Translations under genes and position numbers: made by a program
In this document: positions 1 to 64,000 of the stretch, piece after piece
Numbering within the stretch: position 1 is the stretch's first letter
Layout of the letters: each line of letters begins with the position of its first letter
Assembly: GCF_900105125.1 (NCBI RefSeq)
Contig: NZ_LT629750.1
Coordinates: forward strand, 3,348,001-3,412,000
Source: Bradyrhizobium canariense
Lineage (GTDB): Bacteria; Pseudomonadota; Alphaproteobacteria; Rhizobiales; Xanthobacteraceae
Length of the DNA: 64,000 bases
Reading direction: 5' to 3'
The notes under the pieces: generated by a model
The model's database searches: none
Seen by the model: the letters and a program-made list of their open reading frames with translations, nothing else
What the model was told of the DNA's origin: nothing

Positions 1-240
1 GAGCACGACGCTGACTGCCGCGACCAGTGCCGCCGACAAGATGACGGCCGGTCCGAATGGAATCGCGGACCGGTGGAGAAGCGTGATCAGCAGGTAGCCT
101 CCGGCCATCGCGAAGGCGCCATGCGCGAGATTGGCGATTCCCAGCAAGCCCATGGTGATCGAGAGGCCGACCGAGATGATATAGAGGACCATCGCATAGG
201 CCGTTCCCGTAAAGAGAATGCTGAGCACGATGTCAGACAC
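1..240 (-). CDS. ABC transporter permease, LivH type (partial, N-terminal 80 residues)
   Basis: This is the start of an inner-membrane permease of the branched-chain amino-acid (HAAT) ABC family; the rest lies beyond the left edge. The visible residues are hydrophobic and carry the family pattern around GLLGIANLAHGAFAMAGGY, typical of LivH proteins. The start is taken as a GTG (coding for MSDIVLSILF) because an in-frame TGA lies ten codons upstream and no ATG lies between. It follows the substrate-binding gene by about 50 bp on the same strand, so the two probably form one operon. The ligand is unknown: HAAT systems also carry amides, urea and aromatic acids. Confidence 0.8.
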   Translation of the reverse strand, partial: MSDIVLSILFTGTAYAMVLYIISVGLSITMGLLGIANLAHGAFAMAGGYLLITLLHRSAIPFGPAVILSAALVAAVSVVL

Positions 241-290
241 GTTTGCGTTCGCTTTCAGCCAAGATGATCAGTTCTCGCATCGGTTGCTTG

Positions 291-1481
291 TCACTCCGGG
301 TTAAACGTTTTCCAGGGATCCTTCTGGGGCGGATCCTCCTCAAAGGTCACATTGCCCGGCCTTCCGTTCACGATCTCGACCTTGTTCATCTTGATTGGCT
401 GCACGATATCCCGGCTCTGCGGATCGATCGACACGTCGCCACGCGGACTGCTCGTGCCCTTCCAATTGGAGAGCGACTTGAGCATGGCAGGGCCATCCGC
501 GTGCGGACCGACTTCCTTGACTGCTGCGTAGATCGCCGACATCGTGTCCCATCCGGATACCGCCGTGACGTTCGGCAGCGCATCCTCGCCGTACTCGGCC
601 TTCCATGCCTTCACGAAATCGACGTTGCCGTCGTTCTTGCTGGCGGCCGCATAGGTCGCGGCGCTAATGAAACCAACTACGTCCGGGGGCATGTTCGGGA
701 GTTCGTCGTCCAGCGCGTTGTCACCAGGACCGATGAGCTTGACGCCCGCCTCTCGCAACCCGGCATCGTTGAACGCCTTCGCAACGGCCGGCATGCGCCC
801 GTTATTGACGAAGATGAACACTGCTTCGGGCTTCTCCGACTTGAGGCGTTCCATGAAGGGGAGGTAGTCCGTTGTGACCATCGGAGCGCGGACCGCGCTC
901 ACGACCTTGCCGCCATTTTCTTCGAACCCTTTCTTGAAGGCTGCCTCAGAATCAGTGCCGGCCGCATAATCGGCGACCAGACTGGCCGAGACCTTGATGC
1001 CGTGCTTGGCGGCCCATACTCCCATCGGATATGCCGTCTGCCATTGCGTATAGGAAAAGCGCACGAAATACGGTGACGACCTTGTCAGGCTCGACGTAGT
1101 TGCGTTCATCAACGCAACCGGGACCTTGGCTTCGGTGGCGATCTTAGCCAGCGCAAAGCCTTGCGGGGACAGCGCGATACCGGTGAGCACCTTGACGCCA
1201 TCGCGCACGATTAGCTCTTGTGCAATTCGGCGCGTATTGTCCGGTACACCGGCGTCGTCACGGCGGATCACCTGAACCGCGGGCACTTCCTTGCCATGGA
1301 TCTTTTCATAAAGTCGCGCGCCACGATCAATGCTGTCACCAAGCGCCGCAAACGGACCAGACAGCGGTGCGATCAAACCGACCTTCACCACATCTTCCGC
1401 GGCAGCATCCTTGGGAGCCCCGAACGACACAACAGCGATATACGCCGCAGCACTCATCAGTGCAGACAAACGAAAACGCAT
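291..1481 (-). CDS. ABC transporter substrate-binding protein, branched-chain amino-acid type
   Basis: A 396-residue periplasmic binding protein of the Peripla_BP_6 (LivJ/LivK-like) family. Residues 1-28 form a Sec signal peptide ending in AAA before ED. The mature part begins VVKVGLIAPLSGPFAALG, the usual first strand and loop of this fold. It would deliver a small ligand to the permease encoded just downstream. The ATG has a good ribosome site (TAGGAG, nine bases upstream). The ligand cannot be read from sequence; the neighbouring monooxygenase and aspartate dehydrogenase suggest an aromatic or amino-acid-like substrate, but that is inference. Confidence 0.85.
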   Translation of the reverse strand: MRFRLSALMSAAAYIAVVSFGAPKDAAAEDVVKVGLIAPLSGPFAALGDSIDRGARLYEKIHGKEVPAVQVIRRDDAGVPDNTRRIAQELIVRDGVKVLTGIALSPQGFALAKIATEAKVPVALMNATTSSLTRSSPYFVRFSYTQWQTAYPMGVWAAKHGIKVSASLVADYAAGTDSEAAFKKGFEENGGKVVSAVRAPMVTTDYLPFMERLKSEKPEAVFIFVNNGRMPAVAKAFNDAGLREAGVKLIGPGDNALDDELPNMPPDVVGFISAATYAAASKNDGNVDFVKAWKAEYGEDALPNVTAVSGWDTMSAIYAAVKEVGPHADGPAMLKSLSNWKGTSSPRGDVSIDPQSRDIVQPIKMNKVEIVNGRPGNVTFEEDPPQKDPWKTFNPE

Positions 1482-1814
1482 CGGCAGAACTCCTAAGGCC
1501 TACTTCCGCGCTTCACCTGAATCATCAGCGCTGCGAGAAAACTATTGAGAACCGAACCAACGCGCGCAACCTAGAAAAAACTCACGAAGATGAATGCAAA
1601 AAATTCATTGTCGGACTAACCAAACTGCCACGTTCGTAGGCTTTTATCGCTCAATCGGGATGCATTTCGCTTACGGCATGCTCAATTCAGTTTTATTGCC
1701 GGTTACGATCAGTCCGGTCACGAAAATTGATGACTTTTTTGACGCTTATCGCACAGCCGAACTTGTATTACCCCTCGCCTCCAGATCGACGCATGCGACA
1801 AGATGGGAAGCAGA
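1482..1814. other. Intergenic region between divergent genes
   Basis: About 330 bases, clearly richer in A and T than the flanking genes, between the divergent binding-protein and hydrolase genes. It probably holds promoters for both. I see no gene, RNA or clear operator. Short reading frames here lack family features. Confidence 0.5.
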
Positions 1815-2630
1815 ATGCCTTATGCGGGTTCGAGCAACGAACTGTTCTACGAAGATCTTGGAGAAGGTCATCCGATCTTCTTCATCCCCGGCTTCGGTGG
1901 CGTCGGCTCATTCTGGCGCGGTCAGATCGAGTTCTTCAAGTCGCGCTTCAGGGTCATCGTGATCGACCAACGCGGCGCGGGCGCCAGTGCACGCAGCCAG
2001 CAGGAATACTCACTCGATCAAATGACCGACGACGTGCAAATCGTCATGGATGCCGCGAAGATCGACGCGGCCGTCCTCGTCGGCCACTCTACAGGGGGCG
2101 CGATCGCGCAGACATTGGCTGTCCGCACCCCTGAACGGATCTCCGGGATGCTGCTCTCCTCGACCTGGTGCACGCCAGGCAATTATTTCCGTCGCGTGTT
2201 CGAGTTCAGGCGATCTCTGCTGGAGCTCGGTGCCACGGACCTGTTCCACAAGGCCGGTATATTTTTTCGCTACCCTCCCCATTACGCAGAGACTCACGAT
2301 GCTGCTTTCGAAAATGGCGGTGACGTCGACGTCGACATCAACATCTCGCGCATTAACGCCGTCCTGCATGCAGACTTGAACCCGGTCATTGACCGGATCA
2401 AGGTTCCGACGTTGGTGGTCGCCGCACGCGACGACACCCTAGTTCCGCAATACATGTCGGAAGAAGTGGCGCAGCGGATCGCCCATTCCAAATACATTGT
2501 CCTGGATCAAGGCGGCCACTTCCTGCCGGAAACGCGCAGCAGCGACTACAACGGTTTGCTCGCTGAGTTTCTCAGCAGTCTTGGGTTGCCGCGCCACAGC
2601 GCGAACAAGAAACACCAATCCGCAATATGA
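1815..2630 (+). CDS. Alpha/beta hydrolase
   Basis: A soluble serine hydrolase of the alpha/beta fold, 271 residues. The nucleophile elbow is GHSTGG with Ser92; the acid lies in the ARDDTLVP segment and the histidine in DQGGHFLPE near the C-terminus, so the triad looks complete. The oxyanion region is the early FIPGFGG motif. I chose the second ATG (MPYAGSSNELFYED), four codons inside the longest frame, because homologues commonly start MPYA and a GGGAAG lies just upstream. The substrate is unknown; ester or C-C bond hydrolysis in the local catabolic locus is plausible. It converges on the LysR gene. Confidence 0.85.
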   Translation: MPYAGSSNELFYEDLGEGHPIFFIPGFGGVGSFWRGQIEFFKSRFRVIVIDQRGAGASARSQQEYSLDQMTDDVQIVMDAAKIDAAVLVGHSTGGAIAQTLAVRTPERISGMLLSSTWCTPGNYFRRVFEFRRSLLELGATDLFHKAGIFFRYPPHYAETHDAAFENGGDVDVDINISRINAVLHADLNPVIDRIKVPTLVVAARDDTLVPQYMSEEVAQRIAHSKYIVLDQGGHFLPETRSSDYNGLLAEFLSSLGLPRHSANKKHQSAI

Positions 2631-2694
2631 TTGCGGAAGCCATCCGCTTTCGAGAAAACTCGAACTGAATGAGGTGCCGACCGACAAGTCTCTA

Positions 2695-3561
2695 TCAAAA
2701 TCCGCCGGCAAACTTCGTCTTTATAAACTCGGCGAAGCCCACATACTTGGCCAAGGCAATCTTATCCGCATCCGCGATCAGATACAGGTCGCGCTCTCGC
2801 GTATCGGAATACTGGCCGAGCAGCTTCACCAGACGCCCGGACTTGAGGTCGTCGTTGACCAGGAATGCGGCGAGCCGCGCGATCCCGAAGCCGTCGATCG
2901 CGGCTCGATAGACCGCGCTGCCGAAGCTGATGAATCGGGCCGGCGGAACGACGTTGAGCTCTTTATCGTCAACAATGAACTGCCAATGAGGATGGGTCCC
3001 GATGATCAGACAATTATGCGATTGCAGGTCTCGCGGATGATCGGGGTTTCCATGTCGTTCGATATAGCTAGGAGCCGCGCAGACGGTCCAGGGATTGGGC
3101 GCGAGTTTGATCGAAGCCTTGTTCTTGTCCGAGGATGCGAGCGACTGCACCGTGAAATCGTAATCGACGTTCGAGCCAAGCTCGGACGGAATCAGCTCGA
3201 TGCGCATCTGCGGATTGGCCTGCAGGTATTCTGCCACGAAGCCGACCAGCTTTCTCTCCAACAGCGCCGCGGGAGCGCTTATTACAAGCTGGCCAACCGG
3301 GATCGGCGAGAACTGCCCCAGATCGTCGGCCGCGACCGCGATCGCGGACAACAGCGGCTTGATCCGCTGAAAATAGGCTTCGCCAGCGGCTGTCAGTTCG
3401 ACCTTCCGCGTGGTTCTGGAGAGCAACTGCACGCCAAGTCGGTCTTCAAGCAAGGCGACCCGCCGACTGATCGCAGACGGCGTCAGCCGCAGGCGGCGAG
3501 CCGCGCCGGCGAAACCTCCGCTCTCGGCCACCAGGATGAAAACCTCGAGTTCCGACGCCAT
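2695..3561 (-). CDS. LysR-family transcriptional regulator
   Basis: A 288-residue LysR-type regulator. The N-terminal winged helix-turn-helix (residues about 1-60) contains FAGAARRLRLTPSAISRRVA, the recognition-helix signature of the family, followed by the linker helix and a C-terminal effector-binding domain of periplasmic-binding fold. The ATG at 3561 is preferred over an upstream TTG. It is divergent from the FAD monooxygenase across about 285 bp, the classic arrangement in which a LysR protein controls its divergent neighbour. The inducer is not deducible. Confidence 0.88.
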   Translation of the reverse strand: MASELEVFILVAESGGFAGAARRLRLTPSAISRRVALLEDRLGVQLLSRTTRKVELTAAGEAYFQRIKPLLSAIAVAADDLGQFSPIPVGQLVISAPAALLERKLVGFVAEYLQANPQMRIELIPSELGSNVDYDFTVQSLASSDKNKASIKLAPNPWTVCAAPSYIERHGNPDHPRDLQSHNCLIIGTHPHWQFIVDDKELNVVPPARFISFGSAVYRAAIDGFGIARLAAFLVNDDLKSGRLVKLLGQYSDTRERDLYLIADADKIALAKYVGFAEFIKTKFAGGF

Positions 3562-3782
3562 CCGCAACCCGACCTTTCGTCGTCCTCTCCAGTGACTAGC
3601 CGGCCTGCGTCGCAGCGCCGTGCGTCACTGTCTCATATACGATCGCAGGACGGAAGCGAGCCGTGCGTAACCCGGTCAGCGGCCGCGATACCGCGAGGAT
3701 TGGCGCGCTCCCGAGCCATCTGGGTCGATCAACCGCTACGCGCCGCCTCTCGGGGGACAGGCGGCATCGAGAAAAGAGCGCC

Positions 3783-3795
3783 GTTCGTAACGAAC
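3783..3795. promoter_or_regulatory. Perfect inverted repeat, candidate operator for the LysR/monooxygenase region
   Basis: GTTCG-TAA-CGAAC, two 5-bp arms around three bases, 51 bp before the monooxygenase start. A second 10-bp palindrome, GAGAATTCTC, lies at 3821-3830 between it and the ribosome site. Neither matches the canonical LysR T-N11-A box exactly. Assignment to the LysR protein is inference from position. Confidence 0.35.
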
Positions 3796-3846
3796 TGCGC
3801 ACGACGCGGTTGCTGGTTTTGAGAATTCTCTAAGGGGCTGAATGAC

Positions 3847-5106
3847 ATGAATCAAAACTCAAAGGTTGCAATCGTCGGCGGGGGAATCTGCGGTCTTGCG
3901 CTTGCTCTCAATCTCCATCGCCGTGGCATCCGATGCCGCGTCTTCGAACGGGTGCCGGAGATCAAGCCGCTCGGCGTTGGCATTACATTGCTACCACACG
4001 CGATGCGGGAATTGACCGCATTGGGCTTGGGCGACGAGTTGCTGGCCGCCGGCATCGAAAACCGGGAGAGTTGCTTCTTCAATCGGTTCGGACAACTTAT
4101 CTACAAGGAGCCGCGGGGCAAATTCGCGGGCTACGATGTTCCCGAAGTGGGCATCCATCGGGGTCGGCTGCACCTAATCCTCGCCAACGCCGTGCGCGAC
4201 CGGCTCGGGCATGATGCGGTCCGCACGAACCACGAATGCGCCGGTGTCGTGCAGGACGAGCAGGGCGTCACGGTCTCCTTTAAGGAAACGTCGACCGGCC
4301 GTCAGCTCGAGGACGTGCGCGCGGAAGTGGTGATCGCATGTGATGGCATCAATTCGGCAATCCGTAAACGGTATTATCCGGATGAGAAGCTCGCGTTTGC
4401 TGGCATCAACAGCTGGCGCGGCGTAACCCGACGCAAGCCGATCCTCGGCGGCCACACCTATATGCGGATCGGCTCGATTCGCACGGGCAAGATCGTGATC
4501 TACCCGATTATCGACAATATCGACGGCGAGGGCAATCAGCTCATCAATTGGATGGCCGATATCCATCGCGACACTTTCACGCTGAACGATTGGAACAAGC
4601 CGGGCAATCTGGCCGATTTCCTGCCGGTCTATAAGAATTGGAATTTCGACTGGCTCGACGTCGCACAGATGATCCGTGAGTCCGAGCAGATCTTGGAATA
4701 TCCGATGGTCGACAAGGACCCCATCGAGACATGGACGTTCGACCGTATCACGCTCGCTGGCGATGCCGCGCATCCGATGTACCCGCGCGGCTCAAACGGC
4801 GCGGCGCAGTCGCTGATCGACGCGCGCACACTTGCCGACGCCCTGCAGCGTCATTCTGACGCGCGGTCGGCTCTAAAAGCTTATGAAGCGGCGCGCGTCA
4901 CCGCAGCTGCCAATGTGGTGCGTACCAACCGGCAATTTCCGCCTGATTTCATCAACACCAAGGTCGAGGAACTGGTCGGCGACCGTCCTTTCCAGAACCT
5001 CGACGACTACATCACACAGGATGAGCTGCGAACCCTGTCCGAGAATTACAAGCGCGTGGCTGGCTTTACGCTCACCGACGTGACCTCCGTGCGGCCGGGC
5101 CTCTAG
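3847..5106 (+). CDS. FAD-dependent aromatic-type monooxygenase
   Basis: A 419-residue class A flavoprotein hydroxylase, soluble, that would use NAD(P)H and O2 to hydroxylate a ring substrate. Three FAD motifs are visible: GGGICG at residues 11-16 in the Rossmann turn, the CDGINS motif near 165-170, and LAGDAAHPMYPRGSNG from about 303, with the usual helix after it. A strong ribosome site (AAGGGG) sits nine bases before the ATG. The stop overlaps the GTG of the aspartate dehydrogenase gene by one base, so the two are translationally linked. Best described as a PhzS/salicylate-hydroxylase-like enzyme of unknown substrate. Confidence 0.88.
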   Translation: MNQNSKVAIVGGGICGLALALNLHRRGIRCRVFERVPEIKPLGVGITLLPHAMRELTALGLGDELLAAGIENRESCFFNRFGQLIYKEPRGKFAGYDVPEVGIHRGRLHLILANAVRDRLGHDAVRTNHECAGVVQDEQGVTVSFKETSTGRQLEDVRAEVVIACDGINSAIRKRYYPDEKLAFAGINSWRGVTRRKPILGGHTYMRIGSIRTGKIVIYPIIDNIDGEGNQLINWMADIHRDTFTLNDWNKPGNLADFLPVYKNWNFDWLDVAQMIRESEQILEYPMVDKDPIETWTFDRITLAGDAAHPMYPRGSNGAAQSLIDARTLADALQRHSDARSALKAYEAARVTAAANVVRTNRQFPPDFINTKVEELVGDRPFQNLDDYITQDELRTLSENYKRVAGFTLTDVTSVRPGL

Positions 5107-5867
5107 TGGAAGGCGCGATCGTCTTGCGCTCGCCCTTGCGGCTGGCTTTCATTGGCTGGGGAGCCATCAACGCGCGGGTCGGCGAGATTCTGACGGGGCG
5201 CCAGACGCCAGTCAAGATCGTCGGCATCGCGATCAGAACGCCTGAAGCGCGCGCCATGCCGCCTTTCGGTGCTTCGTTTCTCTCGTCGCCCGAGGAACTC
5301 ATTGCGCTCAAGCCTGATCTCGTGATCGAGGCCGCCGGCCGCGCTGCCATTGCGCAGTGGGCGCCGGCAGCGCTCGCCGCAGCCCCCGCGGCGATCTTCG
5401 CATCCACCAGCGCGTTCGCCGATGACGGAATGCTGGTCTGGCTCACGGAACTCGTCGAGCGCCATCAGAGCAAGATCGAAGTGCCTTCCGGCGCAATTGG
5501 TGGCATCGATGCGCTCGCCAGCACGGCGGTCCTCGGACTCGACGACGTGCTTCACCAGATCGTCAAGCCGCCGCGAGCCTGGAAAGCGACACTGGCCGAA
5601 CAGGTGCTCGACCTCGACGGCCTCGCAAATGCCACGGTCTCCTTTTCCGGAAGCGCGCGTGAAGCGGCCGCGTGTTACCCACAAAATGCCAACGCAACCG
5701 TCGTCACCTCCTTGGCCGGTATTGGCCTCGATCGCACCCGCGTCGAAATGGTCGCAGATCCTGCCGCTGACATGAACGGCCACAGGATCACGGCACACGG
5801 AGCGTTCGGACAGATGGAAATCGCACTTCAGAACCGGCCCCTGGCGACCAATCCAAAATCGTCGTAA
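5106..5867 (+). CDS. nadX: L-aspartate dehydrogenase, C-terminally truncated by an in-frame stop
   Basis: A member of the AspDH (DUF108) family, which converts L-aspartate to iminoaspartate/oxaloacetate and ammonia with NAD(P). The nucleotide-binding turn is IGWGAI (16-21); the diagnostic SGAIGGIDAL is at 128-137, YPQNANAT at 191-198, and the conserved NGH histidine is residue 226. The frame stops after NPKSS at 253. Directly after the TAA, in the same frame, 19 more codons encode LTALSLVRLIEKRVATLII, which looks like the normal C-terminal helix of the family. Activity is therefore uncertain. Translation starts at a GTG overlapping the monooxygenase stop. Confidence 0.82.
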   Translation: MEGAIVLRSPLRLAFIGWGAINARVGEILTGRQTPVKIVGIAIRTPEARAMPPFGASFLSSPEELIALKPDLVIEAAGRAAIAQWAPAALAAAPAAIFASTSAFADDGMLVWLTELVERHQSKIEVPSGAIGGIDALASTAVLGLDDVLHQIVKPPRAWKATLAEQVLDLDGLANATVSFSGSAREAAACYPQNANATVVTSLAGIGLDRTRVEMVADPAADMNGHRITAHGAFGQMEIALQNRPLATNPKSS

Positions 5868-5927
5868 CTGACGGCGCTCAGCCTGGTGCGGCTGATCGAG
5901 AAACGCGTCGCGACATTGATCATTTAA

Positions 5928-6246
5928 TAACCGACGAGATCGAGTATTTTGCGATCTCGGCAGGTCCACGGTAGTTGTTTGGACTACAATGGGTCCAAAG
6001 GCAAATCGGCCGCTTCTGCTTCGGTCCTAACAGTAGACATTCGATAGTGCGCTCAGCGTGTCAGCTTCTTGCCAATCGCCGACATCCCCCGTCGTAGATA
6101 AAGTTTCGGACGCGCCAGTCGCTTTTGACGTGAACTTGCCGTTTTACGTCGAGCCGCCAGACGAAAGCCGTTTAACTCCAGAAGGAACTCTGAAACCTCC
6201 CCGCTGCTTGGTATTTATAGGCGCCAATGAATCTACGGGTCTTGGA
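5928..6246. other. Intergenic region after the catabolic locus
   Basis: About 320 bases without a convincing gene. A hairpin (CGAGATCG at 5935-5942 and CGATCTCG at 5952-5959) follows the end of the aspartate dehydrogenase frame and may stop transcription, though no T-run follows. I searched for a copy of the tRNA-Gly attachment sequence here and found none. This is the left side of the mobilization region. Confidence 0.4.
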
Positions 6247-8325
6247 TTACCATTCCATTCGCTCGTACGCCTCCAAAATAGGTACTTCGACCGGCACGCT
6301 GACAAACCCAGCTTGGCTGTAACGTTCTGCAGGTCGCCGCGCGAACGAACCGAAGAGGTATTCACCGAAGGTCCGAAACCAAGGGATCGCAAACCACACG
6401 AGCGCGGCCACCTGAAGCGCGAGGCTGAGACCGAATGCGGCCTGATAGGCGGCGACCGGATAATGACCGTCCTGAGGCGCCCACTGTCCGACGACCAGCC
6501 CAATCCCGTATTGAACAACGAATGCCCAACCAAAGTGCACGAGGTTCAGTGCACCGTTGGCACTTGCGGCAATTTCCAGAGGAAAGTAATCCGCTATGAT
6601 GGCGTAACTCAGCACGGTAGCCGCGCCCACGACCGATACGACAGACCAGGGCATGATGGATGGCAGCGGCACGCGCAAAACCAGGGTAAGTTCGGCCAAG
6701 ATGAATAACCCGCCTACTGCTGCTAATAGGACCTCGGTCGCTATGCCTCGTTTGCGTAGCCGATCAGCCGTGGTCCCCAGCAGCAATGCTCCAAGGCTGA
6801 TTCCAACGGCCATGATGAAGAGTTGGTCGATCAGGCTCTGCCGATCAAATCCTTCTACATCTGCCAGCCAGGATGCCGCCCATAATGACTGCAACGCCCA
6901 AGACGATCCGATGCAGGTCGCTGAAAGCGGTGCAATTCTCAGGAAACGCGGATCCGAAAAGATAGAACGCAAGGTTAGCTGTTTTCCGGATATTGCGGAG
7001 CTGTTGGGACTCGTGTCGCGTTCGGGCACGACAAGATAAATCAGTCCGGCCGTTGCAAGCGTCGCGACGGTCAGAACTTCGAACAGATTCCGCCAGCCGA
7101 TAAGATCCAGCACCCAATCTGTTGGCGCGGTAGCGGTGACGGCGCCGAGTGATCCCAGCATGATCATGCAGCCGTTGACGAGTGCGATACGCTCCTTCGG
7201 AAACCAGATGACGATCGCCTTCAACCCGGCCATCAATGCGGCCGCAACACCAAGTCCTATCATGGCTCGACCGAGAAGAAGCTCGGCGAAACTCTCCGCG
7301 TTGCCAAATAGCGTTGCGCCGCCGACCGCGATAACCAGCAACACGCTATGGACTCGACGCGGGCCATACCGATCCAGCAGCACGCCTATCGGAAGCTGGG
7401 CGCCCGCAAAGACAAGGAAATAGACCGAGGCGAGCAGCCCGGTTTCAGCGGCATTGAGCCCAAAATCGGATACCAGCGACGGGGAAATCGAGGCATTGAT
7501 CGTGCGAAAGAGGAACGAAAGAAAGTAGCCGGCAGCAAAGGGCAGGAAAATGGAGAAGCAGAGGCGCCATTTTGAAGGCAGTTGGTTCTGCGATGCAGCT
7601 GGCTCTTGTGTCAATTTTGGATCGGAATAAGGCCGGGCTAGCCGCGGATTCGGATCTTTACTTCCGGCGACGTCAAGCCGGCTGAAGGCATTCGAGCGTT
7701 GTCGAAAGTGCGACTCGCTGCCGCCCTCCCCGGCGGCAGCAGACGATACGTCCTGGAAATCGACGCCTTCGAAGGTAGATTTCTGATCGTTTTGCCCTCG
7801 CTTCGGATCACGTGGTGTGTCCTCGCATGTTGCCGGCCTCGGTCCATCTGCTGAATTGAGCCGCTCGATTGTCTCCTGCATAAGGGAGCGGCGCTGCCGA
7901 ACGCGCTGATCAACCTGTTCTGCCAAGACCTTGAAGCGCTCGTCGCCGAGGAGGCATGCCTCTTGCTGCCGTGATTGCGGAAGGGCTGGCATGACCGCGA
8001 GGTGGTATCGGGCGTGTAGCGCGACGGTCTCGGCGATCATCCGCATATCGCGTTCAAGAACGTCAAATCTCGCATGGAGATCATCAAAATGCTGCTCTAC
8101 AAGGTCTTCGACAGGCGCACGTGGACTCAGGAAACGTTCAAGCGCGGCATCCACGATCATGCTCTTGCCGACGCCCGGACGTTCGGCCGCGACCTGAAGC
8201 CGCTCGCAGACCTCCTCGGTAAGCCGGACAGTCACTTTGCGGACCGCCCGCGACTTGCGCTTTCGCGGAGATACAACAGTTTCGGTTTGGCTGGGCTCCA
8301 CAGCGATTTCGGCGTTGAGCTGCAT
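6247..8325 (-). CDS. Fusion protein: ribbon-helix-helix (CopG-like) domain plus MFS transporter
   Basis: A 692-residue protein in two unrelated parts. Residues about 27-65 (VRKVTVRLTEEVCERL.. through ALERFLSP) form an RHH DNA-binding domain, followed by a helical segment to about 158; this part resembles the neighbouring RHH protein at 8504-8953. A hydrophilic, low-complexity linker runs to about 250. From 253 on there is a 12-helix major-facilitator transporter, with LLDRYGPRR as the loop 2-3 signature. No Met codon lies between about residues 150 and 340 that could start a separate MFS gene. I prefer the ATG at 8325 (GGGGAA upstream) over a GTG at 8370. A deletion fusing an element gene to a transporter gene is the likely origin. 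Confidence 0.75.
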   Translation of the reverse strand: MQLNAEIAVEPSQTETVVSPRKRKSRAVRKVTVRLTEEVCERLQVAAERPGVGKSMIVDAALERFLSPRAPVEDLVEQHFDDLHARFDVLERDMRMIAETVALHARYHLAVMPALPQSRQQEACLLGDERFKVLAEQVDQRVRQRRSLMQETIERLNSADGPRPATCEDTPRDPKRGQNDQKSTFEGVDFQDVSSAAAGEGGSESHFRQRSNAFSRLDVAGSKDPNPRLARPYSDPKLTQEPAASQNQLPSKWRLCFSIFLPFAAGYFLSFLFRTINASISPSLVSDFGLNAAETGLLASVYFLVFAGAQLPIGVLLDRYGPRRVHSVLLVIAVGGATLFGNAESFAELLLGRAMIGLGVAAALMAGLKAIVIWFPKERIALVNGCMIMLGSLGAVTATAPTDWVLDLIGWRNLFEVLTVATLATAGLIYLVVPERDTSPNSSAISGKQLTLRSIFSDPRFLRIAPLSATCIGSSWALQSLWAASWLADVEGFDRQSLIDQLFIMAVGISLGALLLGTTADRLRKRGIATEVLLAAVGGLFILAELTLVLRVPLPSIMPWSVVSVVGAATVLSYAIIADYFPLEIAASANGALNLVHFGWAFVVQYGIGLVVGQWAPQDGHYPVAAYQAAFGLSLALQVAALVWFAIPWFRTFGEYLFGSFARRPAERYSQAGFVSVPVEVPILEAYERMEW

Positions 8326-8503
8326 GTTCTGGTATTCCCCGCTCTCCAAGGACACGCCAATCGCCGCCACAACGTTCGCAGTACGATCGATTAGGTGATT
8401 GAATCTGATAGGAGTGACAGAAAGGGCAGCATCGGGATTGCTTCAACGGACCGAAGATGGCGAGCGTGTCATGGCGTAGGAAAAGAAAGAAATGGCACAT
8501 TGC

Positions 8504-8953
8504 TCAAGCAGAGCCGGATTCATCTTTGAACCGCGCGGTGTTGCCAGCGTCATTCGATTCGATGCTGACTTCTTTCAGGATCGTAGACCCGCTGGACAGC
8601 CGCCGCCCCAAAGCTTCGACAAAACGATCGTAGCGTTCAGCGCCCTTGGCGCGCGCCGCGGGGCTCGAATGCTCTGGCAATGCCGGTGTTGACGTCAACC
8701 AGAAGCGGATGAACAGCGCGATCGTCTCTAGCGTGACGCCGTCATTACGTTCGAGCCGTTCGAGCACACGCACTATCCGGTCCAGCCGCTTGGCGATCGC
8801 GGCCTCCCGCCGATCGGAATCATCGGGAGACAGGAACGAGGCGATCGCAGCCTCGGCGACCAGCGACTTGGGCTTGCCCTGACGCTTTGCGAACGCCTCA
8901 AGGCTCCGGAAAGTCTCAGGATCAAGGTAGATGCTGAGCTGAGCCTTTTTCAT
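8504..8953 (-). CDS. Ribbon-helix-helix (CopG-like) mobilization accessory protein
   Basis: A 149-residue protein whose first 45 residues (KKAQLSIYLDPETFRSLEAFAK, then a helix ending FLSPDD) form an RHH domain. In rhizobial mobilization modules such a gene follows traG and probably helps relaxosome assembly or regulation. The ATG at 8953 has GGAG four bases upstream and lies 10 bp after the traG stop; a longer frame to 9010 would overlap traG and is less likely. The region after the RHH domain is similar to the matching part of the RHH-MFS fusion next door, pointing to a tandem duplication. Confidence 0.8.
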   Translation of the reverse strand: MKKAQLSIYLDPETFRSLEAFAKRQGKPKSLVAEAAIASFLSPDDSDRREAAIAKRLDRIVRVLERLERNDGVTLETIALFIRFWLTSTPALPEHSSPAARAKGAERYDRFVEALGRRLSSGSTILKEVSIESNDAGNTARFKDESGSA

Positions 8954-8963
8954 ATCGCTCCGG

Positions 8964-10931
8964 TCAAAGACCCATTTTATCGTCCGGATCGAGGGTGACA
9001 GAACGAGCAAGGCCCGGCATCGAGCGGCTCAGGCTGCTCGCCTGCAGGGCATCGGTGTCGCCCTCATCAAGACCAGGATCAAACTCGTTGTCGATAAGCG
9101 GCGCCTTGATCACGACTTCCTCATGTTGCGGCAACTCCGGCTCGCGGCGAATGCCGCCATTCGGGTCACGGTCCCTGCGCTTCAGTGCCGCGTCCGCTAA
9201 GGGTGCAATCGGCGTACGGCCCGACCAATCGTCGGGCTCGGCGACCAGGCTGACCGGACCCGCGTGCGGAGGCTTGATCCGGTGCTGGAATTGCGGATCC
9301 TCGTAGTACCGAACCTTGCGGGCGCGGACCGGGTGGACCCCCGAAACCATCACAATCGCCTCGTTGGGCGAGAGCTGCATGACTTCTCCGGGCGTGAGCA
9401 GCGGGCGCGATGTCTCCTGACGGCTGACCATCAGGTGTCCGAGCCAGGGACTCAGGCGGTGTCCAGCATAGTTCTTCATCGCGCGCATTTCGGTCGCGGT
9501 GCCCAGCGCGTCCGATACGCGCTTGGCCGTGCGCTCGTCATTGGTGGAGAAAGCGATCCGGATATGGCAATTATCGAGAATAGCGTGGTTCGGCCCATAA
9601 GCGCGATCGAGCTGGTTCAGGCTTTGGGTGATCAGAAAGCCACGGATGCCATAGCCGGCCATGAAGGCGAGCTGGCTTTCGAAGAAGTCGAGACGGCCGA
9701 ACGCTGCAAACTCATCGAGCATCAGAAGGAGTTTTTGCCGTCGTCGGTCGGTATCCAGACTCTCGGTCAACCGCCGTCCAATCTGGTTGAGCACGAGCCG
9801 CATCAAGGGTTTTGTGCGGGCGATGTCGGAAGGTGGCACCACAAGGTAGAGCGAAATGGGCCGCGGTCCGTCTACGAGATCGCGGATGCGCCAATCACTT
9901 CGGCCAGTGACCTTAGCGACGACAGGATCGCGGTAGAGTCCCAAGAAACTCATCGTGGTCGATAAAACACCTGAGCGCTCATTTTCGCTCTTGTTGAGGA
10001 GCTCGCGTGCCGCTGATGCCACGACGGGATGAACGCGCTCACCGAGATGCGGGGTCGCCAACATCGCATTCAGCGTTGCCTCGATCGGATGAGAAGGATC
10101 GGACAGGAAGTTCGCGACGCCGGCGAGCGTCTTGTCGGCTTCCGCGTAGAGGACATGCAGAATCGTGCCAACAAGCAAGGAGTGACTGGTCTTCTCCCAA
10201 TGATTTCGGCGTTCGAGCGCGCCTTCGGGATCGACGAGGATGTCGGCGATATTTTGGGCGTCGCGTACCTCGCAGTCACCCTTGCGGATTTCGAGGAGCG
10301 GATTGTAGGCCGCGCTCGCCTGATTGGTCGGGTCGAACAGGAGTACAGGTCCAAATCGGGCGCGCCAACCGGAGGTCAACTTGAAGTTCTCGCCCTTGAT
10401 GTCATGGACGATCGTGGAACTCGGCCAGGTGAGTAGGGTCGGAATGACAAGACCGACGCCCTTGCCCGAACGGGTCGGGGCAAAGCAAAGGACATGCTCG
10501 GGACCGTCGTGCCTGATATAGCGGCCATCAAAGCGGCCGAGGACCACTCCCTCGGCGCCGAGAAGCCCGGCGCGCCGGACCTCCCGTGTATCGGCCCAGC
10601 GCGCCGAGCCGTACGTTGTCACCTGCTGGGCTTCCTTCGCCCGCCACACCGACAGCATGATAGCAATGCCGATAGCGGCAAACCCGCCGCTCGCCGCGAT
10701 GCAGGCGCCCTCGACAAATATCTTCGGCGCGTAGGCGTCGAACTGAAACCACCAGATGAAGAAAGCAAGTGGTTGATACACCGGCCAGAGTCCAACCATG
10801 AACCAGGCGGGCCCGAGCTGCGGTTGGAAGGCGAGACGCCAAGCCGTCCACTCCGTCGCGCCCCAAAGGAACGCGAGCACCACGATTGAGACGAAGAACA
10901 GCTGCCCCCAGAGGATTTTGGTTGCGGACAT
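8964..10931 (-). CDS. traG: Type IV coupling protein TraG/VirD4
   Basis: A 655-residue inner-membrane ATPase that links the relaxosome to a transfer channel. Two N-terminal membrane segments precede the ATPase domain. Walker A is APTRSGKG at about 151-158 and Walker B is LLLMLDEF at about 401-408. I chose the ATG giving MSATKILWGQ, the usual start of rhizobial TraG, 42 codons inside the longest frame; the longer version would overlap the relaxase gene. It lies between the relaxase and RHH genes on the same strand. It looks intact, but no partner mating-pair proteins are in the window. Confidence 0.9.
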   Translation of the reverse strand: MSATKILWGQLFFVSIVVLAFLWGATEWTAWRLAFQPQLGPAWFMVGLWPVYQPLAFFIWWFQFDAYAPKIFVEGACIAASGGFAAIGIAIMLSVWRAKEAQQVTTYGSARWADTREVRRAGLLGAEGVVLGRFDGRYIRHDGPEHVLCFAPTRSGKGVGLVIPTLLTWPSSTIVHDIKGENFKLTSGWRARFGPVLLFDPTNQASAAYNPLLEIRKGDCEVRDAQNIADILVDPEGALERRNHWEKTSHSLLVGTILHVLYAEADKTLAGVANFLSDPSHPIEATLNAMLATPHLGERVHPVVASAARELLNKSENERSGVLSTTMSFLGLYRDPVVAKVTGRSDWRIRDLVDGPRPISLYLVVPPSDIARTKPLMRLVLNQIGRRLTESLDTDRRRQKLLLMLDEFAAFGRLDFFESQLAFMAGYGIRGFLITQSLNQLDRAYGPNHAILDNCHIRIAFSTNDERTAKRVSDALGTATEMRAMKNYAGHRLSPWLGHLMVSRQETSRPLLTPGEVMQLSPNEAIVMVSGVHPVRARKVRYYEDPQFQHRIKPPHAGPVSLVAEPDDWSGRTPIAPLADAALKRRDRDPNGGIRREPELPQHEEVVIKAPLIDNEFDPGLDEGDTDALQASSLSRSMPGLARSVTLDPDDKMGL

Positions 10932-11020
10932 GGAGCCGAGATGCGTCGCCTCACGCACCGGTGCAACGACAATATCCCCGGTATCGCAAGCGCTCGCACC
11001 GCAGCGCAGAGATCGGCGGG

Positions 11021-12748
11021 TCAGAGGGACAGGTCCCGCCTTCGTCCAAAACTCCAATCAACGCGGCTTGGACCGGCGATGCCGTTCACCTGTCTGCCCA
11101 GCTCGCGCTCAAGGGAGGGTGTCCAGGGTACGAGCTGAAAGCCGAGACCGTTGTCGATCATGGCGAACCGGCCGGTGGCAAGCGACAGTCTTCGCCGATA
11201 TACCCCCGAAACGGACTCTCCTGCCTCAGCGGGTAGATGCGCCGATCCAGTTTCCTCGGCAAGGCGCCGACCCACGGTGTCGAGCTCGCGGTTGCGGAGA
11301 GTTTGGACGAGGTTGCGGCCGAGCGTGACCTTGTCTCCATCGCGGCGGGCAAGCCCCTGCTCCGCCAGCGCGTCGATCCTCCGGTCGAGCGCGGCGCGGA
11401 CCTCGGCACCGAAACCGCCGCGTGAGAGATCGGCAGGTTCACGGGCGACCAGGCGCCGGTCAAGCCAGGTGGCCCCTTCCGCCGCCACCTGCTGGTCGAG
11501 ATTGAGGTCCGAGCGGACGGCGAGCGCAATTCGCTGCCGGCCCCTGGTATCCTCGAAGCGACGCAACTCCACAATCCCGCCGGTCGGACCGTCGCCGCTC
11601 GCATCGATGTCCGGGAGTTTGAGGTGATGCACCCGTCCATCAATTCCATCGATGACGGCGAACGCCGTACCGCGGAGCTCGTCGTCGAGCCCGCGTGCTA
11701 TGAGACGACCGATCACGGGTTCGCCATGGCTTTCGCCTTCGAGCGCCCAGGAAGATGGCGCGCGGGGTGCGCCGTCTTTTGCGATTGTCTTGTGCAACCG
11801 CTTGATGATATCGCCGCGTTCCCCAAGCGCACGCAAGCGTGGTTCCGCATCGTCGGCAAGGACCCAACACGAGGAGCCGGCTGGCTCAGCAAGCCCCAAT
11901 CGCTCGAGCGTCCGCATCCGGCCAATCCGGATCTCCCGCAACGAGTCGCGCGCGGCGTCGCTCTTCGGCCGAAGATCCACCACCCCCTCAGCCCCTCTCG
12001 CTTCCCGGGCAATCACCTGATCGAGTTTCGTCCAGCGTTCCGCAGTCACCTCCGCCTCAAGACCCCGTTGGATCTCCAGCTCCGATCGCGGACCTAGCTC
12101 GCGCGTGACGAGGTCGCCGGCGCGGGCGCGCAAGCCCTTTCCGATATAATCGCGGCTTATGACGAGGTCAGAGCCATCATCCGCGCGGCCGCGCACGAGG
12201 ATGTGGATATGGGGATGCTCGGTATTCCAGTGGTCGACCGCGACCCAATCGAGCCGCGTACCAAGATCACGCGAGGCTTGATGCAGGAGTTCGCGGGTAA
12301 AGCTCCGCAGGCTTTCCAACTCGCTCGCCTCATCCGGCGAGACAATAAACCGGAAATGATGCCGATCGCCGTCACAGCGTTCGGCGAAAGCCCGGCCGTC
12401 TGCATCGTCCCCGGCGGCATCGAAGACTTTGCCGGGTGATCCATCACGAGTGACCCCGTCCCGCTTGAGATAACCGATATGGGCTCTCAGTGCCCCCGGC
12501 GACCTCATCCGACGAACGACACGCGCCTTGACCACGGCGCCGCGGGCGCGATTACCGAGTAGCCGTGCCGCGGCAATGCTCGCCGCACGGCCGCGCCCGA
12601 AAGATCCGCCCTTCCTAATCCCGCCGCGTGAGAGACCGCCTGCCTTCTGTGCGGCTTTGAGGGCCTGCGCGAGAAACGGCTTTGTCTTGGGCGCGCGCGT
12701 CGAACGGATTCGCCCTGGACGGATACGCAGATCGTCCTTGCGAGTCAT
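11021..12748 (-). CDS. Relaxase/mobilization nuclease with DUF3363 region
   Basis: A 575-residue relaxase that would nick and covalently hold the transfer origin. The metal-binding histidines are in EHPHIHILVRG (His178, 180 and 182), preceded by HHFRFIVSP, which supports an HUH-type nuclease fold; a tyrosine in HIGYLKRDG near residue 93 is a candidate nucleophile. The C-terminal half matches the DUF3363 region found in these rhizobial relaxases. The ATG giving MTRKDDLRIRPGRIRS is preferred, with GGGGCGG upstream. Its oriT was not located; the 200 bp upstream is the first place to look. Confidence 0.85.
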   Translation of the reverse strand: MTRKDDLRIRPGRIRSTRAPKTKPFLAQALKAAQKAGGLSRGGIRKGGSFGRGRAASIAAARLLGNRARGAVVKARVVRRMRSPGALRAHIGYLKRDGVTRDGSPGKVFDAAGDDADGRAFAERCDGDRHHFRFIVSPDEASELESLRSFTRELLHQASRDLGTRLDWVAVDHWNTEHPHIHILVRGRADDGSDLVISRDYIGKGLRARAGDLVTRELGPRSELEIQRGLEAEVTAERWTKLDQVIAREARGAEGVVDLRPKSDAARDSLREIRIGRMRTLERLGLAEPAGSSCWVLADDAEPRLRALGERGDIIKRLHKTIAKDGAPRAPSSWALEGESHGEPVIGRLIARGLDDELRGTAFAVIDGIDGRVHHLKLPDIDASGDGPTGGIVELRRFEDTRGRQRIALAVRSDLNLDQQVAAEGATWLDRRLVAREPADLSRGGFGAEVRAALDRRIDALAEQGLARRDGDKVTLGRNLVQTLRNRELDTVGRRLAEETGSAHLPAEAGESVSGVYRRRLSLATGRFAMIDNGLGFQLVPWTPSLERELGRQVNGIAGPSRVDWSFGRRRDLSL

Positions 12749-12989
12749 CGTATCCGCCCCAATGTGTCGAAAACCGAGGAAGAACAACGCGCTAGTAAAA
12801 ATGGCAAGTTGTGCCGGGTCTTCGCAATGTTTCCAGTATGGTTGAATTTGCTAGCAATTCCCAACCGACCGACCCGCCGCACCTTGCGGCTTTTATCCTG
12901 CCATCCGTGGCTGGTATCTCCCCGCACCCACCGCATCCCATCAGAACACGCAATGACCAACGACAAATTGCGATGAAGCACGATCTGGA

Positions 12990-13895
12990 TCATTGCGATC
13001 GGGCCTCGCTGGCATGGTGCACAAACAAGTTGCCCGACTGCGGTACGAGAGCGGATAGATCGACAACAGGACGAACGTTTGACGGACGGTCTGGTCGCGC
13101 ACCAGGCGATGGGCGATTGTCGGAGGAACTGCTCGCAGAACGCACAATGAATAGCGGTGAACGAGCCAACGTGAGTGATTCCGCGACAGCAACAATCTTT
13201 CCGTTAACTCGTTTGCCTCCGATCATTGGCGCGAGTATCGCGACATAATCCTGGGTCTCCTCCGGCAACGATCGACCGGTCGCCAGATGGCTCTCGTAGC
13301 GTGCTGGCCCTGAATTGTACGCAGCGAGGAAACCCGGCGTGCCGTATCGTTGGTAGAGTTCGCGGATGTAGGCGGCGCCAGCCAGGATGTTGTCGCGCGG
13401 ATCGTAGGGATCAGCACCAAGATCATATCGAGCGCGCAAATCTGACCACGTCTGCGGCATGATCTGCATCAGCCCCATCGCACCTTTTCGCGATCGCGCC
13501 CGCAGGTCGCCGGCGCTCTCGACGCGCATCACTGACCATATCCAATGCTCCGGCACGGCGAAGCGTTTGGACGCCTCGGTGATGAAGGCCGCAAAGGGAT
13601 CGACAGGTCGGCTGTTCGCTCGATGCGTGCCAGACATCGCTCGCTCTGCATGCGCCACAACGCCGAACAGCATTGGTGATACGAAAATCGCGACTGTGCA
13701 CGCTATCGCCCCGAGAGATCGCAAGGCTGCCATCGTGCTCGCCGCCGTCAAGGGTGAAGCGCTATCGCGCCGGCCTGGCGGCCGCCCTTGACCGCCGCTG
13801 CGCGCGATGGCCGTCACAGGCATGGTCGGGACGGAGGAATGGTGCTGCGTTCGATCGAACAGAGGAATGACAGATTTTTCGGAACGGACGATCAC
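12990..13895 (-). CDS. Lytic transglycosylase of the transfer module
   Basis: A peptidoglycan-cleaving enzyme that would open the wall for a transfer apparatus. The SLT domain shows RVESAGD with catalytic Glu at about 126, KGAMGLMQIMPQTW and AAYNSGP. A hydrophobic stretch at about 61-80 is a membrane anchor or late signal peptide. I chose a GTG at 13895: AGGGAGGAG ends in the stop of traF and sits five bases before it, so translation is coupled to traF. An ATG at 13733, right before the hydrophobic stretch, would give a conventional signal peptide and is the main alternative. Confidence 0.82.
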   Translation of the reverse strand: MIVRSEKSVIPLFDRTQHHSSVPTMPVTAIARSGGQGRPPGRRDSASPLTAASTMAALRSLGAIACTVAIFVSPMLFGVVAHAERAMSGTHRANSRPVDPFAAFITEASKRFAVPEHWIWSVMRVESAGDLRARSRKGAMGLMQIMPQTWSDLRARYDLGADPYDPRDNILAGAAYIRELYQRYGTPGFLAAYNSGPARYESHLATGRSLPEETQDYVAILAPMIGGKRVNGKIVAVAESLTLARSPLFIVRSASSSSDNRPSPGARPDRPSNVRPVVDLSALVPQSGNLFVHHASEARSQ

Positions 13896-13897
13896 GA

Positions 13898-14407
13898 TTA
13901 CTCCTCCCTGGTCCACACAGGCAGTGCCTTGCCGATGACGGAAGAGTTCGGAACAAAGCCAAAGTAGCGACCGTCCAGAGAATCTTCCGATTGCCAGTTC
14001 ATGAGAAAGAGCTCGTCCGCCCCGACAGCGTGACATCCCTGCCAGACAGGCAAGGGACGGCCGCGTCTGTCACATGACAGCGCATCTCCCACGTCGATCC
14101 CGTCGACGGAGATCGTCAGCCCTTTCCTGCAGACCGTCTGTCCCGGAAGCGCCAACACGCGCTTGAGCATGGGAACGCCGATCGGCAGGTAGCCGTTCAG
14201 ATCGAGAAAGGTCGCAAGCGGCTCCGGCGGTCGGACGGCCACGAGTTCGGTGACGGCAAGCCTGCCAACAGGCTCCAGTTGGTAGAGACCGACCGGAACA
14301 CTCTTCGACGCGTTCCAAATATAGGCCGGCGTTGCCTCTCCGATCGTCGACAGGACAAGAGCCACGGCTGTGAACGTCATCAGAATTATCGCTGTCCGGC
14401 TTCTCAT
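13898..14407 (-). CDS. traF: S26-family signal peptidase TraF
   Basis: A 169-residue membrane peptidase of the conjugative TraF type, which matures the transfer pilin. One N-terminal membrane helix is followed by the catalytic Ser36 in SVPVGLYQ and the general-base Lys82 in LKRVLALPGQ. The start is fixed by an ATGA overlap with the stop of the DUF2840 gene upstream, nine codons inside the longest frame. It lies in an unbroken minus-strand run DUF2840-traF-transglycosylase. The pilin substrate (TrbC) is not in this window. Confidence 0.9.
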   Translation of the reverse strand: MRSRTAIILMTFTAVALVLSTIGEATPAYIWNASKSVPVGLYQLEPVGRLAVTELVAVRPPEPLATFLDLNGYLPIGVPMLKRVLALPGQTVCRKGLTISVDGIDVGDALSCDRRGRPLPVWQGCHAVGADELFLMNWQSEDSLDGRYFGFVPNSSVIGKALPVWTREE

Positions 14408-14868
14408 GGCGCGATTCTCCGCCGACGCAGCCATGCCTGATGGCGCCCTCGGGTGTACGGCCGCGGCGTCTCATTCACCGACAAGCGGTTGTGGACGTGA
14501 TGCCAATAGTCGAACGCGACGTCGGCCGGATGGATGTCGAGCGCCTCCACTGCATCAATCAATTGCAGCACACGCTCGACTTTCGGCCAGCCGGTTAGCC
14601 GTAACAAAATGTCACCACCGGGGGTGACCCAAGGCACCGTCGAATAGCGCTGTCCGGGCGTCGCGGCGCGCAGAATGTCGACACGCGACATGACCGTGCC
14701 GAAATCGTTGGACGCCCATCGAACGAACGCAAAGATTGTGCCGGGCGCGAATGACAGGATGCGCCGGCGCCGGTCAATGATCCTTTCCGCCACCGCGCGG
14801 CCGAACCGAATTCGATTCTCGATACGCTTTTCGAGCCACAATAGTTCGACCGTCGTGAGGTCAGTCAC
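14404..14868 (-). CDS. DUF2840 protein of the mobilization module
   Basis: A 154-residue protein of the DUF2840 family, found almost always beside traF in rhizobial integrative elements; its function is unknown. It is basic, rich in Arg at both ends (RRRRIL, then WLRRRRIAP) and contains FVRWASNDFGTV and LDIHPADVAFDYWHHV, which I recognise as family features. The start is a GTG with a strong GGAGG five bases upstream. The stop overlaps the traF start. Confidence 0.85.
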   Translation of the reverse strand: MTDLTTVELLWLEKRIENRIRFGRAVAERIIDRRRRILSFAPGTIFAFVRWASNDFGTVMSRVDILRAATPGQRYSTVPWVTPGGDILLRLTGWPKVERVLQLIDAVEALDIHPADVAFDYWHHVHNRLSVNETPRPYTRGRHQAWLRRRRIAP

Positions 14869-14997
14869 GTCGTCCTCCGGAGTTTGTAGAGGGAAGATTG
14901 GGGAAGATCAGGCTCTGCGCCCGTTACGACCGCTTGTTGGCGGCAGCTTCGGCCAAGCGAACGCCCGGCAGGTGCATGTGGCTTTGCGGCCAGCGCG

Positions 14998-15006
14998 CTA
15001 TCCACA
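14998..15006 (+). promoter_or_regulatory. DnaA-box-like sequence near repA
   Basis: CTATCCACA differs from the consensus TTATCCACA only at its first base. It lies about 105 bp from the iteron-like repeats and 175 bp after repA, in a stretch without genes. A single near-match can arise by chance, so this supports an origin only together with the repeats. Confidence 0.35.
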
Positions 15007-15111
15007 GCGTGACGGGAGGCGCTATCCGTTAGAAGGAATCCGAAGGGTTCAAGGTTAGGAAAGTTACGGAGCCGACAAGGTATTGAGCGCCAACGAGTTA
15101 GCTCCGATTCC

Positions 15112-15175
15112 GGTCCCTGATAGCACGAGGATCGGGTCCCCGATGGCACGACAGTCGCGGTCCCCGATAGCACGA
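15112..15175. repeat. Three iteron-like direct repeats next to repA
   Basis: Three 17-bp copies of GGTCCCYGATRGCACGA start at 15112, 15135 and 15159, that is at 23- and 24-bp spacing, about two helical turns. They lie directly after the repA stop, in the 313-bp gene-free stretch between repA and DUF2840. Spacing and position fit RepA-binding iterons of a replication origin or an autoregulatory site. No AT-rich melting region is obvious. Confidence 0.7.
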
Positions 15176-15181
15176 GATGAT

Positions 15182-16069
15182 TCACAGGCTGCCTCCTGAC
15201 GGAGGAACGAGCCCGCGCTTGCGTAACCGCTCCGCAAGGGCATCGATCAGAATGGGCGCGAAGTTCAGTCGCTCTGCACCGCGATGATCATGCGTGATGA
15301 CCAGCCGGTAGCCGGGCAATGTCTGGCGGTGGACGATCTCGCGCAGGTCGTAGGCGAAGTGCTTGAGTGGTGAGAGGCTCCCGGACTTGGCGTGGAGATG
15401 TACAAGATCAAAACTCCAGCCGCCCTGCTGGCGACCGCCATGCTTGCGCACCAGGCGATAGAGCCAGCGCTCCAATCCCCCCGTTAGGTCGAAGTACGCG
15501 CGGTCGATCGTAAGGACGAGCGCTTCATTCAGTACGCCTGAATAGAACCAATCGGGAAGGATCAGCTCGAGTCCTCTGGCGTTGCCGTGCACATCGGCCG
15601 TCTCCTTCCACTCATTGATCCAGGAGAAGCGATGCCGTCGGCGTTCCGTCGGCTGGCGGATCGAGGTCATCACGGTGGTCGACTGCAGCCGGTCGAGTGC
15701 AGCCTTGAGGCGGTCGTAGTCGCGCACGCCAGTGCCACGACCGACAAAGGTCAGGATTTCGTATGGCGTTGCCGCCATCAGACGGGACGTCTTAAGGCCG
15801 GCATCGCGGGCCTCCACGATTTGTGAGGCGGCCCAGATCAGAACGTCCGCGTCCCAGATCGTCGCCATGCCGTGTTCCGGCACGGCTTCAACCCGAATGG
15901 TGATGGCTCCGGCGCGGAAATCGATCGGTGTGACGCGCTTGGACTTCGCCAATGAAAAGAATGGATAGGCCATCAAATCCTGCGCATCGCGCGGCGCCAG
16001 ATCGCCCGGCAACGCGCGAAACAGGTCGAGTTGGTCGCGCTCCGATCGATGCCTTCGGGATGCTGACAC
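15182..16069 (-). CDS. repA: Plasmid-type replication initiator RepA
   Basis: A 295-residue initiator of the RepA family carried by alphaproteobacterial plasmids and integrative elements. The start region SERDQLDLFRALPGDLAPRD and the following DLMAYPFFSLAKSKR are characteristic. It would bind the three iteron-like repeats just beyond its stop. I chose a GTG at 16069 with GGAG upstream, 17 bp after the AlpA-like gene; the longer frame overlaps that gene. Many related modules have a parA between repA and DUF2840; it is missing here. Confidence 0.88.
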   Translation of the reverse strand: MSASRRHRSERDQLDLFRALPGDLAPRDAQDLMAYPFFSLAKSKRVTPIDFRAGAITIRVEAVPEHGMATIWDADVLIWAASQIVEARDAGLKTSRLMAATPYEILTFVGRGTGVRDYDRLKAALDRLQSTTVMTSIRQPTERRRHRFSWINEWKETADVHGNARGLELILPDWFYSGVLNEALVLTIDRAYFDLTGGLERWLYRLVRKHGGRQQGGWSFDLVHLHAKSGSLSPLKHFAYDLREIVHRQTLPGYRLVITHDHRGAERLNFAPILIDALAERLRKRGLVPPSGGSL

Positions 16070-16086
16070 ATTGCACTCCGCTTGCG

Positions 16087-16368
16087 TCAGCGCCGCGACT
16101 TGCCGGCGTAAGGAATGGGCGCGGCCTGCCGTTTGGCCGGCAGTACCGTTCCGTTGCCGGGATCGGAGGTTGATGTCTTGGTCCCGCGGTCGGCCCACGC
16201 CTTGAGATCGTCGAGTGCGTAGACGACACGACCGCCGATCTTTCGGTAGGCAGGACCAGTGCCATAGGTCCGATGTTTTTCCAGCGTGCGGCCCGAGAGA
16301 CTGAGGAACCGAGCAGCTTCGGGCGTGCGCAGGTAACGCGGCGGCAAGCCGGCGTTCGGATCGGACAT
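16087..16368 (-). CDS. AlpA/excisionase-like helix-turn-helix protein
   Basis: A 93-residue protein with a MerR-like HTH_17 domain: YLRTPEAARFLSLSGRTLEKHRTYGTGPAY, then RVVYALDDLKAWAD. Such small proteins act as excisionases or regulators of element genes. It starts at an ATG with GGAG eight bases upstream and precedes repA by 17 bp, so it is probably co-transcribed and may regulate repA. The C-terminal tail is basic and proline-rich. Confidence 0.85.
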   Translation of the reverse strand: MSDPNAGLPPRYLRTPEAARFLSLSGRTLEKHRTYGTGPAYRKIGGRVVYALDDLKAWADRGTKTSTSDPGNGTVLPAKRQAAPIPYAGKSRR

Positions 16369-16499
16369 TGGAGAAGCTCCGTGATCGTCTGGAGCGCCGT
16401 CGCGGATGACGGCGCGTTGGCGGCTACGATCGCGGAGAGGACGGGCAGAGAGGGATGCCGAAGAAAGGGGGATCGGTTTTCGATACCCCCGTCGAGCTT

Positions 16500-17123
16500 C
16501 TATTCTTTGCGAGGTGGTGGCCGCAGCAGTGCGCGATAGCCGCCACGCATCAGGGCGAGGCCGGTTTGAACCAGGCGAATGGTTCGATTACGCAGGTCGT
16601 GGGTTTTCCAGGCGCGTTCGGGAATCTGTCTGGCGCCAAACAGGACTTCCGCGATTTCGCGGTACGTACCGCCGTCCATCCGCGCATCGAGGGCGCGAAG
16701 CGCCAGCGCCAGGCGACGGCGGCGCTGCGCGGAAAACACATGCAACGGCGGTCCCGCTGGACGGTCGTTCAGGGCTCGCCACAGCCGACGTGCTGCGTGC
16801 GCACGAAATTCGAAGTCGCGGTCAAGCTGAAGCTCGACCGCATAGGCTTCGGCGATGACTGGTGTTTCCTTCAACCACACACGGTGTTCGACGCCGCGCA
16901 GATACAGCACGGCGTACCAGCCATCGGGCGCTTGCCGCAGTTCTCCCGCGGTCAATTCGCCCAGCTTAAGGCTGACGCGGGTGTCCGCGCTGAACGGCAG
17001 CGCGGGACGAACTGGGATCACCGTCGGCAAGACCTCCGGCGCCCAAAACACTATCTGCTCAGAGAAAGATTGGCCGGGGTTAGCTTCGAAAACACAGGCC
17101 CCATTTTTGGCGGAACTCCGCAC
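16500..17123 (-). CDS. DUF2285 (RovC-like DNA-binding) protein, probably the 3' part of a frameshifted gene
   Basis: A 207-residue frame with the C-terminal DUF2285/RovC DNA-binding domain: RRRRLALALRALDARMDGGTYREIAEVLFG, then a helix ending LALMRGGYRALLR. The N-terminal residues (SEQIVFWAPEVLPTV) continue a region that in intact relatives follows a DUF6499 segment. That segment is encoded in another frame at 17080-17265 and overlaps this one. A one-base shift near 17085-17095 would join them into one protein of about 260 residues. As written, translation would need the weak GTG at 17123. Confidence 0.65.
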   Translation of the reverse strand: MRSSAKNGACVFEANPGQSFSEQIVFWAPEVLPTVIPVRPALPFSADTRVSLKLGELTAGELRQAPDGWYAVLYLRGVEHRVWLKETPVIAEAYAVELQLDRDFEFRAHAARRLWRALNDRPAGPPLHVFSAQRRRRLALALRALDARMDGGTYREIAEVLFGARQIPERAWKTHDLRNRTIRLVQTGLALMRGGYRALLRPPPRKE

Positions 17124-17265
17124 TCACAGCGGAGATCCGCGAAATGCCGTGATAGTCCTGTTGATAGTTTGGATTGCGACGCAGGCACTCCCAGGCAAAT
17201 CCGGTAATCTCCGCATCTTGAGCGCGGTCGTAACCATTCGCCGACCTCCAATCAAACCCAGACAT
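17080..17265 (-). CDS. DUF6499-type N-terminal fragment, frameshifted from the DUF2285 gene
   Basis: A 61-codon frame starting MSGFDWRSANGYDR and continuing to FAWECLRRNPNYQQDYHG and EFRQKWGLCF, a conserved N-terminal module of rhizobial regulators that carry DUF2285 behind it. It ends FRS-stop where the other frame carries EANPGQSFSEQIVF. Skipping one base at the stop restores a continuous reading frame. It may be a separate small protein, as some relatives are, or the front half of a pseudogene. Confidence 0.6.
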   Translation of the reverse strand: MSGFDWRSANGYDRAQDAEITGFAWECLRRNPNYQQDYHGISRISAVSAEFRQKWGLCFRS

Positions 17266-17419
17266 TCGCGTCCCCACTTCTTACTGCGAGAAATTGCAGC
17301 GCGATATTTCTGATCAGTAGAGGTTGTGGAAGTACCCGATCATGCATCACATGATGCAATTAGAACGATCTCCGATACTGGAGGGAGCTTTTTCTAATGG
17401 GACTTGGAAAGCGAGATGA

Positions 17420-17704
17420 TTATTCTGAATTAGAGGCGCCACCCCGTAGCAAATCGCGATATCCCTGCTCTGTCATCCATTTCGCGCGGGTCAGGTGGCT
17501 ATCGAACGCAATTCTTGCACGTACGGATTCAAGTTCCGGATCGATATGGAGCACAAGCCGGGTCACCTCGCGCCAATCTGCACCCTCCGCGTCGGCATCA
17601 AGCAGCCGTAGATAGGTGATGATGTGCTCCTCGTCGTATGTGGTCAGGGCCGAATTTGTCGGCGCCACATCGGCAACGTCAGGATCGAGCGGCGGCTTTT
17701 TCAT
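17420..17704 (-). CDS. Short DUF2285-like DNA-binding protein
   Basis: A 94-residue protein with the pattern HIITYLRLLDADAEGADWREVTRLVLHIDP, then AKWMTEQGYRDLLRGG. This parallels the last part of the larger DUF2285 protein nearby, so I read it as a minimal RovC-type DNA-binding domain. The ATG at 17704 has GGAG five bases upstream; the longer frame to 17941 runs into the divergent XRE gene and is not used. It is divergent from that regulator, which may control it. Confidence 0.78.
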   Translation of the reverse strand: MKKPPLDPDVADVAPTNSALTTYDEEHIITYLRLLDADAEGADWREVTRLVLHIDPELESVRARIAFDSHLTRAKWMTEQGYRDLLRGGASNSE

Positions 17705-17802
17705 AAATCTCCACGCCTTAGTTCTGCCAATTTCTAGAACAGCGCCACAGCCGCTGGAAGGGGTGGAAAGGTTAAACTTTAGTGCGCAACAACGGTCGCC
17801 CC

Positions 17803-17840
17803 GTATTTTGTCGAGAATACTCCGTGGTGAAATACTCTTC
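17803..17840. promoter_or_regulatory. Repeats between divergent XRE and DUF2285 genes (candidate operator)
   Basis: An inverted repeat GTATT-N8-AATAC spans 17803-17820. The half-site AATACTC in its right arm recurs at about 17832-17838 in GAAATACTC, just before the XRE start. Small XRE regulators commonly bind paired sites in their own promoter. The assignment is from position and symmetry only. Confidence 0.4.
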
Positions 17841-17860
17841 AAGAACGTGGCCTCTCGCGT

Positions 17861-18109
17861 ATGGACATACGCGGGATACTGGCAGTGAATTTGAGAAAGC
17901 TCAGGCAAGCCCGTGGCTTGTCCCAGGAAGAATTGGCCCATGCCGCGGAAATTGACCGGACCTATATCAGCGCTCTTGAGCGAAGCGTTTATGCGGCCGG
18001 TATCGACGTCGTCGATCGCTTGGCACGGGCCTTAGGTGTTGAAGCGGCCGATCTTCTAACCCGTCCAACGGCGCCCAAGAGAAAAGTTCGGGGTGCCACC
18101 GACAGCTAA
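17861..18109 (+). CDS. Small XRE-family (Cro/C1 HTH) regulator
   Basis: An 82-residue protein that is nearly all helix-turn-helix: NLRKLRQARGLSQEELAHAAEIDRTYISALERS, then IDVVDRLARALGVEAADLL. The size and layout resemble restriction-modification controller proteins and element repressors. It is the only plus-strand gene in this part of the element and is divergent from the short DUF2285 gene. No clear ribosome site precedes the ATG, so its mRNA may be leaderless. It probably represses one or both genes at this junction. Confidence 0.85.
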   Translation: MDIRGILAVNLRKLRQARGLSQEELAHAAEIDRTYISALERSVYAAGIDVVDRLARALGVEAADLLTRPTAPKRKVRGATDS

Positions 18110-18213
18110 GCGCGGGCGAGGTTGGAAATCCAACAAATGACGAATGTCGGGCATGTGACCTTCCGCGAGCCGGGCCACCGGCCCGGCGAGCCGCGGACGC
18201 GGATACGTGTCCG

Positions 18214-18240
18214 CCGCCGATCCGGCAGCCGGATCGGCGG
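18214..18240. terminator. GC-rich perfect hairpin after the XRE gene
   Basis: CCGCCGATCCGG, three bases, then its exact complement: a 12-bp stem with a CAG loop. It lies between the ends of the XRE gene and DUF932, which converge here. No T-run follows on either strand, so rho-independent termination is not certain. Confidence 0.45.
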
Positions 18241-18266
18241 AAAATCGCAAAGCTACCATTTCGAAA

Positions 18267-18304
18267 GGAAGCAGCGCAGCCGGACTTCCGGTTGTGCTGC
18301 TTCC
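18267..18304 (-). terminator. Strong hairpin directly after DUF932
   Basis: Two 18-base arms (GGAAGCAGCGCAGCCGGA and its near complement) around a 2-base loop, with two G-U pairs. It starts six bases after the DUF932 stop. In the DUF932 direction TTT follows the stem. Best read as a terminator or an mRNA 3'-end stabiliser. Confidence 0.6.
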
Positions 18305-18309
18305 GCCAT

Positions 18310-19506
18310 TCAGTTGGCCCGTTCCAACAATCGTTTCGCCCTGCCCTCAAGCTCAAGACGCGCGTCCTGATGCGATTTGCCGCGGGCAAACGCCGTGATC
18401 CCCTGCACGAAGTCAAACACACTTTCCGGCGGGCGACCTTCCTCGTGCAGCACTGTCTCGATGATTTTCACCGTCTCGGACTTGGAGAACCCGCGCTTAC
18501 GCAGGAAGCTCTCGCGGTCCTCGTCGCTGCGGGCAACGATCCGCTCGCGCGCGGCCTTGATACCGGCGATGAACGGCGCGGGCGACGAATCGGCGAAGCG
18601 CGTTAACGCGGGTGCCGCCTCGTGAGCAAAACGCTGCGCGGCAAATTTTGAATGCCGGATGGTAATTTCCTCGAAATTCTCGACGCCCCAAAGATTGCGG
18701 TTCATGCAGACCGCGCGGAGATAAAAAGAAGCTATTCCCAACGTTTTCGATCCGACTTCGCTGTTCCAGCAATAGAACCCCCGAAAATACAAATCCGGCG
18801 ATCCATCCGGCAGACGGCCCGCCTCGATGGGGTGGGTGTCATCCACCAAAAACAGGAACACGTCGCGGTCGCTAGCGTAAAGCGTCGTGGTGTCCTTTGT
18901 GATATCCACGAATGGGTTGTGCGTCATGGTGCTCCAGTCGAGCACGCCCGGTACCTTCCACCGTGTGTCACCAGTGCCGTTGCCCGCGATTTTCCTCACG
19001 GCCGCGACAAGTTCGTGATCCCAGATCCGGCCATAATCGGGCCCGGTCACGGCGCGAAGCTCGACGCGACCGTCATCGGCCTCCAGTGTTTTCACCAGTT
19101 CGGCGCGGTGCGACAAGAGACCGTGTTGCAGATTGATCCCGGCCAACGGCGCGGGAAGCTGCCGCATATAGGATGATGGCGCGCCGACAAGGGTGCATAA
19201 TTGCCCAAAGCTCCAATGCGTCGGCGCGACCGGTTCATCACGTCCCGGTACGATCAGGGCCAGCCGCTCGGCGCTGTTACGGCTTGCCTCCACCTTGACG
19301 GCACGGCTCTCCACGGTACGGGTCTGCGCACGCTCGGCAGGGCGGCGTACCGCGTCATATAGATCGGTCAGGCTGAGATAGCGCTCGTCATCGGGCCGGG
19401 AAAACCATTCCGACGACACGCGGCCAATACGCTCGCCGCGCGATACGTCCACGCGGAAGCCGCTGGAAACAGGCTGCTCGTTCTGGGTCAGGGTTATCAT
19501 GGTCAT
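18310..19506 (-). CDS. DUF932 (plasmid/phage-like) protein
   Basis: A 398-residue cytoplasmic protein of the DUF932 family, common on plasmids and integrative elements and of unknown biochemical role. Recognisable parts are WSFGQLCTLVGAPSSYMRQLP, the ITKDTTTLYASDRDVFLFLVDD block, RGFYCWNSEVGSKTLGIASF and MNRNLWGVENFEEI. The first ATG has GGAG eight bases upstream. The roughly 265 bases ahead of it are homologous to the leader of parB and may form a structured RNA. A strong hairpin follows the stop. Confidence 0.85.
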   Translation of the reverse strand: MTMITLTQNEQPVSSGFRVDVSRGERIGRVSSEWFSRPDDERYLSLTDLYDAVRRPAERAQTRTVESRAVKVEASRNSAERLALIVPGRDEPVAPTHWSFGQLCTLVGAPSSYMRQLPAPLAGINLQHGLLSHRAELVKTLEADDGRVELRAVTGPDYGRIWDHELVAAVRKIAGNGTGDTRWKVPGVLDWSTMTHNPFVDITKDTTTLYASDRDVFLFLVDDTHPIEAGRLPDGSPDLYFRGFYCWNSEVGSKTLGIASFYLRAVCMNRNLWGVENFEEITIRHSKFAAQRFAHEAAPALTRFADSSPAPFIAGIKAARERIVARSDEDRESFLRKRGFSKSETVKIIETVLHEEGRPPESVFDFVQGITAFARGKSHQDARLELEGRAKRLLERAN

Positions 19507-19771
19507 CGCTCATTCTCCTTTGGGGCTGGGTTAAAGCGCAGCGCTGCGCTGCAACCCTGCCCGTCGGCGAGACCGGGGTAGCAAGAGCAAGGGCGGCCGG
19601 AGTGGAGGGGGATCACCCGCCCATGGGGGCGCGCGACGCGCGCGTCTGCACGCGCCTGGCGCTCATGTCTTCATGAGAATTCTGCGACAGCGCGGAAGAC
19701 CGGGGAGACCACTCCGGCCGGCGTCGGCTTCGGCGCTTTACCCTTGCGCGCGCGAGGGCGGAGCCCTTAGC
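19507..19771 (-). promoter_or_regulatory. Homologous structured 5' leader, copy A (in front of DUF932)
   Basis: This gene-free stretch is similar to the 274 bases before parB. Two blocks are strongly conserved: about 19555-19622 and about 19690-19771. The arms GGCCGGAGTGG (19595-19605) and CCACTCCGGCC (19709-19719) are exact complements. In copy B both arms change together at two positions and still pair. A second hairpin (GCGTCG, loop, CGGCGC) is also kept in both. The stretch lies between the DUF736 terminator and the DUF932 start. Function is unknown. Confidence 0.6.
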
Positions 19772-19838
19772 ATCGTCAAACAACAAGGAGGCCGAAGGCC
19801 TTCTCCCCCTCTTTCTGCGCCGTTATGGTCATGAGCAC

Positions 19839-19868
19839 AAAAAAACCCCCGCCTCCGAAGAGGCGGGG
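19839..19868 (-). terminator. Rho-independent terminator of the DUF736 gene
   Basis: On the minus strand CCCCGCCTC, a four-base loop TTCG, and GAGGCGGGG form a perfect 9-bp stem followed by G and seven T. It lies 18 bp after the DUF736 stop. This is a textbook intrinsic terminator. Confidence 0.92.
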
Positions 19869-19874
19869 TGCGTC

Positions 19875-19964
19875 GATCCCCTTGGATCAGTCGCCGTTGC
19901 GGCGGGACCAGATCAGCGTGAAGCTGTCGTCGCCCTCACCCTTCACCAGCGAAGCGTAGATCGG
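19875..19964. repeat. Left arm of a 90-bp inverted duplication (end of DUF736)
   Basis: These 90 bases, covering the last codons of DUF736 and its downstream flank, recur inverted at 20687-20776 with about five mismatches. The duplication also carries part of the terminator region. The two arms face each other across about 720 bp. Confidence 0.85.
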
Positions 19965-20198
19965 CGCCGGGAAGCTCGGATCGTCGAGCTTGACCGAGAG
20001 ATATTCGCGGTCGGTTTCCCGCGCGGTCTTCTTCCAGGCGGCGCCGAACTCGGTGGCCCCGGCCAGGATGCGATAGTCAGGCGCCTTGTCGTTCTCCTTC
20101 TCGGTCGCGACGAACGTCGCCTTGACGTTGAGCGTGAGGGTCTTGACCGAGCCGGTGAAGCCGTTGTTCGACGCAGTGAAGGTGCCGATGGTAGCCAT
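19887..20198 (-). CDS. DUF736 protein
   Basis: A 103-residue cytoplasmic protein of the DUF736 family, typical of rhizobial integrative elements next to ParB and DUF932; role unknown. Family features are [21 protein letters not shown] at the start, [17 protein letters not shown] in the middle and [20 protein letters not shown] at the end. GGAG sits six bases before the ATG and an intrinsic terminator follows. A decayed inverted copy of its 3' part lies at 20684-20764. Confidence 0.9.
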
Positions 20199-20316
20199 GG
20201 TGGTCTCCGTTCTGTTGTCGGGCCGCGACCATCGCAGCCTCGATGGCGGTCCTTGGCCCGGGGAGCGATCGGCCCGCAGCCGTCAGGCCCGCAGCGTAGC
20301 GGAGGACGGCGGTAGA

Positions 20317-20370
20317 CGGCTTTTTTGCCTCGCGAGGAATGCCGCCACTTCGCGGCAGGGAAAAAAGCCG
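20317..20370. repeat. Long inverted repeat between the two DUF736 copies
   Basis: CGGCTTTTTT at 20317-20326 pairs with AAAAAAGCCG at 20361-20370; inside, GCCGC (20341-20345) pairs with GCGGC (20352-20356). The structure could extrude as a cruciform or act as a terminator in both directions. It sits near the middle of the divergent duplicated region. Confidence 0.6.
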
Positions 20371-20478
20371 GCGAAGCCGTTGCGGGAAGGCGATCGAGGC
20401 GAAGCCGGCCCTCGGGCCTGATCCGTCCATTCGAGGTTGCGTGGGACGCGCCCTTCAAACAGACTGATGGAGACCACC

Positions 20479-20764
20479 ATGACTGCCATCATCGTCGCCG
20501 CACAAGGACAGGAATCACCGGTCGTACAGAGACCTGCGCCCGCGCATCAACGAAGGCGAAGGCGCGACCTGGCGAACGATGGCGCATGATTTCGCATCGC
20601 GGCGCGACCGGTCGCGCCGCCCTCGACTCAAGACCCGCGGAATCCAATTTGCGATCTCGATGTCTCAGATGGCCGATAGGTCCGCCCCGATCTACGCCTC
20701 GCTGGTGAAGGGCGAGGGTGACGACAGCTTCACGCTGATCTGGTCCCGCCGTAATGGCGACTGA
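20479..20764 (+). pseudogene. Decayed inverted copy of the DUF736 gene
   Basis: The start context GGAGACCACCATG matches that of the intact DUF736 gene, and the last 26 codons ([20 protein letters not shown] and on to the stop) are almost identical. The middle does not encode DUF736: it is shorter, interrupted by stops and in shifted frames. The 3' end is the right arm of a 90-bp inverted repeat. A recombination event has replaced the core of the gene. Confidence 0.75.
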
Positions 20765-20911
20765 TCCAAGGGGATCGGCGCCCCCACCTCTTCGGAAGCG
20801 GGGTTAACGGGCGCTGACCACAACACGCCCTTCCCCACTGGCTTCGAGCCAAAAAGCGTCTAGCCTTCCTTGAAGAATGCACCCGGTCGACGGCATGAGT
20901 ATCATGAGGTT

Positions 20912-20937
20912 GGCCGCGCGCCCGATGGCGCGCGGCC
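20912..20937. other. GC-rich hairpin after parB
   Basis: GGCCGCGCGCC, four bases, then the exact complement: an 11-bp stem 61 bp after the parB stop. It has no T-run on either side, so it may stop transcription only weakly, or protect the 3' end. Confidence 0.45.
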
Positions 20938-20998
20938 AGAAATTTCGACAGTCGTACGATGACAGCCGGGACCGCTCACGCGGCCCCGGCGATACCGC

Positions 20999-23035
20999 TT
21001 ACTCGGCGGCGACAGAGTACGCGTCAGGGTTAGCTTCCGTGACGGCATCCGCCTGAGGGTGTTCGGCAGGCTCTTGGGCGGCTCGCGGTGTCCGCATCAG
21101 CGTGGGCAGCCAGCCGGCTCCGACAAGCAACTGCTCGGCGGCTTCCGCCATGTCCTGCTTCTTCATGTCCGCCATCCGGTCAGCGGCCTCATCGCTGACC
21201 GCTTCCCGCACGGCGGCAAGAATGTGCGGCTTGGTGACACGACCGAGATAGGTCCGCACGGTCGGCGTCCAATGCGCGGTCATGTCGAGCGACACGGCCT
21301 CCGCCAACCTGTCCGCCGTTGCCACCGCACGGGGCCTACGCTCCGACGGCAGTCTCACGGCGTTGATCGTGAGCGCAGCGCAATGCGCAAACAGGGCCAT
21401 GCGGCTGTCATGGTCAAGCTCCACGACAAAAGCCCACAGGTCGGCCACGTCGCGCGGCATCTGCGTCGCCCAACGAGCGTGGTGATCCGCCCACGCCTTC
21501 CCCGCCTTCGTGTCCTCGATACCATCCGCATGCGAGGCCAGCACCGCGCTGACGGGACGGATGTCGAGAACGTGGGCGTCCGCACCGCGATAGAAGATTT
21601 GCGCGGCGAGTGCGTGGGTGACGGCCACGATGGCGACGTCCGGCTGTTCACCCAAGGCGAGACGAAGCCCGAGGGTGCGATGCTCCGTGAGATCGCGGAT
21701 CAGGATATCCGATAGCGGCTTGTGGTCGTCGTTCTCATCCTTCGCGTCCAAGGTCTCACCACCCAGCTCGTGGTTCGGGCCGGTTCCTCCGTCGTCACTG
21801 GCAGTATCACCGGCCTCCCCTTCCTCGCTCCCGTTCTGCGTTTCCGGCTCCAGTTTCTCGTCCTCGGCCAGTATAAAACCGCGTTCAACCCGCAACGCCC
21901 CATCATGGCCGAGGATGACGAAGGCCCCGCATCGGGCGACGTCGGCGGGGTCGTAGGCCACGCGCTTCGCCTCAAGCCGCTCGATCTCGGCCTCAAGCTC
22001 GCCGAAACGCGCATCGACGTCATCAGGCAGTTCTTCGGCGCTCTCATATTGCGTCGTCAGGCCGTTGAATTCGGACTGCGCGGCATCCAAGGCTGCTTGA
22101 TCTTCCGCCGACAGTTCAACCGGCTGCGGATAGGTCCGGCGCAGCCCATGGCTGTGGGGGTAGTCCAGGAAGACTTGCGCCCATTTCCACCCCTCCGCCT
22201 CCATCAGGGCGTTAGCCTCCCGCCCGAGTTTCGCCAAGACCAGCATATCGAGAAGCGCCACGTCCTCGAAATAGCCGCCGCGATCCTCGGTGAAGAGGTC
22301 GCGCAGGATCGTACCACCAACCTCCGTATACTTTTCTGCGCCGACAAAGACCGCGCGGCGATCCGTGGCGGCGACATGGGTTTCGGTGAGCAGGCGGCGG
22401 ATCGTGCTGGCGTCCCGGTTAAAGGACAGCCGCTCGAAGGCTGCTTCCTGCCGGGCATGGTCCTCGGTGATGGCAAATGCCATCAGCTGGTCGAGCGCCA
22501 GATCGCCATTGCGATAGATTTCGATCAGCTTGGGCGAGACCGCGCCTAAGCGCAGGCGCTGACGAACCACGTGAGGCGTCACGCCGAACCGGGCCGCAAT
22601 CTCCTCCGCGCCGAAGCCGCGTTCATCGGCGAGCTTCTTGAACGCCTCGAACTGGTCGGCCGGATGCATGTTTTCCCGAGTGACATTTTCGTCAAGGCTG
22701 ATCTCGTGCGGGTCGTTCGTCGTATCGACTATACAGCGGATCGGCTCGGTCTTCTTGATCTCCTTGCGCTTCACCCGCAGAAGCTGGGCAAGCCGCCTGC
22801 CCTCGCCGATGGTGACGGAATAGAAGCCGGTGGCCGCACCGTCGCCGTCCAATTCCGGTTCGACAACGAGGTTTTGCAAAATGCCCTTCGCGGCGATGCT
22901 TGCCGCGTAGGCTTCAATCGCCGCCTCGCTGTGCGGCGTCTTGCGGGCGTTCTTCGGGGACTTCTTGAGCTTGTTGAGCGGGATGAAAACCTCCGTCCCG
23001 CTCTCCACGATGGTTTCTGCGTGCTTGGCCGACAT
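20999..23035 (-). CDS. Large ParB/RepB/Spo0J-family protein
   Basis: A 678-residue ParB-like protein. The ParB N-terminal nuclease/CTPase domain spans about residues 12-115 (VFIPLNKLKKSPKNARKT at its start, TIGEGRRLAQLLRVK as its nucleotide motif). An HTH follows around 145-170 (EIAARFGVTPHVVRQRLRLGAVSP). The long C-terminal half has an acidic linker and no domain I can name. The protein is about twice the length of partition ParB and is typical of rhizobial elements. ATG with AAAGGAG seven bases upstream. Its leader resembles that of DUF932. No parA partner is present. Confidence 0.85.
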   Translation of the reverse strand: MSAKHAETIVESGTEVFIPLNKLKKSPKNARKTPHSEAAIEAYAASIAAKGILQNLVVEPELDGDGAATGFYSVTIGEGRRLAQLLRVKRKEIKKTEPIRCIVDTTNDPHEISLDENVTRENMHPADQFEAFKKLADERGFGAEEIAARFGVTPHVVRQRLRLGAVSPKLIEIYRNGDLALDQLMAFAITEDHARQEAAFERLSFNRDASTIRRLLTETHVAATDRRAVFVGAEKYTEVGGTILRDLFTEDRGGYFEDVALLDMLVLAKLGREANALMEAEGWKWAQVFLDYPHSHGLRRTYPQPVELSAEDQAALDAAQSEFNGLTTQYESAEELPDDVDARFGELEAEIERLEAKRVAYDPADVARCGAFVILGHDGALRVERGFILAEDEKLEPETQNGSEEGEAGDTASDDGGTGPNHELGGETLDAKDENDDHKPLSDILIRDLTEHRTLGLRLALGEQPDVAIVAVTHALAAQIFYRGADAHVLDIRPVSAVLASHADGIEDTKAGKAWADHHARWATQMPRDVADLWAFVVELDHDSRMALFAHCAALTINAVRLPSERRPRAVATADRLAEAVSLDMTAHWTPTVRTYLGRVTKPHILAAVREAVSDEAADRMADMKKQDMAEAAEQLLVGAGWLPTLMRTPRAAQEPAEHPQADAVTEANPDAYSVAAE

Positions 23036-23309
23036 GATTGATCTCCTTTGGGTTAAGGGCGCAGAGCGCACCTGCGCCTGCGCCCCTGCCCGTCGGCGAG
23101 ACCGGGGGTAGCAAGGGCCAGGGCGACCCGAGTGGAGGGGGATCGCCCGCCCTTAAGGGCCGCTCGAAGAGCGGGTCTGCACAAGCGCATGACTGGCCGC
23201 GGCGATTCAGGATGTGAGGAAGCGCGGAAGACCGGGGATACCACTCGGGTCGGCGCCGGCGTTTGCCGGCGCTTCACCCTGGCGCGCGCGAGGGGCGGAG
23301 CCCATTAGC
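23036..23309 (-). promoter_or_regulatory. Homologous structured 5' leader, copy B (in front of parB)
   Basis: Aligns with the leader of DUF932 over its length with gaps in the middle. The arms GACCCGAGTGG (23125-23135) and CCACTCGGGTC (23241-23251) are exact complements; compared with copy A, the second and fifth pairs are A-T for G-C and C-G for G-C, so pairing is preserved by double changes. A GCGCCGGC-GTTT-GCCGGCGC hairpin follows. Both copies end CCCAAAGGAG or AAAGGAG near the start codon, so the ribosome site is part of the conserved unit. Confidence 0.6.
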
Positions 23310-23651
23310 TTTCCTGCGAAAGGAAGGGACCTGTTGATTGGTGCAAGCCATACCCGGGAGAAAAAGGCAGCCGCAGGAGCGTCAGCATAGCGCCGACGCG
23401 GAACGCGGCGGGACGCGGGACCGACTGCAGTCGCGAGACCGGTTAACAAGGCACCCGAACGTGGGACAGTGATAGCGACGCCGGCATGCAATGACGGCGG
23501 GGCCCGCGAGCGAGTGCCTCCGGCGAGCGATTCAAGAACGACTTCACGATGCGTTGGTATCAATTTTGCGTTTGTGATATCGTCTCAATGTTGTGTATGT
23601 CGATTCACGGCGTGCGCATGTTCACTGAGCGATTTTTTTACAGAGGACGAC
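23310..23651. other. Gene-free stretch between parB leader and the Lys-rich gene
   Basis: About 340 bases with no convincing gene. It must hold the promoters of the parB leader (minus) and of the Lys-rich mini-gene (plus). The right end is AT-rich (around 23550-23640), fitting a promoter for the plus-strand gene. Confidence 0.4.
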
Positions 23652-23738
23652 ATGGCCAAGAAAGCGAAGAAGGCAAAGAAGAGCGCGAAGGCAGCCACCA
23701 AGAAGGTGGCAAAGAAGACTTCAAAGAAAAAGAAGTAG
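23652..23738 (+). CDS. Very short Lys/Ala-rich nucleoid-like protein
   Basis: Only 28 residues, starting MAKKAKKAKKSAKAATKK, with more than half lysine. AGAGGA sits four bases before the ATG. This composition resembles histone H1-like tails, so non-specific nucleic-acid binding is likely, but no folded domain exists. It has its own upstream AT-rich region and is followed 120 bp later by an intrinsic terminator. A longer frame from 23469 exists but lacks coding character. Confidence 0.65.
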   Translation: MAKKAKKAKKSAKAATKKVAKKTSKKKK

Positions 23739-24323
23739 TCGTATCCGCGGCTGAGAGATTGCCGCCTCCGGGTCGCACCCCGGACGCAAAGCGAAACCTT
23801 CCAAAGGATCTGAAACGTCCTTTGCAGCCGTTCGGTATCGCGGCAAGGTAAGATAAGGCCGGACCTTTGTGCAGGTGGCTGCTGCACAAAGGTCCGGTTT
23901 TTCGTTTCTGCCCGATGGGCATTCTCTGCTGGTTGCGCGAGGGATCGAAGCCGCACGGCCGAGACGCACCGCGGCTCGGTTCACGAGAGCCCGGTCCGGC
24001 CCGTGCCGGACGCACAAACGGAAGAGAAGACCTAGGGTTGGAGGCCTTGGAGATTTCCTCGGGAGCGTTTGTCTGCGCGACCTAAACTATGATCGGAAGC
24101 ATCGGAAAATCGCTTCTTCCACTCATCACCGCCGCGCGAGGCAAGGTCCCGCTGGCAAATTCCGCGATCCGTCAGCCATCCCCCTAGCCCGTAACCTGTA
24201 GCGGAGAGTTCGCGTGCGATAAAACGCCAAATCTTGAGTTCCCGCCATTGCGAATCCCAGCCATGTGTTAGCAGCCGGAACGAATCGCAGCCAAAACGAT
24301 TCGCCGTTATCAGGAGTATTTCC
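23739..24323. other. Long stretch without a recognised gene
   Basis: About 585 bases. Apart from the terminator at 23859-23902 I see no gene, tRNA or repeat. Several overlapping short frames exist on both strands, none with a recognisable family or a good ribosome site. Confidence 0.4.
23859..23902 (+). terminator. Intrinsic terminator after the Lys-rich gene
   Basis: CCGGACCTTTGTGCAG, a seven-base loop, its exact 16-bp complement, then five T. It is one of the strongest hairpins in the window. It would end the transcript of the Lys-rich mini-gene, 120 bp upstream. Confidence 0.92.
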
Positions 24324-24599
24324 ATGCTGATGACACGTGAACGAAGACCGCAGATACGGACGATGCGCGGATGGGCGATTGACGTGCTCCAGGAAGCTGG
24401 TGCCATCCGCCCGTGCGAGGCGCACGGCTGGATGCAGGACCGCGCCGATCCGCACGCCTGGGAGCGGGCCGTCGATATCGCCCGCGCAGACCCGCCGGCA
24501 GGCGTCTCCCCTGACGCAGCGGCGGCCGAGGTTCGCGACGTGTTGAACTCGATCGGTGATACCTGCCCAGAATGCCCTCCTGATTTGAAGGGCAATTAA
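24324..24599 (+). CDS. Small conserved hypothetical protein
   Basis: A 91-residue protein of unknown function: RTMRGWAIDVLQEAGAI, then CEAHGWMQDRADPHAWERA, a helix, and IGDTCPECPPD near the end. I recall similar short proteins (WM.DRADPHA, then DSIGDTCPECPP) from Bradyrhizobium genomes. The C-terminal CPEC pair and upstream Cys/His could bind metal. CAGGAG lies seven bases before the chosen ATG, which is 30 codons inside the longest frame. Confidence 0.65.
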   Translation: MLMTRERRPQIRTMRGWAIDVLQEAGAIRPCEAHGWMQDRADPHAWERAVDIARADPPAGVSPDAAAAEVRDVLNSIGDTCPECPPDLKGN

Positions 24600-24609
24600 A
24601 AGCCGTTAG

Positions 24610-25224
24610 CTAACCCCGCGCGCGCCGTAACGCGGCTTCCAATCGCCCCTTCTCTTTATCCCAGCGGGCTTGTTCGGCTTGCGATCTCTTCTCGAGAGCC
24701 TCAACCTCGGTCTGGATGGTCGCGGCCCGCTTCGCGTGCTCCTGCTCGGCCTTGTTCAATGCAGCCTGCGCCTTGTCGACCGCCTGTTGACGGCGTTCAC
24801 GGTCCTTCTGCCTCGCGGCCTCTTCGCTCGCCCGTTCGCGCTCTCGCCGCTTTTGCCCCTTTTCGAAGGCGAGCGCGGCCTTTCGCTCCGCCGCCTTGTC
24901 GATGGGGCGAGAGGAAGGCTGCTTTGCTGTTCTGGCTTTCGACTTGCAGGTGGCCTTCGTTGGCCCGGGGTCGCCAAGATCGGTGGGCAGCTCAGCATGC
25001 TCACCGAAGGATCCGGCGGATCCGACCGGGCGCCTGAGCACCACGCCCGGCTTCGCCATGGTCGCAGCGACGATGTCCGGATCGACACTTTCCTTCGCCG
25101 CGCCCTGGTGGAAGAGATTGCTGTCCGCCCCCCACGCTTCCAGAGCCGCTTTCATCGACGGAGCGGCGATCGCCAGATCGAAGAAGCCCAGCGAAGTCTG
25201 ATAGGTTTTCAGTTTTCTGGCCAT
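24610..25224 (-). CDS. TolA-like coiled-coil protein
   Basis: A 204-residue protein. Residues 1-70 (ARKLKTYQTSLGFFDLAIAAPSMKAALEAWGAD and on) form a short conserved module found in rhizobial proteins often labelled TolA-like. The rest, from about 105, is a highly charged Ala/Glu/Lys/Arg coiled coil (AAERKAALAFEKGQKRRERE and similar). No signal peptide or membrane segment is seen, so it is cytoplasmic and not a true TolA. It is divergent from the DNA ligase. The longer frame upstream has no coding character. Confidence 0.7.
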   Translation of the reverse strand: MARKLKTYQTSLGFFDLAIAAPSMKAALEAWGADSNLFHQGAAKESVDPDIVAATMAKPGVVLRRPVGSAGSFGEHAELPTDLGDPGPTKATCKSKARTAKQPSSRPIDKAAERKAALAFEKGQKRRERERASEEAARQKDRERRQQAVDKAQAALNKAEQEHAKRAATIQTEVEALEKRSQAEQARWDKEKGRLEAALRRARG

Positions 25225-25366
25225 CGGCCTGATCCGCCCCCCCGATCGATCGTCAACGTCGCCCACGCCGCGGGGGCCTGCGGAACACGACGCGACCTCG
25301 AAGCGTTCCCTAATCCTTGAAGGACGTCCATGCATTTCGCAACGCGCTCTTAAGGATTGGCCTCGA

Positions 25367-26314
25367 ATGAGCCGGACGTCGCCCCTGCCCAAGCGCCTGC
25401 AGCCGATGCTCGCTACGCTCACCGACGCACCGTTCGACGATCCCGGCTGGGTTTTCGAGGACAAGTACGACGGCTTCCGGATGATCGCGGAAATCCGGCG
25501 GGGCAAGGTTGCGCTCTACAGCCGCAACGGCAAGATCATCAGCCGCAGCTATATGGAGGTCGCCAAAGCACTGGAGGGCGTGAAGGGCGACGCCGTGATC
25601 GATGGCGAACTCGTCGCGATCGGAAAGGACGGCGTTTCGCATTTCCCGCTGCTTCAAAACGCGCTGCGCCATGAAGCCAAGCTCCTATATTGCGCCTTCG
25701 ACCTCATGTTCGAGAACGCAGTGGACTTGCGCAAACAGCCTCTCCTCGAGCGCAAGAAGCGGCTGAAGGCGATCCTGCCGCGCGACAGGCTGATCACCTT
25801 CAGCCCTCACCGCAAAGGAGACGGTACGAAATTCTTCGTCGAGGCCGAGCGGAAGGGTCTGGAAGGCGTCATGGCGAAGCGCGCCGACAGCGCGTATACG
25901 TCCGGAAGCCGAACCCCGGATTGGCTGAAGATCAAGACGGCAAAGCGACAGGAAGTGGTGATCGCGGGCTTCACGGCACCCAGGCGCACCAGGCCGTTCT
26001 TCGGCGCCCTCGTCCTCGCCGTGCGGGAAGACGGCGCATGGCGCTACATCGGACATGTCGGCGCTGGCTTCAGCCACAAGGTCCTGGAAGAGCTCCATAC
26101 CAAACTCGTGAAGCTGACAGTCTCTAAATCACCCTTTCCTGCCAAAGTGAAGGACGAGGCCGCCACGACCTGGGTCAGGCCCTCGCTGGTTGCCGAGGTC
26201 AAATTCGCGGAATGGACGGGCAAGGGCGAACTGCGCCAGCCCGTCTACCTCGGACTCAGGTCCGACAAGCGGGCGAAGGATGTCGTGCGCGAACGAGAAC
26301 GTTCACGTAAATAG
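25367..26314 (+). CDS. ATP-dependent DNA ligase, LigC/LigD type
   Basis: A 315-residue ligase with an adenylation domain and an OB-fold. The nucleotidyl lysine is Lys33 in EDKYDGFR; further motifs are VIDGELVA (motif III), LEGVMAKRADSAY (motif IV) and WLKIKTAKRQEVVIAGF (motif V). It has no polymerase or phosphoesterase domain, unlike full LigD. Such stand-alone ligases act in end joining or repair with Ku, but no ku gene is in the window. It lies in the cargo part of the element. Confidence 0.88.
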   Translation: MSRTSPLPKRLQPMLATLTDAPFDDPGWVFEDKYDGFRMIAEIRRGKVALYSRNGKIISRSYMEVAKALEGVKGDAVIDGELVAIGKDGVSHFPLLQNALRHEAKLLYCAFDLMFENAVDLRKQPLLERKKRLKAILPRDRLITFSPHRKGDGTKFFVEAERKGLEGVMAKRADSAYTSGSRTPDWLKIKTAKRQEVVIAGFTAPRRTRPFFGALVLAVREDGAWRYIGHVGAGFSHKVLEELHTKLVKLTVSKSPFPAKVKDEAATTWVRPSLVAEVKFAEWTGKGELRQPVYLGLRSDKRAKDVVRERERSRK

Positions 26315-26335
26315 CGATCCCACCGCGGCGGTGGT

Positions 26336-26800
26336 TCAGTCGCCTCCAAGGTCGTGGATTTCCGGTCGTATGCCCTCGGGCGTGACTTCGATCGTCGCAA
26401 GCGTGATCGGCAGTTTGAAGCGCCGCCGTCCCGCGCTGCCGGGATTCAGGTAGAGAACGCCGCCGACCGTGTCGATCTTCGGTACGTGGGAATGCCCTGA
26501 GACGATCACGTCGATGCCGGCGCCGGGATCGACCTGCAGCGTCTTCAGGTCGTGCAGAACGTAGATCGACTTTCCCGCCAGGCGCACGAGTTTCGTGTCG
26601 GGGTATTCGCGGGCCCACTCGCCGCTGTCCACGTTTCCACGGATGGCGGTGACGGGCGCGATCCGGCGAAGCGCGTCGACGATCTCGGGGCGCCCGATGT
26701 CGCCAGCGTGAACGATGTGATCGACGCCCGTCAGGCGTCGTTCCGCCTCGGGCCTCAACAGGCCGTGCGTGTCCGAAATGATTCCAATCTTGAACGTCAT
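26336..26800 (-). CDS. YfcE/MJ0936-type phosphodiesterase
   Basis: A 154-residue metallophosphoesterase. Metal ligands are visible in ISDTHG (residues 8-13), HAGDIG, RGNVD and SGHSHVPK, followed by NPGSAGRRR, the family's typical ending block. It would hydrolyse phosphodiesters with Mn or similar metals. Its ATG overlaps the stop of the NUDIX gene (ATGA), so the two are translated as a pair; both could remove damaged or signalling nucleotides. Confidence 0.9.
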   Translation of the reverse strand: MTFKIGIISDTHGLLRPEAERRLTGVDHIVHAGDIGRPEIVDALRRIAPVTAIRGNVDSGEWAREYPDTKLVRLAGKSIYVLHDLKTLQVDPGAGIDVIVSGHSHVPKIDTVGGVLYLNPGSAGRRRFKLPITLATIEVTPEGIRPEIHDLGGD

Positions 26801-27300
26801 TTCCCGGCGCTCTCACCCGCGATCGCCAAAAGACGATCGAGAAGCTCCATTTGTCCGGACAGCATCTTCGTTCGTGCGAATTCGATATCGAACCATTCCG
26901 CGCGGTCGACTTCGGGAAAGTTCTGCCGCCGACCGCTTCGGGGCGGCCATTCGATATCGAACGTATTGCTCGCCAGTGCCGCCGGGTCAAAATGGCCCTC
27001 TCCGGCGAATGCGATGACGCGTTTCCCTCCTCGCTGGCGAACCTCCCCTAAGGCCTGCAGCCGACCAATCGAGGCGCTGGTGCCGAGTTCCTCGGCAAAC
27101 TCACGTCGCGCGGCCTGCTCTGGATCTTCCTCGGCATCGATTTCACCCTTCGGGATGGACCAGCCGCCATCGTCCTTCCTCCGCCAGAACGGACCGCCGG
27201 GGTGAACGAGCAGAACCTCGAGCCCGCGAGCGCCTTTCCGGTAGGCCAGAATGCCCGCGCTCAACGTCGATCGCTTGGAGGTCTTTGTCAGCGCTGCCAT
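26797..27300 (-). CDS. NUDIX hydrolase
   Basis: A 167-residue NUDIX protein. The box is GEIDAEEDPEQAARREFAEELG, fitting G-x5-E-x7-RE-x2-EE-x-G. The upstream GWSIPKGE and C-terminal WFDIEFAR segment match YfcD/DR1025-like proteins annotated as NTP pyrophosphohydrolases. AGGAG lies four bases before the ATG at 27300. It overlaps the phosphodiesterase start by four bases. Confidence 0.9.
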   Translation of the reverse strand: MAALTKTSKRSTLSAGILAYRKGARGLEVLLVHPGGPFWRRKDDGGWSIPKGEIDAEEDPEQAARREFAEELGTSASIGRLQALGEVRQRGGKRVIAFAGEGHFDPAALASNTFDIEWPPRSGRRQNFPEVDRAEWFDIEFARTKMLSGQMELLDRLLAIAGESAGK

Positions 27301-27411
27301 ATCGCTCCTATTTTGCGACGCAAATCGAGGGCCGAGCAACGGCGCAGGATCTGAGACGCGACGTTTGGCTACTATGACGCATGCAAGATCATTGAGGAGC
27401 AAGGACGGTTC

Positions 27412-27675
27412 TCAAATATTCGCGAAGGCCGGATTTTTCCTTACAACGGACGTTCGGTCGGCACGGCATTTCGGCGTGAATGCGGCAAACTGAAAATCAA
27501 AGATCTCCATTTCCACGATCTCAGACACGAAGGAACGAGCCGTCTTTTCGAGGCTGGGTTTTCCATTGAACAGGTCGCACTTGTCACCGGGCACAAGGAT
27601 TGGAAAATGCTGCGCCGCTACACTCACCTGAAGCCGGAAACACTCCACTCAATCAGTTCAGCGCGGGTGGCCTAA
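27412..27675 (+). pseudogene. Tyrosine recombinase (integrase), C-terminal fragment
   Basis: An open frame without a start encodes the end of a phage-type integrase: the arginine box HFHDLRHEGTSRLFEAG, then VALVTGHKDWKMLRRYTHL with the active-site GH and Tyr, and the stop. The N-terminal DNA-binding part and the first catalytic arginine region are missing. It lies 36 bp from a tRNA-Gly 3' fragment, which marks it as the broken integrase of the element that used this site. Confidence 0.82.
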
Positions 27676-27711
27676 CAGGCACCGAAAACTTGGAGAGGTG
27701 AAGCGCTCATC

Positions 27712-27751
27712 TGGAGCGGGTGAAGGGAATCGAACCCTCGTATTCAGCTTG
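27712..27751 (-). repeat. tRNA-Gly 3'-end fragment, attachment-site remnant
   Basis: On the minus strand these 40 bases read as the 3' part of a tRNA-Gly: anticodon-stem end CAAGCTG, variable loop, T-arm GGGTTCGATTCCC and acceptor end ...CCGCTCCA. The 5' half of the tRNA is absent. Elements that integrate into tRNA genes duplicate exactly this part, so this is a probable att site. The intact tRNA-Gly gene is not in the window. Confidence 0.78.
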
Positions 27752-28105
27752 AAAGTCACAAAATTTCGCAATCCCTGCAAGGGCCATTCCGACCTTTTGC
27801 AGCCTTCCGGGGAATTGAGGCCACTAGGGAATTTCCCGTTGTCGGAATGGTCGACAGGTCTGTTCGGCTAGTGCTCCGATGTGGTCTCGGCTAGTGAGTG
27901 GTTTGTGCTGCACCTCCCGCCTCCTTCATCAAAATCTCTCACGTACGATCATCGATACCTCGCTGAGCCGTGACTTACGCGATCAGAGCACTCACATATG
28001 AGAAATCATCGCGTTCCACTCGTGAACGAAATGCGACGGAACACAGCTTTCGCGAGCAAGTGAGGCATGAGAAGCTCTAGCGGCTGCAAATAACGAGGAC
28101 GAGCA
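27752..28105. other. Gene-free stretch next to the attachment site
   Basis: About 350 bases without a gene. A 10-bp inverted repeat, CCATTCCGAC (27784-27793) and GTCGGAATGG (27841-27850), lies in the half next to the att fragment and could be a recombinase arm site. The right half is AT-richer and ends in a ribosome site for the next frame. Confidence 0.4.
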
Positions 28106-28288
28106 ATGGATCCCCTCTCGGCAGTTGTAGGTGCAATCGGCGCGGCGCTATCACCCCGCGAGGCCGAATGTCTCGAATGGGCCTCTCAAGGTAAATCTGC
28201 CATGAAAGGCGAGCCGGCAAAGATCGTGCACACGATCTATGTCTTCCACGGCTGGCCGGATCAGCTTAAACGCCTGATCGCGTGCTGA
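28106..28288 (+). pseudogene. Truncated LuxR-type HTH gene
   Basis: The frame begins with a plausible ribosome site and encodes LSPREAECLEWASQGKSA, the first half of a LuxR/quorum-type HTH, then switches to unrelated residues where relatives continue with WEIGEIL. The recognition helix is therefore missing. It lies beside the acetate kinase remnant, so a deletion has probably removed both ends. Confidence 0.65.
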
Positions 28289-28356
28289 GACGATCGCGGG
28301 CAATGCCGAAGGGTCGGCCGCCCGATAAGCTTCAATAAAATTAAACCCCGTCGTCA

Positions 28357-28718
28357 TTAACGGCCCCCTTGTGAAAGTAACGCGTCAATCTCGGAATCAA
28401 GGGCATTCAATACGCCCCCCTCGGCAGCACGACGGACGACGAATCCCGGCTGCGTGCTCTCCGATACCTGCGGTGAAGACCAGCGCGTCGATTCCGCCGA
28501 GGGCGGCAACCATCGAGCCCAGTTCGCGCCCGATACGGTACACGAACAGGGCAACCGCTTCCTTCGCAGATGGATTGTCGTTGCTGAACGCGATGCCCGA
28601 TGCCCTCGCACTCGCCGTCGCAAATGATGTCCTGCCGGTTTGGCTGGTCATGACCCGGGAAAACCGAGAACTTGATGCTCGACGAACCGGCATTCAGGAC
28701 AAACATACCGTCACTCAC
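28357..28718 (-). pseudogene. ackA: Acetate kinase remnant
   Basis: The first 20 codons encode MFVLNAGSSSIKFSVFPG, the N-terminus of acetate kinase. Without the large central part, another frame follows with KEAVALFVYRIGRELGSM and GGIDALVFTAGIGEH from the C-terminal domain, and a third frame ends ILNALDSEIDALLS-like. So about two thirds of the gene is deleted and at least two frameshifts are present. It directly follows the phosphate acyltransferase gene, its natural partner. Confidence 0.82.
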
Positions 28719-30106
28719 GGTTTAGCGCCCTTGTGACGCGCCAGCAGAAGCGCGATCGCGCAGGATCCCAATCTTGCGAGCGTCCCGTCGGAGCGGCTTG
28801 TCAGAATGATCGGCACGCGTGCTCCGAGCACAATCCCGGCCATCTGCGCTTCCGCGAGATACTCCAGTTGCTTCGCCAGCATGTTGCCGGATTCGAGGTC
28901 TGGCACTACGAAGACGTCGGCACGGCCGGCAACTGGCGAACTGATCCCTTTTGTCTTGGCCGATTCCGCCGAGACCGCATTGTCGAAGGCGAGCGGACCA
29001 TCGAGAATACCGCCAGTGATCTGGCCTCGATCAGCCATCTTGCAAAGTGCCGCCGCATCGAGGGTGGACTTGATTTTTTCAGTAACTACCTCAGTCGCAG
29101 ACAGGATCGCGACGCGCGGTTCCGGAATGCCCAAGGCGTGCGCCAAATCGATCGCGTTTTGGATAATGTCTCGCTTGTCCGCCAGTGTGGGGTAAACGTT
29201 GATCGCGGCGTCGGTGATGAAGATCGGCCTGGGGTAGTCTGGCGCATCGATCGCAAAGACATGGCTGATGCGCCGGGCGGTCCGCAGGCCGCATTCGCCG
29301 TCGACAACGGCATGCATGAGTTCATCCGTGTGGAGCGCACCTTTCATCAGCGCTTCGACCTCGCCGGCGCGGGCCATGGCGACGGCTTGCGCGGCCGCAG
29401 CCTCGCTGTGCTCCGTCGGAACGATCTCGTAAGGCGCCAAATCGAGCTCGGCCAGCGCCGCGGCGGCGCGGATCTTGAGCTCCGGCCCGACCAGCACGGG
29501 TGTGATAAGTTTAATGCGGGCAGCTTCCACGGCACCGAGCAGCGACGGCGCGTCGACCGGGTGAACAACCGCCGTGCGGATTGGATCAAGGCCGTGTGTC
29601 ATCTGGATCAGGAGTTCATAGCGCCGTCCCGCCTGCCGTAATTCGACCTCGGGAAGAACTATACCGGGCCGGGAAATCTTTTCGGTCGGCGCGATGACGT
29701 CGGCCGTACCGGTGATGACCTCCTCGCCATTTTGATTGACGGCCAGACAATCGAAAATAATCCGGTGCGTCTGTTCGACCTTGGTCTTCGCCTTCACCGT
29801 GACCGTGATGACGTCACCGAGGCCAATGGCTCCGCGAAAATGCAGAGACTGGTCGACATAGACGGTGCCCGGACCGGGGAGCTGCGTTCCGAGCACGGTA
29901 GAGATCAGCGCTCCGCTCCACATGCCGTGCGCCACCACCTTGTGAAACATGTCGCTCCTGGCAAACGCATCGTATAGATGGGTCGGATTGACGTCCCCTG
30001 ACATGATCGCAAACAGCTCGATGTCCCTATGGGTGAGCGTTCGGACCAGGCTCGCGGTGTCTCCTGGCTTGATCTCGTCGAACGTCTTGTTTTCGATGCG
30101 CTGCAT
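28715..30106 (-). CDS. Bifunctional MaoC-like hydratase / phosphate acyltransferase
   Basis: A 463-residue two-domain protein. Residues about 1-150 are a MaoC/hot-dog domain (FDEIKPGDTASLVRTLTHRDIELFAIMSGDVNPTH, then AHGMWSGALIS). The remainder is a phosphate acetyl/butyryltransferase domain (ARAGEVEALMKGALHTDELMHAV, then NVYPTLADKRDIIQNAIDLAHALG). It would interconvert acyl-CoA and acyl-phosphate and hydrate enoyl-CoA. The internal ATG with GGAGG five bases upstream is preferred; 76 more open codons upstream match nothing I know. The downstream acetate kinase is broken, so acyl-phosphate has no local acceptor. Confidence 0.85.
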   Translation of the reverse strand: MQRIENKTFDEIKPGDTASLVRTLTHRDIELFAIMSGDVNPTHLYDAFARSDMFHKVVAHGMWSGALISTVLGTQLPGPGTVYVDQSLHFRGAIGLGDVITVTVKAKTKVEQTHRIIFDCLAVNQNGEEVITGTADVIAPTEKISRPGIVLPEVELRQAGRRYELLIQMTHGLDPIRTAVVHPVDAPSLLGAVEAARIKLITPVLVGPELKIRAAAALAELDLAPYEIVPTEHSEAAAAQAVAMARAGEVEALMKGALHTDELMHAVVDGECGLRTARRISHVFAIDAPDYPRPIFITDAAINVYPTLADKRDIIQNAIDLAHALGIPEPRVAILSATEVVTEKIKSTLDAAALCKMADRGQITGGILDGPLAFDNAVSAESAKTKGISSPVAGRADVFVVPDLESGNMLAKQLEYLAEAQMAGIVLGARVPIILTSRSDGTLARLGSCAIALLLARHKGAKP

Positions 30107-30462
30107 TCCGCCTCCGAACTCACGTCGGCCAACGATGTCATAGTCGGCATTGACGTATTCGATGTTGCCGTTAAGAGTAGCTTTCGCCGGACCCATCAGA
30201 CGGCTGTACAGGTCTTCGTTCCGCGCGTGGGCAAACGAGTGGACCGCAAAATCGAGACGGCCCCGTTGTTCGCGATGCGCAAGATACTGTCGCAAGTTGA
30301 CCGGAACAGGACCGCCTGGGTACTGTACCGCCATCGCGCGAGCGAGATCGTATGTAACGACGAGATCAGGCCGACCAATAACGTCAGTCGGTCTGGTCTT
30401 GTTGATGACGGGTCAGGATGAAGCGTCTCCAGTGCCGCATGCGGCGATCGAAGGCGTCGATC

Positions 30463-30906
30463 TCATTCACGGCCCGAACGCTCGCGAAACCGGTCGAACT
30501 TTTCCTTCTGCCGGACGTCGAGGCTGTTGTAAAAGGCAATCAGCTTCGGATTTTCCGCCTTCAAGGCGTTGAGTCGAGCTTCGAGGAAAGCCTGGCCAAA
30601 AACGAGACGCGCTTCGAAAGATGACAGGTCCGGCTTGTTGGCGCAGAGAGTGGTCTTCGCATCTTCGATTGATTTTTTGCGGGTATCGTGGAATTCCTTG
30701 AAAGCAGCCTTTTGCGCATCGTTCAGATCCAGATATTCTGCCAACCGACCTGCAAGTTCAGGATGATGCGACGGTCCGCCCCTCTCGGCGCAAAGACGTT
30801 CAAACGGCGCGCGGCCTGATCCATCTTGCGCGGCCCCCGCCGGGCTCAAAGTAGCAGCAAAGGCCGCAGACGCCAGGATCAGGACCGTAACATTCAGCTT
30901 CCGCAT
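30463..30906 (-). CDS. Periplasmic Spy/CpxP-like LTXXQ-type protein
   Basis: A 147-residue exported helical protein. Residues 1-26 form a signal peptide ending AGA-A. The mature part is charged and helical, with LAEYLDLNDAQKAAFKEFHDTRKKSIEDAK and a second repeat ending SLDVRQKEKFDRFRER, the pattern of LTXXQ (Spy/CpxP) chaperone-like proteins that act in envelope stress. Two cysteines (CAERGG, CANKPD) may form a disulfide. It precedes the acyltransferase gene on the same strand but about 360 bp away. Confidence 0.75.
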   Translation of the reverse strand: MRKLNVTVLILASAAFAATLSPAGAAQDGSGRAPFERLCAERGGPSHHPELAGRLAEYLDLNDAQKAAFKEFHDTRKKSIEDAKTTLCANKPDLSSFEARLVFGQAFLEARLNALKAENPKLIAFYNSLDVRQKEKFDRFRERSGRE

Positions 30907-31018
30907 TTCTTGCTCCTATAGTGGATTGGACTGTTGGCGATTTATTCGATTTGATGTCTTCTCAACTGAAAGCCGTTGGCCGTGCCATTTGCAGGCTCTA
31001 ACCGGCGGCCTCAGAGTG

Positions 31019-31456
31019 TTATTTTCTGCCGCCGCCATGACCGCCGCCGCCGGCATGTCCTCCACCGGCGTGTCCTCCACCGATGTGTCCTCCACCGACA
31101 GCGGCATGACTCATGCGGACACCCCCGCCCCCACGTCCACCGCCACGGCTGAATCCGCCGCGCCGTCCACCGCCGCCATAACCTCCACCGTAATACCCGC
31201 CGCCATAGTACGGGCCGTTGTCATACCCGCAGTCGTTGAAATAGCAGTTGCCGCCAACCACTCCACCCAACACGCCGGAGATCACCCCGCCAATAAGCGC
31301 TTCGGGAAGCACGCTGCGACGATAACGAATTTGCTCTATTTGCGAGTCAGGCTTCATCACCTGTGGAGCGGCTGGTGAGACCAGTCCTGCCAAGGCCGGC
31401 GCCGCGGTGAGAATCAAACCGGTCCCGACGATTGCTGCAACTTTCAACAGAGTCAT
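31019..31456 (-). CDS. Exported Gly/His-rich protein
   Basis: A 145-residue protein with a signal peptide (MTLLKVAAIVGTGLILTAAPALA), a short region with two cysteines (GGNCYFNDCGYDNG) inside a glycine-zipper-like segment, and a C-terminal half made of Gly/Tyr then Gly/His repeats (GGGHIGGGHAGGGHAGGG). Such tails can bind Ni, Zn or Cu. I chose the ATG at 31456 (AAAGGA upstream), 63 codons inside the longest frame, because it places the signal peptide at the N-terminus. No specific function is known. Confidence 0.72.
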   Translation of the reverse strand: MTLLKVAAIVGTGLILTAAPALAGLVSPAAPQVMKPDSQIEQIRYRRSVLPEALIGGVISGVLGGVVGGNCYFNDCGYDNGPYYGGGYYGGGYGGGGRRGGFSRGGGRGGGGVRMSHAAVGGGHIGGGHAGGGHAGGGGHGGGRK

Positions 31457-31755
31457 CCGACGATCCTTTTGTCCAAAAAAACGCCCGCATCGTGCGTTGT
31501 CGCCATCGGTAGCGAACGCAACACTGGCGAGAAAGGATCGGAAAATACCTATATGCTGCCTCAGCATTGCCTCCGCTTTGAGGGCAGCATCGGTCTTGGC
31601 TGGGATCGGCCTGCCCGTTGAGATCAATTCTGCCTTTGGCTCCAATCATGACGTTCGTTTATCAAATTCAGAAATTGTTGCGGCCTTCGTCAAGCCGCGA
31701 TGCACGGAAAAGGATTCGAAGAAACCGCGGCACGTCGCTCGGCACGCGCTGGACA

Positions 31756-32458
31756 TCAGATTTGCGTACCGAAAATCGCGCCGATCCCAGCGGTAACCGC
31801 CATTGCAAGCGCCCCCCAAAACGCAACACGGATTGCCGCCTTTATCGTATTGCCCCCACCAGTTTTGGCTCCTACGGCGCCCAGCACGACCAGAAATGCC
31901 AAAGACGCGACAGATACCGTTGCGGTCTCGGAACCTGTCGGCGTCGCGAGCACGATCAATAAAGGCGGCATTGCACCGACCGAAAATGCCGCTGCGGATG
32001 TCAATGCCGCCTGCGCCGGCCGTGCCGCGGTCATTTCAGAAATTCCAAGTTCATCCCGGGCATGAGCGCCGAGTGCATCGTGAACCATCAATTGCTCGGC
32101 CACCGTCATTGCCAGCGTTGTGTCCAGACCTCGCTTTACGTAGATGTCAGCCAATTCCTTTGTTTCTCCGACGCGATTTTCGCGCAGTTCCATGCCCTCC
32201 CGGGCGATATCTGCCAGCTCAGAATCTGATTGAGAACTGACCGACACGTATTCGCCCGAAGCCATCGACATCGCGCCGGCGACGAGTCCCGAGACACCCT
32301 GCAACGAGTATGCTTCGATGCGTGCCATGCGCGCTTGCTACACCGATGATCAGACTGGACGTCGAAAGAATGCCGTCATTCGCTCCCAAAACAGCTGCCC
32401 TGAGCCAACCAAGGCGACCACCAGCATTACCTTCGGCATGTCTTGCGGGACGAACCAT
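31756..32458 (-). pseudogene. VIT/CCC1-type transporter gene with one frameshift
   Basis: The first frame (from 32458) encodes RLGWLRAAVLGANDGILSTSSLIIGVA, the start of a VIT1/CCC1-family iron/manganese transporter. After ILVAG it runs out of phase. The second frame (to 31756) continues with SGLVAGAMSMASGEYVSVSSQ and the remaining membrane helices. Removing one G from the GGG run at about 32300 joins them exactly as ILVAG-VSGLVAGAMSM. It is either a recent pseudogene or a sequencing error in a homopolymer. Confidence 0.82.
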
Positions 32459-32524
32459 CTTCTGCTTCCTCTTTGCGCTGACGCCGTGGCTGGATTGTTC
32501 ATGTCAGCGGGTCAACGCGAAACC

Positions 32525-34918
32525 TCATACGACCGCAAGGCGACGGAATAAAACCGACTTCACCGCATCCAGCACAAAAGCAAAGACGATCGCCGCCGCG
32601 AATACCCCGACGATGATCCCGATCGGGATTGCGACCATGAGGAAGCCATTTATGGCCAGGACACTGATAATCGAGAGATCTGTTATCGAAGATACCACAA
32701 GCCATCGTCCCGGAAGTGAACTCCACAGATGCTCCCTTTCGCGTGCCACGTAGAAAAGAGCCTGGCCACTGAACACCAATGTGACCACAGTCAGAGTACG
32801 TAATGTTTCGGTGTCGAGGCCTACCACAAACTTTCCGGTCGCAAGGCAAGCCACGCAAAAAACCAGGTCGACCACACCCATGATGACTCCGGCAATTGTC
32901 AGGTTGCGGATTCGCCACTTATTCGGCTTGGGGGACGGCCTTACGTTATCGGTGGAAGAGGACATGGAGAGAAAGTCGCCTGTCACCATCATCAACACCA
33001 TAAGCGTCGGTGTCAGGATGGCATGACCGGTAATCACGAGCCCGGCACTCAGAAAGAGCACCTGTACCACTTTGTGAACGATTGATCTCAGTGTGTACGT
33101 CAGTATTCGCTGAAAGGTTCTTCGGCCCTCCTTGATCGACGTGACGATGCCTCCAAGACCCGGCTCCGTCAAAACAATCCCGGCGGCAGATTTAGCGACG
33201 TCGGTCGCCGTAAATACGGCGATCCCCATTTGCGCCTGCCGCAACGCCGGCGCATCGTTTGCGCCGTCACCGCACATGCCCACCGCATGTCCCTCTTTCT
33301 GAAGCGCCTTGACAAGACGATACTTGTCCTCCGGTAATACCCCCGTGAAAATCGAAAACTCGCCTGCGCTAATTTCTTCCGGCAGCGGCGACTTTGCCCA
33401 AACCTTGCCCTTGATGCCGACCAAACCTGCCACGACTTCCGCCGTAGCCTGCGCATCACCAGTGACCATGATGGTACGCACCCCAAGGCCTTTTAGCTCC
33501 GCGACGAGAGCCGCTGAATCTGCCCGGGGCGGATCACTCAGGGCGATCAAACCTATCAACTTAAGAGAGCTCGCAGACCCCGCCGCCACCGCAAGGACCC
33601 TGAAGCCCTTGGCCTGCAGTTCGTCGACCCTCGTCGTTGCCTCCGTTGACGATTGCGACATACCCGCAATCACGGCAAAGGCGCCCTTAAGCACCTTTAT
33701 TACCGCTCCGTCTGCCTGCCGCACTGTCGCTTCGGATCTTTTCACCGCTGGATCGAACGGCACGAAGGCAACCAACTCCAGTTTGTTGGGAGCGGACGTC
33801 CGCGATGCGGCATTCCGAACGGCGACATCGACCGGATCCTGACCGCCATCGGAGCTCGCCAGGGCCGCCAAAGCAAGCACGTGAGCCTCATCATACGTCG
33901 GCATCGGACAAACCGACATCACGGCGAGTTCATTGCGCGTCAAGGTCCCGGTTTTGTCCGCGCATAGGATATCGATACCGGCGGCTTCATCCACCGCCGA
34001 CAGGCTCGTTGGTAAGACGCCCCGCCGCGACAACGCGCGTGCGCCGACCGCCGCGGCCAGCGTGAACATCGACGGCAGCGCCACGGGGATGGACGAAAGA
34101 ACGGCGACGAGGACAAGCGGTGCGATCTCGGAGAGCGGCATTGCGATCCAGAAAGCGTACGTCGCCAACGTAATGGTCACCGCACCGTTGAAGAGCACCA
34201 GGTTGCGGACAACATCCAGGACGGTCTTCTGCTGTGAACTTTCCGCCATTGCGGTACGGACGAGTTCCGCCGTACGTCCGAACTTGGTGCGGGCGCCGGT
34301 GGCGGTGACCTCCGCCGTCGCTTCACCGCGGCGAACCAGTGCGCCGGCATAGGCTTCAGTTCCGCATACGGCTTCAGCTGGAAGGGATTCCCCGGTCAAC
34401 ATCGATTGATCTATCAGGATCGATCCCTCGATCAGACGTATATCCGCCGCCACGACTGCGCCCAGCGACAGCTTTACAACGTCGCCGGGAACCAATTCGG
34501 CCGCCGGCACGGTTGTCCATTGCCCATCTCGCCTCACCGCTGCGATCAGCGCCAATCTCGACTTCAGGGCATCCAACGTCGCCTGCGCCCGGCCTTCCTG
34601 AAAGAATCCCAGGGCCGCATTGAACAAAAGCAGCAGCGCGACGACCGCGGCCGCCACATAATCCCCAAGGCCGATCTGTAGCAAAATTGCGGCTTCGAGC
34701 ATCCAGGGCACCGGTGCCCACAGCTTGTTCACCGCACGCCGTACGGGATGCTGGGCGACATCGACAACGGCGTTCGGACCACCTGTTTTGAGCCGTGCAC
34801 GAGCCTCGCTGGTGGTCAAACCACCGGACAGATCAGTCAAATCGCTCCTCCGTTTCCCCGGGGGTCCCGCACCGGCAGATAGTTTGCTCCAGGGCAAAGT
34901 TCTCATCTGTGGCGGCAT
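32525..34918 (-). CDS. P-type ATPase, type IIIA (proton-pumping, PMA1-like)
   Basis: A 797-residue cation pump. TGES (175-178, actuator), DKTGTLT with phosphorylated Asp321, and GDGANDAPAL (around 550) are all present. IPVALPS in helix 4 lacks the CPx of heavy-metal pumps, and the overall match is to plasma-membrane H+-ATPases (the HAD-IC subfamily found in some bacteria). It would export protons to control cytoplasmic pH and membrane potential. The closest ribosome site is weak. It lies next to the frameshifted VIT gene on the same strand. Confidence 0.88.
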   Translation of the reverse strand: MPPQMRTLPWSKLSAGAGPPGKRRSDLTDLSGGLTTSEARARLKTGGPNAVVDVAQHPVRRAVNKLWAPVPWMLEAAILLQIGLGDYVAAAVVALLLLFNAALGFFQEGRAQATLDALKSRLALIAAVRRDGQWTTVPAAELVPGDVVKLSLGAVVAADIRLIEGSILIDQSMLTGESLPAEAVCGTEAYAGALVRRGEATAEVTATGARTKFGRTAELVRTAMAESSQQKTVLDVVRNLVLFNGAVTITLATYAFWIAMPLSEIAPLVLVAVLSSIPVALPSMFTLAAAVGARALSRRGVLPTSLSAVDEAAGIDILCADKTGTLTRNELAVMSVCPMPTYDEAHVLALAALASSDGGQDPVDVAVRNAASRTSAPNKLELVAFVPFDPAVKRSEATVRQADGAVIKVLKGAFAVIAGMSQSSTEATTRVDELQAKGFRVLAVAAGSASSLKLIGLIALSDPPRADSAALVAELKGLGVRTIMVTGDAQATAEVVAGLVGIKGKVWAKSPLPEEISAGEFSIFTGVLPEDKYRLVKALQKEGHAVGMCGDGANDAPALRQAQMGIAVFTATDVAKSAAGIVLTEPGLGGIVTSIKEGRRTFQRILTYTLRSIVHKVVQVLFLSAGLVITGHAILTPTLMVLMMVTGDFLSMSSSTDNVRPSPKPNKWRIRNLTIAGVIMGVVDLVFCVACLATGKFVVGLDTETLRTLTVVTLVFSGQALFYVAREREHLWSSLPGRWLVVSSITDLSIISVLAINGFLMVAIPIGIIVGVFAAAIVFAFVLDAVKSVLFRRLAVV

Positions 34919-35000
34919 CGCAAGACGGATCGGGACCTTTCGTGTGCATGACGGGGGCAGATCGCGCGGAGAGGCCTGTAATTCAAGAGGCGAGTCGTTT

Positions 35001-36617
35001 TCATTTGAAGGCTTTGATCAATGCATCCAGTTTGACCTTGATCGACCTGTCATGATGAAGGATGGGCGGCACCTCACGCTCGATGTTGAGCAATTGGTAA
35101 ACCGCCATTTGCGCGGCGCGCACGGAATACTCGACCGTGAACACCACGTCTTCCGGAATTTCGACAAACTGGCTGACAAAGGCGAAGTTCTTCGAGCTCT
35201 TGGGAACGGGCGGCGGCCTGTCGCCGAGCGCACGCGGCATGAACATGCTCGTGATGTAGGGCATTCTGCAGGGAATGCAGATGGCGGAGGCGACAGCATC
35301 CAAATCGAAATTCAGGTGACCGCACAATTCCTGCAAAATGTCCTTTCCCGTACAGTCAGACATCGATTTGGGAACGAAATCGCCGATGCGATCGGGATGC
35401 AATGCGTACCCCCAAAACACCTGTACGCCCGCAGGCTGGTTGGCGAAGTGCGGTTGATGCGCGAGAACGACCGACATCAGCCACGCAGAATCTTTGAACG
35501 TAACAAGGCCGCCGGTCCCGGCTTTGTTGCCGGTGAACACCTCCATCTTGTCGAAAAACACCGAGCTGTTAAGCGTAACGGTGAATGACTCCCAGTAGGA
35601 TTCCGCGATGCTGGTGTTAAATGCCGCAGGGTTACCGAACTCGGGACGGCCGTCGGCCAACTTTTCCCAAAGTGCCCAGCCCTGGCTATCATTCTTTGTC
35701 AGGCGTTTGGGAGCGCTCGTCATCGACCCAAAGCTGGACGCATCGGTCATCGAACCGTTTTGAAAGAACACCAGATCATCGTCACATACCGCTATGGTTT
35801 CGCTTTCGCCGCCCATCGCGTAGTGAATAACATTGATGGCGGTCAAACCTTTCTCAGTCTTGAGGCCGAAATCGGTCACGGTGCATCCGGTGAGGACATT
35901 GACGCCCTGTTCGACAAGCCAGCTTGCCAGAGGTCGCACCAGTGAATCGAATTGATTGTAGACAGTTCGTTTGACGCCGGCCAAGGTTTCGATTCTTGAA
36001 AATTCCAGCATGAAACGATGCAGGTAGCGCTTGAATTCGACCGCACTGTGCCATGGCTGGAAGGCGAACGTCGTCGACCACATATACCAAAATTTTGTCT
36101 CAAAGAACGGCGGCGAAAGCCAATCGGTGATCCGGCTCGCGCCTAGCGCATCTTCGCCTGCCTCGGACAAACGAACAAGCTCGATGCGATCCTGCATCGA
36201 GAAGCCCATCGACGTCACGTCGACCTTGGCACCATTGCGGTCGACAAGCCGCGCCTTGGCATGCGACACGTTGCGCTCGTTGAACTCGATCGTCTCTTCG
36301 AATACCGTCTTGCCGGGCGACGCAAGAGATGCGATCGATTTAAAGAGCCCCCAGGTGCATTCGTAATTATCGGTCGTCAACATGCGTCCGCCGCGAAGGG
36401 TATAGCCCTCTGCAGCACCGCCGCCGCCGTCGAGGCTACCGCCCAAAACCGGCATCGCCTCATAGATCGTGATGTTACGGCCGGGAACGCCGCCGTCCCT
36501 GATCATGAAGGCTGCAACGGCCAGCGATCCGATCCCGCCGCCAACCAGATAGGCCTTGCGATCGGCATTTTTGGGCTCGATCGTTACATGTTGCGCCGCG
36601 TGTACTGCCTTTGTCAT
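35001..36617 (-). CDS. ohyA: Oleate hydratase (MCRA family)
   Basis: A 538-residue FAD enzyme that adds water to cis-9 double bonds of unsaturated fatty acids. The FAD-binding GGGIGS is at about 26-31, followed by YEAMPVLGGSLDGGG, RGGRMLTTDNYECTWGLF and, later, TGNKAGTGGLVTFKDSAW, all hallmarks of the family. The ATG at 36617 is preferred; the longer frame to 36737 lies in the promoter region. A FixJ-like motif sits 155 bp upstream. Role: membrane lipid adaptation or detoxifying fatty acids. Confidence 0.9.
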   Translation of the reverse strand: MTKAVHAAQHVTIEPKNADRKAYLVGGGIGSLAVAAFMIRDGGVPGRNITIYEAMPVLGGSLDGGGGAAEGYTLRGGRMLTTDNYECTWGLFKSIASLASPGKTVFEETIEFNERNVSHAKARLVDRNGAKVDVTSMGFSMQDRIELVRLSEAGEDALGASRITDWLSPPFFETKFWYMWSTTFAFQPWHSAVEFKRYLHRFMLEFSRIETLAGVKRTVYNQFDSLVRPLASWLVEQGVNVLTGCTVTDFGLKTEKGLTAINVIHYAMGGESETIAVCDDDLVFFQNGSMTDASSFGSMTSAPKRLTKNDSQGWALWEKLADGRPEFGNPAAFNTSIAESYWESFTVTLNSSVFFDKMEVFTGNKAGTGGLVTFKDSAWLMSVVLAHQPHFANQPAGVQVFWGYALHPDRIGDFVPKSMSDCTGKDILQELCGHLNFDLDAVASAICIPCRMPYITSMFMPRALGDRPPPVPKSSKNFAFVSQFVEIPEDVVFTVEYSVRAAQMAVYQLLNIEREVPPILHHDRSIKVKLDALIKAFK

Positions 36618-37382
36618 ATCCAGATGCCTGCGTTTAGTTGACTGCGCGATTGGACCATCGTGCCTGACATGACGCACAATGACTATTGCCTTGGCGATTT
36701 CAATTCCTCTGAACACTGAATGGCTGGGCCATAGCACGCATTAGAGGGCCGGTCGCGGCCGGCGCACAGACTCGGAAACTACTCAAATACCCGAGATGAC
36801 TAGAGCATCTGAAGCAACAATCAACTCGCGTCGAACAGCACCTCCCAATATTGGCGCGGCGCCGAACGGTCCCGTTTACTCCGTCAAATTCCGATTTCGA
36901 ACGTGAACAAAATTGACCACCGATTCAGATACTGAGCTTGGCAGCCTGGTTCGATCACCAGCATCACCCGGCGACTCGTCGACAGAGGCGGCTGCCATGT
37001 TGCCTCTTGCTCGAATGATGACGTCTGGACTTCCGGGGCTGCAGCAAGGCCGAGCTTATCGAGCATCGGCGCAATATTCCGCGCTATATGCGGTCGCTCC
37101 CGCCCGGTGCTAGACGTAACCGGTACCGTGAGATCGCCCTGTCGCCTCACAGCGCGGCTCTAGATCGCCGGTATCAAGTATCGCCACACTCGGATCTTGA
37201 AATATCCGAGGTCAGCTCGCTCCGCCGCGAAATTTGCCGCAAGTCTGTTCACCGACGTTAGCGTCGACTGCGTGACGACATCTCCGGAACATTCCAAACC
37301 CCAGCGACTTCGTTCTTGGAGAGAGTTCAAATCCTTCAACGATCCAATCCCCACACCTGGATATCCGCGAAAGGATAACGCC
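36618..37382. other. Long intergenic region between divergent genes
   Basis: About 765 bases. It holds the 15-bp shared motif at 36772-36786 and presumably promoters for oleate hydratase and the LTXXQ protein. A minus-strand frame at 36884-37150 has no recognisable family and I do not call it a gene. Confidence 0.4.
36772..36786 (-). promoter_or_regulatory. Shared 15-bp motif upstream of oleate hydratase
   Basis: On the coding strand TTGAGTAGTTTCCGA, 155 bp before the start codon. It differs at one base from the three other copies at 40401, 53671 and 56384. All four have the same orientation relative to their gene. Confidence 0.65.
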
Positions 37383-37841
37383 ATGCGAAAAACTTTGATC
37401 TTTTTCATGAGCGCTGCGCTGTTAACCGGCTCCACGCTAACCAGCTCTGCGGTCGCGCGCGGTCGCTCGGACCGTGCCGAGCTAACCGCGGGTTAAATGA
37501 CCGATAGAGCGGAGGCGCGAACCGCCAAAATGAAAGTCGATCTGAATCTCACCACGGACCAGGAAAAGAACTGGTCAGCATTTGCAAGTGCCATGCAAGA
37601 CATGAGTAAAAAGCAAGCAGATCGCCGGATTGCCGTGCGAGAGGCGCGTATTCAACAGCACGGCTCCTTCGATGCGCTCGATGAAATGCGAAAGAACGCC
37701 GATTCCCAAATCGAGCGGTCCAACGACCGAAAGAAACTCGCCGACGCCGCCCAACCACTGTATGCCAGCCTCAGTGAACAGCAGAAGAACCGCTTTGCCG
37801 AATGTTTATTCGGCGGTGACCGCGAGCGCGACGCTTATTAA
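37383..37841 (+). pseudogene. Exported LTXXQ protein split by an in-frame stop
   Basis: A ribosome site (AAAGGA) and ATG at 37383 start a signal peptide (MRKTLIFFMSAALLTGST, then SSAVARG). The frame stops with TAA at 37494-37496. The next codon, in the same frame, is ATG and begins the mature domain: RTAKMKVDLNLTTDQEKNW and a charged helical region to 37841, typical of Spy/CpxP LTXXQ proteins. Unless the stop is read through, the domain would be made without its signal peptide, if at all. Confidence 0.78.
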
Positions 37842-38068
37842 ATGGAACGAATGTCGGCTGGACAACTTACCCCGTAAGGATGTCCTACCCGGCAAAGGAT
37901 GATGTCCCATACCCCCGCGCTGAGGCCGTTTCTTTTGGCGGCATTCTCTTGGAGTCGGACCTCAATAAAGGGAGCGACGCCAGAATTGCGTCAGCGTCGT
38001 CCGTTAGACAAGAACGGTGCATCGCCCAACGAATGCAAAATCTGCATCGGCCAGAGGAGATGATGGTT

Positions 38069-38530
38069 ATGGATTATTGCGGCGTCGAGTTCACCGCTGT
38101 TGAGTCTGCTGGAGGTTCATGGAAATGGCAACTTTCGATCCTGGACACAGACAAGATGAGAACCAGCGGGCAAGCCACAAGCCGAGCGGCGGCTATTATG
38201 AAGGCTCATGAAGCGATTGGAGAGGGTTTGCGCACCAATGCAAGTCCTGACCATGAAGCGCAGTTGTCGAAACTGGTTCGCGATGTCCTTCATATCCTTC
38301 ACGGGGCTCGTAGTCTGCCGCCGGCCGAGGCCATCCAGGCGCTGCGACCATTTGTGAATACAATGCACAGACGAGCTTCTGAAAATGACAGACTTGCAGA
38401 CGCCTCTGCTGCAGCGGTGGGCGCGCTTGTGCAGAGACTGGAAGACAAGGGCGTTGCCACCGATGATCTCTGGGAAGAAGCCATCGAGGCGTCGCTCAGC
38501 TTTGCGAATGAGGCCAGCTATCCCGGCTAA
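38069..38530 (+). CDS. Conserved hypothetical protein
   Basis: A 153-residue soluble protein. The first 60 residues (MDYCGVEFTAVES.. SWKWQLSILD.. SRAAAIMKAHEAI) form a short beta/helix module I recall from small Bradyrhizobium proteins. The rest is helical: LVRDVLHILHGARSLPPAEAIQALRPF and an acidic tail. AGAGGAG lies nine bases before the ATG at 38069; two other ATGs lie just upstream. No function can be assigned. Confidence 0.6.
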   Translation: MDYCGVEFTAVESAGGSWKWQLSILDTDKMRTSGQATSRAAAIMKAHEAIGEGLRTNASPDHEAQLSKLVRDVLHILHGARSLPPAEAIQALRPFVNTMHRRASENDRLADASAAAVGALVQRLEDKGVATDDLWEEAIEASLSFANEASYPG

Positions 38531-38594
38531 CTCGTTCAGCCCCTGGATAATTGACTGAGCCGCCTTGCAGTTGGGAGCCTTCTTCGTCTCGTCG

Positions 38595-39140
38595 TCACTT
38601 CTGAGCGTGCAAGAAAGCGTTCAACGGCGAACCGTGCACATTTCCGTTGTAGCTGATGAATCCCAATCTTCGGAACTCGTTCATGAAGAAACTGATGCGA
38701 GACCGGGTCGTTCCGATCATTTCCGCAAGAGTTTCCTGACCGATCCCCACATCAATGGGCTCCGGCCTGCCTCCTTGCCGAAATGCGCCAGATCAGCAAA
38801 GGGCGAGCCAGTCGCCGCTCACTAGAATTGAACAATTGATCGATCAGATCCTCTTCCACACCGCTGTTGCGAACTAGAACATAATTCAAGAACAATTCGG
38901 AGAAACGCGGCTCATTTTTGCGCACCGCGCGCATCGCGGCCTTTATTATCGAGGAGATGGTGCAGTCCTCTAACGTGACCGTCGTTGTGCCCCGTATCGA
39001 ATGTCCATTTGAACAGCCCTCGTCAAAAAACTGACGGCCTCCATTACCCCCGAAAAACAATATCATTCTTCTTAAATTTTAAAATGGATCTGCCTTCCCC
39101 GGCTTTCTAAAGAAGGTCTTGAGTTCGAAGGCTAACTTCT
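38595..39140 (-). pseudogene. Crp/Fnr-family regulator, multiply broken
   Basis: Pieces of a Crp/Fnr protein lie in three frames: FELKTFF and KAGEGRSILKFKKNDIVF from the N-terminal cyclic-nucleotide-like domain, GRQFFDEGCSNGHSI.. IEEDLIDQLFNSSERRLAR from its end and the dimer helix, LADLAHFGKEAG after one shift, and IGQETLAEMIGTTRSRISFF from the HTH after another. The middle of the sensory domain is deleted. At least three lesions show it is dead. An unrelated intact Crp/Fnr gene lies at 54378. Confidence 0.8.
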
Positions 39141-39470
39141 CTGCGTCGGTGATGAATCCTCTCGCCGCTAAGCGCGGTGTTCGCAGCCGAATCGGACGCA
39201 CCGATATGTGCCCTGCATCGCCATCGTGACAATCTCCAATCGGAAGCGCACGAACGGCAACGCATTGGATAGCAATGTATGCTATCCCATTCTTCGTCCA
39301 GCGTTGTGATCAAAATTGACCAAGATCGCTCAGAAAAACTTGCTTTTCAGTGCATTGCTGCATTGCGTTTCTTCGCTGAAACCAACCCCGACGAAGAGAC
39401 TTGTCAGTGACGGTCGACCTCGACGAACGGGCTTGTCGCCGAGTTGCATTAGTGCCGTGGAGTAAAATCG
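39141..39470. other. Gene-free stretch before the FixJ-like gene
   Basis: About 330 bases between the decayed regulator and the LuxR/FixJ-like gene. No gene, motif or repeat stands out. Confidence 0.4.
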
Positions 39471-39923
39471 ATGCATCCCTGTAAACTGCAAGATCAAGAC
39501 GACGTCCGAAACGAACGTTGGACGGATCTGCCTCTACGTTCGAAAACGACGTTCGAAGGCGCAACTATCTTACAGATCGGCTATGCGACGAAATGCGCAG
39601 AATGCCAGGTTCTCCGCGAAAAGGAGGAGTTGGTCTCCATGATGTTCGGCTTGCACCACGCGGCCGAGAACCGTCTCGCGAGCTTGACCCCTCGCGAGCA
39701 CCAGATCATGAAGTTGGTCCTCGTCGGCCATCCAAGCAAGAACATCGCTGCCGATCTCGGGATCAGCCAACGCACCGTCGAAAATCATCGCGCCTCGATC
39801 ATGAGGAGAACCGGTTCGAAGTCGATCCCGGAGTTAGCTCGTCTGGCGCTCGCCGCTGACTGGACTAACCCTGACAACTCGACGGCTCGAGAAAGTACCG
39901 TAACGCTGTCAGGCGCGGGCTGA
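39471..39923 (+). CDS. LuxR/FixJ-type HTH regulator without receiver domain
   Basis: A 150-residue protein whose C-terminal part (residues about 70-130) is a GerE/LuxR helix-turn-helix: LTPREHQIMKLVLVGHPSK, then NIAADLGISQRTVENHRASI and SIPELARLALAA, close to FixJ. The first 65 residues have three cysteines (KCAECQVLREKEE, CKLQ) but no phospho-acceptor receiver or PAS domain. GGAG lies eight bases before the ATG. It could compete for or recognise the FixJ-like motif found at four nearby promoters, including one 480 bp downstream. Confidence 0.72.
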   Translation: MHPCKLQDQDDVRNERWTDLPLRSKTTFEGATILQIGYATKCAECQVLREKEELVSMMFGLHHAAENRLASLTPREHQIMKLVLVGHPSKNIAADLGISQRTVENHRASIMRRTGSKSIPELARLALAADWTNPDNSTARESTVTLSGAG

Positions 39924-40512
39924 AGCATCTCACACCCGGGGCAATGACACGGCCGCCTGTTAGCCGATTGACTTGGCTCGGGCGAGAGCGCAATCGGCAT
40001 ACTTCCCGATCGCTATTTTAGAGCCGTCCATTGGCAGGTCCTTGAACTGTAGGGAGTGAGCAGTGCTACGGAACTCATGATGATGATCGTCACTCTGGAC
40101 AGTCTGCGGGTGCCTTACCTGATATTCGGAGGAGCCAAATTCTCCTGTTTCGCTCGAACGATTGCAAACCGGATCCAGGAGTCGTTCCCGGTGAAATGCC
40201 GTCCGAAGAGGCCGGAATCACGATCGTTCGGACCAATACCCCCCAATGTCGAGATGAGTGATTGCGGCCAGGATCGCTTCAAGGAGAGCATCGGAAATGC
40301 GCTCGACCAATTCCTGAACGACAACGGCAACGGCCTGGTCGGCTCTCGAACACCCTCTCCGTGATGTGGTGCCCTTCATAGCTGAAATATTGCAGCGACA
40401 CTGAGTAGTTTCCGAACCTAGCTCACCGGACTTTCGGCCGCCTACATTGGACACGCCAACGCTTCGTCGAGCCGTGTAGACGCTCGCGGAGACAGGTGAG
40501 AGGCCAGAAACT
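39924..40512. other. Long intergenic region before the MFS-NifJ operon
   Basis: About 590 bases. The shared motif lies at 40401-40415. Short frames on both strands (for example 40056-40364) show no family features. The operon promoter is presumably in the last 120 bases. Confidence 0.4.
40401..40415 (+). promoter_or_regulatory. Shared 15-bp motif upstream of the MFS-NifJ operon
   Basis: CTGAGTAGTTTCCGA, 97 bp before the MFS start codon and in the same orientation. Identical to the copies at 53671-53685 (other strand) and 56384-56398. Confidence 0.7.
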
Positions 40513-41817
40513 ATGCCGGAAAAATCGGTGCGAGACGGTTCGGACTTCCATTGGCCGTTCATCGCGGCTTGGGCTTTCTGCGTGGTGTTTTACTTCCTGC
40601 AATATGCTCTGCGCTCGGCTCCGGGGGTCATGGTACCCGAGCTGACAACGGCATTCGGGCTATCGGCTCTCGGGGTGAGTTCGCTGATCGGTCTTTATTA
40701 CTATACGTATTCAACCTTCTCGATCCTGTCCGGGGCGAGCCTCGACCGGTACGGCGCCAAATTCGTCGTTCCCGTCGGAATTGGACTTCTCGCAATGGGT
40801 GCCGTCCTGTTCGGCTTGGGTAACGCAGCGGCGGCAGATGCTGGCCGGCTATTCCAGGGTGCAGGGTCCGCGTTTGCCTTTACCGGCGCCGTCTATCTGG
40901 CGACGCATGGGTTTCCGGCTCGCTACCTTGCGACGGCTATTGGGTTCACCCAATGCTTCGGCATGCTCGGCGGCGCCGCGGGCCAGTTTATTGTCGCACC
41001 ACTCATCCACGGCCCGCTTCCCTGGCAGCAATTCTGGATTTTTGGTGGAATAGCGGCAGCGCTTCTGACGCTAATCGTCCTCACCGTCACTCCAGGCGGG
41101 CATGCGGTACGCTCTGCGGCGCAGGGCTCGGCCTGGTCGATGTTCACGCCCTACAAATCGGTGCTCAGCAATCCGCAGTCGTATCTCTGCGGCTTTGCCG
41201 CCGGGCTCCTGTTCCTGCCGACGACCGTCGGCGACATGATCTGGGGCGTCTCCTTCCTGCGCGAAGGTTGGCACATTGGTTATGCCGAAGCCGTCAATCG
41301 GGCCGCCATGGTGCCGCTCGGCTGGGTAATCGGCTGTCCCTTGCTCGGATATGTCGCCGACCACTTCGGCCGCCGCAAGCCGGTCCTGATCGGCGGCGCT
41401 TCGTTCATGCTGCTTGTCGCGCTCGCAATCCTATACCTGCCGCATGACATCATACCCCCCTATCTCGCCGGCTTGTTGCTCGGCATCGGCTCCGGCGCCG
41501 CGATGATTCCTTACACGATCATCAAGGAGGTCAATGCCGACGAGGTGAAAGGCAGCGCCACCGGTGCGATCAACTTTCTGGTCTTCACGCTGAGCGCCCT
41601 GATGGCGCCGGTCTATGGCTGGGTTCTGGTCAAAGTCTCGAATGGCGGGCCATTGGATCTTCCCGTGTTCCAGAAAGCGGGAATCATTGGCGTCGGCGGA
41701 ATATTACTGGCCATTGTGCTCTCCTGTTTCATCCGGGAGACCGGGACCGCTTTGATCCGCCGCAAGGCCAGCGACGGCGCCCTGGTTCAAGCTACTCCGG
41801 TCATTGGAGGAACATAA
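40513..41817 (+). CDS. Major-facilitator transporter, first gene of the NifJ operon
   Basis: A 434-residue MFS protein with about 12 membrane helices. The loop 2-3 signature is GASLDRYGAKF, and loop 8-9 has GYVADHFGRRKPV. Overall pattern (YALRSAPGVMVPEL at the N-terminus) is like MFS members for organic acids or sugar phosphates; the substrate is unknown. It overlaps no gene but ends one base before the GTG of the GltD-like gene, whose ribosome site lies inside this reading frame. It probably supplies or removes a metabolite of the oxidoreductases behind it. Confidence 0.85.
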   Translation: MPEKSVRDGSDFHWPFIAAWAFCVVFYFLQYALRSAPGVMVPELTTAFGLSALGVSSLIGLYYYTYSTFSILSGASLDRYGAKFVVPVGIGLLAMGAVLFGLGNAAAADAGRLFQGAGSAFAFTGAVYLATHGFPARYLATAIGFTQCFGMLGGAAGQFIVAPLIHGPLPWQQFWIFGGIAAALLTLIVLTVTPGGHAVRSAAQGSAWSMFTPYKSVLSNPQSYLCGFAAGLLFLPTTVGDMIWGVSFLREGWHIGYAEAVNRAAMVPLGWVIGCPLLGYVADHFGRRKPVLIGGASFMLLVALAILYLPHDIIPPYLAGLLLGIGSGAAMIPYTIIKEVNADEVKGSATGAINFLVFTLSALMAPVYGWVLVKVSNGGPLDLPVFQKAGIIGVGGILLAIVLSCFIRETGTALIRRKASDGALVQATPVIGGT

Positions 41818-41818
41818 A

Positions 41819-43462
41819 GTGAGCCACTTCGCCCGCGATATGACCCCTGTCGTCAATCTCACGCGCGAGAGAGGCGCCGGCGCGGTGCGTCATCAGCGTC
41901 CGGTCTATGTCGACCTGCTTCCTCCCTGCAATGTGGCCTGCCCCGCCGGCGAGAATATCCAGGCATGGCTTGGGTTGGCGCAAGCGGGAAACTACCGGGG
42001 CGCGTGGGAAACGCTGATCCGTGACAACCCGTTGCCGGCGGTGCACGGACGTGTCTGCTATCACCCCTGCGAAACCAGCTGCAATCGCAAGGAGCTCGAC
42101 AGCGCGGTCAGCATTCATGCCGTCGAGCGGTTTCTGGGCGACCTCGCGATGGAGCAAGGCTGGCCGATGCCGATCGCCAAGGTCGCTGCCGGCAAGCGCG
42201 TGCTGATCGTCGGCGCCGGGCCGAGCGGACTGTCCGCCGCTTACCATCTGACGCGGCTCGGCCATCAGGTGGAGATCCACGACGCCGGCCCATTGCCTGG
42301 CGGCATGCTGCATTTCGGCATTCCTGCCTATCGCCTGCCACGCGAAGACCTGATGAAGGAGATCGGGCGGATCGAGCAAATGGGCGTCAAGTTCGTGCCC
42401 AACCATCGGGTCGATGACGTCCTGGCCGAACAGACGAGCGGCGGCTTCGACGCGGTCTTCATCGCTATCGGCGCCCATCTCTCCAAGCATGTCGACATCC
42501 CGGCGCGCGACGCCATCAAGGTATTGGATGCTGTTTCGCTGCTTCGCGACGTAGAAGCCGATGCAGCACCGCGCCTGGGCCGACGCGTGGTGATTTACGG
42601 CGGAGGCAATACGGCCATGGACGTCGCCCGTACCGTCCGCCGCCTCGGCGCCAGCGAGGCCATGATCGTTTATCGCCGGGATCGCGCGCATATGCCGGCG
42701 CACGACTTCGAAGCCGGGGAAGCCTTGACTGAAGGTGTGAAAATAAAATGGCTGACCTCGATCAAGGCAATCCAGGGCGCTGATCTCACAGTCGAGGTGA
42801 TGCGGATCGACGACAGCGGTCACGCACAGCCGACCGGACAGTTCGAGACGCTGAAGGCCGATACACTGGTGCTGGCGCTCGGCCAGGATGCCGACAGCGG
42901 CTTTCTCAAGAAGATCCCCGAAATTGTATTCGACGCCGACGGCTCCGTGGTGGTCGCACCGAACATGATGACCGGCCGGGCCGGCATCTTCGCAGGCGGC
43001 GACATGGTGCCTGCTGAACGCTCGGTCACCGTGGCGACCGGCCACGGCAAGAAGGCGGCGCACCACATCGACGCCTGGCTGAGGGGCGATATCTACGCCG
43101 CTCCGGCGAAGCATTCTGGAATCGAGTTCGCCGAACTCAACCTGCCTATCTATGCTGACGCGCTGCGTTCCACCCAGCATGAAATACCGGTTGCGCAGAG
43201 GGAAGGCCGTTTCGATGAGGTCGTCAGCGGGCTGAGCGCGAAAGAAGCGCTCCACGAAGCCAAGCGCTGTCTGTCCTGCGGCAATTGCTTCGAATGCGAC
43301 AATTGTTATGCCGCATGTCCGGAAGACGCGGTCATCAAGCTCGGCCCGAACGAGGGCTACGAGATCAAACTCGATCTTTGCACGGGCTGCGGCGTCTGCG
43401 TTGAGCAATGCCCCTGCCACGCCATGGAGATGGTTTCCGAGCCGACGGAGGTCAGGACATGA
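41819..43462 (+). CDS. GltD-like NAD(P)H-ferredoxin oxidoreductase subunit with iron-sulfur clusters
   Basis: A 547-residue flavoprotein related to glutamate synthase small subunit. The N-terminal cysteines (CNVACPAGEN, VCYHPCETSCNR) bind [4Fe-4S]; GAGPSG near 132-137 binds FAD and GGGNTAMD near 260 binds NAD(P). Two ferredoxin motifs at the end (CLSCGNCFECDNCYAACP and CTGCGVCVEQCPCHAME) are not part of GltD. The start is GTG with GGAGG eight bases upstream; the stop overlaps the nifJ ATG. It would pass electrons between NAD(P)H and ferredoxin or directly to NifJ. Confidence 0.87.
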   Translation: MSHFARDMTPVVNLTRERGAGAVRHQRPVYVDLLPPCNVACPAGENIQAWLGLAQAGNYRGAWETLIRDNPLPAVHGRVCYHPCETSCNRKELDSAVSIHAVERFLGDLAMEQGWPMPIAKVAAGKRVLIVGAGPSGLSAAYHLTRLGHQVEIHDAGPLPGGMLHFGIPAYRLPREDLMKEIGRIEQMGVKFVPNHRVDDVLAEQTSGGFDAVFIAIGAHLSKHVDIPARDAIKVLDAVSLLRDVEADAAPRLGRRVVIYGGGNTAMDVARTVRRLGASEAMIVYRRDRAHMPAHDFEAGEALTEGVKIKWLTSIKAIQGADLTVEVMRIDDSGHAQPTGQFETLKADTLVLALGQDADSGFLKKIPEIVFDADGSVVVAPNMMTGRAGIFAGGDMVPAERSVTVATGHGKKAAHHIDAWLRGDIYAAPAKHSGIEFAELNLPIYADALRSTQHEIPVAQREGRFDEVVSGLSAKEALHEAKRCLSCGNCFECDNCYAACPEDAVIKLGPNEGYEIKLDLCTGCGVCVEQCPCHAMEMVSEPTEVRT

Positions 43463-46400
43463 ACGCCGTGATCAAGCTGAATTCGGGCGATACCCCAAAA
43501 CCGGCGGCAGAGCTGGCCGCCAACAAGGCGGTCAGGACTACCATGGACGGCAATACAGCCGTCGCTCATGTCGCTTATCGGGTCAATGAAGTCTGCGCCA
43601 TCTATCCGATCACCCCCTCCTCCACGATGGCGGAACTCGCCGACCAATGGGCCGCGGAAGGACTTCAGAATATCTGGGGCAACATTCCCCTGGTCCAGGA
43701 AATGCAAAGCGAGGGAGGCGCCTCAGGCACCGTGCACGGCGCGCTGCAATCGGGCGCGATGACGACAACGTTCACGTCATCGCAGGGTTTGATGCTGATG
43801 TTGCCGAACATGATGAAAATCGCGGGAGAGCTGACTTCGACGGTGTTTCACGTCGCCGCGCGCTCCCTTGCAACTTCGGCCTTGTCGATCTTCGGAGATC
43901 ACTCCGACGTCATGACCGTTCGCACCACCGGCTTTGCGCTCATTTCATCCGCAAACGTGCAGGAAGCCCACGACACCGCGCTGATTGCCGAGGCAGCGAC
44001 CCTCGAGGCCAGGGTTCCATTCCTGCATTTCTTCGACGGCTTTCGCACCTCGCATGAGCTCAACACGCTGGACCTGATTCCGGATGCCAGCATTCGGACG
44101 ATGATCTCGGACGACCTTGTCCGAGCCCATCGCGCGCGCGCACTCAATCCCGAAAATCCCTTCATCCGGGGCACCGCCCAAAACCCCGACACTTTTTTCC
44201 AGGCCAGGGAAGCGGTCAGCCCGTTCTACGCCAAGGTACCGGGAATCGTCGATGCCGCGATGGCCCGCTTTGCCGCGCTCACCGGGCGGCTCTACAAGCT
44301 GTTCGAATATGAAGGCGCACCCGACGCGGAGCGCGTTCTGGTGCTGATGGGTTCCGGCGCGGAGACCGCGCGGGAGACCGTCAAGGCGCTCGTAGCCCGC
44401 GGTGAGAAAGTCGGTGTTCTGCAGGTGCGATTGTTCCGGCCGTTCTCGACCGCGCATTTTCTTGCCGCGCTCCCGCCTTCGGTCGGCGCCATCGCAGTCC
44501 TTGAGCAGACCAAGGAACCAGGCGCCGCCGGAGAGCCGCTTTACCTCGACGTCGTCGCCACCCTCGCCCAGGGCTTTGGATCCGGCCAGCGATCATCGAT
44601 GCCGCGCGTCATCGGCGGGCGCTACGGATTATCCTCGAAGGATTTCACGCCGGCGATGGCGAAGGCCGCGCTCGACGAGTTGGCCAGGCGCGACGGCCAG
44701 AACCAGTTCGCGGGACGAAACAGTTTCACCCTCGGCATCGAGGACGACGTCTCTTTCAGCAACCTCGCCGTCGAAAAAGGGTTCACGATCGAGACCGCTA
44801 ACACCACGCGCGCAGTTTTCTACGGTCTGGGTGCCGATGGCACGGTCGGCGCCAACAAGAACAGCGTGAAGATCATCGCCGAAGACGCGAAACAATATGC
44901 GCAGGGCTATTTCGTCTATGATTCCCATAAATCCGGTGCGCAGACGATCTCGCATCTGCGGTTTGGGCCAGACCCGATCAAGGCCCCCTATCTGATTGCC
45001 TCGGCTGGTTTCGTTGCCTGTCACCAGTTCGGATTTCTTGAACGGCAGGACCTGCTGCGGATCGCCGCGCCAGGCGGCGTCTTCCTTCTCAACAGCCCTT
45101 ATGGGAAGGACCAGACTTGGGACGAACTGCCAAAGTCCGTGCAGCAGGAGATCATCGACAAGAAGCTGCGCTTTTTTGTCATCGACGCTTCCACCGTAGC
45201 CCGGGACGTCGGCCTCGGCGTACGCACCAACACCGTCCTTCAGACCTGCTTCTTCGCCATATCCGGTGTCCTGCCGCGCGAGGATGCCATTCGGCATATC
45301 AAGGAATCGATCCGCAAAACCTATAGCGGAAAGGGCGAAGCCGTCGTGACGAAGAATTTCGCCGCGGTCGATGCCACACTGGCCCGGCTGTTCGAAATCA
45401 AGGTACCGGCAACCGCTACCAATCCGATGGATCTGCCTCCGATCGTCGTCGCCAGCGCGCCTGATTTCGTCAAGCGGGTGACGTCGCTGATGCTGGTCGG
45501 ACGCGGAGACGACATTCCCGTCAGTCTCATCCCGGCAGATGGAACGTTTCCGTCCGGAACCTCTGCTTTTGAGAAGCGCAATATTGCGGAGGCCGTTCCG
45601 GTCTGGGAAGAAGACCTCTGCATCCAGTGCGGTCAATGCAGCTTCGTATGCCCGCACAGCGTCATTCGAGCCCGCTATTACAATGAGGATGCGCTGGTTG
45701 GAGCGCCGGCATCGTTCAAATCGGTACCAGTTAACGCCCGCGGCTATCCGGAAGCGCGCTTCACACTGCAGTTTTATATCGAGGACTGCACGGGTTGCGG
45801 TCTTTGCGTAGAGGCCTGCCCCGCGATCAGCCCGCGCGAGCCGGACGTCAAAGCGATCAACCTTGCGGACAAGGAACCGCTGGTCGCCGCCGAACGCGCC
45901 AACATTGCCTTCTTCGAGGGGTTGCCGGTCAATGACCGGGCTCGCGTCGATTTTGACAAGGTGCGCGGCGTTCAGTTCCTCGAGCCGTTGTTCCAGTTTT
46001 CCGGCGCATGTGCCGGGTGCGGCGAGACCCCCTACCTCAAGCTGCTTTCGCAACTGTTCGGCGATCGCGCGCAGATTGCCAACGCGACCGGCTGCTCATC
46101 GATCTACGGTGGCAGCTTGCCGGTGACGCCCTGGGCCGTCGATCGTGAGGGCCGCGGGCCGGCGTGGTCGAACTCGCTGTTTGAGGACAACGCCGAGTTC
46201 GGTCTCGGCTTCCGGTTGGCGGCCGACAAGCATCTGGCGCTTGCCCGCGCGCTGCTCACGCAACTAACACCACTCGTCGGCGAAGAGCTCGCGACAGGCG
46301 TCCTCAATGCACCGCAAATCCACGAATTCGAATTGCGGGCACAGCGCATACGCGTCGCCGAACTCAAGACCCGGCTGCTCAAAATCGAAAGCGAGCCCGC

Positions 46401-47130
46401 ACGCAACCTGCTCTCCGTGGTGGACCATCTCGTGCGGCGGAGCATCTGGATCGTCGGCGGCGACGGCTGGGCTTTTGACATCGGCTTTGGCGGGCTCGAT
46501 CATGTCATGGCGACTGGTCGCAACGTCAATATCCTGGTCCTCAACACCGAAGTCTATTCCAACACCGGCGGCCAGGCCTCAAAGGCGACCCCGCTTGGCG
46601 CGGTGGCAAAGTTTGCGGCGGCGGGGAAACGGGTCGCCCGCAAGGACCTCGCCTTGCAGGCCATCGCCTATGGAAACGTCTATGTGGCCCAGGTCGCGAT
46701 GGGAGCCAATTCGCAGCAGACGCTGGATGCGTTTAGGGAAGCGGAGGCCTATGACGGCCCCTCGCTCATCCTCGCCTACAGTCAGTGCATCGCGCACGGT
46801 ATCGACATGCGGTTTGGCATGAAACAACAGGACCTCGCGGTCGCCTGCGGCTACTGGCCGTTGCTTCGTTTCAACCCGACGATGCGAAGCGTCGGCAAGA
46901 GCCCTTTCCAACTGGATTCGCCGCGCCCGACGATTCCCTTCAAGGATTATGCCTACAATGAGGTCCGCTATTCCTCTCTGGCGCGATCGCTTCCTGACGA
47001 GGCGGCGCTGCTTCTCGCCAATGCGCAGGCCGCAGTGATCGACAAATACCAGCAATACGAAGCACTCGCGGCACAAGACGGGAGCCGCTTCCAGCCAGGC
47101 AGCGACGAGCCCGCCAGCCCGGCGTCCTAG
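43459..47130 (+). CDS. nifJ: Pyruvate:ferredoxin/flavodoxin oxidoreductase
   Basis: A 1223-residue single-chain enzyme that oxidises pyruvate to acetyl-CoA and CO2, reducing ferredoxin. Domain I carries TMDGNTAVAHVAYRVNEV and YPITPSSTMAE. Ferredoxin clusters are CIQCGQCSFVCPHS and CTGCGLCVEACP. The cluster/thiamine domain shows GACAGCGETPYLKLL, then GGDGWAFDIGFGG and VYSNTGGQASKATP. Cys spacing is complete. ATG overlaps the stop upstream (ATGA), with GGAGG seven bases before. Oxygen sensitivity of the family suggests use at low oxygen; the FixJ-like motif upstream of the operon agrees. Confidence 0.92.
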   Translation: MNAVIKLNSGDTPKPAAELAANKAVRTTMDGNTAVAHVAYRVNEVCAIYPITPSSTMAELADQWAAEGLQNIWGNIPLVQEMQSEGGASGTVHGALQSGAMTTTFTSSQGLMLMLPNMMKIAGELTSTVFHVAARSLATSALSIFGDHSDVMTVRTTGFALISSANVQEAHDTALIAEAATLEARVPFLHFFDGFRTSHELNTLDLIPDASIRTMISDDLVRAHRARALNPENPFIRGTAQNPDTFFQAREAVSPFYAKVPGIVDAAMARFAALTGRLYKLFEYEGAPDAERVLVLMGSGAETARETVKALVARGEKVGVLQVRLFRPFSTAHFLAALPPSVGAIAVLEQTKEPGAAGEPLYLDVVATLAQGFGSGQRSSMPRVIGGRYGLSSKDFTPAMAKAALDELARRDGQNQFAGRNSFTLGIEDDVSFSNLAVEKGFTIETANTTRAVFYGLGADGTVGANKNSVKIIAEDAKQYAQGYFVYDSHKSGAQTISHLRFGPDPIKAPYLIASAGFVACHQFGFLERQDLLRIAAPGGVFLLNSPYGKDQTWDELPKSVQQEIIDKKLRFFVIDASTVARDVGLGVRTNTVLQTCFFAISGVLPREDAIRHIKESIRKTYSGKGEAVVTKNFAAVDATLARLFEIKVPATATNPMDLPPIVVASAPDFVKRVTSLMLVGRGDDIPVSLIPADGTFPSGTSAFEKRNIAEAVPVWEEDLCIQCGQCSFVCPHSVIRARYYNEDALVGAPASFKSVPVNARGYPEARFTLQFYIEDCTGCGLCVEACPAISPREPDVKAINLADKEPLVAAERANIAFFEGLPVNDRARVDFDKVRGVQFLEPLFQFSGACAGCGETPYLKLLSQLFGDRAQIANATGCSSIYGGSLPVTPWAVDREGRGPAWSNSLFEDNAEFGLGFRLAADKHLALARALLTQLTPLVGEELATGVLNAPQIHEFELRAQRIRVAELKTRLLKIESEPARNLLSVVDHLVRRSIWIVGGDGWAFDIGFGGLDHVMATGRNVNILVLNTEVYSNTGGQASKATPLGAVAKFAAAGKRVARKDLALQAIAYGNVYVAQVAMGANSQQTLDAFREAEAYDGPSLILAYSQCIAHGIDMRFGMKQQDLAVACGYWPLLRFNPTMRSVGKSPFQLDSPRPTIPFKDYAYNEVRYSSLARSLPDEAALLLANAQAAVIDKYQQYEALAAQDGSRFQPGSDEPASPAS

Positions 47131-47131
47131 G

Positions 47132-47226
47132 GCATGATCCGTAAAACTGGAAACCGGCTTTCTGAAAAGATCATGCTCAAACAAAACGATAACGCCGGAG
47201 TCTGATTCAAGCCAGTTGAATCAGAC
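47132..47226. repeat. Dispersed palindromic intergenic repeat
   Basis: GCATGATC (47132-47139) and GATCATGC (47169-47176) bracket AAACTGGAAACCGG-type sequence. A second palindrome follows: GTCTGATTCAA, five bases, TTGAATCAGAC (47200-47226). I recognise this pattern as a common intergenic repeat of Bradyrhizobium-type genomes. It could terminate nifJ transcription. Confidence 0.65.
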
Positions 47227-47331
47227 CCTGGCGCAGCGGTTCAGAAACTCCCTTCATCTTGGCTACGAATGCTTCGAGGAAAGTTGCTGAACCAAACCAC
47301 GGCGCAGTACGGCCCGTCCCCGGAGAACCCA

Positions 47332-48405
47332 ATGGATTTGACGACACGCTATATGGGACTTCAGCTCAAAAACCCGCTGGTGGCATCCGCGTCGCCGCTA
47401 ACGGGAGAGCTCGACTCGCTGAAGCGGCTTGAGGATGCAGGCGCCGCCGCCCTGATCCTGCCTTCGCTTTTCCAGGAAGAGATCGAAGCGGAGACCGCCC
47501 GCTACGAGCATCTAACCAGCGTACACGACGACAGTTGGCCGGAGGGTCTCAGCAATTTTCCGAAACTGGCCGACGCGCAGCATGGGCCGCACGAATATCT
47601 CGAACTCGTTCGCCGGGCCCGGCGGGCGGCCGGGGTGCCGGTGATCGCAAGCCTGAACGGTATCAGCGACGAAGGTTGGACCTCCTACGCCAGGCAGCTC
47701 GAGCAGGCCGGCGCGAACGGGCTCGAACTCAATATCTATTTCATTGCAGCCGATCTTGCGACGACCGGCCGCGATGTCGAGCAGCGTTACCTCGACATCC
47801 TGCAATCGGTGCGGGCGGCGGTCTCGATTCCGATCGCGATCAAGCTCAGTCCCTATTTCAGTGCCGTCGGCAACATGGCTATGGCGCTTGAGGACGCTGG
47901 AGCCGACGGCTTGGTGCTGTTCAATCGGTTCTATCAGCCCGATCTCGATCTGACGCGCCTGCAGGTGCTGACCGATCTCAAGCTCAGCGAGCCGAACGAG
48001 ATTCGGCTCCCTCTGCTCTGGCTTGCTGTCCTCGCAGGACGAACGAAGGCTTCTCTCGCGGCCAGTACCGGCGTGACCAGCGCCGACGAGGTTGTGAAAT
48101 ATCTTTTGGTTGGAGCCGACGTCGTGATGACCACCTCGTCGTTGTTGCGACAAGGCCCCGGTCATATGGCCACTTTGCTCTCCGGGCTGGAGAAGTGGCT
48201 CGACGCAAGAGAATTCGATTCCCTGAGGCATGTCAGCGGAATCATGAGTCAGCGAGGCATGCGGGACCCCCAGGCATTCGAGCGCTCCAACTACGTCAAG
48301 ATCCTGCAAGGATATCGCCAGCCCGATCGGTCGACGACCGGACAGCCGGCAGCCCCTGTTCCATCGCGCACCGACGGAGCGAAGCCAAACCGGATTCTGG
48401 GATAA
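47332..48405 (+). CDS. Dihydroorotate dehydrogenase-like flavoprotein
   Basis: A 357-residue TIM-barrel FMN protein of the PyrD-like family (COG0167), found beside NifJ and GltD-like genes in other genomes. Typical pieces: MDLTTRYMGLQLKNPLVASASPLTGELD at the start, ASLNGISDEGWTSYARQLEQAGANGLELN, IAIKLSPYFS and ADVVMTTSSLLRQGP. It has no PyrD catalytic Cys/Ser in the clear, so another dihydropyrimidine or ene-type reductase activity is possible. GGAG lies six bases before the ATG. It may belong to the NifJ operon, 200 bp downstream. Confidence 0.82.
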   Translation: MDLTTRYMGLQLKNPLVASASPLTGELDSLKRLEDAGAAALILPSLFQEEIEAETARYEHLTSVHDDSWPEGLSNFPKLADAQHGPHEYLELVRRARRAAGVPVIASLNGISDEGWTSYARQLEQAGANGLELNIYFIAADLATTGRDVEQRYLDILQSVRAAVSIPIAIKLSPYFSAVGNMAMALEDAGADGLVLFNRFYQPDLDLTRLQVLTDLKLSEPNEIRLPLLWLAVLAGRTKASLAASTGVTSADEVVKYLLVGADVVMTTSSLLRQGPGHMATLLSGLEKWLDAREFDSLRHVSGIMSQRGMRDPQAFERSNYVKILQGYRQPDRSTTGQPAAPVPSRTDGAKPNRILG

Positions 48406-48485
48406 AGTTGGCACCTCCGAGACGCCCGTCGATGGACACAAGTAATTTACGTGGGCACGAGAACCACGATCATCCTCGGTGAGGT

Positions 48486-49610
48486 TCAGGCCGATTGCGC
48501 GGCAACCGAGCGGAAACGCAAAATGGCAAAGCTAAAAAACAATCCTCCGACCACGGCTACCGCCAGAAATTGCGGCCAGACCACGTCGATGCCAGCGCCA
48601 CGGTAAAGGATCGACTGTGCAAACAGCACGAAGTGGGTCGAGGGCGACGCTTGCATCACGGTCGCAAGCCATGGCGGCATGCTCTCGAGCGGCGTGTTGC
48701 TTCCAGACAGCATATTCATTGGCAGGTAGACCAACATGTACAGCAGCCCAAGCTGCGGCATCGACCGCGCCACGGTGCCTAGGAAGATGCCGATCGCGGT
48801 GGCAAAAAACAGATAGATCACGACCCCGATCATGAACAGCGGAATTGAGCCCGCGATCGGTATTGCGAGCATCCCGCGAATGACGACGTAGAGGGATAGA
48901 CCCACCGCGACCGTAATCACCAATCCATTGGCCCAGACCTTGGACATCGCGATTTCGAAGGGCGTCAAGGGCATAACAAGGAGGTGATCCATGGTACCGT
49001 GTTCGCGCTCCCGAACGATCGCCGCTCCCGCGAGGATGATGGCCAGCATGGTCACGTTGTTGATGATCCCCATCACGGTCGTGAACCACGCCGTCGTGAT
49101 ATTCGGATTGAACGCGATCCGAACGTCGAGATTGACCGGTGACAATGGGACTCCCTCCGAATGGGAGAGAAAGTCCGCCACCTCGGTGGTGATGATCTGC
49201 TGGGCGTAACCGGATCCGAGGCCGGCCTGCACCATCGCGGTCGCATCGACGTCGATCTGGATCTCTGGTCGCTTCCCGGCAAGGACATATTGTTCGAAGT
49301 CGGGAGGGATATCGATACCGAAGGTGTATTTTCCCTTGTTCATCAAGGACACGATATCCTTCTCGACGATCTGCTGCGGCGACTGGAAGTAAGGCGGAAG
49401 AAATGCATGGGCTATGCGGCGCGAGAGTTCTGAATTGTCCTCATCGACGAAAGCAATCGAGGCGTTGTGCAATTCCTGGGAATTGCTCCGTGCCTGCATG
49501 ATGATAGCAAGGGAGAACGCATAAATTACGAATCCCAACAACACGAAATCATGGAGAAAGCTCCGCAGCTCCTTTATCCCGAGCCATAATATATTTTCAG
49601 CCTTGCCCAC
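48486..49610 (-). CDS. ABC-2 type permease, YhhJ-like
   Basis: A 374-residue membrane protein with an N-terminal helix, a periplasmic domain of about 130 residues (SIAFVDEDNSELSRRIAHAFL and on), and five C-terminal helices with the ABC-2 signature EREHGTMDHLLVMPLTPFEIAMSK. It ends a three-gene operon with the RbbA-like and HlyD-like genes and starts four bases after the RbbA gene. Together they make a tripartite exporter like YhiI-RbbA-YhhJ. Substrate unknown. Confidence 0.87.
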   Translation of the reverse strand: MGKAENILWLGIKELRSFLHDFVLLGFVIYAFSLAIIMQARSNSQELHNASIAFVDEDNSELSRRIAHAFLPPYFQSPQQIVEKDIVSLMNKGKYTFGIDIPPDFEQYVLAGKRPEIQIDVDATAMVQAGLGSGYAQQIITTEVADFLSHSEGVPLSPVNLDVRIAFNPNITTAWFTTVMGIINNVTMLAIILAGAAIVREREHGTMDHLLVMPLTPFEIAMSKVWANGLVITVAVGLSLYVVIRGMLAIPIAGSIPLFMIGVVIYLFFATAIGIFLGTVARSMPQLGLLYMLVYLPMNMLSGSNTPLESMPPWLATVMQASPSTHFVLFAQSILYRGAGIDVVWPQFLAVAVVGGLFFSFAILRFRSVAAQSA

Positions 49611-49614
49611 TGAT

Positions 49615-52347
49615 CTAACGCTCCTGTTTCCGCAACATCAGAACGCTCAATAGCGCCAGCACGGGCACGAACACGGCCAAAGCCACGAGGTCCGTCCAGA
49701 GATCTCCAATTCCGAGTCCTTTGGTGAAGGCACCGACGCTGATCGGCACGAAGTAAGTCATCGGGAATGCCCGGCCCATGATTTGCGCTCCGGTAGCGAG
49801 GGAGGACACCGGCGTCATCATGCCTGCGAATTGGGTGGCCGGCAGAACCGTCAAAATAGCTGTTCCAAAGAGAGCCGCGATCTGTGTACTTGTGAAAACG
49901 GAAATCAGCATGCCGTATGCCGTCATCGCGGTAACGTAGATCAGGACGCCGAACAAAAGGACTGGAAAGCTTCCTTTCAGCGGAACATCAAAAACAAAAA
50001 TGGCCATCAGCAACATCAGCGTAAAATTTGCCATTGCGACCGCAATGTAGGGAAGTTGCTTGCCCAACAGGAATTCAATCCGGCTGACCGGCGTTACATA
50101 AAGGTTGGTGATCGATCCGAGTTCCTTTTCCCGGACGATGGCAAGAGCCATCAGGATCGCCGGAAACAACCCGAGCAGCAGCGCGATGTTTGATGGAACC
50201 ATCGCATAAATGCTGTCGAAATCCTGATTGTATTTGAACCTGATCTCGATACCGGAGGGAGGCGGCGCGACAAGCGCCGTCGTATAGATGGTTGGATCCA
50301 CAAGATACAATTGATGCATGCCTTGCAGATAGCCACGGATGGTTTCCGCACGAAACGGCATGGCGCCATCGACCAATGCGCTGACCCATGCGGGACGCCC
50401 GCGCTTGATATCGAGACCGAAGTTCGGCGGAATTTCAACCGCCGCCTTGATGTCTCCGCTCCTGAGACGGCTGATCAATTCCTTGTCGTCGGCGATCGAC
50501 GGCTTCTCGACGAAATAGGCGGAGCCTCTGAGCTCCTCGAGATAAGCGCGGCTCTCGGGAGACTGATCCTGATCCAGCACTGCGAAGGAAAGATTATTGA
50601 CGTCCGTGGAAACGCCGAAGCCGAACACCAGCATCAGCAGCGTGGTTCCGAACAGGCTGAAACCGAGCCGGATCGGATCACGCAACAGCTCGAGGGATTC
50701 GCGGATCGTATAGGCGAGCAGACGCCGCAAGCTGAACAACGAGCGCATCGGCGCCGGCAGCGCCACTTCAGCGGCCCTGACCGGCGGCGCGGGTGCGGTA
50801 GCGGCGGAGCGCTCACGGGTCGCTTCCTCGAGATAGCCGATGAAAGCGTCTTCGAGAGACGCGGCGCCGCGTGCCTTGACCAATCCTGCCGGTGTATCCG
50901 TGGCCAATACATGCCCGGAATCCATCAAGGAAATTCGATCGCAGCGCTCCGCCTCATTCATGAAATGCGTAGAGATGAAGATCGTCACGCCTTGATTGCG
51001 CGACAGATCGATCAGAATTTCCCAAAACCGGTCGCGAGCCAGCGGATCAACTCCCGATGTCGGCTCGTCGAGGATAAGGATCTCCGGTTCGTGAACGATT
51101 GCGACCGCCAGGGACACTCGCTGCCGAATCCCCAGCGGCAGATCAAGCGTCCGCTGATCGAAATAATCCTTGAGGCCAAAACTATCCACCAAGCCCGCGA
51201 TCCTGACTCGCGCCTTCTCCGCCGGTATGTGGAACAGGTGCGCATGGAGCTCAAGATTTTGTTGCACGGTAAGTTCGGTGTAGAGGGAGAACGATTGTGA
51301 CATGTAGCCGACGCGGTAGCGTGAATTCATGTCGGATGGATCGAGAGGCTTTCCGAACAGCAACGCCGCGCCTTCGCTGGGAGGCAGCAGCCCGGTCAAC
51401 ATTTTCATGGTCGTGGATTTGCCGCAGCCATTCGATCCGACAAAACCGAAGATCTCGCCTTGCTCGATCGTAAAATTTACTTTGTCGACCGCGGTAAAAT
51501 CGCCAAAACGGCAGGTGAGATCGCGTGCAACGATGACGGGATCGGCATCGATGATGCGACGCGGCGATATTTGCAATGCCTTGTGTCCACGCCGCGCCTG
51601 TTCCGGGAGTAACGCGATGAACGCATCCTCCAGAGAGGGGGTATTGGTTTTGGCTTTCAGATCGGCGGAAGTGCCGGTTCCCAGCACCTTGCCGGCATTC
51701 ATGGCCACCAGCCAGTCGAACCGCGCCTCTTCCATATAGGCCGTCGCGACCAGCACGCTCATCCCCTCGCGGCGAGAGCGCATCTGGTCGATCAGCTCCC
51801 AGAACCTGCGGCGAGAGAGCGGATCGACACCGGTGGTTGGCTCGTCAAGAATCAGCAGATCGGGATCATGGATCAGACAGCAACAAAGCCCAAGCTTCTG
51901 GCGCATGCCTCCGGACAATTTCTTCGCCATCCTTTCGGAAAATGGCGCAAGGCCGGTGCTCCACAAAAGCTCGGAGATCATCGCGTCACGTTTGGCGCGC
52001 GATTGTCCAAACAAGCGCCCGAAGAACTCGATGTTCTCGCGGACGCTGAGGTCCGCATAAAGATTCTTGCCCAATCCCTGCGGCATGTAGGCAATACGCG
52101 GGCAGATATCAGCCCGAGATCTGGGATCCGCCATGTCGCTGTCAAGGACGATAACGCGCCCTGACTGGATTTGGCGCGCCCCTGCGATCATACTCAGCAA
52201 AGACGATTTGCCGACGCCGTCCGGCCCGATCAACCCAACCATGCAGCCCGCGGGCAGATCAATCGTGACATGATCGAGGGCGACCACCTTGCCATATCGC
52301 TGCGTGATGTCCTCGACATGAGCGACCGAGCTTTCGCGAGCGATCAT
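49615..52347 (-). CDS. rbbA: RbbA-like fusion of two ABC ATPases and an ABC-2 permease
   Basis: A 910-residue protein. ATPase 1: Walker [10 protein letters not shown] near 36-44, signature LSGGMRQK, Walker [13 protein letters not shown]. ATPase 2: Walker [10 protein letters not shown], signature LPLGIRQR, Walker [13 protein letters not shown]. The C-terminal third (from about 540) is an ABC-2 permease domain with a large periplasmic loop. E. coli RbbA has been linked to ribosomes, but this operon context indicates export. The ATG overlaps the stop of the HlyD gene. Confidence 0.9.
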
Positions 52348-53465
52348 GGAGTGGCGCTTCCTTGCAATCGCGCTGGCCAGGCGGTCGTGGCATCAAGCAG
52401 CAAATAAGTAACGCCGGGAAGACCGCTTCTCACCTTCTCGGCGTGAACGCGTAGACGATCGGGATCGATTTTCGCCCTGATGCGGAACATCAGGGTATCG
52501 CGCTCGCTTTGCGTCTCTACCGTCTTCGGCGTGAACTGCGCCTGGGTCGCGACGAACGACACTTTTGCGGGTATGGCGAGCTTCGGAATGGCATCAAGCA
52601 CGATGCGCGCGTCAGACCCGATCTTGACCTTACCAGCGGCGTTCGTCGGCAGATAGACATCCATGTAGACATAGCTGATGTCGAGCATAGTGAATACCTT
52701 GCCGCCTGAGGGAAGCACCTCACCGATATTGGCGATGCGATACTGAATGCGTCCTTCCGTAGGTGCGACGAGCGTATTGTCGGCGATGTTGACCTCGTTG
52801 AGTTCGACGTCATGGGTGCTGGCTTCCATTGCGTGCTGGGATTCCGCCACCCTGTCCTGCGCAGCCTTCAAGGCTGCGTTGGCTGCGTCCAGCGCCTGCT
52901 GACGCTGATCTACAACTTCCTTGGTCTGGGCACCCCTCTGCAAAAGGACGCTCGCCCGATCAAACTCTTGCTGGGCCAATAACAGCAGGCTTTTCTGCTG
53001 AACGACGTTCGCGTTGGCCTCCTTGATGGCTTGCTGCGCTTGGGAAACTGACGCCTGGGATTTCTTGAGCGAGGCCGATAGATCCCTGGTGTCCATCCGC
53101 GCCACGACCTGACCAGCCTTGACCATATCACCGGCATCAGCGAGGATTTCGGCGATGCGCCCGGGGAATTTAGTGTCGATGTCGATCTCCTGAGCCTCGA
53201 TTCGACCGTTACCGAAAGCGATGCCCGGGGGCAATTGAGGCTGCAAATGCAGCCACCAGTAAAGCCCACCGCCGGCACCGCCGATCACGACAGCCAAAAC
53301 CAGCGCAAGCCGAAGCCAGCGCCTGCGAGCCGGCGTCGCCTTCTCAGCCGAAGGCGCGACCTTCATCACGTGTTGTTGCGGAACCAGAACGAGCTCACGC
53401 TTCTCTGTCGGCGGAGGTTGGGCTCCCTCAGGCGCTTTCGCGGCCGACTTTACCTCTTCGTTCAT
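52344..53465 (-). CDS. HlyD/YhiI-like membrane-fusion protein
   Basis: A 373-residue periplasmic adaptor anchored by one helix ([22 protein letters not shown] at about 50-70). It has lipoyl/beta-barrel halves ([41 protein letters not shown], abbreviated by motif) and a long Ala/Gln-rich coiled-coil hairpin. It would join the RbbA/YhhJ inner-membrane parts to an outer-membrane channel. AGGAG sits five bases before the ATG at 53465, 66 codons inside the longest frame. The shared FixJ-like motif lies about 205 bp upstream. Confidence 0.86.
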
Positions 53466-53870
53466 CTGGTCTCCTGCCTCTGAAACAGTCGCGCCTGGTT
53501 CGCGCTTTGCTACTTCGGCAGCAGGTTGATTTGCAGCGCGCAACAGATCGAATTGAGGCCGAACTGACGCTTCCTCAATTGATGGAGATCGAGTCGCCTG
53601 TGCACTCGCGATGCCGCTGCTGCTGTATCCAATAACCACAATAGCAGGTGCCGGACGCGCCAAGTCAGAGTCGGAAACTACTCAGTCTGGCCTTGCGTCC
53701 GGGGAGGCTACCGTCATGCGCTGAAAGCTGGTCCGACAGCAGGCGTCTCTGTCATATCGCCCTCACCGGGCATTTTTCGAGCCCCGGACGACATCAGAGT
53801 TGCAACTATCTCAGGACTTGTGGATTGGTCATTCCCGATGTCTGCTTGTCGGTACTGTTGAAAGGCTCAG
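53466..53870. other. Intergenic region between divergent HlyD and HPF genes
   Basis: About 400 bases. The shared motif (53671-53685) faces the HlyD operon. An unsupported extension of the HlyD frame covers the left half; I see no separate gene. Confidence 0.4.
53671..53685 (-). promoter_or_regulatory. Shared 15-bp motif upstream of the RbbA exporter operon
   Basis: Coding strand CTGAGTAGTTTCCGA, 206 bp before the HlyD start, oriented toward it. Exact match to the copies at 40401 and 56384. Confidence 0.7.
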
Positions 53871-54194
53871 ATGCAAACTCCTCTTCAAGTGGTGTTCCAG
53901 GGATGCGAGCCATCGGATCCAGTGCGCGCGAGCATTCAGCATGAATTCGAGCGTCTCGAAGCGCACGATCATCGCATCACCTCCGGCAGGGTGACTGTGA
54001 TCGGACCGGGCGACCACCATCGGCACGGGGCAGGCTTTCAGATCCATATCCTGCTGACAATGCCACCGAATGAAAATATCGTGGTCAGCCACTCCCCGTC
54101 GGACGATGAGCGTCTCCAGCACGCCGAAATCGCTGTCAAAGACGCTTTCACGGCTGCCCGACGGCAAATCGATGATCATCGGCCACGAAGTTAA
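53871..54194 (+). CDS. HPF/RaiA-like ribosome-associated protein
   Basis: A 107-residue protein resembling the N-terminal domain of hibernation-promoting factors: LQVVFQGCEPSDPVRASIQHEFERLEA, GRVTVIGPGDHHRHGAGFQIHILLTMP and VKDAFTAARRQIDD. Bacterial homologues of this short type bind the ribosomal subunit interface in stress. AAAGG precedes the ATG by five bases. Relatives often continue with a further segment; here the frame ends just after QIDDHRPRS, so a C-terminal part may have been lost. Confidence 0.75.
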   Translation: MQTPLQVVFQGCEPSDPVRASIQHEFERLEAHDHRITSGRVTVIGPGDHHRHGAGFQIHILLTMPPNENIVVSHSPSDDERLQHAEIAVKDAFTAARRQIDDHRPRS

Positions 54195-54377
54195 AACGCC
54201 GTGCGGTTTGGTCACTTCGGTCGACAGTCATCAAATCGTGGACTTGAGTGACGCCGGCCGCCGACCAGGCGGTATCTGACACCCATCACGCCAAGCCGAT
54301 TGCGTATATCCGCTTCCGCGGCGCCCTTCTGAAAATGCCAGTCGACATCACCCGTCTGAGTCAGTGCTGTTCTCGTT

Positions 54378-55127
54378 TCACGCCTTGCTATGACTTCGCA
54401 CTGCGGTCGAGGGCGGTGTCAGGAACGCATCAAATCGCTCCTTGACGATGGCATAGCATTCACATGACGCCTTCTCGAGGCCCCTGCGATCAAGGACCTG
54501 GATCGCGCCCCGATGGTAGCTGATGAGGCCAGCCGCCTGCATCGACTGAGCCGCCAGCGTCACGGATTTCCGGTTGGCGCCCAATATCTGCGACAGGAAC
54601 TCATGCGTGTACGGAAGCGCTACTCCCTCGGCGCGGTCATGCATCATAAGGAGCCAGCGGCACATCCGCTCTTCCGTTGTATGCATCGAATTGCAGGCGA
54701 CCGTCTGCTGAACCTGTGACAACAGCGTCTCCGAATAGCTCACGAAGAGGTTGCGTACATGCTCGCTGATCTGGAATTCATGCTGCAGCAGTTCGATCGG
54801 ACAGCGGACTGTGTGACCCTCTAGTTGCGCGATGCATCGATTGAAGGAAACCCGGCTGTACATGGCGGCGAAGAGCCCGAAAGCGCCTTCGCGCCCGATA
54901 TTGGCCGTCTCGATGGCCGCACCATTCTCCAGCACGGTCAGCAGAGACAGAACGGACCCTCGGGGAAAATAGGCGTGCTTGAGCAGACCGCCCGCATCGC
55001 AAACCATCGCGCCGAGCTTGAATTCCATCGGCTCCAAATAAGGGTCGATTCGTTTGCGGCTGTCCGGCGCCAGAGCGTCGAGCAGTTGATTGCTCCGCAA
55101 ATCTTGATCCGTTTGCGCTTTCGACAT
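54378..55127 (-). CDS. Crp/Fnr-family regulator
   Basis: A 249-residue protein with an N-terminal cyclic-nucleotide-binding-like jelly roll (residues about 20-135; FPRGSVLSLLTVLENGAAIETANIG) and a C-terminal winged HTH (YTHEFLSQILGANRKSVTLAAQSMQAAGLISYHRGAIQVLD). The sensory domain has no FixK/Fnr-type N-terminal cysteines, so oxygen sensing by [4Fe-4S] is unlikely. It resembles rhizobial stress regulators of this group. It precedes the response-regulator pair, both on the same strand. Confidence 0.87.
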   Translation of the reverse strand: MSKAQTDQDLRSNQLLDALAPDSRKRIDPYLEPMEFKLGAMVCDAGGLLKHAYFPRGSVLSLLTVLENGAAIETANIGREGAFGLFAAMYSRVSFNRCIAQLEGHTVRCPIELLQHEFQISEHVRNLFVSYSETLLSQVQQTVACNSMHTTEERMCRWLLMMHDRAEGVALPYTHEFLSQILGANRKSVTLAAQSMQAAGLISYHRGAIQVLDRRGLEKASCECYAIVKERFDAFLTPPSTAVRSHSKA

Positions 55128-55281
55128 GGCGCGGTATCATTGTCTATGTGAATCGGTTGCAGCCCAGAGGCGGTCGGGCGCCGGTGGACAGGAAGTGATA
55201 CCATTCCTATTCCAACTTGCTTGTTAGAACGCGTTCTCCGCGACAAGTCTGAGCAAAATAGCTCAGGGCTGCCCCTGAAGA

Positions 55282-55686
55282 TCAGATCTGAACTGATATT
55301 TCGGCAGCACCGACCAGCGAATGAAGTTGGGCGATCACTGCCTGCCCCCGATACGGCTTTCCGAGAAATGCGCTGTTCGACGGCAGATTGCATTGCTGCA
55401 GCCGAGCCTGGCCTGAGGAGACAAGGATCTTTATCGACGGCCAGCGCTCACTCACCATATAAGCCAACCTTGTCCCGTCCACGCGTCCGGGCATGTTGAT
55501 GTCGGTGAACACGACGGCGATATCCGTCCGAGTCTCAAGCAAGCCAACGGCTTCTGCGGCATCGCCAGCCTCCAGCGTAATGAAGCCGGCCTCCTCGACG
55601 ATTTCGACGGCAAGTTCCCGCAGCAACGAATCATCTTCTACAATTAAGATGACAGCCGGCGCTCTGACTGCTGCTTCGTTCGTCAC
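55282..55686 (-). CDS. Single-domain response regulator
   Basis: A 134-residue CheY-like receiver with no output domain. The acidic pair is IVEDDS, the phospho-acceptor Asp62 is in VVFTDINMPG, and Lys109 is in GKPYRG. It would be phosphorylated by an unlinked kinase. The GTG start overlaps the stop of a small upstream gene (GTGA), so the two are translationally coupled. Confidence 0.9.
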   Translation of the reverse strand: MTNEAAVRAPAVILIVEDDSLLRELAVEIVEEAGFITLEAGDAAEAVGLLETRTDIAVVFTDINMPGRVDGTRLAYMVSERWPSIKILVSSGQARLQQCNLPSNSAFLGKPYRGQAVIAQLHSLVGAAEISVQI

Positions 55687-55880
55687 GATACTGATCCATC
55701 AGTTGGGCTGCCGACGTCTTCCTCCGGATCGCCATTTGCCTGATCAGACCAATATTTCGCCATCCGAACGCAATGCGCCCGCAGATCCGAACTGAGCGTA
55801 TCGCGAGACATCAGCATGAAATCTGATGCTAGACGCAGGCACTCCAGATCACGCTTTATCTCGTCGTCGGTATCGGACAC
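55683..55880 (-). CDS. Small protein coupled to the response regulator
   Basis: A 65-residue acidic helical protein (SDTDDEIKRDLECLRLASDFML, then RDTLSSDLRAHCVRMAKYWSDQA). GGGAGG lies six bases before the GTG. Similar small proteins precede response regulators in rhizobia, but no function is known. Its stop overlaps the start of the response regulator by one base pattern GTGA. Confidence 0.72.
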   Translation of the reverse strand: MSDTDDEIKRDLECLRLASDFMLMSRDTLSSDLRAHCVRMAKYWSDQANGDPEEDVGSPTDGSVS

Positions 55881-56058
55881 GACAAACCTCCCTGGCAGAG
55901 GTGTGTCGTCGCACACTTCAGTGCGCCCTGTCGGTGGTCCGCACCACCAAGCTGCACCGAAAGTGCACGGTTTGGACAGTTTTAATCCGGCAACGCCCGC
56001 AATTACGTCAAGGTTTCCGGACGATCCCCTCCTGCCGCAATACCTGCCTCGGCCGCCG

Positions 56059-56315
56059 TCAGCATCGAACCTCAAAGCGGTCGGTGGTGCGGCAGTAAAT
56101 CGAGGGAGAACCGAGTCGTCCGATCGGCATAAAATTGTTGATGTCCAATCGCGGACCAGGCAAGTGATCGGCGACGTGAAACATCATCACTTCGCCGATA
56201 AACAGAGACCGGTGCTGCTCACGCACGTCACCCAGGCGATGGGACGTGGAGCTACCAAATTGGTGAGAATCTTATAGTTGTCGGCATTCGTTTGAAGTGA
56301 TCGATCGATTTGCAT
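56059..56315 (-). pseudogene. Flavin reductase-like remnant
   Basis: The frame from 56315 encodes MQIDRSLQTNADNYKILTNL and VAPRPIAWVT, the N-terminus of a flavin reductase-like domain. After that, another frame gives the C-terminal piece HRSLFIGEVMMFHVADHLPG and IGRLGSPSIYCRTTDRFEV. Roughly half the protein between is deleted and the frame is shifted. Confidence 0.82.
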
Positions 56316-56383
56316 CACTGTCGCCGTCTTGCACGCGATATGCTTTCGACACGACGATCCCGATGGGACGCTCAATGTCAAGG

Positions 56384-56398
56384 CTGAGTAGTTTCCGA
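56384..56398 (+). promoter_or_regulatory. Shared 15-bp motif upstream of the DUF1269-like gene
   Basis: CTGAGTAGTTTCCGA, 151 bp before the start codon and pointing toward it. Identical to the copies at 40401 and 53671. Confidence 0.7.
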
Positions 56399-56549
56399 GC
56401 CTATCTTGGCGGGGGTCGCCCAACCTAACCTTGGTTCAAAGATCAACACTGAGAAACCCGCAACGGCCGAGTTGCGCCTTTGGCGTGCGCCCAATGGCGA
56501 TATGGGCAACCGGCGCCACGATCCACCTTACCCCTCAAGGAGAATACCG

Positions 56550-57095
56550 ATGGAAAATAACGAGACAGTCATCGCCGTCTTCGCCGACCATCCCGCAGCC
56601 GAAACGGCGATCAAGAAGCTGACTGCCGCTGGCTTCGAAATGAAGAACCTCAGTGTGGTCGGCAAGGGCTATCACACTGACGAAAAGGTTGTCGGATTCT
56701 ACAACACTGGCGATCGGGTCAAGTTCTGGGGCACGCGCGGTGCATTCTGGGGCGGCTTCTGGGGCTTGTTCCTGGGTGGGCTGTTCATAACCGTTCCGGT
56801 TGTCGGACCAGTTGTCGTGCTCGGCTACATCGCTACGATTGTGATTGCCGGTATCGAGAATGCCGTCATTGTCGGCGGGATAAGTGCCCTCGCCGCGGCG
56901 CTCTACAGCATTGGCGTGCCGAAGGACAGCGTGATCCAATATGAAACCGAGCTGAAAACCGACCGCTTTCTAGTGCTGGCTCACGGCCCGGCGGCGGAAA
57001 TTGCCCACGCCAAGACGATCCTCGGCACAGTCAACCCTTCGCGCGTCGATGTGCATACCAAGGCAGCAGAGCCCGCCGTCGCTGCTATCGGCTGA
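56550..57095 (+). CDS. General-stress membrane protein (DUF1269/YflT-like)
   Basis: A 181-residue protein. The first 45 residues (VIAVFADHPAAETAIKKLTAAGFEMKNLSVVGKGY) match the general-stress YflT-like domain. A glycine-rich hydrophobic hairpin follows (GAFWGGFWGLFLGGLFITVPVVGPVV and on to VGGISALAAALYSIG), a glycine zipper that can insert in membranes. The C-terminal part returns to a soluble fold (YETELKTDRFLVLAHG). AAGGAG lies seven bases before the ATG. Confidence 0.8.
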   Translation: MENNETVIAVFADHPAAETAIKKLTAAGFEMKNLSVVGKGYHTDEKVVGFYNTGDRVKFWGTRGAFWGGFWGLFLGGLFITVPVVGPVVVLGYIATIVIAGIENAVIVGGISALAAALYSIGVPKDSVIQYETELKTDRFLVLAHGPAAEIAHAKTILGTVNPSRVDVHTKAAEPAVAAIG

Positions 57096-57144
57096 TCCGT
57101 TCACGCAGACGTCAGCTTATGAGAAACACAAGGAATTAGACGTC

Positions 57145-57552
57145 ATGAGAATTTTTATCGCCCCGCTCGTGATCGGAACGCTTGCGCTCGCCGGCACGTC
57201 ACCCGCCGTGGCTCAATCGAAACCCGTATCCGACCAAAATGTATCGGTTGGGGCAGCCTCCAGCCGCGATTCGACGGCCGAAAGAAGCAGTTACAAGCAC
57301 AAGGCTCAGGACGATATCCGAATTTGGCAACAAAAGCTGGACGGCTTCGACGCCAAGGTGCAGGTCAAGGCAACAGAGGCGCAGACGAGCGCCTCGAAAG
57401 ATCTAGACGACGCCTGGACTCAAACCAAGATGGCGTCCGCTCGGCTGGAGACGGCTGGCGAAGCGGACTGGGGCAGCGCCAAAGCCTCCTTCAAGACGGC
57501 CTCGGACAAACTTGCCGTGGCCTGGCACAAGGTCAATCCCACGGACAAATAA
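57145..57552 (+). CDS. Exported small helical protein
   Basis: A 135-residue protein with a signal peptide (RIFIAPLVIGTLALAGTSPAVAQ) and a charged helical mature part (IRIWQQKLDGFDAKVQVKATEAQTSASKDLDDAWTQTKMASARLETAGE, by motif). No family is recognised. It follows the stress protein by about 50 bp on the same strand and may share its transcript. A role in envelope stress is a guess. Confidence 0.65.
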   Translation: MRIFIAPLVIGTLALAGTSPAVAQSKPVSDQNVSVGAASSRDSTAERSSYKHKAQDDIRIWQQKLDGFDAKVQVKATEAQTSASKDLDDAWTQTKMASARLETAGEADWGSAKASFKTASDKLAVAWHKVNPTDK

Positions 57553-57651
57553 GGCGCGCTGCCGACAGCGAAAACAGCCGGCAATGGCCTCCCCCTTGCG
57601 ACGCCCGCGATAAACGATTTGGCACAACGAAGTCCGGAGGCTGAGAGAGCC

Positions 57652-58035
57652 TCAGGGAATGAGGACTGCCGCTCCTTCGAAGCGGCCTGCGCGAAGATCA
57701 GCAAGAGCCTGGTTGGCCTGATCCAGCAGATAGCTCGTAGTGCTGGTGACAATCCCGATCTTGGGTGCCAAGCGCAGGAAATCGATCCCGACGCGTTCAC
57801 CGATCCGCAGACCTTCGACACCGGCGCCGATCGCATCGATCCGGCCCGCAATCGTGCCCCGGGATAATCGGCACCTTGGGATCAGGCAGTTCGCCGTCGA
57901 CGACGTGAAGGTCGGTGCGGCAGACGCCCGCAGGCTAAAACCTTCACCGGGATCTCGCCCGACCCCCGGGTGTCGATCGTCGAAATCGGTCCATTGCAGC
58001 GCCGTTCTGAGTTCCTTGAGCACCATTGCCTGCAT
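57652..58035 (-). pseudogene. Zinc alcohol dehydrogenase remnant
   Basis: The start MQAMVLKELRTALQW and pieces [29 protein letters not shown] and the C-terminal SYLLDQANQALADLRAGRF belong to a zinc-dependent alcohol dehydrogenase, but lie in different frames, and the catalytic and cofactor core (more than 200 residues) is missing. It lies next to an intact relative at 58174, a ready source of redundancy. Confidence 0.85.
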
Positions 58036-58173
58036 GACGTTCCCCGCTTACGCGGAAGATCCGCCGTCAATATATAAGCAAGGGCGACCTGCGGAACGCA
58101 GACCACCACATTTTCAGACGAACACATGTATCAGTTCGTTTCAAGGAGCAGCGTGTTGCGTCGGCCGCCGCCA

Positions 58174-59271
58174 TCAATTCGCGGTGATGGGTTCAGACTT
58201 TCTGATGGCGGGATTTTTGGCCTGGCGATCGTCTGGCTTGGTACCGACGAAGTCGAGCACGATACGGCCCGCCACCTTTCCGTGCTCAAGCCTGTCGAAG
58301 ATTTCATTGATCGCCGACAGCGGTTGCAGCTCGATATCAGCCTCGATCTTGCCTTCGGCGGCGAAGGCCAGCGTCTCGGCCATATCCTCACGATTGCCCA
58401 CGAAGGAGCCACGAATGGTGATGCAGTTCGCGACAACGTCAAATAAAGGAACGGGAAAATCACCCGGCGGCAGTCCTACCAGCACACAGGTGCCGCGCTT
58501 ACGCGTCATGCCGACACCCTGCTTGAACGCGCCGAGCGAGGGCGCGGTAATCAGGACGCCGTGGGCGCCACCGCTGGTGCCTTTCTTGACTGCCTCTTCC
58601 GGCTCGCCATGCTTGGCATTGACAACGAAGTCAGCGCCCATCTTCTTGGCAAGTGCAAGCTTGCCGTCGTCGATATCGACAGCGCAGACCCGAAGGCCCA
58701 TCACCTTGGCATATTGAATCGCAAGATGCCCAAGGCCGCCGGCACCGGAGATGACGATCCACTCGCCCGCCCTCGCCTTTGTCTCCTTGATTCCCTTATA
58801 GGTGGTGATGCCGGCGCAGATCAACGGCGCCGCCAGCTTGGGATCGAGTCCATCAGGGATATGGGCGACGTAGTTCGGATCGGCGATGACGTACTCGGCG
58901 AAGCCACCGTTCCTCGTATAACCTCCGAATTCCGCTTCGGCGCAGACCGTCTCCCAGGCCGCCAAGCAATGTTCGCAATGACCGCAGGCCGAGTAGAGCC
59001 ACGGCACTCCAACCCGGTCACCTTCCCTGACGATCTTGACCCCGGCTCCGACCGCAGCGACGCGGCCGATGGCTTCGTGACCGGGAATGAACGGCAGCTT
59101 CGGCTTCAGCGGCCAGTCGCCCGTCGCGGCATGGAGGTCGGTGTGACACACGCCGCAGGCCTCGGTCTTGACCAAAATCTGGCCCGGGCCGGGCGACGGA
59201 ATCTCCCACTCCTGCTGCAGCAGCGGTTTACCGAAGTGCTCGACGACGGCGACCTGCATTTTACCGGCCAT
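58174..59271 (-). CDS. adhP: Zinc-dependent alcohol dehydrogenase
   Basis: A 365-residue medium-chain dehydrogenase. Catalytic zinc ligands are in CGVCHTDLHA and GHEAIG; structural zinc cysteines are in CGHCEHCLAAWETVC; the cofactor turn is GAGGLGHLAIQ, which prefers NAD. It would interconvert primary alcohols and aldehydes. AGAGGAG lies seven bases before the ATG. The C-terminal tail is about 20 residues longer than most AdhP. It lies next to the transhydrogenase genes, fitting a redox role. Confidence 0.9.
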   Translation of the reverse strand: MAGKMQVAVVEHFGKPLLQQEWEIPSPGPGQILVKTEACGVCHTDLHAATGDWPLKPKLPFIPGHEAIGRVAAVGAGVKIVREGDRVGVPWLYSACGHCEHCLAAWETVCAEAEFGGYTRNGGFAEYVIADPNYVAHIPDGLDPKLAAPLICAGITTYKGIKETKARAGEWIVISGAGGLGHLAIQYAKVMGLRVCAVDIDDGKLALAKKMGADFVVNAKHGEPEEAVKKGTSGGAHGVLITAPSLGAFKQGVGMTRKRGTCVLVGLPPGDFPVPLFDVVANCITIRGSFVGNREDMAETLAFAAEGKIEADIELQPLSAINEIFDRLEHGKVAGRIVLDFVGTKPDDRQAKNPAIRKSEPITAN

Positions 59272-59322
59272 AGGATGACTCCTCTTTTGGTGGTTGAATC
59301 GGTCGATAGGTTCGGCGAACGC

Positions 59323-60774
59323 TTAGGCGGCGGCTTTCGTGCCCAAGGCGCGGACTGCCTCGATCATCTTGGTCAGCACAGCAGCGGCATCACCGTAGAC
59401 CATGTCGCAATTGTCGCCGTAGAACAGCGCATTGACGATGTCCGCATAGCCTTTGCCCTGGCCACGCTTCACGACATAGACTTTCTTGGCTTTGTCGGCG
59501 TTAAGAATCGGCATGCCGTAGATCGGCGAGGATTTGTCGGTGCGCGCGGCCGGATTCACGACGTCATTGGCGCCGATCACGAGTGCGACGTCGCTATTGG
59601 CGAATTCATCGTTGATGTCTTCAAGCTGAAAAATGAGGTCGTAGGGGACCCCCGCCTCAGCCAACAGAACATCCATCTGACCAGGCATACGTCCCGCCAC
59701 CGGATGGACGGCGAACTTCACCGAAACACCCGCCGCCTGCAGCAACTTTACGAACTCGTAGAGCTTCTGCTGTCCCTGGGCGACCGCGAGCCCGTAACCC
59801 GGCACGATGATGACCGAGCTCGCATAACGCATGAAGATACCTGCGTCGCCGGCCTCGACCGGCTTAAGGCTACCCTTGATGTCACCTTGCTTGTGCTTGA
59901 CGGCAGCACCGAAGTTTGTGAACAGGATGTTGCTGATCGAGCGGTTCATGGCCTTCGCCATCAACAGAGTCAGAAGCATACCAGCGGCGCCGACCACCAT
60001 GCCCGCAATCATCAGCGCCGGGTTTTGCAACACAAACCCCTCGAGGCCGACCGCAAGGCCGGTGAACGCATTGTAGATCGAGATCACCACCGGCATATCG
60101 GCGCCACCGATCGGCAGCGTCATCAGAACACCGAATAGCAGCGCAAAGCCAAAGAACAGGTAGATCAGATCGGGCGTCGCGACCGGCGATGTAATGACGC
60201 CTTGCATGACACAAACGATGTATCCGCCGATTCCTACCGTGGCCGACGCGACCAGTGCATTGAAGACCTGCTGCCCCCGAATCCGAAACGGCTTCGAGAT
60301 CACTCCATCAAGCTTGGCCCATGCAATCAGTGAGCCGGAAAGCGAGACCGCGCCGATTAACGCGCCGATCAAGGTCACGACAAGCTGGGTAACACCACCG
60401 GCCTTGTTTCCGAACAGCTCGACCGCGGCAATCGCGGCGGCAGCGCCGCCACCCATGCCGTTATAGAGGGCGACCATCTGCGGCATCGCCGTCATCGCCA
60501 CCTTCTTGCCGCTCCACCATGCAACACCGCCACCGACAAGAAGAGCTGTGACGGCCAGGCCGATATTGACCAGCAGAAACGGTCTCGCAGCTGCGCCGAT
60601 ATTGAAGGCATAGAGGAAACTCGCCAGGACGGCGACCAGCATGCCAACGCCGGCAACCAAGATCCCCGAGGGGGCGGTCACAGGGGAGGACATGCGCTTG
60701 AGGCCGTACATGAAGAGAAAGGCTGCCGCCAGATCTGTGACGCCAATAATGAGTTGCGGGATAATCGTCATCAT
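59323..60774 (-). CDS. pntB: NAD(P) transhydrogenase beta subunit
   Basis: A 483-residue membrane protein with nine or so helices followed by the NADP(H)-binding domain (PGYGLAVAQGQQKLYE, then NSDVALVIGANDVVNPAA and KRGQGKGYADI). It exchanges hydride between NADH and NADP using the proton gradient. It follows pntAB by nine bases; together with pntAA the order pntAA-pntAB-pntB is the alphaproteobacterial split arrangement. Confidence 0.95.
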   Translation of the reverse strand: MMTIIPQLIIGVTDLAAAFLFMYGLKRMSSPVTAPSGILVAGVGMLVAVLASFLYAFNIGAAARPFLLVNIGLAVTALLVGGGVAWWSGKKVAMTAMPQMVALYNGMGGGAAAAIAAVELFGNKAGGVTQLVVTLIGALIGAVSLSGSLIAWAKLDGVISKPFRIRGQQVFNALVASATVGIGGYIVCVMQGVITSPVATPDLIYLFFGFALLFGVLMTLPIGGADMPVVISIYNAFTGLAVGLEGFVLQNPALMIAGMVVGAAGMLLTLLMAKAMNRSISNILFTNFGAAVKHKQGDIKGSLKPVEAGDAGIFMRYASSVIIVPGYGLAVAQGQQKLYEFVKLLQAAGVSVKFAVHPVAGRMPGQMDVLLAEAGVPYDLIFQLEDINDEFANSDVALVIGANDVVNPAARTDKSSPIYGMPILNADKAKKVYVVKRGQGKGYADIVNALFYGDNCDMVYGDAAAVLTKMIEAVRALGTKAAA

Positions 60775-60783
60775 GTCGGTTTC

Positions 60784-61134
60784 TCAACCCTTTTTCGGGT
60801 GACGGGCCCTGGCGTGGCCATGCCCGGCATGGCTGGGCTTGCCACTGGGCTGAAACATTGCGAGCATACGGTGGGTAACGGCGAATCCGCCCGCGGCATT
60901 GCCCGCCCCGAGCAGAACCGCGAAAAATCCGATCGCCTGCTCCAGCACCGTGCTGGCGTTCAGCAGCGCAAAGATTCCACCGACTACGACAATGCCGTGC
61001 ACGAAGTTGGAGCCGGACATCAGCGGGGTATGCAGGATCGCCGGAACGTGCCCGATGATGACCCAGCCTGCGAAGGCAGCCAGCATAAAGATATAAAGTG
61101 CAACGAAACCGCTAATCGCTATCGTAAATTGCAT
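60784..61134 (-). CDS. pntAB: NAD(P) transhydrogenase alpha-2 subunit
   Basis: A 116-residue membrane subunit with three helices (SGFVALYIFMLAAFAGWVIIG, then SNFVHGIVVVGGIFALL and IGFFAVLLGAGNAAGGFAVTHRML) and a His-rich tail. In many proteobacteria this part is fused into PntA. The ATG at 61134 is preferred over a longer frame that overlaps pntAA. Confidence 0.92.
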   Translation of the reverse strand: MQFTIAISGFVALYIFMLAAFAGWVIIGHVPAILHTPLMSGSNFVHGIVVVGGIFALLNASTVLEQAIGFFAVLLGAGNAAGGFAVTHRMLAMFQPSGKPSHAGHGHARARHPKKG

Positions 61135-61153
61135 GGCGATATCACCCCTCGAT

Positions 61154-62326
61154 TCAAGCCACTTTCGTGGCAGGCTTGGCTTTCGCCGCATGGTCGCCGC
61201 TGGCGGAAGTGGCATGTGGCGTGACCGCTTCGCTCTTCATCTCGCCGGCATGGGTAAGGACCGTCTTGGCCAAAATCTCATCGTCCCAGTCGATCTTGAC
61301 GACGTTGTCCTTCATCATCAGCGCGAGAAGATTGTATTGGTTCTTGGAATAAAGCTCGCTTGCGTCTTCGCCTAACAATGATGGAACGTTCAGCGGCGCT
61401 AAGATCGTTACCTGGCCGATATGTGCGGTCTCTCCGGGACGCGTGTCCTCGCAATTACCCCCGCCGTCGGCCGAGAGGTCGACGATCACGGCGCCGGCTT
61501 TCATGCCAGCCACCTGCTCCTTGCTGATGAGTTTTGGAGCTACACGGCCTGGAATGGCCGCCGTTGTGATGACGAGGTCGGCGGCCTGGATATGCCTGGT
61601 CAGCACGACGGCGACCTTGGCTTTCTCATCCACGGTCAGTTCGCGGGCATAGCCGCCCTTGCCGCGAGCATCGATGCCAGTTTCTACAAAGGTTGCGCCC
61701 AGCGACAGCGCCTGCTCCTGAGTTTCCGGGCGAACATCGTATCCTTCCGTGACCGCTCCCAAACGGTGCGCCGTCGCGAGGGCCTCAAGGCCGGCGACGC
61801 CAAGGCCCATGACCAGGACTTTGGCTGGCCCGATCGCGCCGGCAGCCGTCGTGATTTTCGGCAAAACTCGCCCAAGGGTCGTGGCACCGAGTTGAACGGC
61901 ATAGTAACCTGCGAGCGCGGATTGGCTAGAGAGCGCGTCCATCGCCTGTGCACGTGTAATACGCGGCACACGTTCCATGGCGAAGCAAGTGATCTTCTTG
62001 TCCAGAAGAAGTTGAACGAGCGCTGGTTCCCTGTTCGCATAGATGAAGGAAATCAGGATCGCGCCTTCCTTCATCTGGTTGATAACCTCCAGCGCAGGCG
62101 GCTGAACCGCGAGCACCACATCGGCGTCAGCGACCAACTCCTTGCGGTCGGCCATGAACGTGACATCCTTGAATGCGGCGTCCGCCAACTTGATGGCGTT
62201 TCCCGCGCCCGCCTGCATGTGAAGCTTCGCGCCGAGCTTGACCAGCTTGGGGACGACGGACGGCACCAGAGCCACACGCCGTTCGTGCGGCTGTGTTTCC
62301 TTCAAAACGGCGACGTTGACGTACAT
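61154..62326 (-). CDS. pntAA: NAD(P) transhydrogenase alpha-1 subunit
   Basis: A 390-residue soluble subunit that binds NAD(H). It shows VALVPSVVPKLVKLGAKLHMQAGAG near the start, then VLVMGLGVAGLEALATAHRLGAVTEGYDVR as the dinucleotide fold. The C-terminal stretch is Ala/Lys/His-rich linker. GGAG lies five bases before the ATG. First gene of the pnt operon. Confidence 0.93.
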   Translation of the reverse strand: MYVNVAVLKETQPHERRVALVPSVVPKLVKLGAKLHMQAGAGNAIKLADAAFKDVTFMADRKELVADADVVLAVQPPALEVINQMKEGAILISFIYANREPALVQLLLDKKITCFAMERVPRITRAQAMDALSSQSALAGYYAVQLGATTLGRVLPKITTAAGAIGPAKVLVMGLGVAGLEALATAHRLGAVTEGYDVRPETQEQALSLGATFVETGIDARGKGGYARELTVDEKAKVAVVLTRHIQAADLVITTAAIPGRVAPKLISKEQVAGMKAGAVIVDLSADGGGNCEDTRPGETAHIGQVTILAPLNVPSLLGEDASELYSKNQYNLLALMMKDNVVKIDWDDEILAKTVLTHAGEMKSEAVTPHATSASGDHAAKAKPATKVA

Positions 62327-62424
62327 GCGGGCTCCAGCTTCTTGCCTTGGGTTCTTTGATGGTCCGCCGAATGCGTCACGACAATCGATAAGGATTCCAG
62401 CCGAAACGAACGCCTCATCGCGCC

Positions 62425-63807
62425 TTACATCGGCGCTTCGGCCGACACGTAGCGAACCAGCTTTTTGTTCACGAACTCCTGGATGCCCATATCGCCGAGC
62501 TCGCGCCCGTAACCCGAATTCTTGATGCCACCAAATGGCAGTTCGGCGTCGGACCAGCTGATGTTGTTGATGAACATCATGCCGGTATCAATACGGCTCG
62601 CCACCCGTTTGCCCCGTGCCAGGTCCTTGGTGAAGACGGAGCCGCCCAGGCCGAAGTCCGAGTCGTTTGCGAGCGCGATGGCCGCGTCTTCGTCCTTGAC
62701 CCGGAAAAACATCGCAACCGGACCGAAGAACTCATCTCTGAAGGCAGGATTTTCGGGTTTGACGTCGGTGAGTATAGTGGGCTGCATGAATGATCCCGGA
62801 CGATCGACGCGTTTTCCGCCCATGAGCACTTTCGCCCCGTGCGCAACCGCTACATCGATTTGCTTCAGAAGATCGACCAAGGCAGATTCGGTGGACAAGG
62901 GACCCAGTGTCGTCTTTTCGTCCAAGGGATCACCGGCCTTGAGGGCTCCGAGCGCCGCCTGAAACTTTTCCAGGAATTTGTCGGCGAGCTTTTCGACGAC
63001 GATGAAGCGCTTTGCTGCGCAGCACGTCTGTCCGGTGTTGTACATCCGTCCCCAGACAGCCCATTTGATGGTGTGTTCGAGATCGGCGTCTTCGAGGACG
63101 ATGAACGCGTCACTGCCGCCAAGCTCCATCGAGGATGGCTTGAGATTCTGTCCAGCGCGCGCCGCGATACTCCTGCCGGCCGCAACACTGCCCGTCAACG
63201 CAACGCCCTTGACACGCGGATCATCGATGAGGTCGTCCGACTGATCGTGCGAAATCAGCAGATTGGTATACAACCCGATTGGCGCACCCGCGTCTATCCA
63301 AAGCTTTTCGAAAGCGATCGCGCACTGCGGCACGCAGCCTGCGTGCTTCACCAGCAAGACGTTGCCGGCCATCAGATGCGGACCGGCGACCCGCGCGAGT
63401 TGGTAATAGGGAAAATTCCAGGGCTCCACGCCGAAGATCACGCCGATCGGGCTGCTCTCCATATGGCCATCGCCGAGCGTCGGATGGAGCTCGACATTGG
63501 CAAGGAAGCGCTCGGCATTCTTGGCATAGTACGCGAGGATATTCGAACTGAACTCCACTTCTCCCTTGGCTTCCCCAATGCGCTTGCCCATCTCCAGCGT
63601 CATGGTGTGCGCCAGCTCGTCGACCCTCTCATGCATTAAGACGGCGGCCTTGGCGACGACGACCGCCCGCTCGGCATAGGTCTTGAGCTTCCAGGTTTTG
63701 AAGCATTTCTCGGCCGCAGCCAGCTTCTCTTCGAGCTGCTTGTCGGTCAGTTCGTCGAACTTCTTGAGGAGTTTTCCGGTGGCGGGGTTGAGGCTTTGAT
63801 AGGCCAT
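62425..63807 (-). CDS. NAD(P)-dependent succinate-semialdehyde dehydrogenase
   Basis: A 460-residue aldehyde dehydrogenase. Catalytic Cys is in NTGQTCCAAKRF, the general-base Glu in MELGGSDAFIVLEDAD, and the cofactor turn in GVALTGSVAAGRSIAA. The end (DAELPFGGIKNSGYGRELG) is typical of the GabD/SSADH group. It oxidises succinate semialdehyde or similar aldehydes, using the products of the alcohol dehydrogenases nearby. The ATG at 63807 is preferred to a TTG six codons upstream. Last intact gene before the window edge. Confidence 0.88.
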   Translation of the reverse strand: MAYQSLNPATGKLLKKFDELTDKQLEEKLAAAEKCFKTWKLKTYAERAVVVAKAAVLMHERVDELAHTMTLEMGKRIGEAKGEVEFSSNILAYYAKNAERFLANVELHPTLGDGHMESSPIGVIFGVEPWNFPYYQLARVAGPHLMAGNVLLVKHAGCVPQCAIAFEKLWIDAGAPIGLYTNLLISHDQSDDLIDDPRVKGVALTGSVAAGRSIAARAGQNLKPSSMELGGSDAFIVLEDADLEHTIKWAVWGRMYNTGQTCCAAKRFIVVEKLADKFLEKFQAALGALKAGDPLDEKTTLGPLSTESALVDLLKQIDVAVAHGAKVLMGGKRVDRPGSFMQPTILTDVKPENPAFRDEFFGPVAMFFRVKDEDAAIALANDSDFGLGGSVFTKDLARGKRVASRIDTGMMFINNISWSDAELPFGGIKNSGYGRELGDMGIQEFVNKKLVRYVSAEAPM

Positions 63808-63856
63808 GATCTGGTTTTCTTTCAATGCTGTTGCGTGGTGGCCGGACGAATATTCG

Positions 63857-64000
63857 CTATGCCTCGATGATCACCTTGAGCGCTTTGGTCTTGGCGGCGC
63901 TTGCGAAGGTTTCATAGGCATCCATGATGTGGTCGAGCTTGAAGCGATGCGTGATCAGGAGCTTGGGGTCGATCTTGCGAGATCGGACCGTCTTGAACAG
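63857..64000 (-). CDS. Zinc-type alcohol dehydrogenase, partial (C-terminus)
   Basis: The 47 C-terminal codons of a medium-chain dehydrogenase: KIDPKLLITHRFKLDHIMDA, then YETFASAAKTKALKVIIEA and the stop. The rest lies beyond the right edge. LITHRF and the YETF block are typical of the substrate-domain end. It is followed 50 bp later by the semialdehyde dehydrogenase on the same strand, so the two probably form an alcohol-to-acid operon. Confidence 0.85.
   Translation of the reverse strand: MFKTVRSRKIDPKLLITHRFKLDHIMDAYETFASAAKTKALKVIIEA

Follow-up and report, generated by a model that had tools for sequence, protein, structure and literature searches.

A conserved, covarying element before establishment genes of conjugative elements, probably folded as single-stranded transferred DNA

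Two leaders in a stretch of Bradyrhizobium canariense DNA (the window, 64,000 nucleotides of contig NZ_LT629750.1) precede a DUF932-like and a parB-like gene, and the question they raise is what kind of element these unrelated genes have in common. The initial annotation proposed a cis-regulatory RNA coordinating element genes, or the binding site of an element protein such as ParB. The two leaders (minus strand, about 19507-19771 and 23036-23309) were found to have one common architecture and can be aligned over their length (Table 1). In either copy the 11-bp arms described earlier form a stem without mismatch, and the two base pairs that differ between the copies are compensated (read from the sequence, the pairs being tabulated in 10 copies), and the ribosome site AAAGGAG is indeed common to both leaders. 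The predicted fold of each copy is better than those of dinucleotide shuffles (z -2.71, matched by 2 of 200 shuffles, and z -2.84, matched by 1 of 100). The second hairpin that had been seen to stay paired through a G-U probably corresponds to P4b; its behaviour is the reverse of that of the main helices, and it is possibly no helix at all. The genome carries a third copy, at a distance of 133 kb and before a broken parB-like gene.

Table 1. Coordinates in the window of the two leaders, their helices and neighbouring features.
Feature	Position	Strand	Remarks
TraG-type coupling protein	8964..11057	-	
Relaxase	11021..12787	-	DUF3363 E=1.7e-86; Relaxase domain PF03432 just below cut-off
Putative oriT nic site TATCCTGC	12894..12901	+	T-strand would be plus strand, leading region rightwards
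DUF932-like gene	18310..19506	-	398 aa; downstream of copy A
Copy A Shine-Dalgarno AAAGGAG	19515..19521	-	
Copy A P6 hairpin	19528..19557	-	adjoins ribosome site; family without A.C excess here
Copy A, h0 to P5	19553..19770	-	before DUF932-like gene; CM R1 137.6 bits
Copy A P5	19560..19577	-	within most conserved block (GGTCTCGCCGACGGGCARGG)
Copy A P1 3' arm	19587..19593	-	
Copy A P3 3' arm	19594..19605	-	
Copy A P4/P4b 3'-arm region	19605..19651	-	arm 19644-19651 + 19605-19619, copy-specific insertion between
Copy A P4/P4b 5' arm	19690..19704	-	
Copy A P3 5' arm	19709..19720	-	long-range stem of initial annotation; partner 19594-19605
Copy A P1 5' arm	19741..19747	-	partner 19587-19593; covariation
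Copy A 5' hairpin h0	19755..19768	-	sequence position
Intrinsic terminator-like site	19847..19868	-	behind upstream DUF736 gene; consensus match; ~76 nt before copy A
parB-like gene	20999..23035	-	~678 aa; downstream of copy B; PF17762 E=1e-5; ATG read from sequence
Copy B Shine-Dalgarno AAAGGAG	23043..23049	-	
Copy B P6 hairpin	23057..23086	-	
Copy B, h0 to P5	23082..23307	-	before parB; CM R1 135.5 bits
Copy B P5	23089..23106	-	
Copy B P1 3' arm	23117..23123	-	
Copy B P3 3' arm	23124..23135	-	
Copy B P4/P4b 3'-arm region	23135..23182	-	arm 23175-23182 + 23135-23149
Copy B P4/P4b 5' arm	23222..23236	-	
Copy B P3 5' arm	23241..23252	-	partner 23124-23135
Copy B P2 side hairpin	23253..23272	-	
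Copy B P1 5' arm	23277..23283	-	partner 23117-23123
Copy B h0	23292..23303	-	
Block U, second conserved structured block	23935..24005	-	also present upstream of both Frpo regions in plasmid F

Relatives of the two leaders covary far above background. The alignment comprised 84 covariance-model matches (79 distinct rows); it was fitted to the structure and therefore leans towards it, and copies as well as genomes are related, the genomes having been picked for carrying the motif. Double changes, in which both sides of a pair are altered, occurred at 35 of its 43 pairs and in 308 cells, compared with 73.0 +/- 6.0 cells after shuffling (none of 500 shuffles reached 308) and 29-57 when partners were slid by 1-3 columns; 93.3% of the cells were paired, compared with 82.4 +/- 0.3 (shuffled) and 34-50% (slid). 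P3 showed double changes at 11 of its 12 pairs; in the class I rows used for parsimony (below), each of the four Watson-Crick pairs occurred at 10 of the 12 P3 positions. Recent duplication as the sole source of the resemblance was rejected because many divergent copies occur elsewhere, among the matches listed in the genome scan. The statement that the leaders belong to no known family was borne out with Rfam 15: the window gave no match at the gathering threshold, the best match around copy A at a relaxed threshold reached 17.8 bits (E=0.38), and nine further loci gave no match at E<=1. Six weak relaxed matches, including twister-sister, ylbH and radC, were rejected as far below the cut-offs. 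Copy B matched none of 50,697 phage records, and the exact P5 pattern had one match in the viral collection (contig L164); a phage origin of the element looks unlikely. These results support a conserved, covarying structured unit, without Rfam match, found in the leaders of element genes that are unrelated in other respects.

The mismatches tolerated in the helices bear on the strand that folds. Class I was defined by at least 20 core pairs with letters, 70% of them Watson-Crick, which placed 97 of the 160 model matches in the class and 63 outside it. On the mRNA-sense strand of P1, P3 and P4, parsimony gave gains of 71 A.C and 11 G.T (p=7e-12; 92 unique rows of these 97), and wobble is therefore tolerated on the template strand. 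Raw A.C:G.T counts in the 97 matches were 21:3 in P1, 32:3 in P3 and 53:8 in P4. When the pattern copies (130, reduced to 91) were folded with G-U forbidden, the 1x1 mismatches were 43:6 in class I (54 copies), 18:0 in class II (6 copies) and 9:0 in other copies (9), and 111:68 in shuffled sequences. The base composition of the parsimony rows (A.11, C.40, G.32, T.18) would, taken alone, lead one to expect more G.T than A.C. The P6 hairpins, used as an internal control, gave 11:15 (93 sequences, all classes; Fisher test against class I, p=8e-5), and this makes a general strand bias of mutation less likely. P4b was opposite, with gains of 13 G.T and 1 A.C (raw 75:1) and a nearly invariant 3' side, and h0 showed no preference in its gains (8:7). 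Class III was ambiguous, with 10:14 in unbiased folds (22 copies) and 34:13 on an alignment whose pairs are doubtful. Riboswitches, the RNA control, had 6 G.T and 5 A.C in 30 copies, so that the 1x1 test is weak at recognising true RNAs; the tRNA control, of nine tRNAs only, had no A.C or G.T mismatch, and plasmid F was mixed, the G-U gain being larger on the template strand for Frpo1 and on the sense strand for Frpo2. Covariation and template-strand wobble in P1, P3 and P4 together suggest that the element folds as single-stranded transferred DNA. The earlier reading thus holds for a structured unit in the leaders of element genes; its RNA nature is unsupported because A.C, not G.T, is tolerated on the mRNA-sense strand of the three helices.

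Copies of the element sit in the leading region. For 49 copies a relaxase was listed within 25 kb, and each of these copies is upstream of its relaxase, on the same strand and 3.3-20.5 kb away; the other copies of the 73 considered were farther than 25 kb (7) or had no listed relaxase on their contig (17), and adding 53 relaxase rows (second pieces, fragments) that were initially omitted changed nothing. A nic-like consensus was drawn after inspecting eight of the 37 relaxase loci themselves. Of these 37 loci, 34 carry it on the template strand and none on the other (0.17 expected), and the nic-like site of the window has the same place and strand as in those 34. The nic consensus YATCCTGY matched only 4 of the 37 relaxase loci, all on the T-strand, and the short nic pattern, taken alone, was not rarer in the window than by chance (6 found, 6.35 expected). 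With the nic polarity taken, as we assume, from MOBP systems, the nic-like sites indicate that the template strand of the downstream genes is probably the conjugative transfer strand.

Genes were assigned to 110 of 122 copies: 56 ParB-like, 34 DUF932-type, 8 ArdA, 6 DNA methyltransferase, 2 ArdC, 2 DUF2958 and 2 others; a Streptomyces copy (L156), one of the 12 without an assigned gene, was judged a chance match. The distance from P5 to the ATG is nearly constant (56-77 nt, median 71, n=110), and where two copies lie a few kb apart in one element, each stands before its own gene (L092, L132, L150). The ParB of the window shares 29% identity (E=3e-59) with a 652-aa ParB encoded in the leading region of plasmid F. 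The name DUF932, given earlier to the gene behind copy A, is kept here in a qualified form, as its match to PF06067 is weak (E=0.0091, 16.2 bits, cut-off 23). Judged by position, the element would drive establishment and anti-defence genes of the leading region.

Conservation starts sharply at h0, and a shared duplex promoter upstream of it was rejected, no common sequence being found there in 91 flanks. The terminator-like site before copy A implies that the DUF932-like gene probably needs its own transcription start. A scan for -35/-10 boxes recognised none (0.8 expected by chance); it equally misses the Frpo of plasmid F (7-8 of 12, shuffles 7.6-7.9), so that its negative outcome carries no weight.

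These observations were weighed against other explanations. A cis-regulatory mRNA leader common to establishment genes, riboswitch-like or acting by processive antitermination, would account for the position directly before the ribosome site, the strong covariation and the G.T excess in P4b, and the P6 hairpin beside the Shine-Dalgarno sequence is compatible with RNA; we nevertheless consider such a leader quite unlikely, because the mismatches of the main helices are the reverse of RNA tolerance on the mRNA strand, nothing conserved upstream of h0 could be a shared promoter, and Rfam offers no match. The same wobble asymmetry would be expected of an antisense RNA that is made from the opposite strand, folds there and controls the downstream genes. 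Its promoter, however, would need a place in the GC-rich P5/P6 block common to unrelated genes, h0 is not followed on that strand by a consistent T-run (by eye, 25 flanks), and the coupling to transfer polarity would be left unexplained, so that an antisense RNA appears distinctly improbable.

The strand signature and the leading-region position would also suit a single-strand initiation site for second-strand copying, serving for priming by a primase or polymerase and not primarily as a promoter, to which we give a low but appreciable probability; the nearly constant spacing to the ATG, and the paired copies that each precede their own gene, argue against it. Such a site may coexist with promoter function, as is reportedly the case in Frpo, to go by the title of a paper by Masai and Arai. 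A duplex-DNA operator or partition-type site for an element protein such as ParB, or a shared CUP-like operator, could draw on the high conservation of the P5 block and on ParB being the commonest downstream gene, but would explain neither the compensation between the arms of a stem that is free in sequence, with all four pair types, nor the strand-specific wobble, and seems highly improbable.

The explanation that we favour, and hold to be probable though well short of certain, is that the copies form a new Frpo-like family of single-stranded-DNA structure in conjugative leading regions, chiefly of Alphaproteobacteria, for early expression. The fold and its conservation, the strand preference, the position and orientation in the leading region and the gene set were established computationally; the mechanism that we propose would run as follows. 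The plus strand of the window would serve as T-strand in mating, be nicked near 12900 and enter the recipient first. While single, it would fold (P1-P3-P4) into a double-stranded handle directly before each establishment gene, where host RNA polymerase, or another polymerase, could start; ParB, DUF932, ArdA, ArdC or methyltransferase would then be made before second-strand copying, and conversion to duplex would remove the fold and end this expression. We infer that the element acts as a promoter with a start between P1 and P6 and a polymerase as its user. A wider proposal, offered tentatively, is that these are proteobacterial single-strand promoters without recognisable -35/-10 boxes, in which the GC-rich T-strand fold itself might be the polymerase entry and a common early signal for establishment and anti-restriction genes, joined by an older block U shared with F.

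Single-strand promoters are known experimentally from enterobacterial plasmids, e.g. F and ColIb-P9. Surveys have added further cases on the strength of similarity or of -35/-10 boxes (PMC11541004, PMC12826799, as described there). If our reading is true, early expression from entering DNA would be more general, through a family that is unrelated to those promoters in sequence and belongs to alphaproteobacterial conjugative elements; covarying structures with wobble pairs on the transferred strand would offer a simple finder for more such elements, and the element would mark genes possibly needed first (ParB, DUF932, ArdA, ArdC, methyltransferase).

Several known systems resemble the family in part. 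EGeRS1 and EGeRS2 of the pLS20 family are likewise conserved sequences before several establishment operons, but the transferred strand of pLS20 is described as the non-template strand (PMC8708921), whereas here it is the template strand. The STAXI motif, also structured, occurs close to genes for antirestriction, SSB and integrase, and single-stranded DNA was raised for it by its authors; it consists of repeated pseudoknots, and in the account given there UUCG loops inclined the authors towards RNA (PMC2864571). It is set apart from the present family by description, and by sequence only through the Rfam scans. The CUP elements of the IncN plasmid pKM101, duplex promoters bound by the repressor ArdK, are also repeated upstream elements of leading-region genes and are set apart by description. 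Frpo1 and Frpo2 (ssi), described as single-strand promoters of the plasmid F leading region (PMC9849209, PMC11541004), show no sequence similarity to the present fold, which is a GC-rich multi-helix structure that directly adjoins the ribosome site and occurs in other bacterial classes. They share with it, as far as those accounts describe them, the leading region, the T-strand as template, a folded element before DUF932/ParB units and anti-defence genes downstream, and in F as here copies are repeated a few kb apart. The leading region of F holds the same pair of genes, DUF932 (49% identical to the 280-aa DUF932 type) and the 652-aa ParB, behind Frpo1 and Frpo2. Block U lies upstream of both F copies and of some copies of the present family; when 130 copies with flanks were compared with the F leading region by blastn, the four matches obtained, from two copies, all fell in block U.

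The two leaders, copy A in front of the DUF932-like gene and copy B in front of parB, align over about 265 bases, and both carry the arms named in the initial annotation. In mRNA sense the leader element consists of h0, a 5' hairpin; P1, the outer stem; P2, a side hairpin that is optional; P3, the long-range stem; P4, an inner stem that may be extended by P4b; P5; hairpin P6; the ribosome site; and the ATG. P5 is a strongly conserved hairpin containing the block GGTCTCGCCGACGGGCARGG. No known family had been recognised initially. An Rfam search gave no match to the leader element, and no description of it was met among the CC-licensed PMC papers listed.

Plasmid searches revealed relatives in Rhizobium, Bradyrhizobium, Caulobacter, Defluviicoccus, Shinella, Paracoccus, Acuticoccus and the betaproteobacterium Nitrosospira. 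With a covariance model built on 10 copies, three copies were detected in the Bradyrhizobium canariense genome, and 18 of the 385 class genomes gave matches; the exact P5 pattern was present in 12 genomes of the phylum sample (398 genomes) and in 3 of the class sample (385 genomes), the own genome being counted in each case; the reversed P5 control pattern was absent from the matches listed for both samples. At least 118 stretches of named genomes, mostly alphaproteobacterial by title, contain the exact pattern, outliers among the matches listed being a few Pseudomonas, Modicisalibacter and Solidesulfovibrio, one myxococcal and one acidobacterial assembly. In conclusion, the leader element is real and widespread. 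The third copy of the own genome lies 133 kb away and is a relic of another element: a stop codon and a frame change disrupt the parB-like gene behind it. Two Rhizobium plasmids carry a copy (L006) and a half-copy (L013, with traA nearby) with no annotated gene directly behind, and these are probably decaying elements.

The covariation of the arms claimed initially held in the 84 model matches, which form 79 distinct rows: pairing was kept in 93.3% of cells, double changes occurred at 35 of the 43 pairs of the structure, and 308 double-change cells were observed, compared with 73 +/- 6 after shuffling and 29-57 after sliding. All four Watson-Crick types were found at 10 of 12 positions of P3. 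Among 130 pattern copies (copies found by the exact P5 pattern), 75 belong to sequence class I. Classes II (8 copies, before ArdA or methyltransferase genes) and III (37 copies from Sphingomonadales, Caulobacterales and others) are divergent in sequence and share the 5' hairpin, P5 and position of class I; the same holds for a few singletons and for a Devosia assembly (L076) with a minimal form, about 113 nt long. In 110 of 122 pattern copies a reading frame that starts with ATG, spans 60 aa or more and has a ribosome site lies 56-77 nt (median 71) past the P5 pattern; the remaining 12 sit at contig ends, have a broken gene or none, or are chance matches (L156). These 110 genes, with Pfam and NCBIfam run on one representative per gene group, are 56 ParB-like, 18 DUF932 (280-aa type), 16 DUF932-like (398-aa type), 8 ArdA, 6 DNA methyltransferase, 2 ArdC, 2 DUF2958 and 2 without an assigned family.

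RNA helices tolerate G-U and not A-C. The initial reading of the element as a regulatory RNA is not supported on this point for the main helices, which tolerate A.C rather than G.T on the mRNA-sense strand. Raw A.C:G.T counts were 21:3 (P1), 32:3 (P3) and 53:8 (P4) in 97 class I copies; parsimony gains on a tree were 14:3, 28:3 and 29:5, respectively (together 71:11, p=7e-12). Per copy, counting P3, P4 and P1 minus its two outer pairs, 53 of the 97 had A.C only, 6 G.T only, 6 both and 32 neither. Model-free 1x1 mismatches in G-U-forbidding folds of deduplicated copies gave 43:6 in class I (54 copies), 18:0 in class II (6) and 9:0 in small groups (9); class III (22) gave 10:14, and shuffles 111:68. 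Two helices count against this strand signature, P4b (gains 1:13) and h0 (8:7), as does the ambiguous class III, and the two copies of Frpo, the single-strand promoter of plasmid F, gave a mixed result; cobalamin riboswitches, the RNA control, gave 5:6. A general mutational strand bias is an unlikely explanation because P6 hairpins at the same loci gave 11:15. Judged by its wobble pairs, the leader structure most likely belongs to the transferred single strand (T-strand) rather than to the mRNA. A transcription start lying between P5 and P6 would account for the shift in behaviour from one to the other; more broadly, the start is predicted between P1 and P6, at about 19528-19590 in copy A and 23057-23120 in copy B.

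The relaxase of the window was searched in 57 genomes, a search that covers relatives of this relaxase, and was matched in 42; a P5-pattern scan of these 42 found 73 copies in 41 of them. For 49 copies a relaxase was within 25 kb among those listed (37 relaxases, 34 genomes), and all 49 copies lay upstream of the relaxase and shared its strand, a result unchanged when relaxase rows first left out were added; 7 copies were farther than 25 kb and 17 had no relaxase on the contig among those listed. The motif YATCCTGY, which we take to be the nic consensus, occurred at 4 of the 37 loci, always on the strand complementary to the relaxase gene. A consensus drawn after inspecting these loci, T[TCA][TA]ATC[CT]NGCC, which resembles the MOBP nic site, was present upstream of 34 of 37 relaxases on the complementary strand and of 0 of 37 on the other (chance expectation 0.17); because it is post hoc, the strand contrast is the telling part. 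The match in the window is on the plus strand, which was therefore taken as the T-strand; copies A and B are then 6.6 and 10.1 kb, respectively, inside the leading region, with the T-strand as template of the DUF932 and parB genes.

DUF932 probably starts its own transcript, because the DUF736 gene is followed by a terminator-like site 76 nt ahead of copy A. Conservation sets in sharply at h0; the preceding 80 nt did not score above shuffles as a promoter (6.58 versus 6.69). Inside the element, a -35/-10 scan found no good pair on either strand, and class I gave means of 6.41 (sense) and 6.88 (T-strand), with 6.6-6.7 for shuffles; scores of at least 8 of 12 were reached by 4 (sense) and 12 (T-strand) of 75 copies and by 38 and 40 of 375 shuffles. 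The scan is uninformative on Frpo-type boxes, since it also misses the Frpo copies of F, which score only 7-8, like their shuffles.

Coordinates of features in the window and in the records compared
Feature	Coordinates	Strand	Remark
Nic-like site TATCCTGC	12894-12901	+	consensus match in window
Inverted repeat, 102 nt, 92%	19866-19967 / 20684-20785		part of DUF736 gene duplicated in opposite orientation, beside duplicated hairpin
Small lysine-rich frame	~23651-23739	+	
Perfect 16-bp inverted repeat, T-rich tail	23859-23897		between lysine-rich frame and block U
Block U, window	~23935-24005	-	upstream of leader motif
Third leader copy, own genome	L003:1502-1735		
Block U, plasmid F	~L232:10119-10173		upstream of Frpo2
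Block U, plasmid F	~L232:15507-15561		upstream of Frpo1
Frpo2	L232:10101-10622		
Frpo1	L232:15490-16012		

Comparison with F exposed a second, apparently structured block of about 60-70 nt (block U), upstream of both F promoters and of leader copies, which is a conserved non-coding block common to plasmid F and alphaproteobacterial elements. The F block was 81% identical over 70 nt (E=1e-11) to record L126, whose leader copy is more than 5 kb off. Among 29 fuzzy matches, 15 had the leader motif on their own strand at a distance of up to 2 kb, 11 lacked it, and for 3 it was on the other strand, at -102 to -110, so that these overlap the motif itself. Mismatches in block U showed no strand preference (12:11 in 26 deduplicated copies). 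Some copies (the minus-strand matches L054, L090 and L107) have a P1-P3 half whose reverse complement is similar to block U, as if both came from one repeated or inverted unit.

Besides DUF932 and a 652-aa ParB, the leading region of F encodes a DNA methylase and holds one antirestriction and one SLT gene. Identity to the F counterparts is 49% for the 280-aa DUF932 type and 29% for the window ParB. Frpo1 and Frpo2 were placed as 90% identical repeats in the F record, where, among the genes listed, DUF932 comes second behind Frpo1 and ParB third behind Frpo2. According to PMC9849209, ygeA and ygeB lie downstream of Frpo1, and ssb and the psi genes downstream of Frpo2; both promoters are needed for early expression, and a leading gene that points the other way, and so does not have the T-strand as template, is expressed late. 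The word 'Alphaproteobacteria' is absent from the main texts of PMC11541004 and PMC12826799. The leader element has no sequence similarity to Frpo, and resembles it in where it lies, in its polarity, in its gene set and in folding as a single strand; we infer that, including the promoter step, it works like Frpo, while not classing it as Frpo itself.
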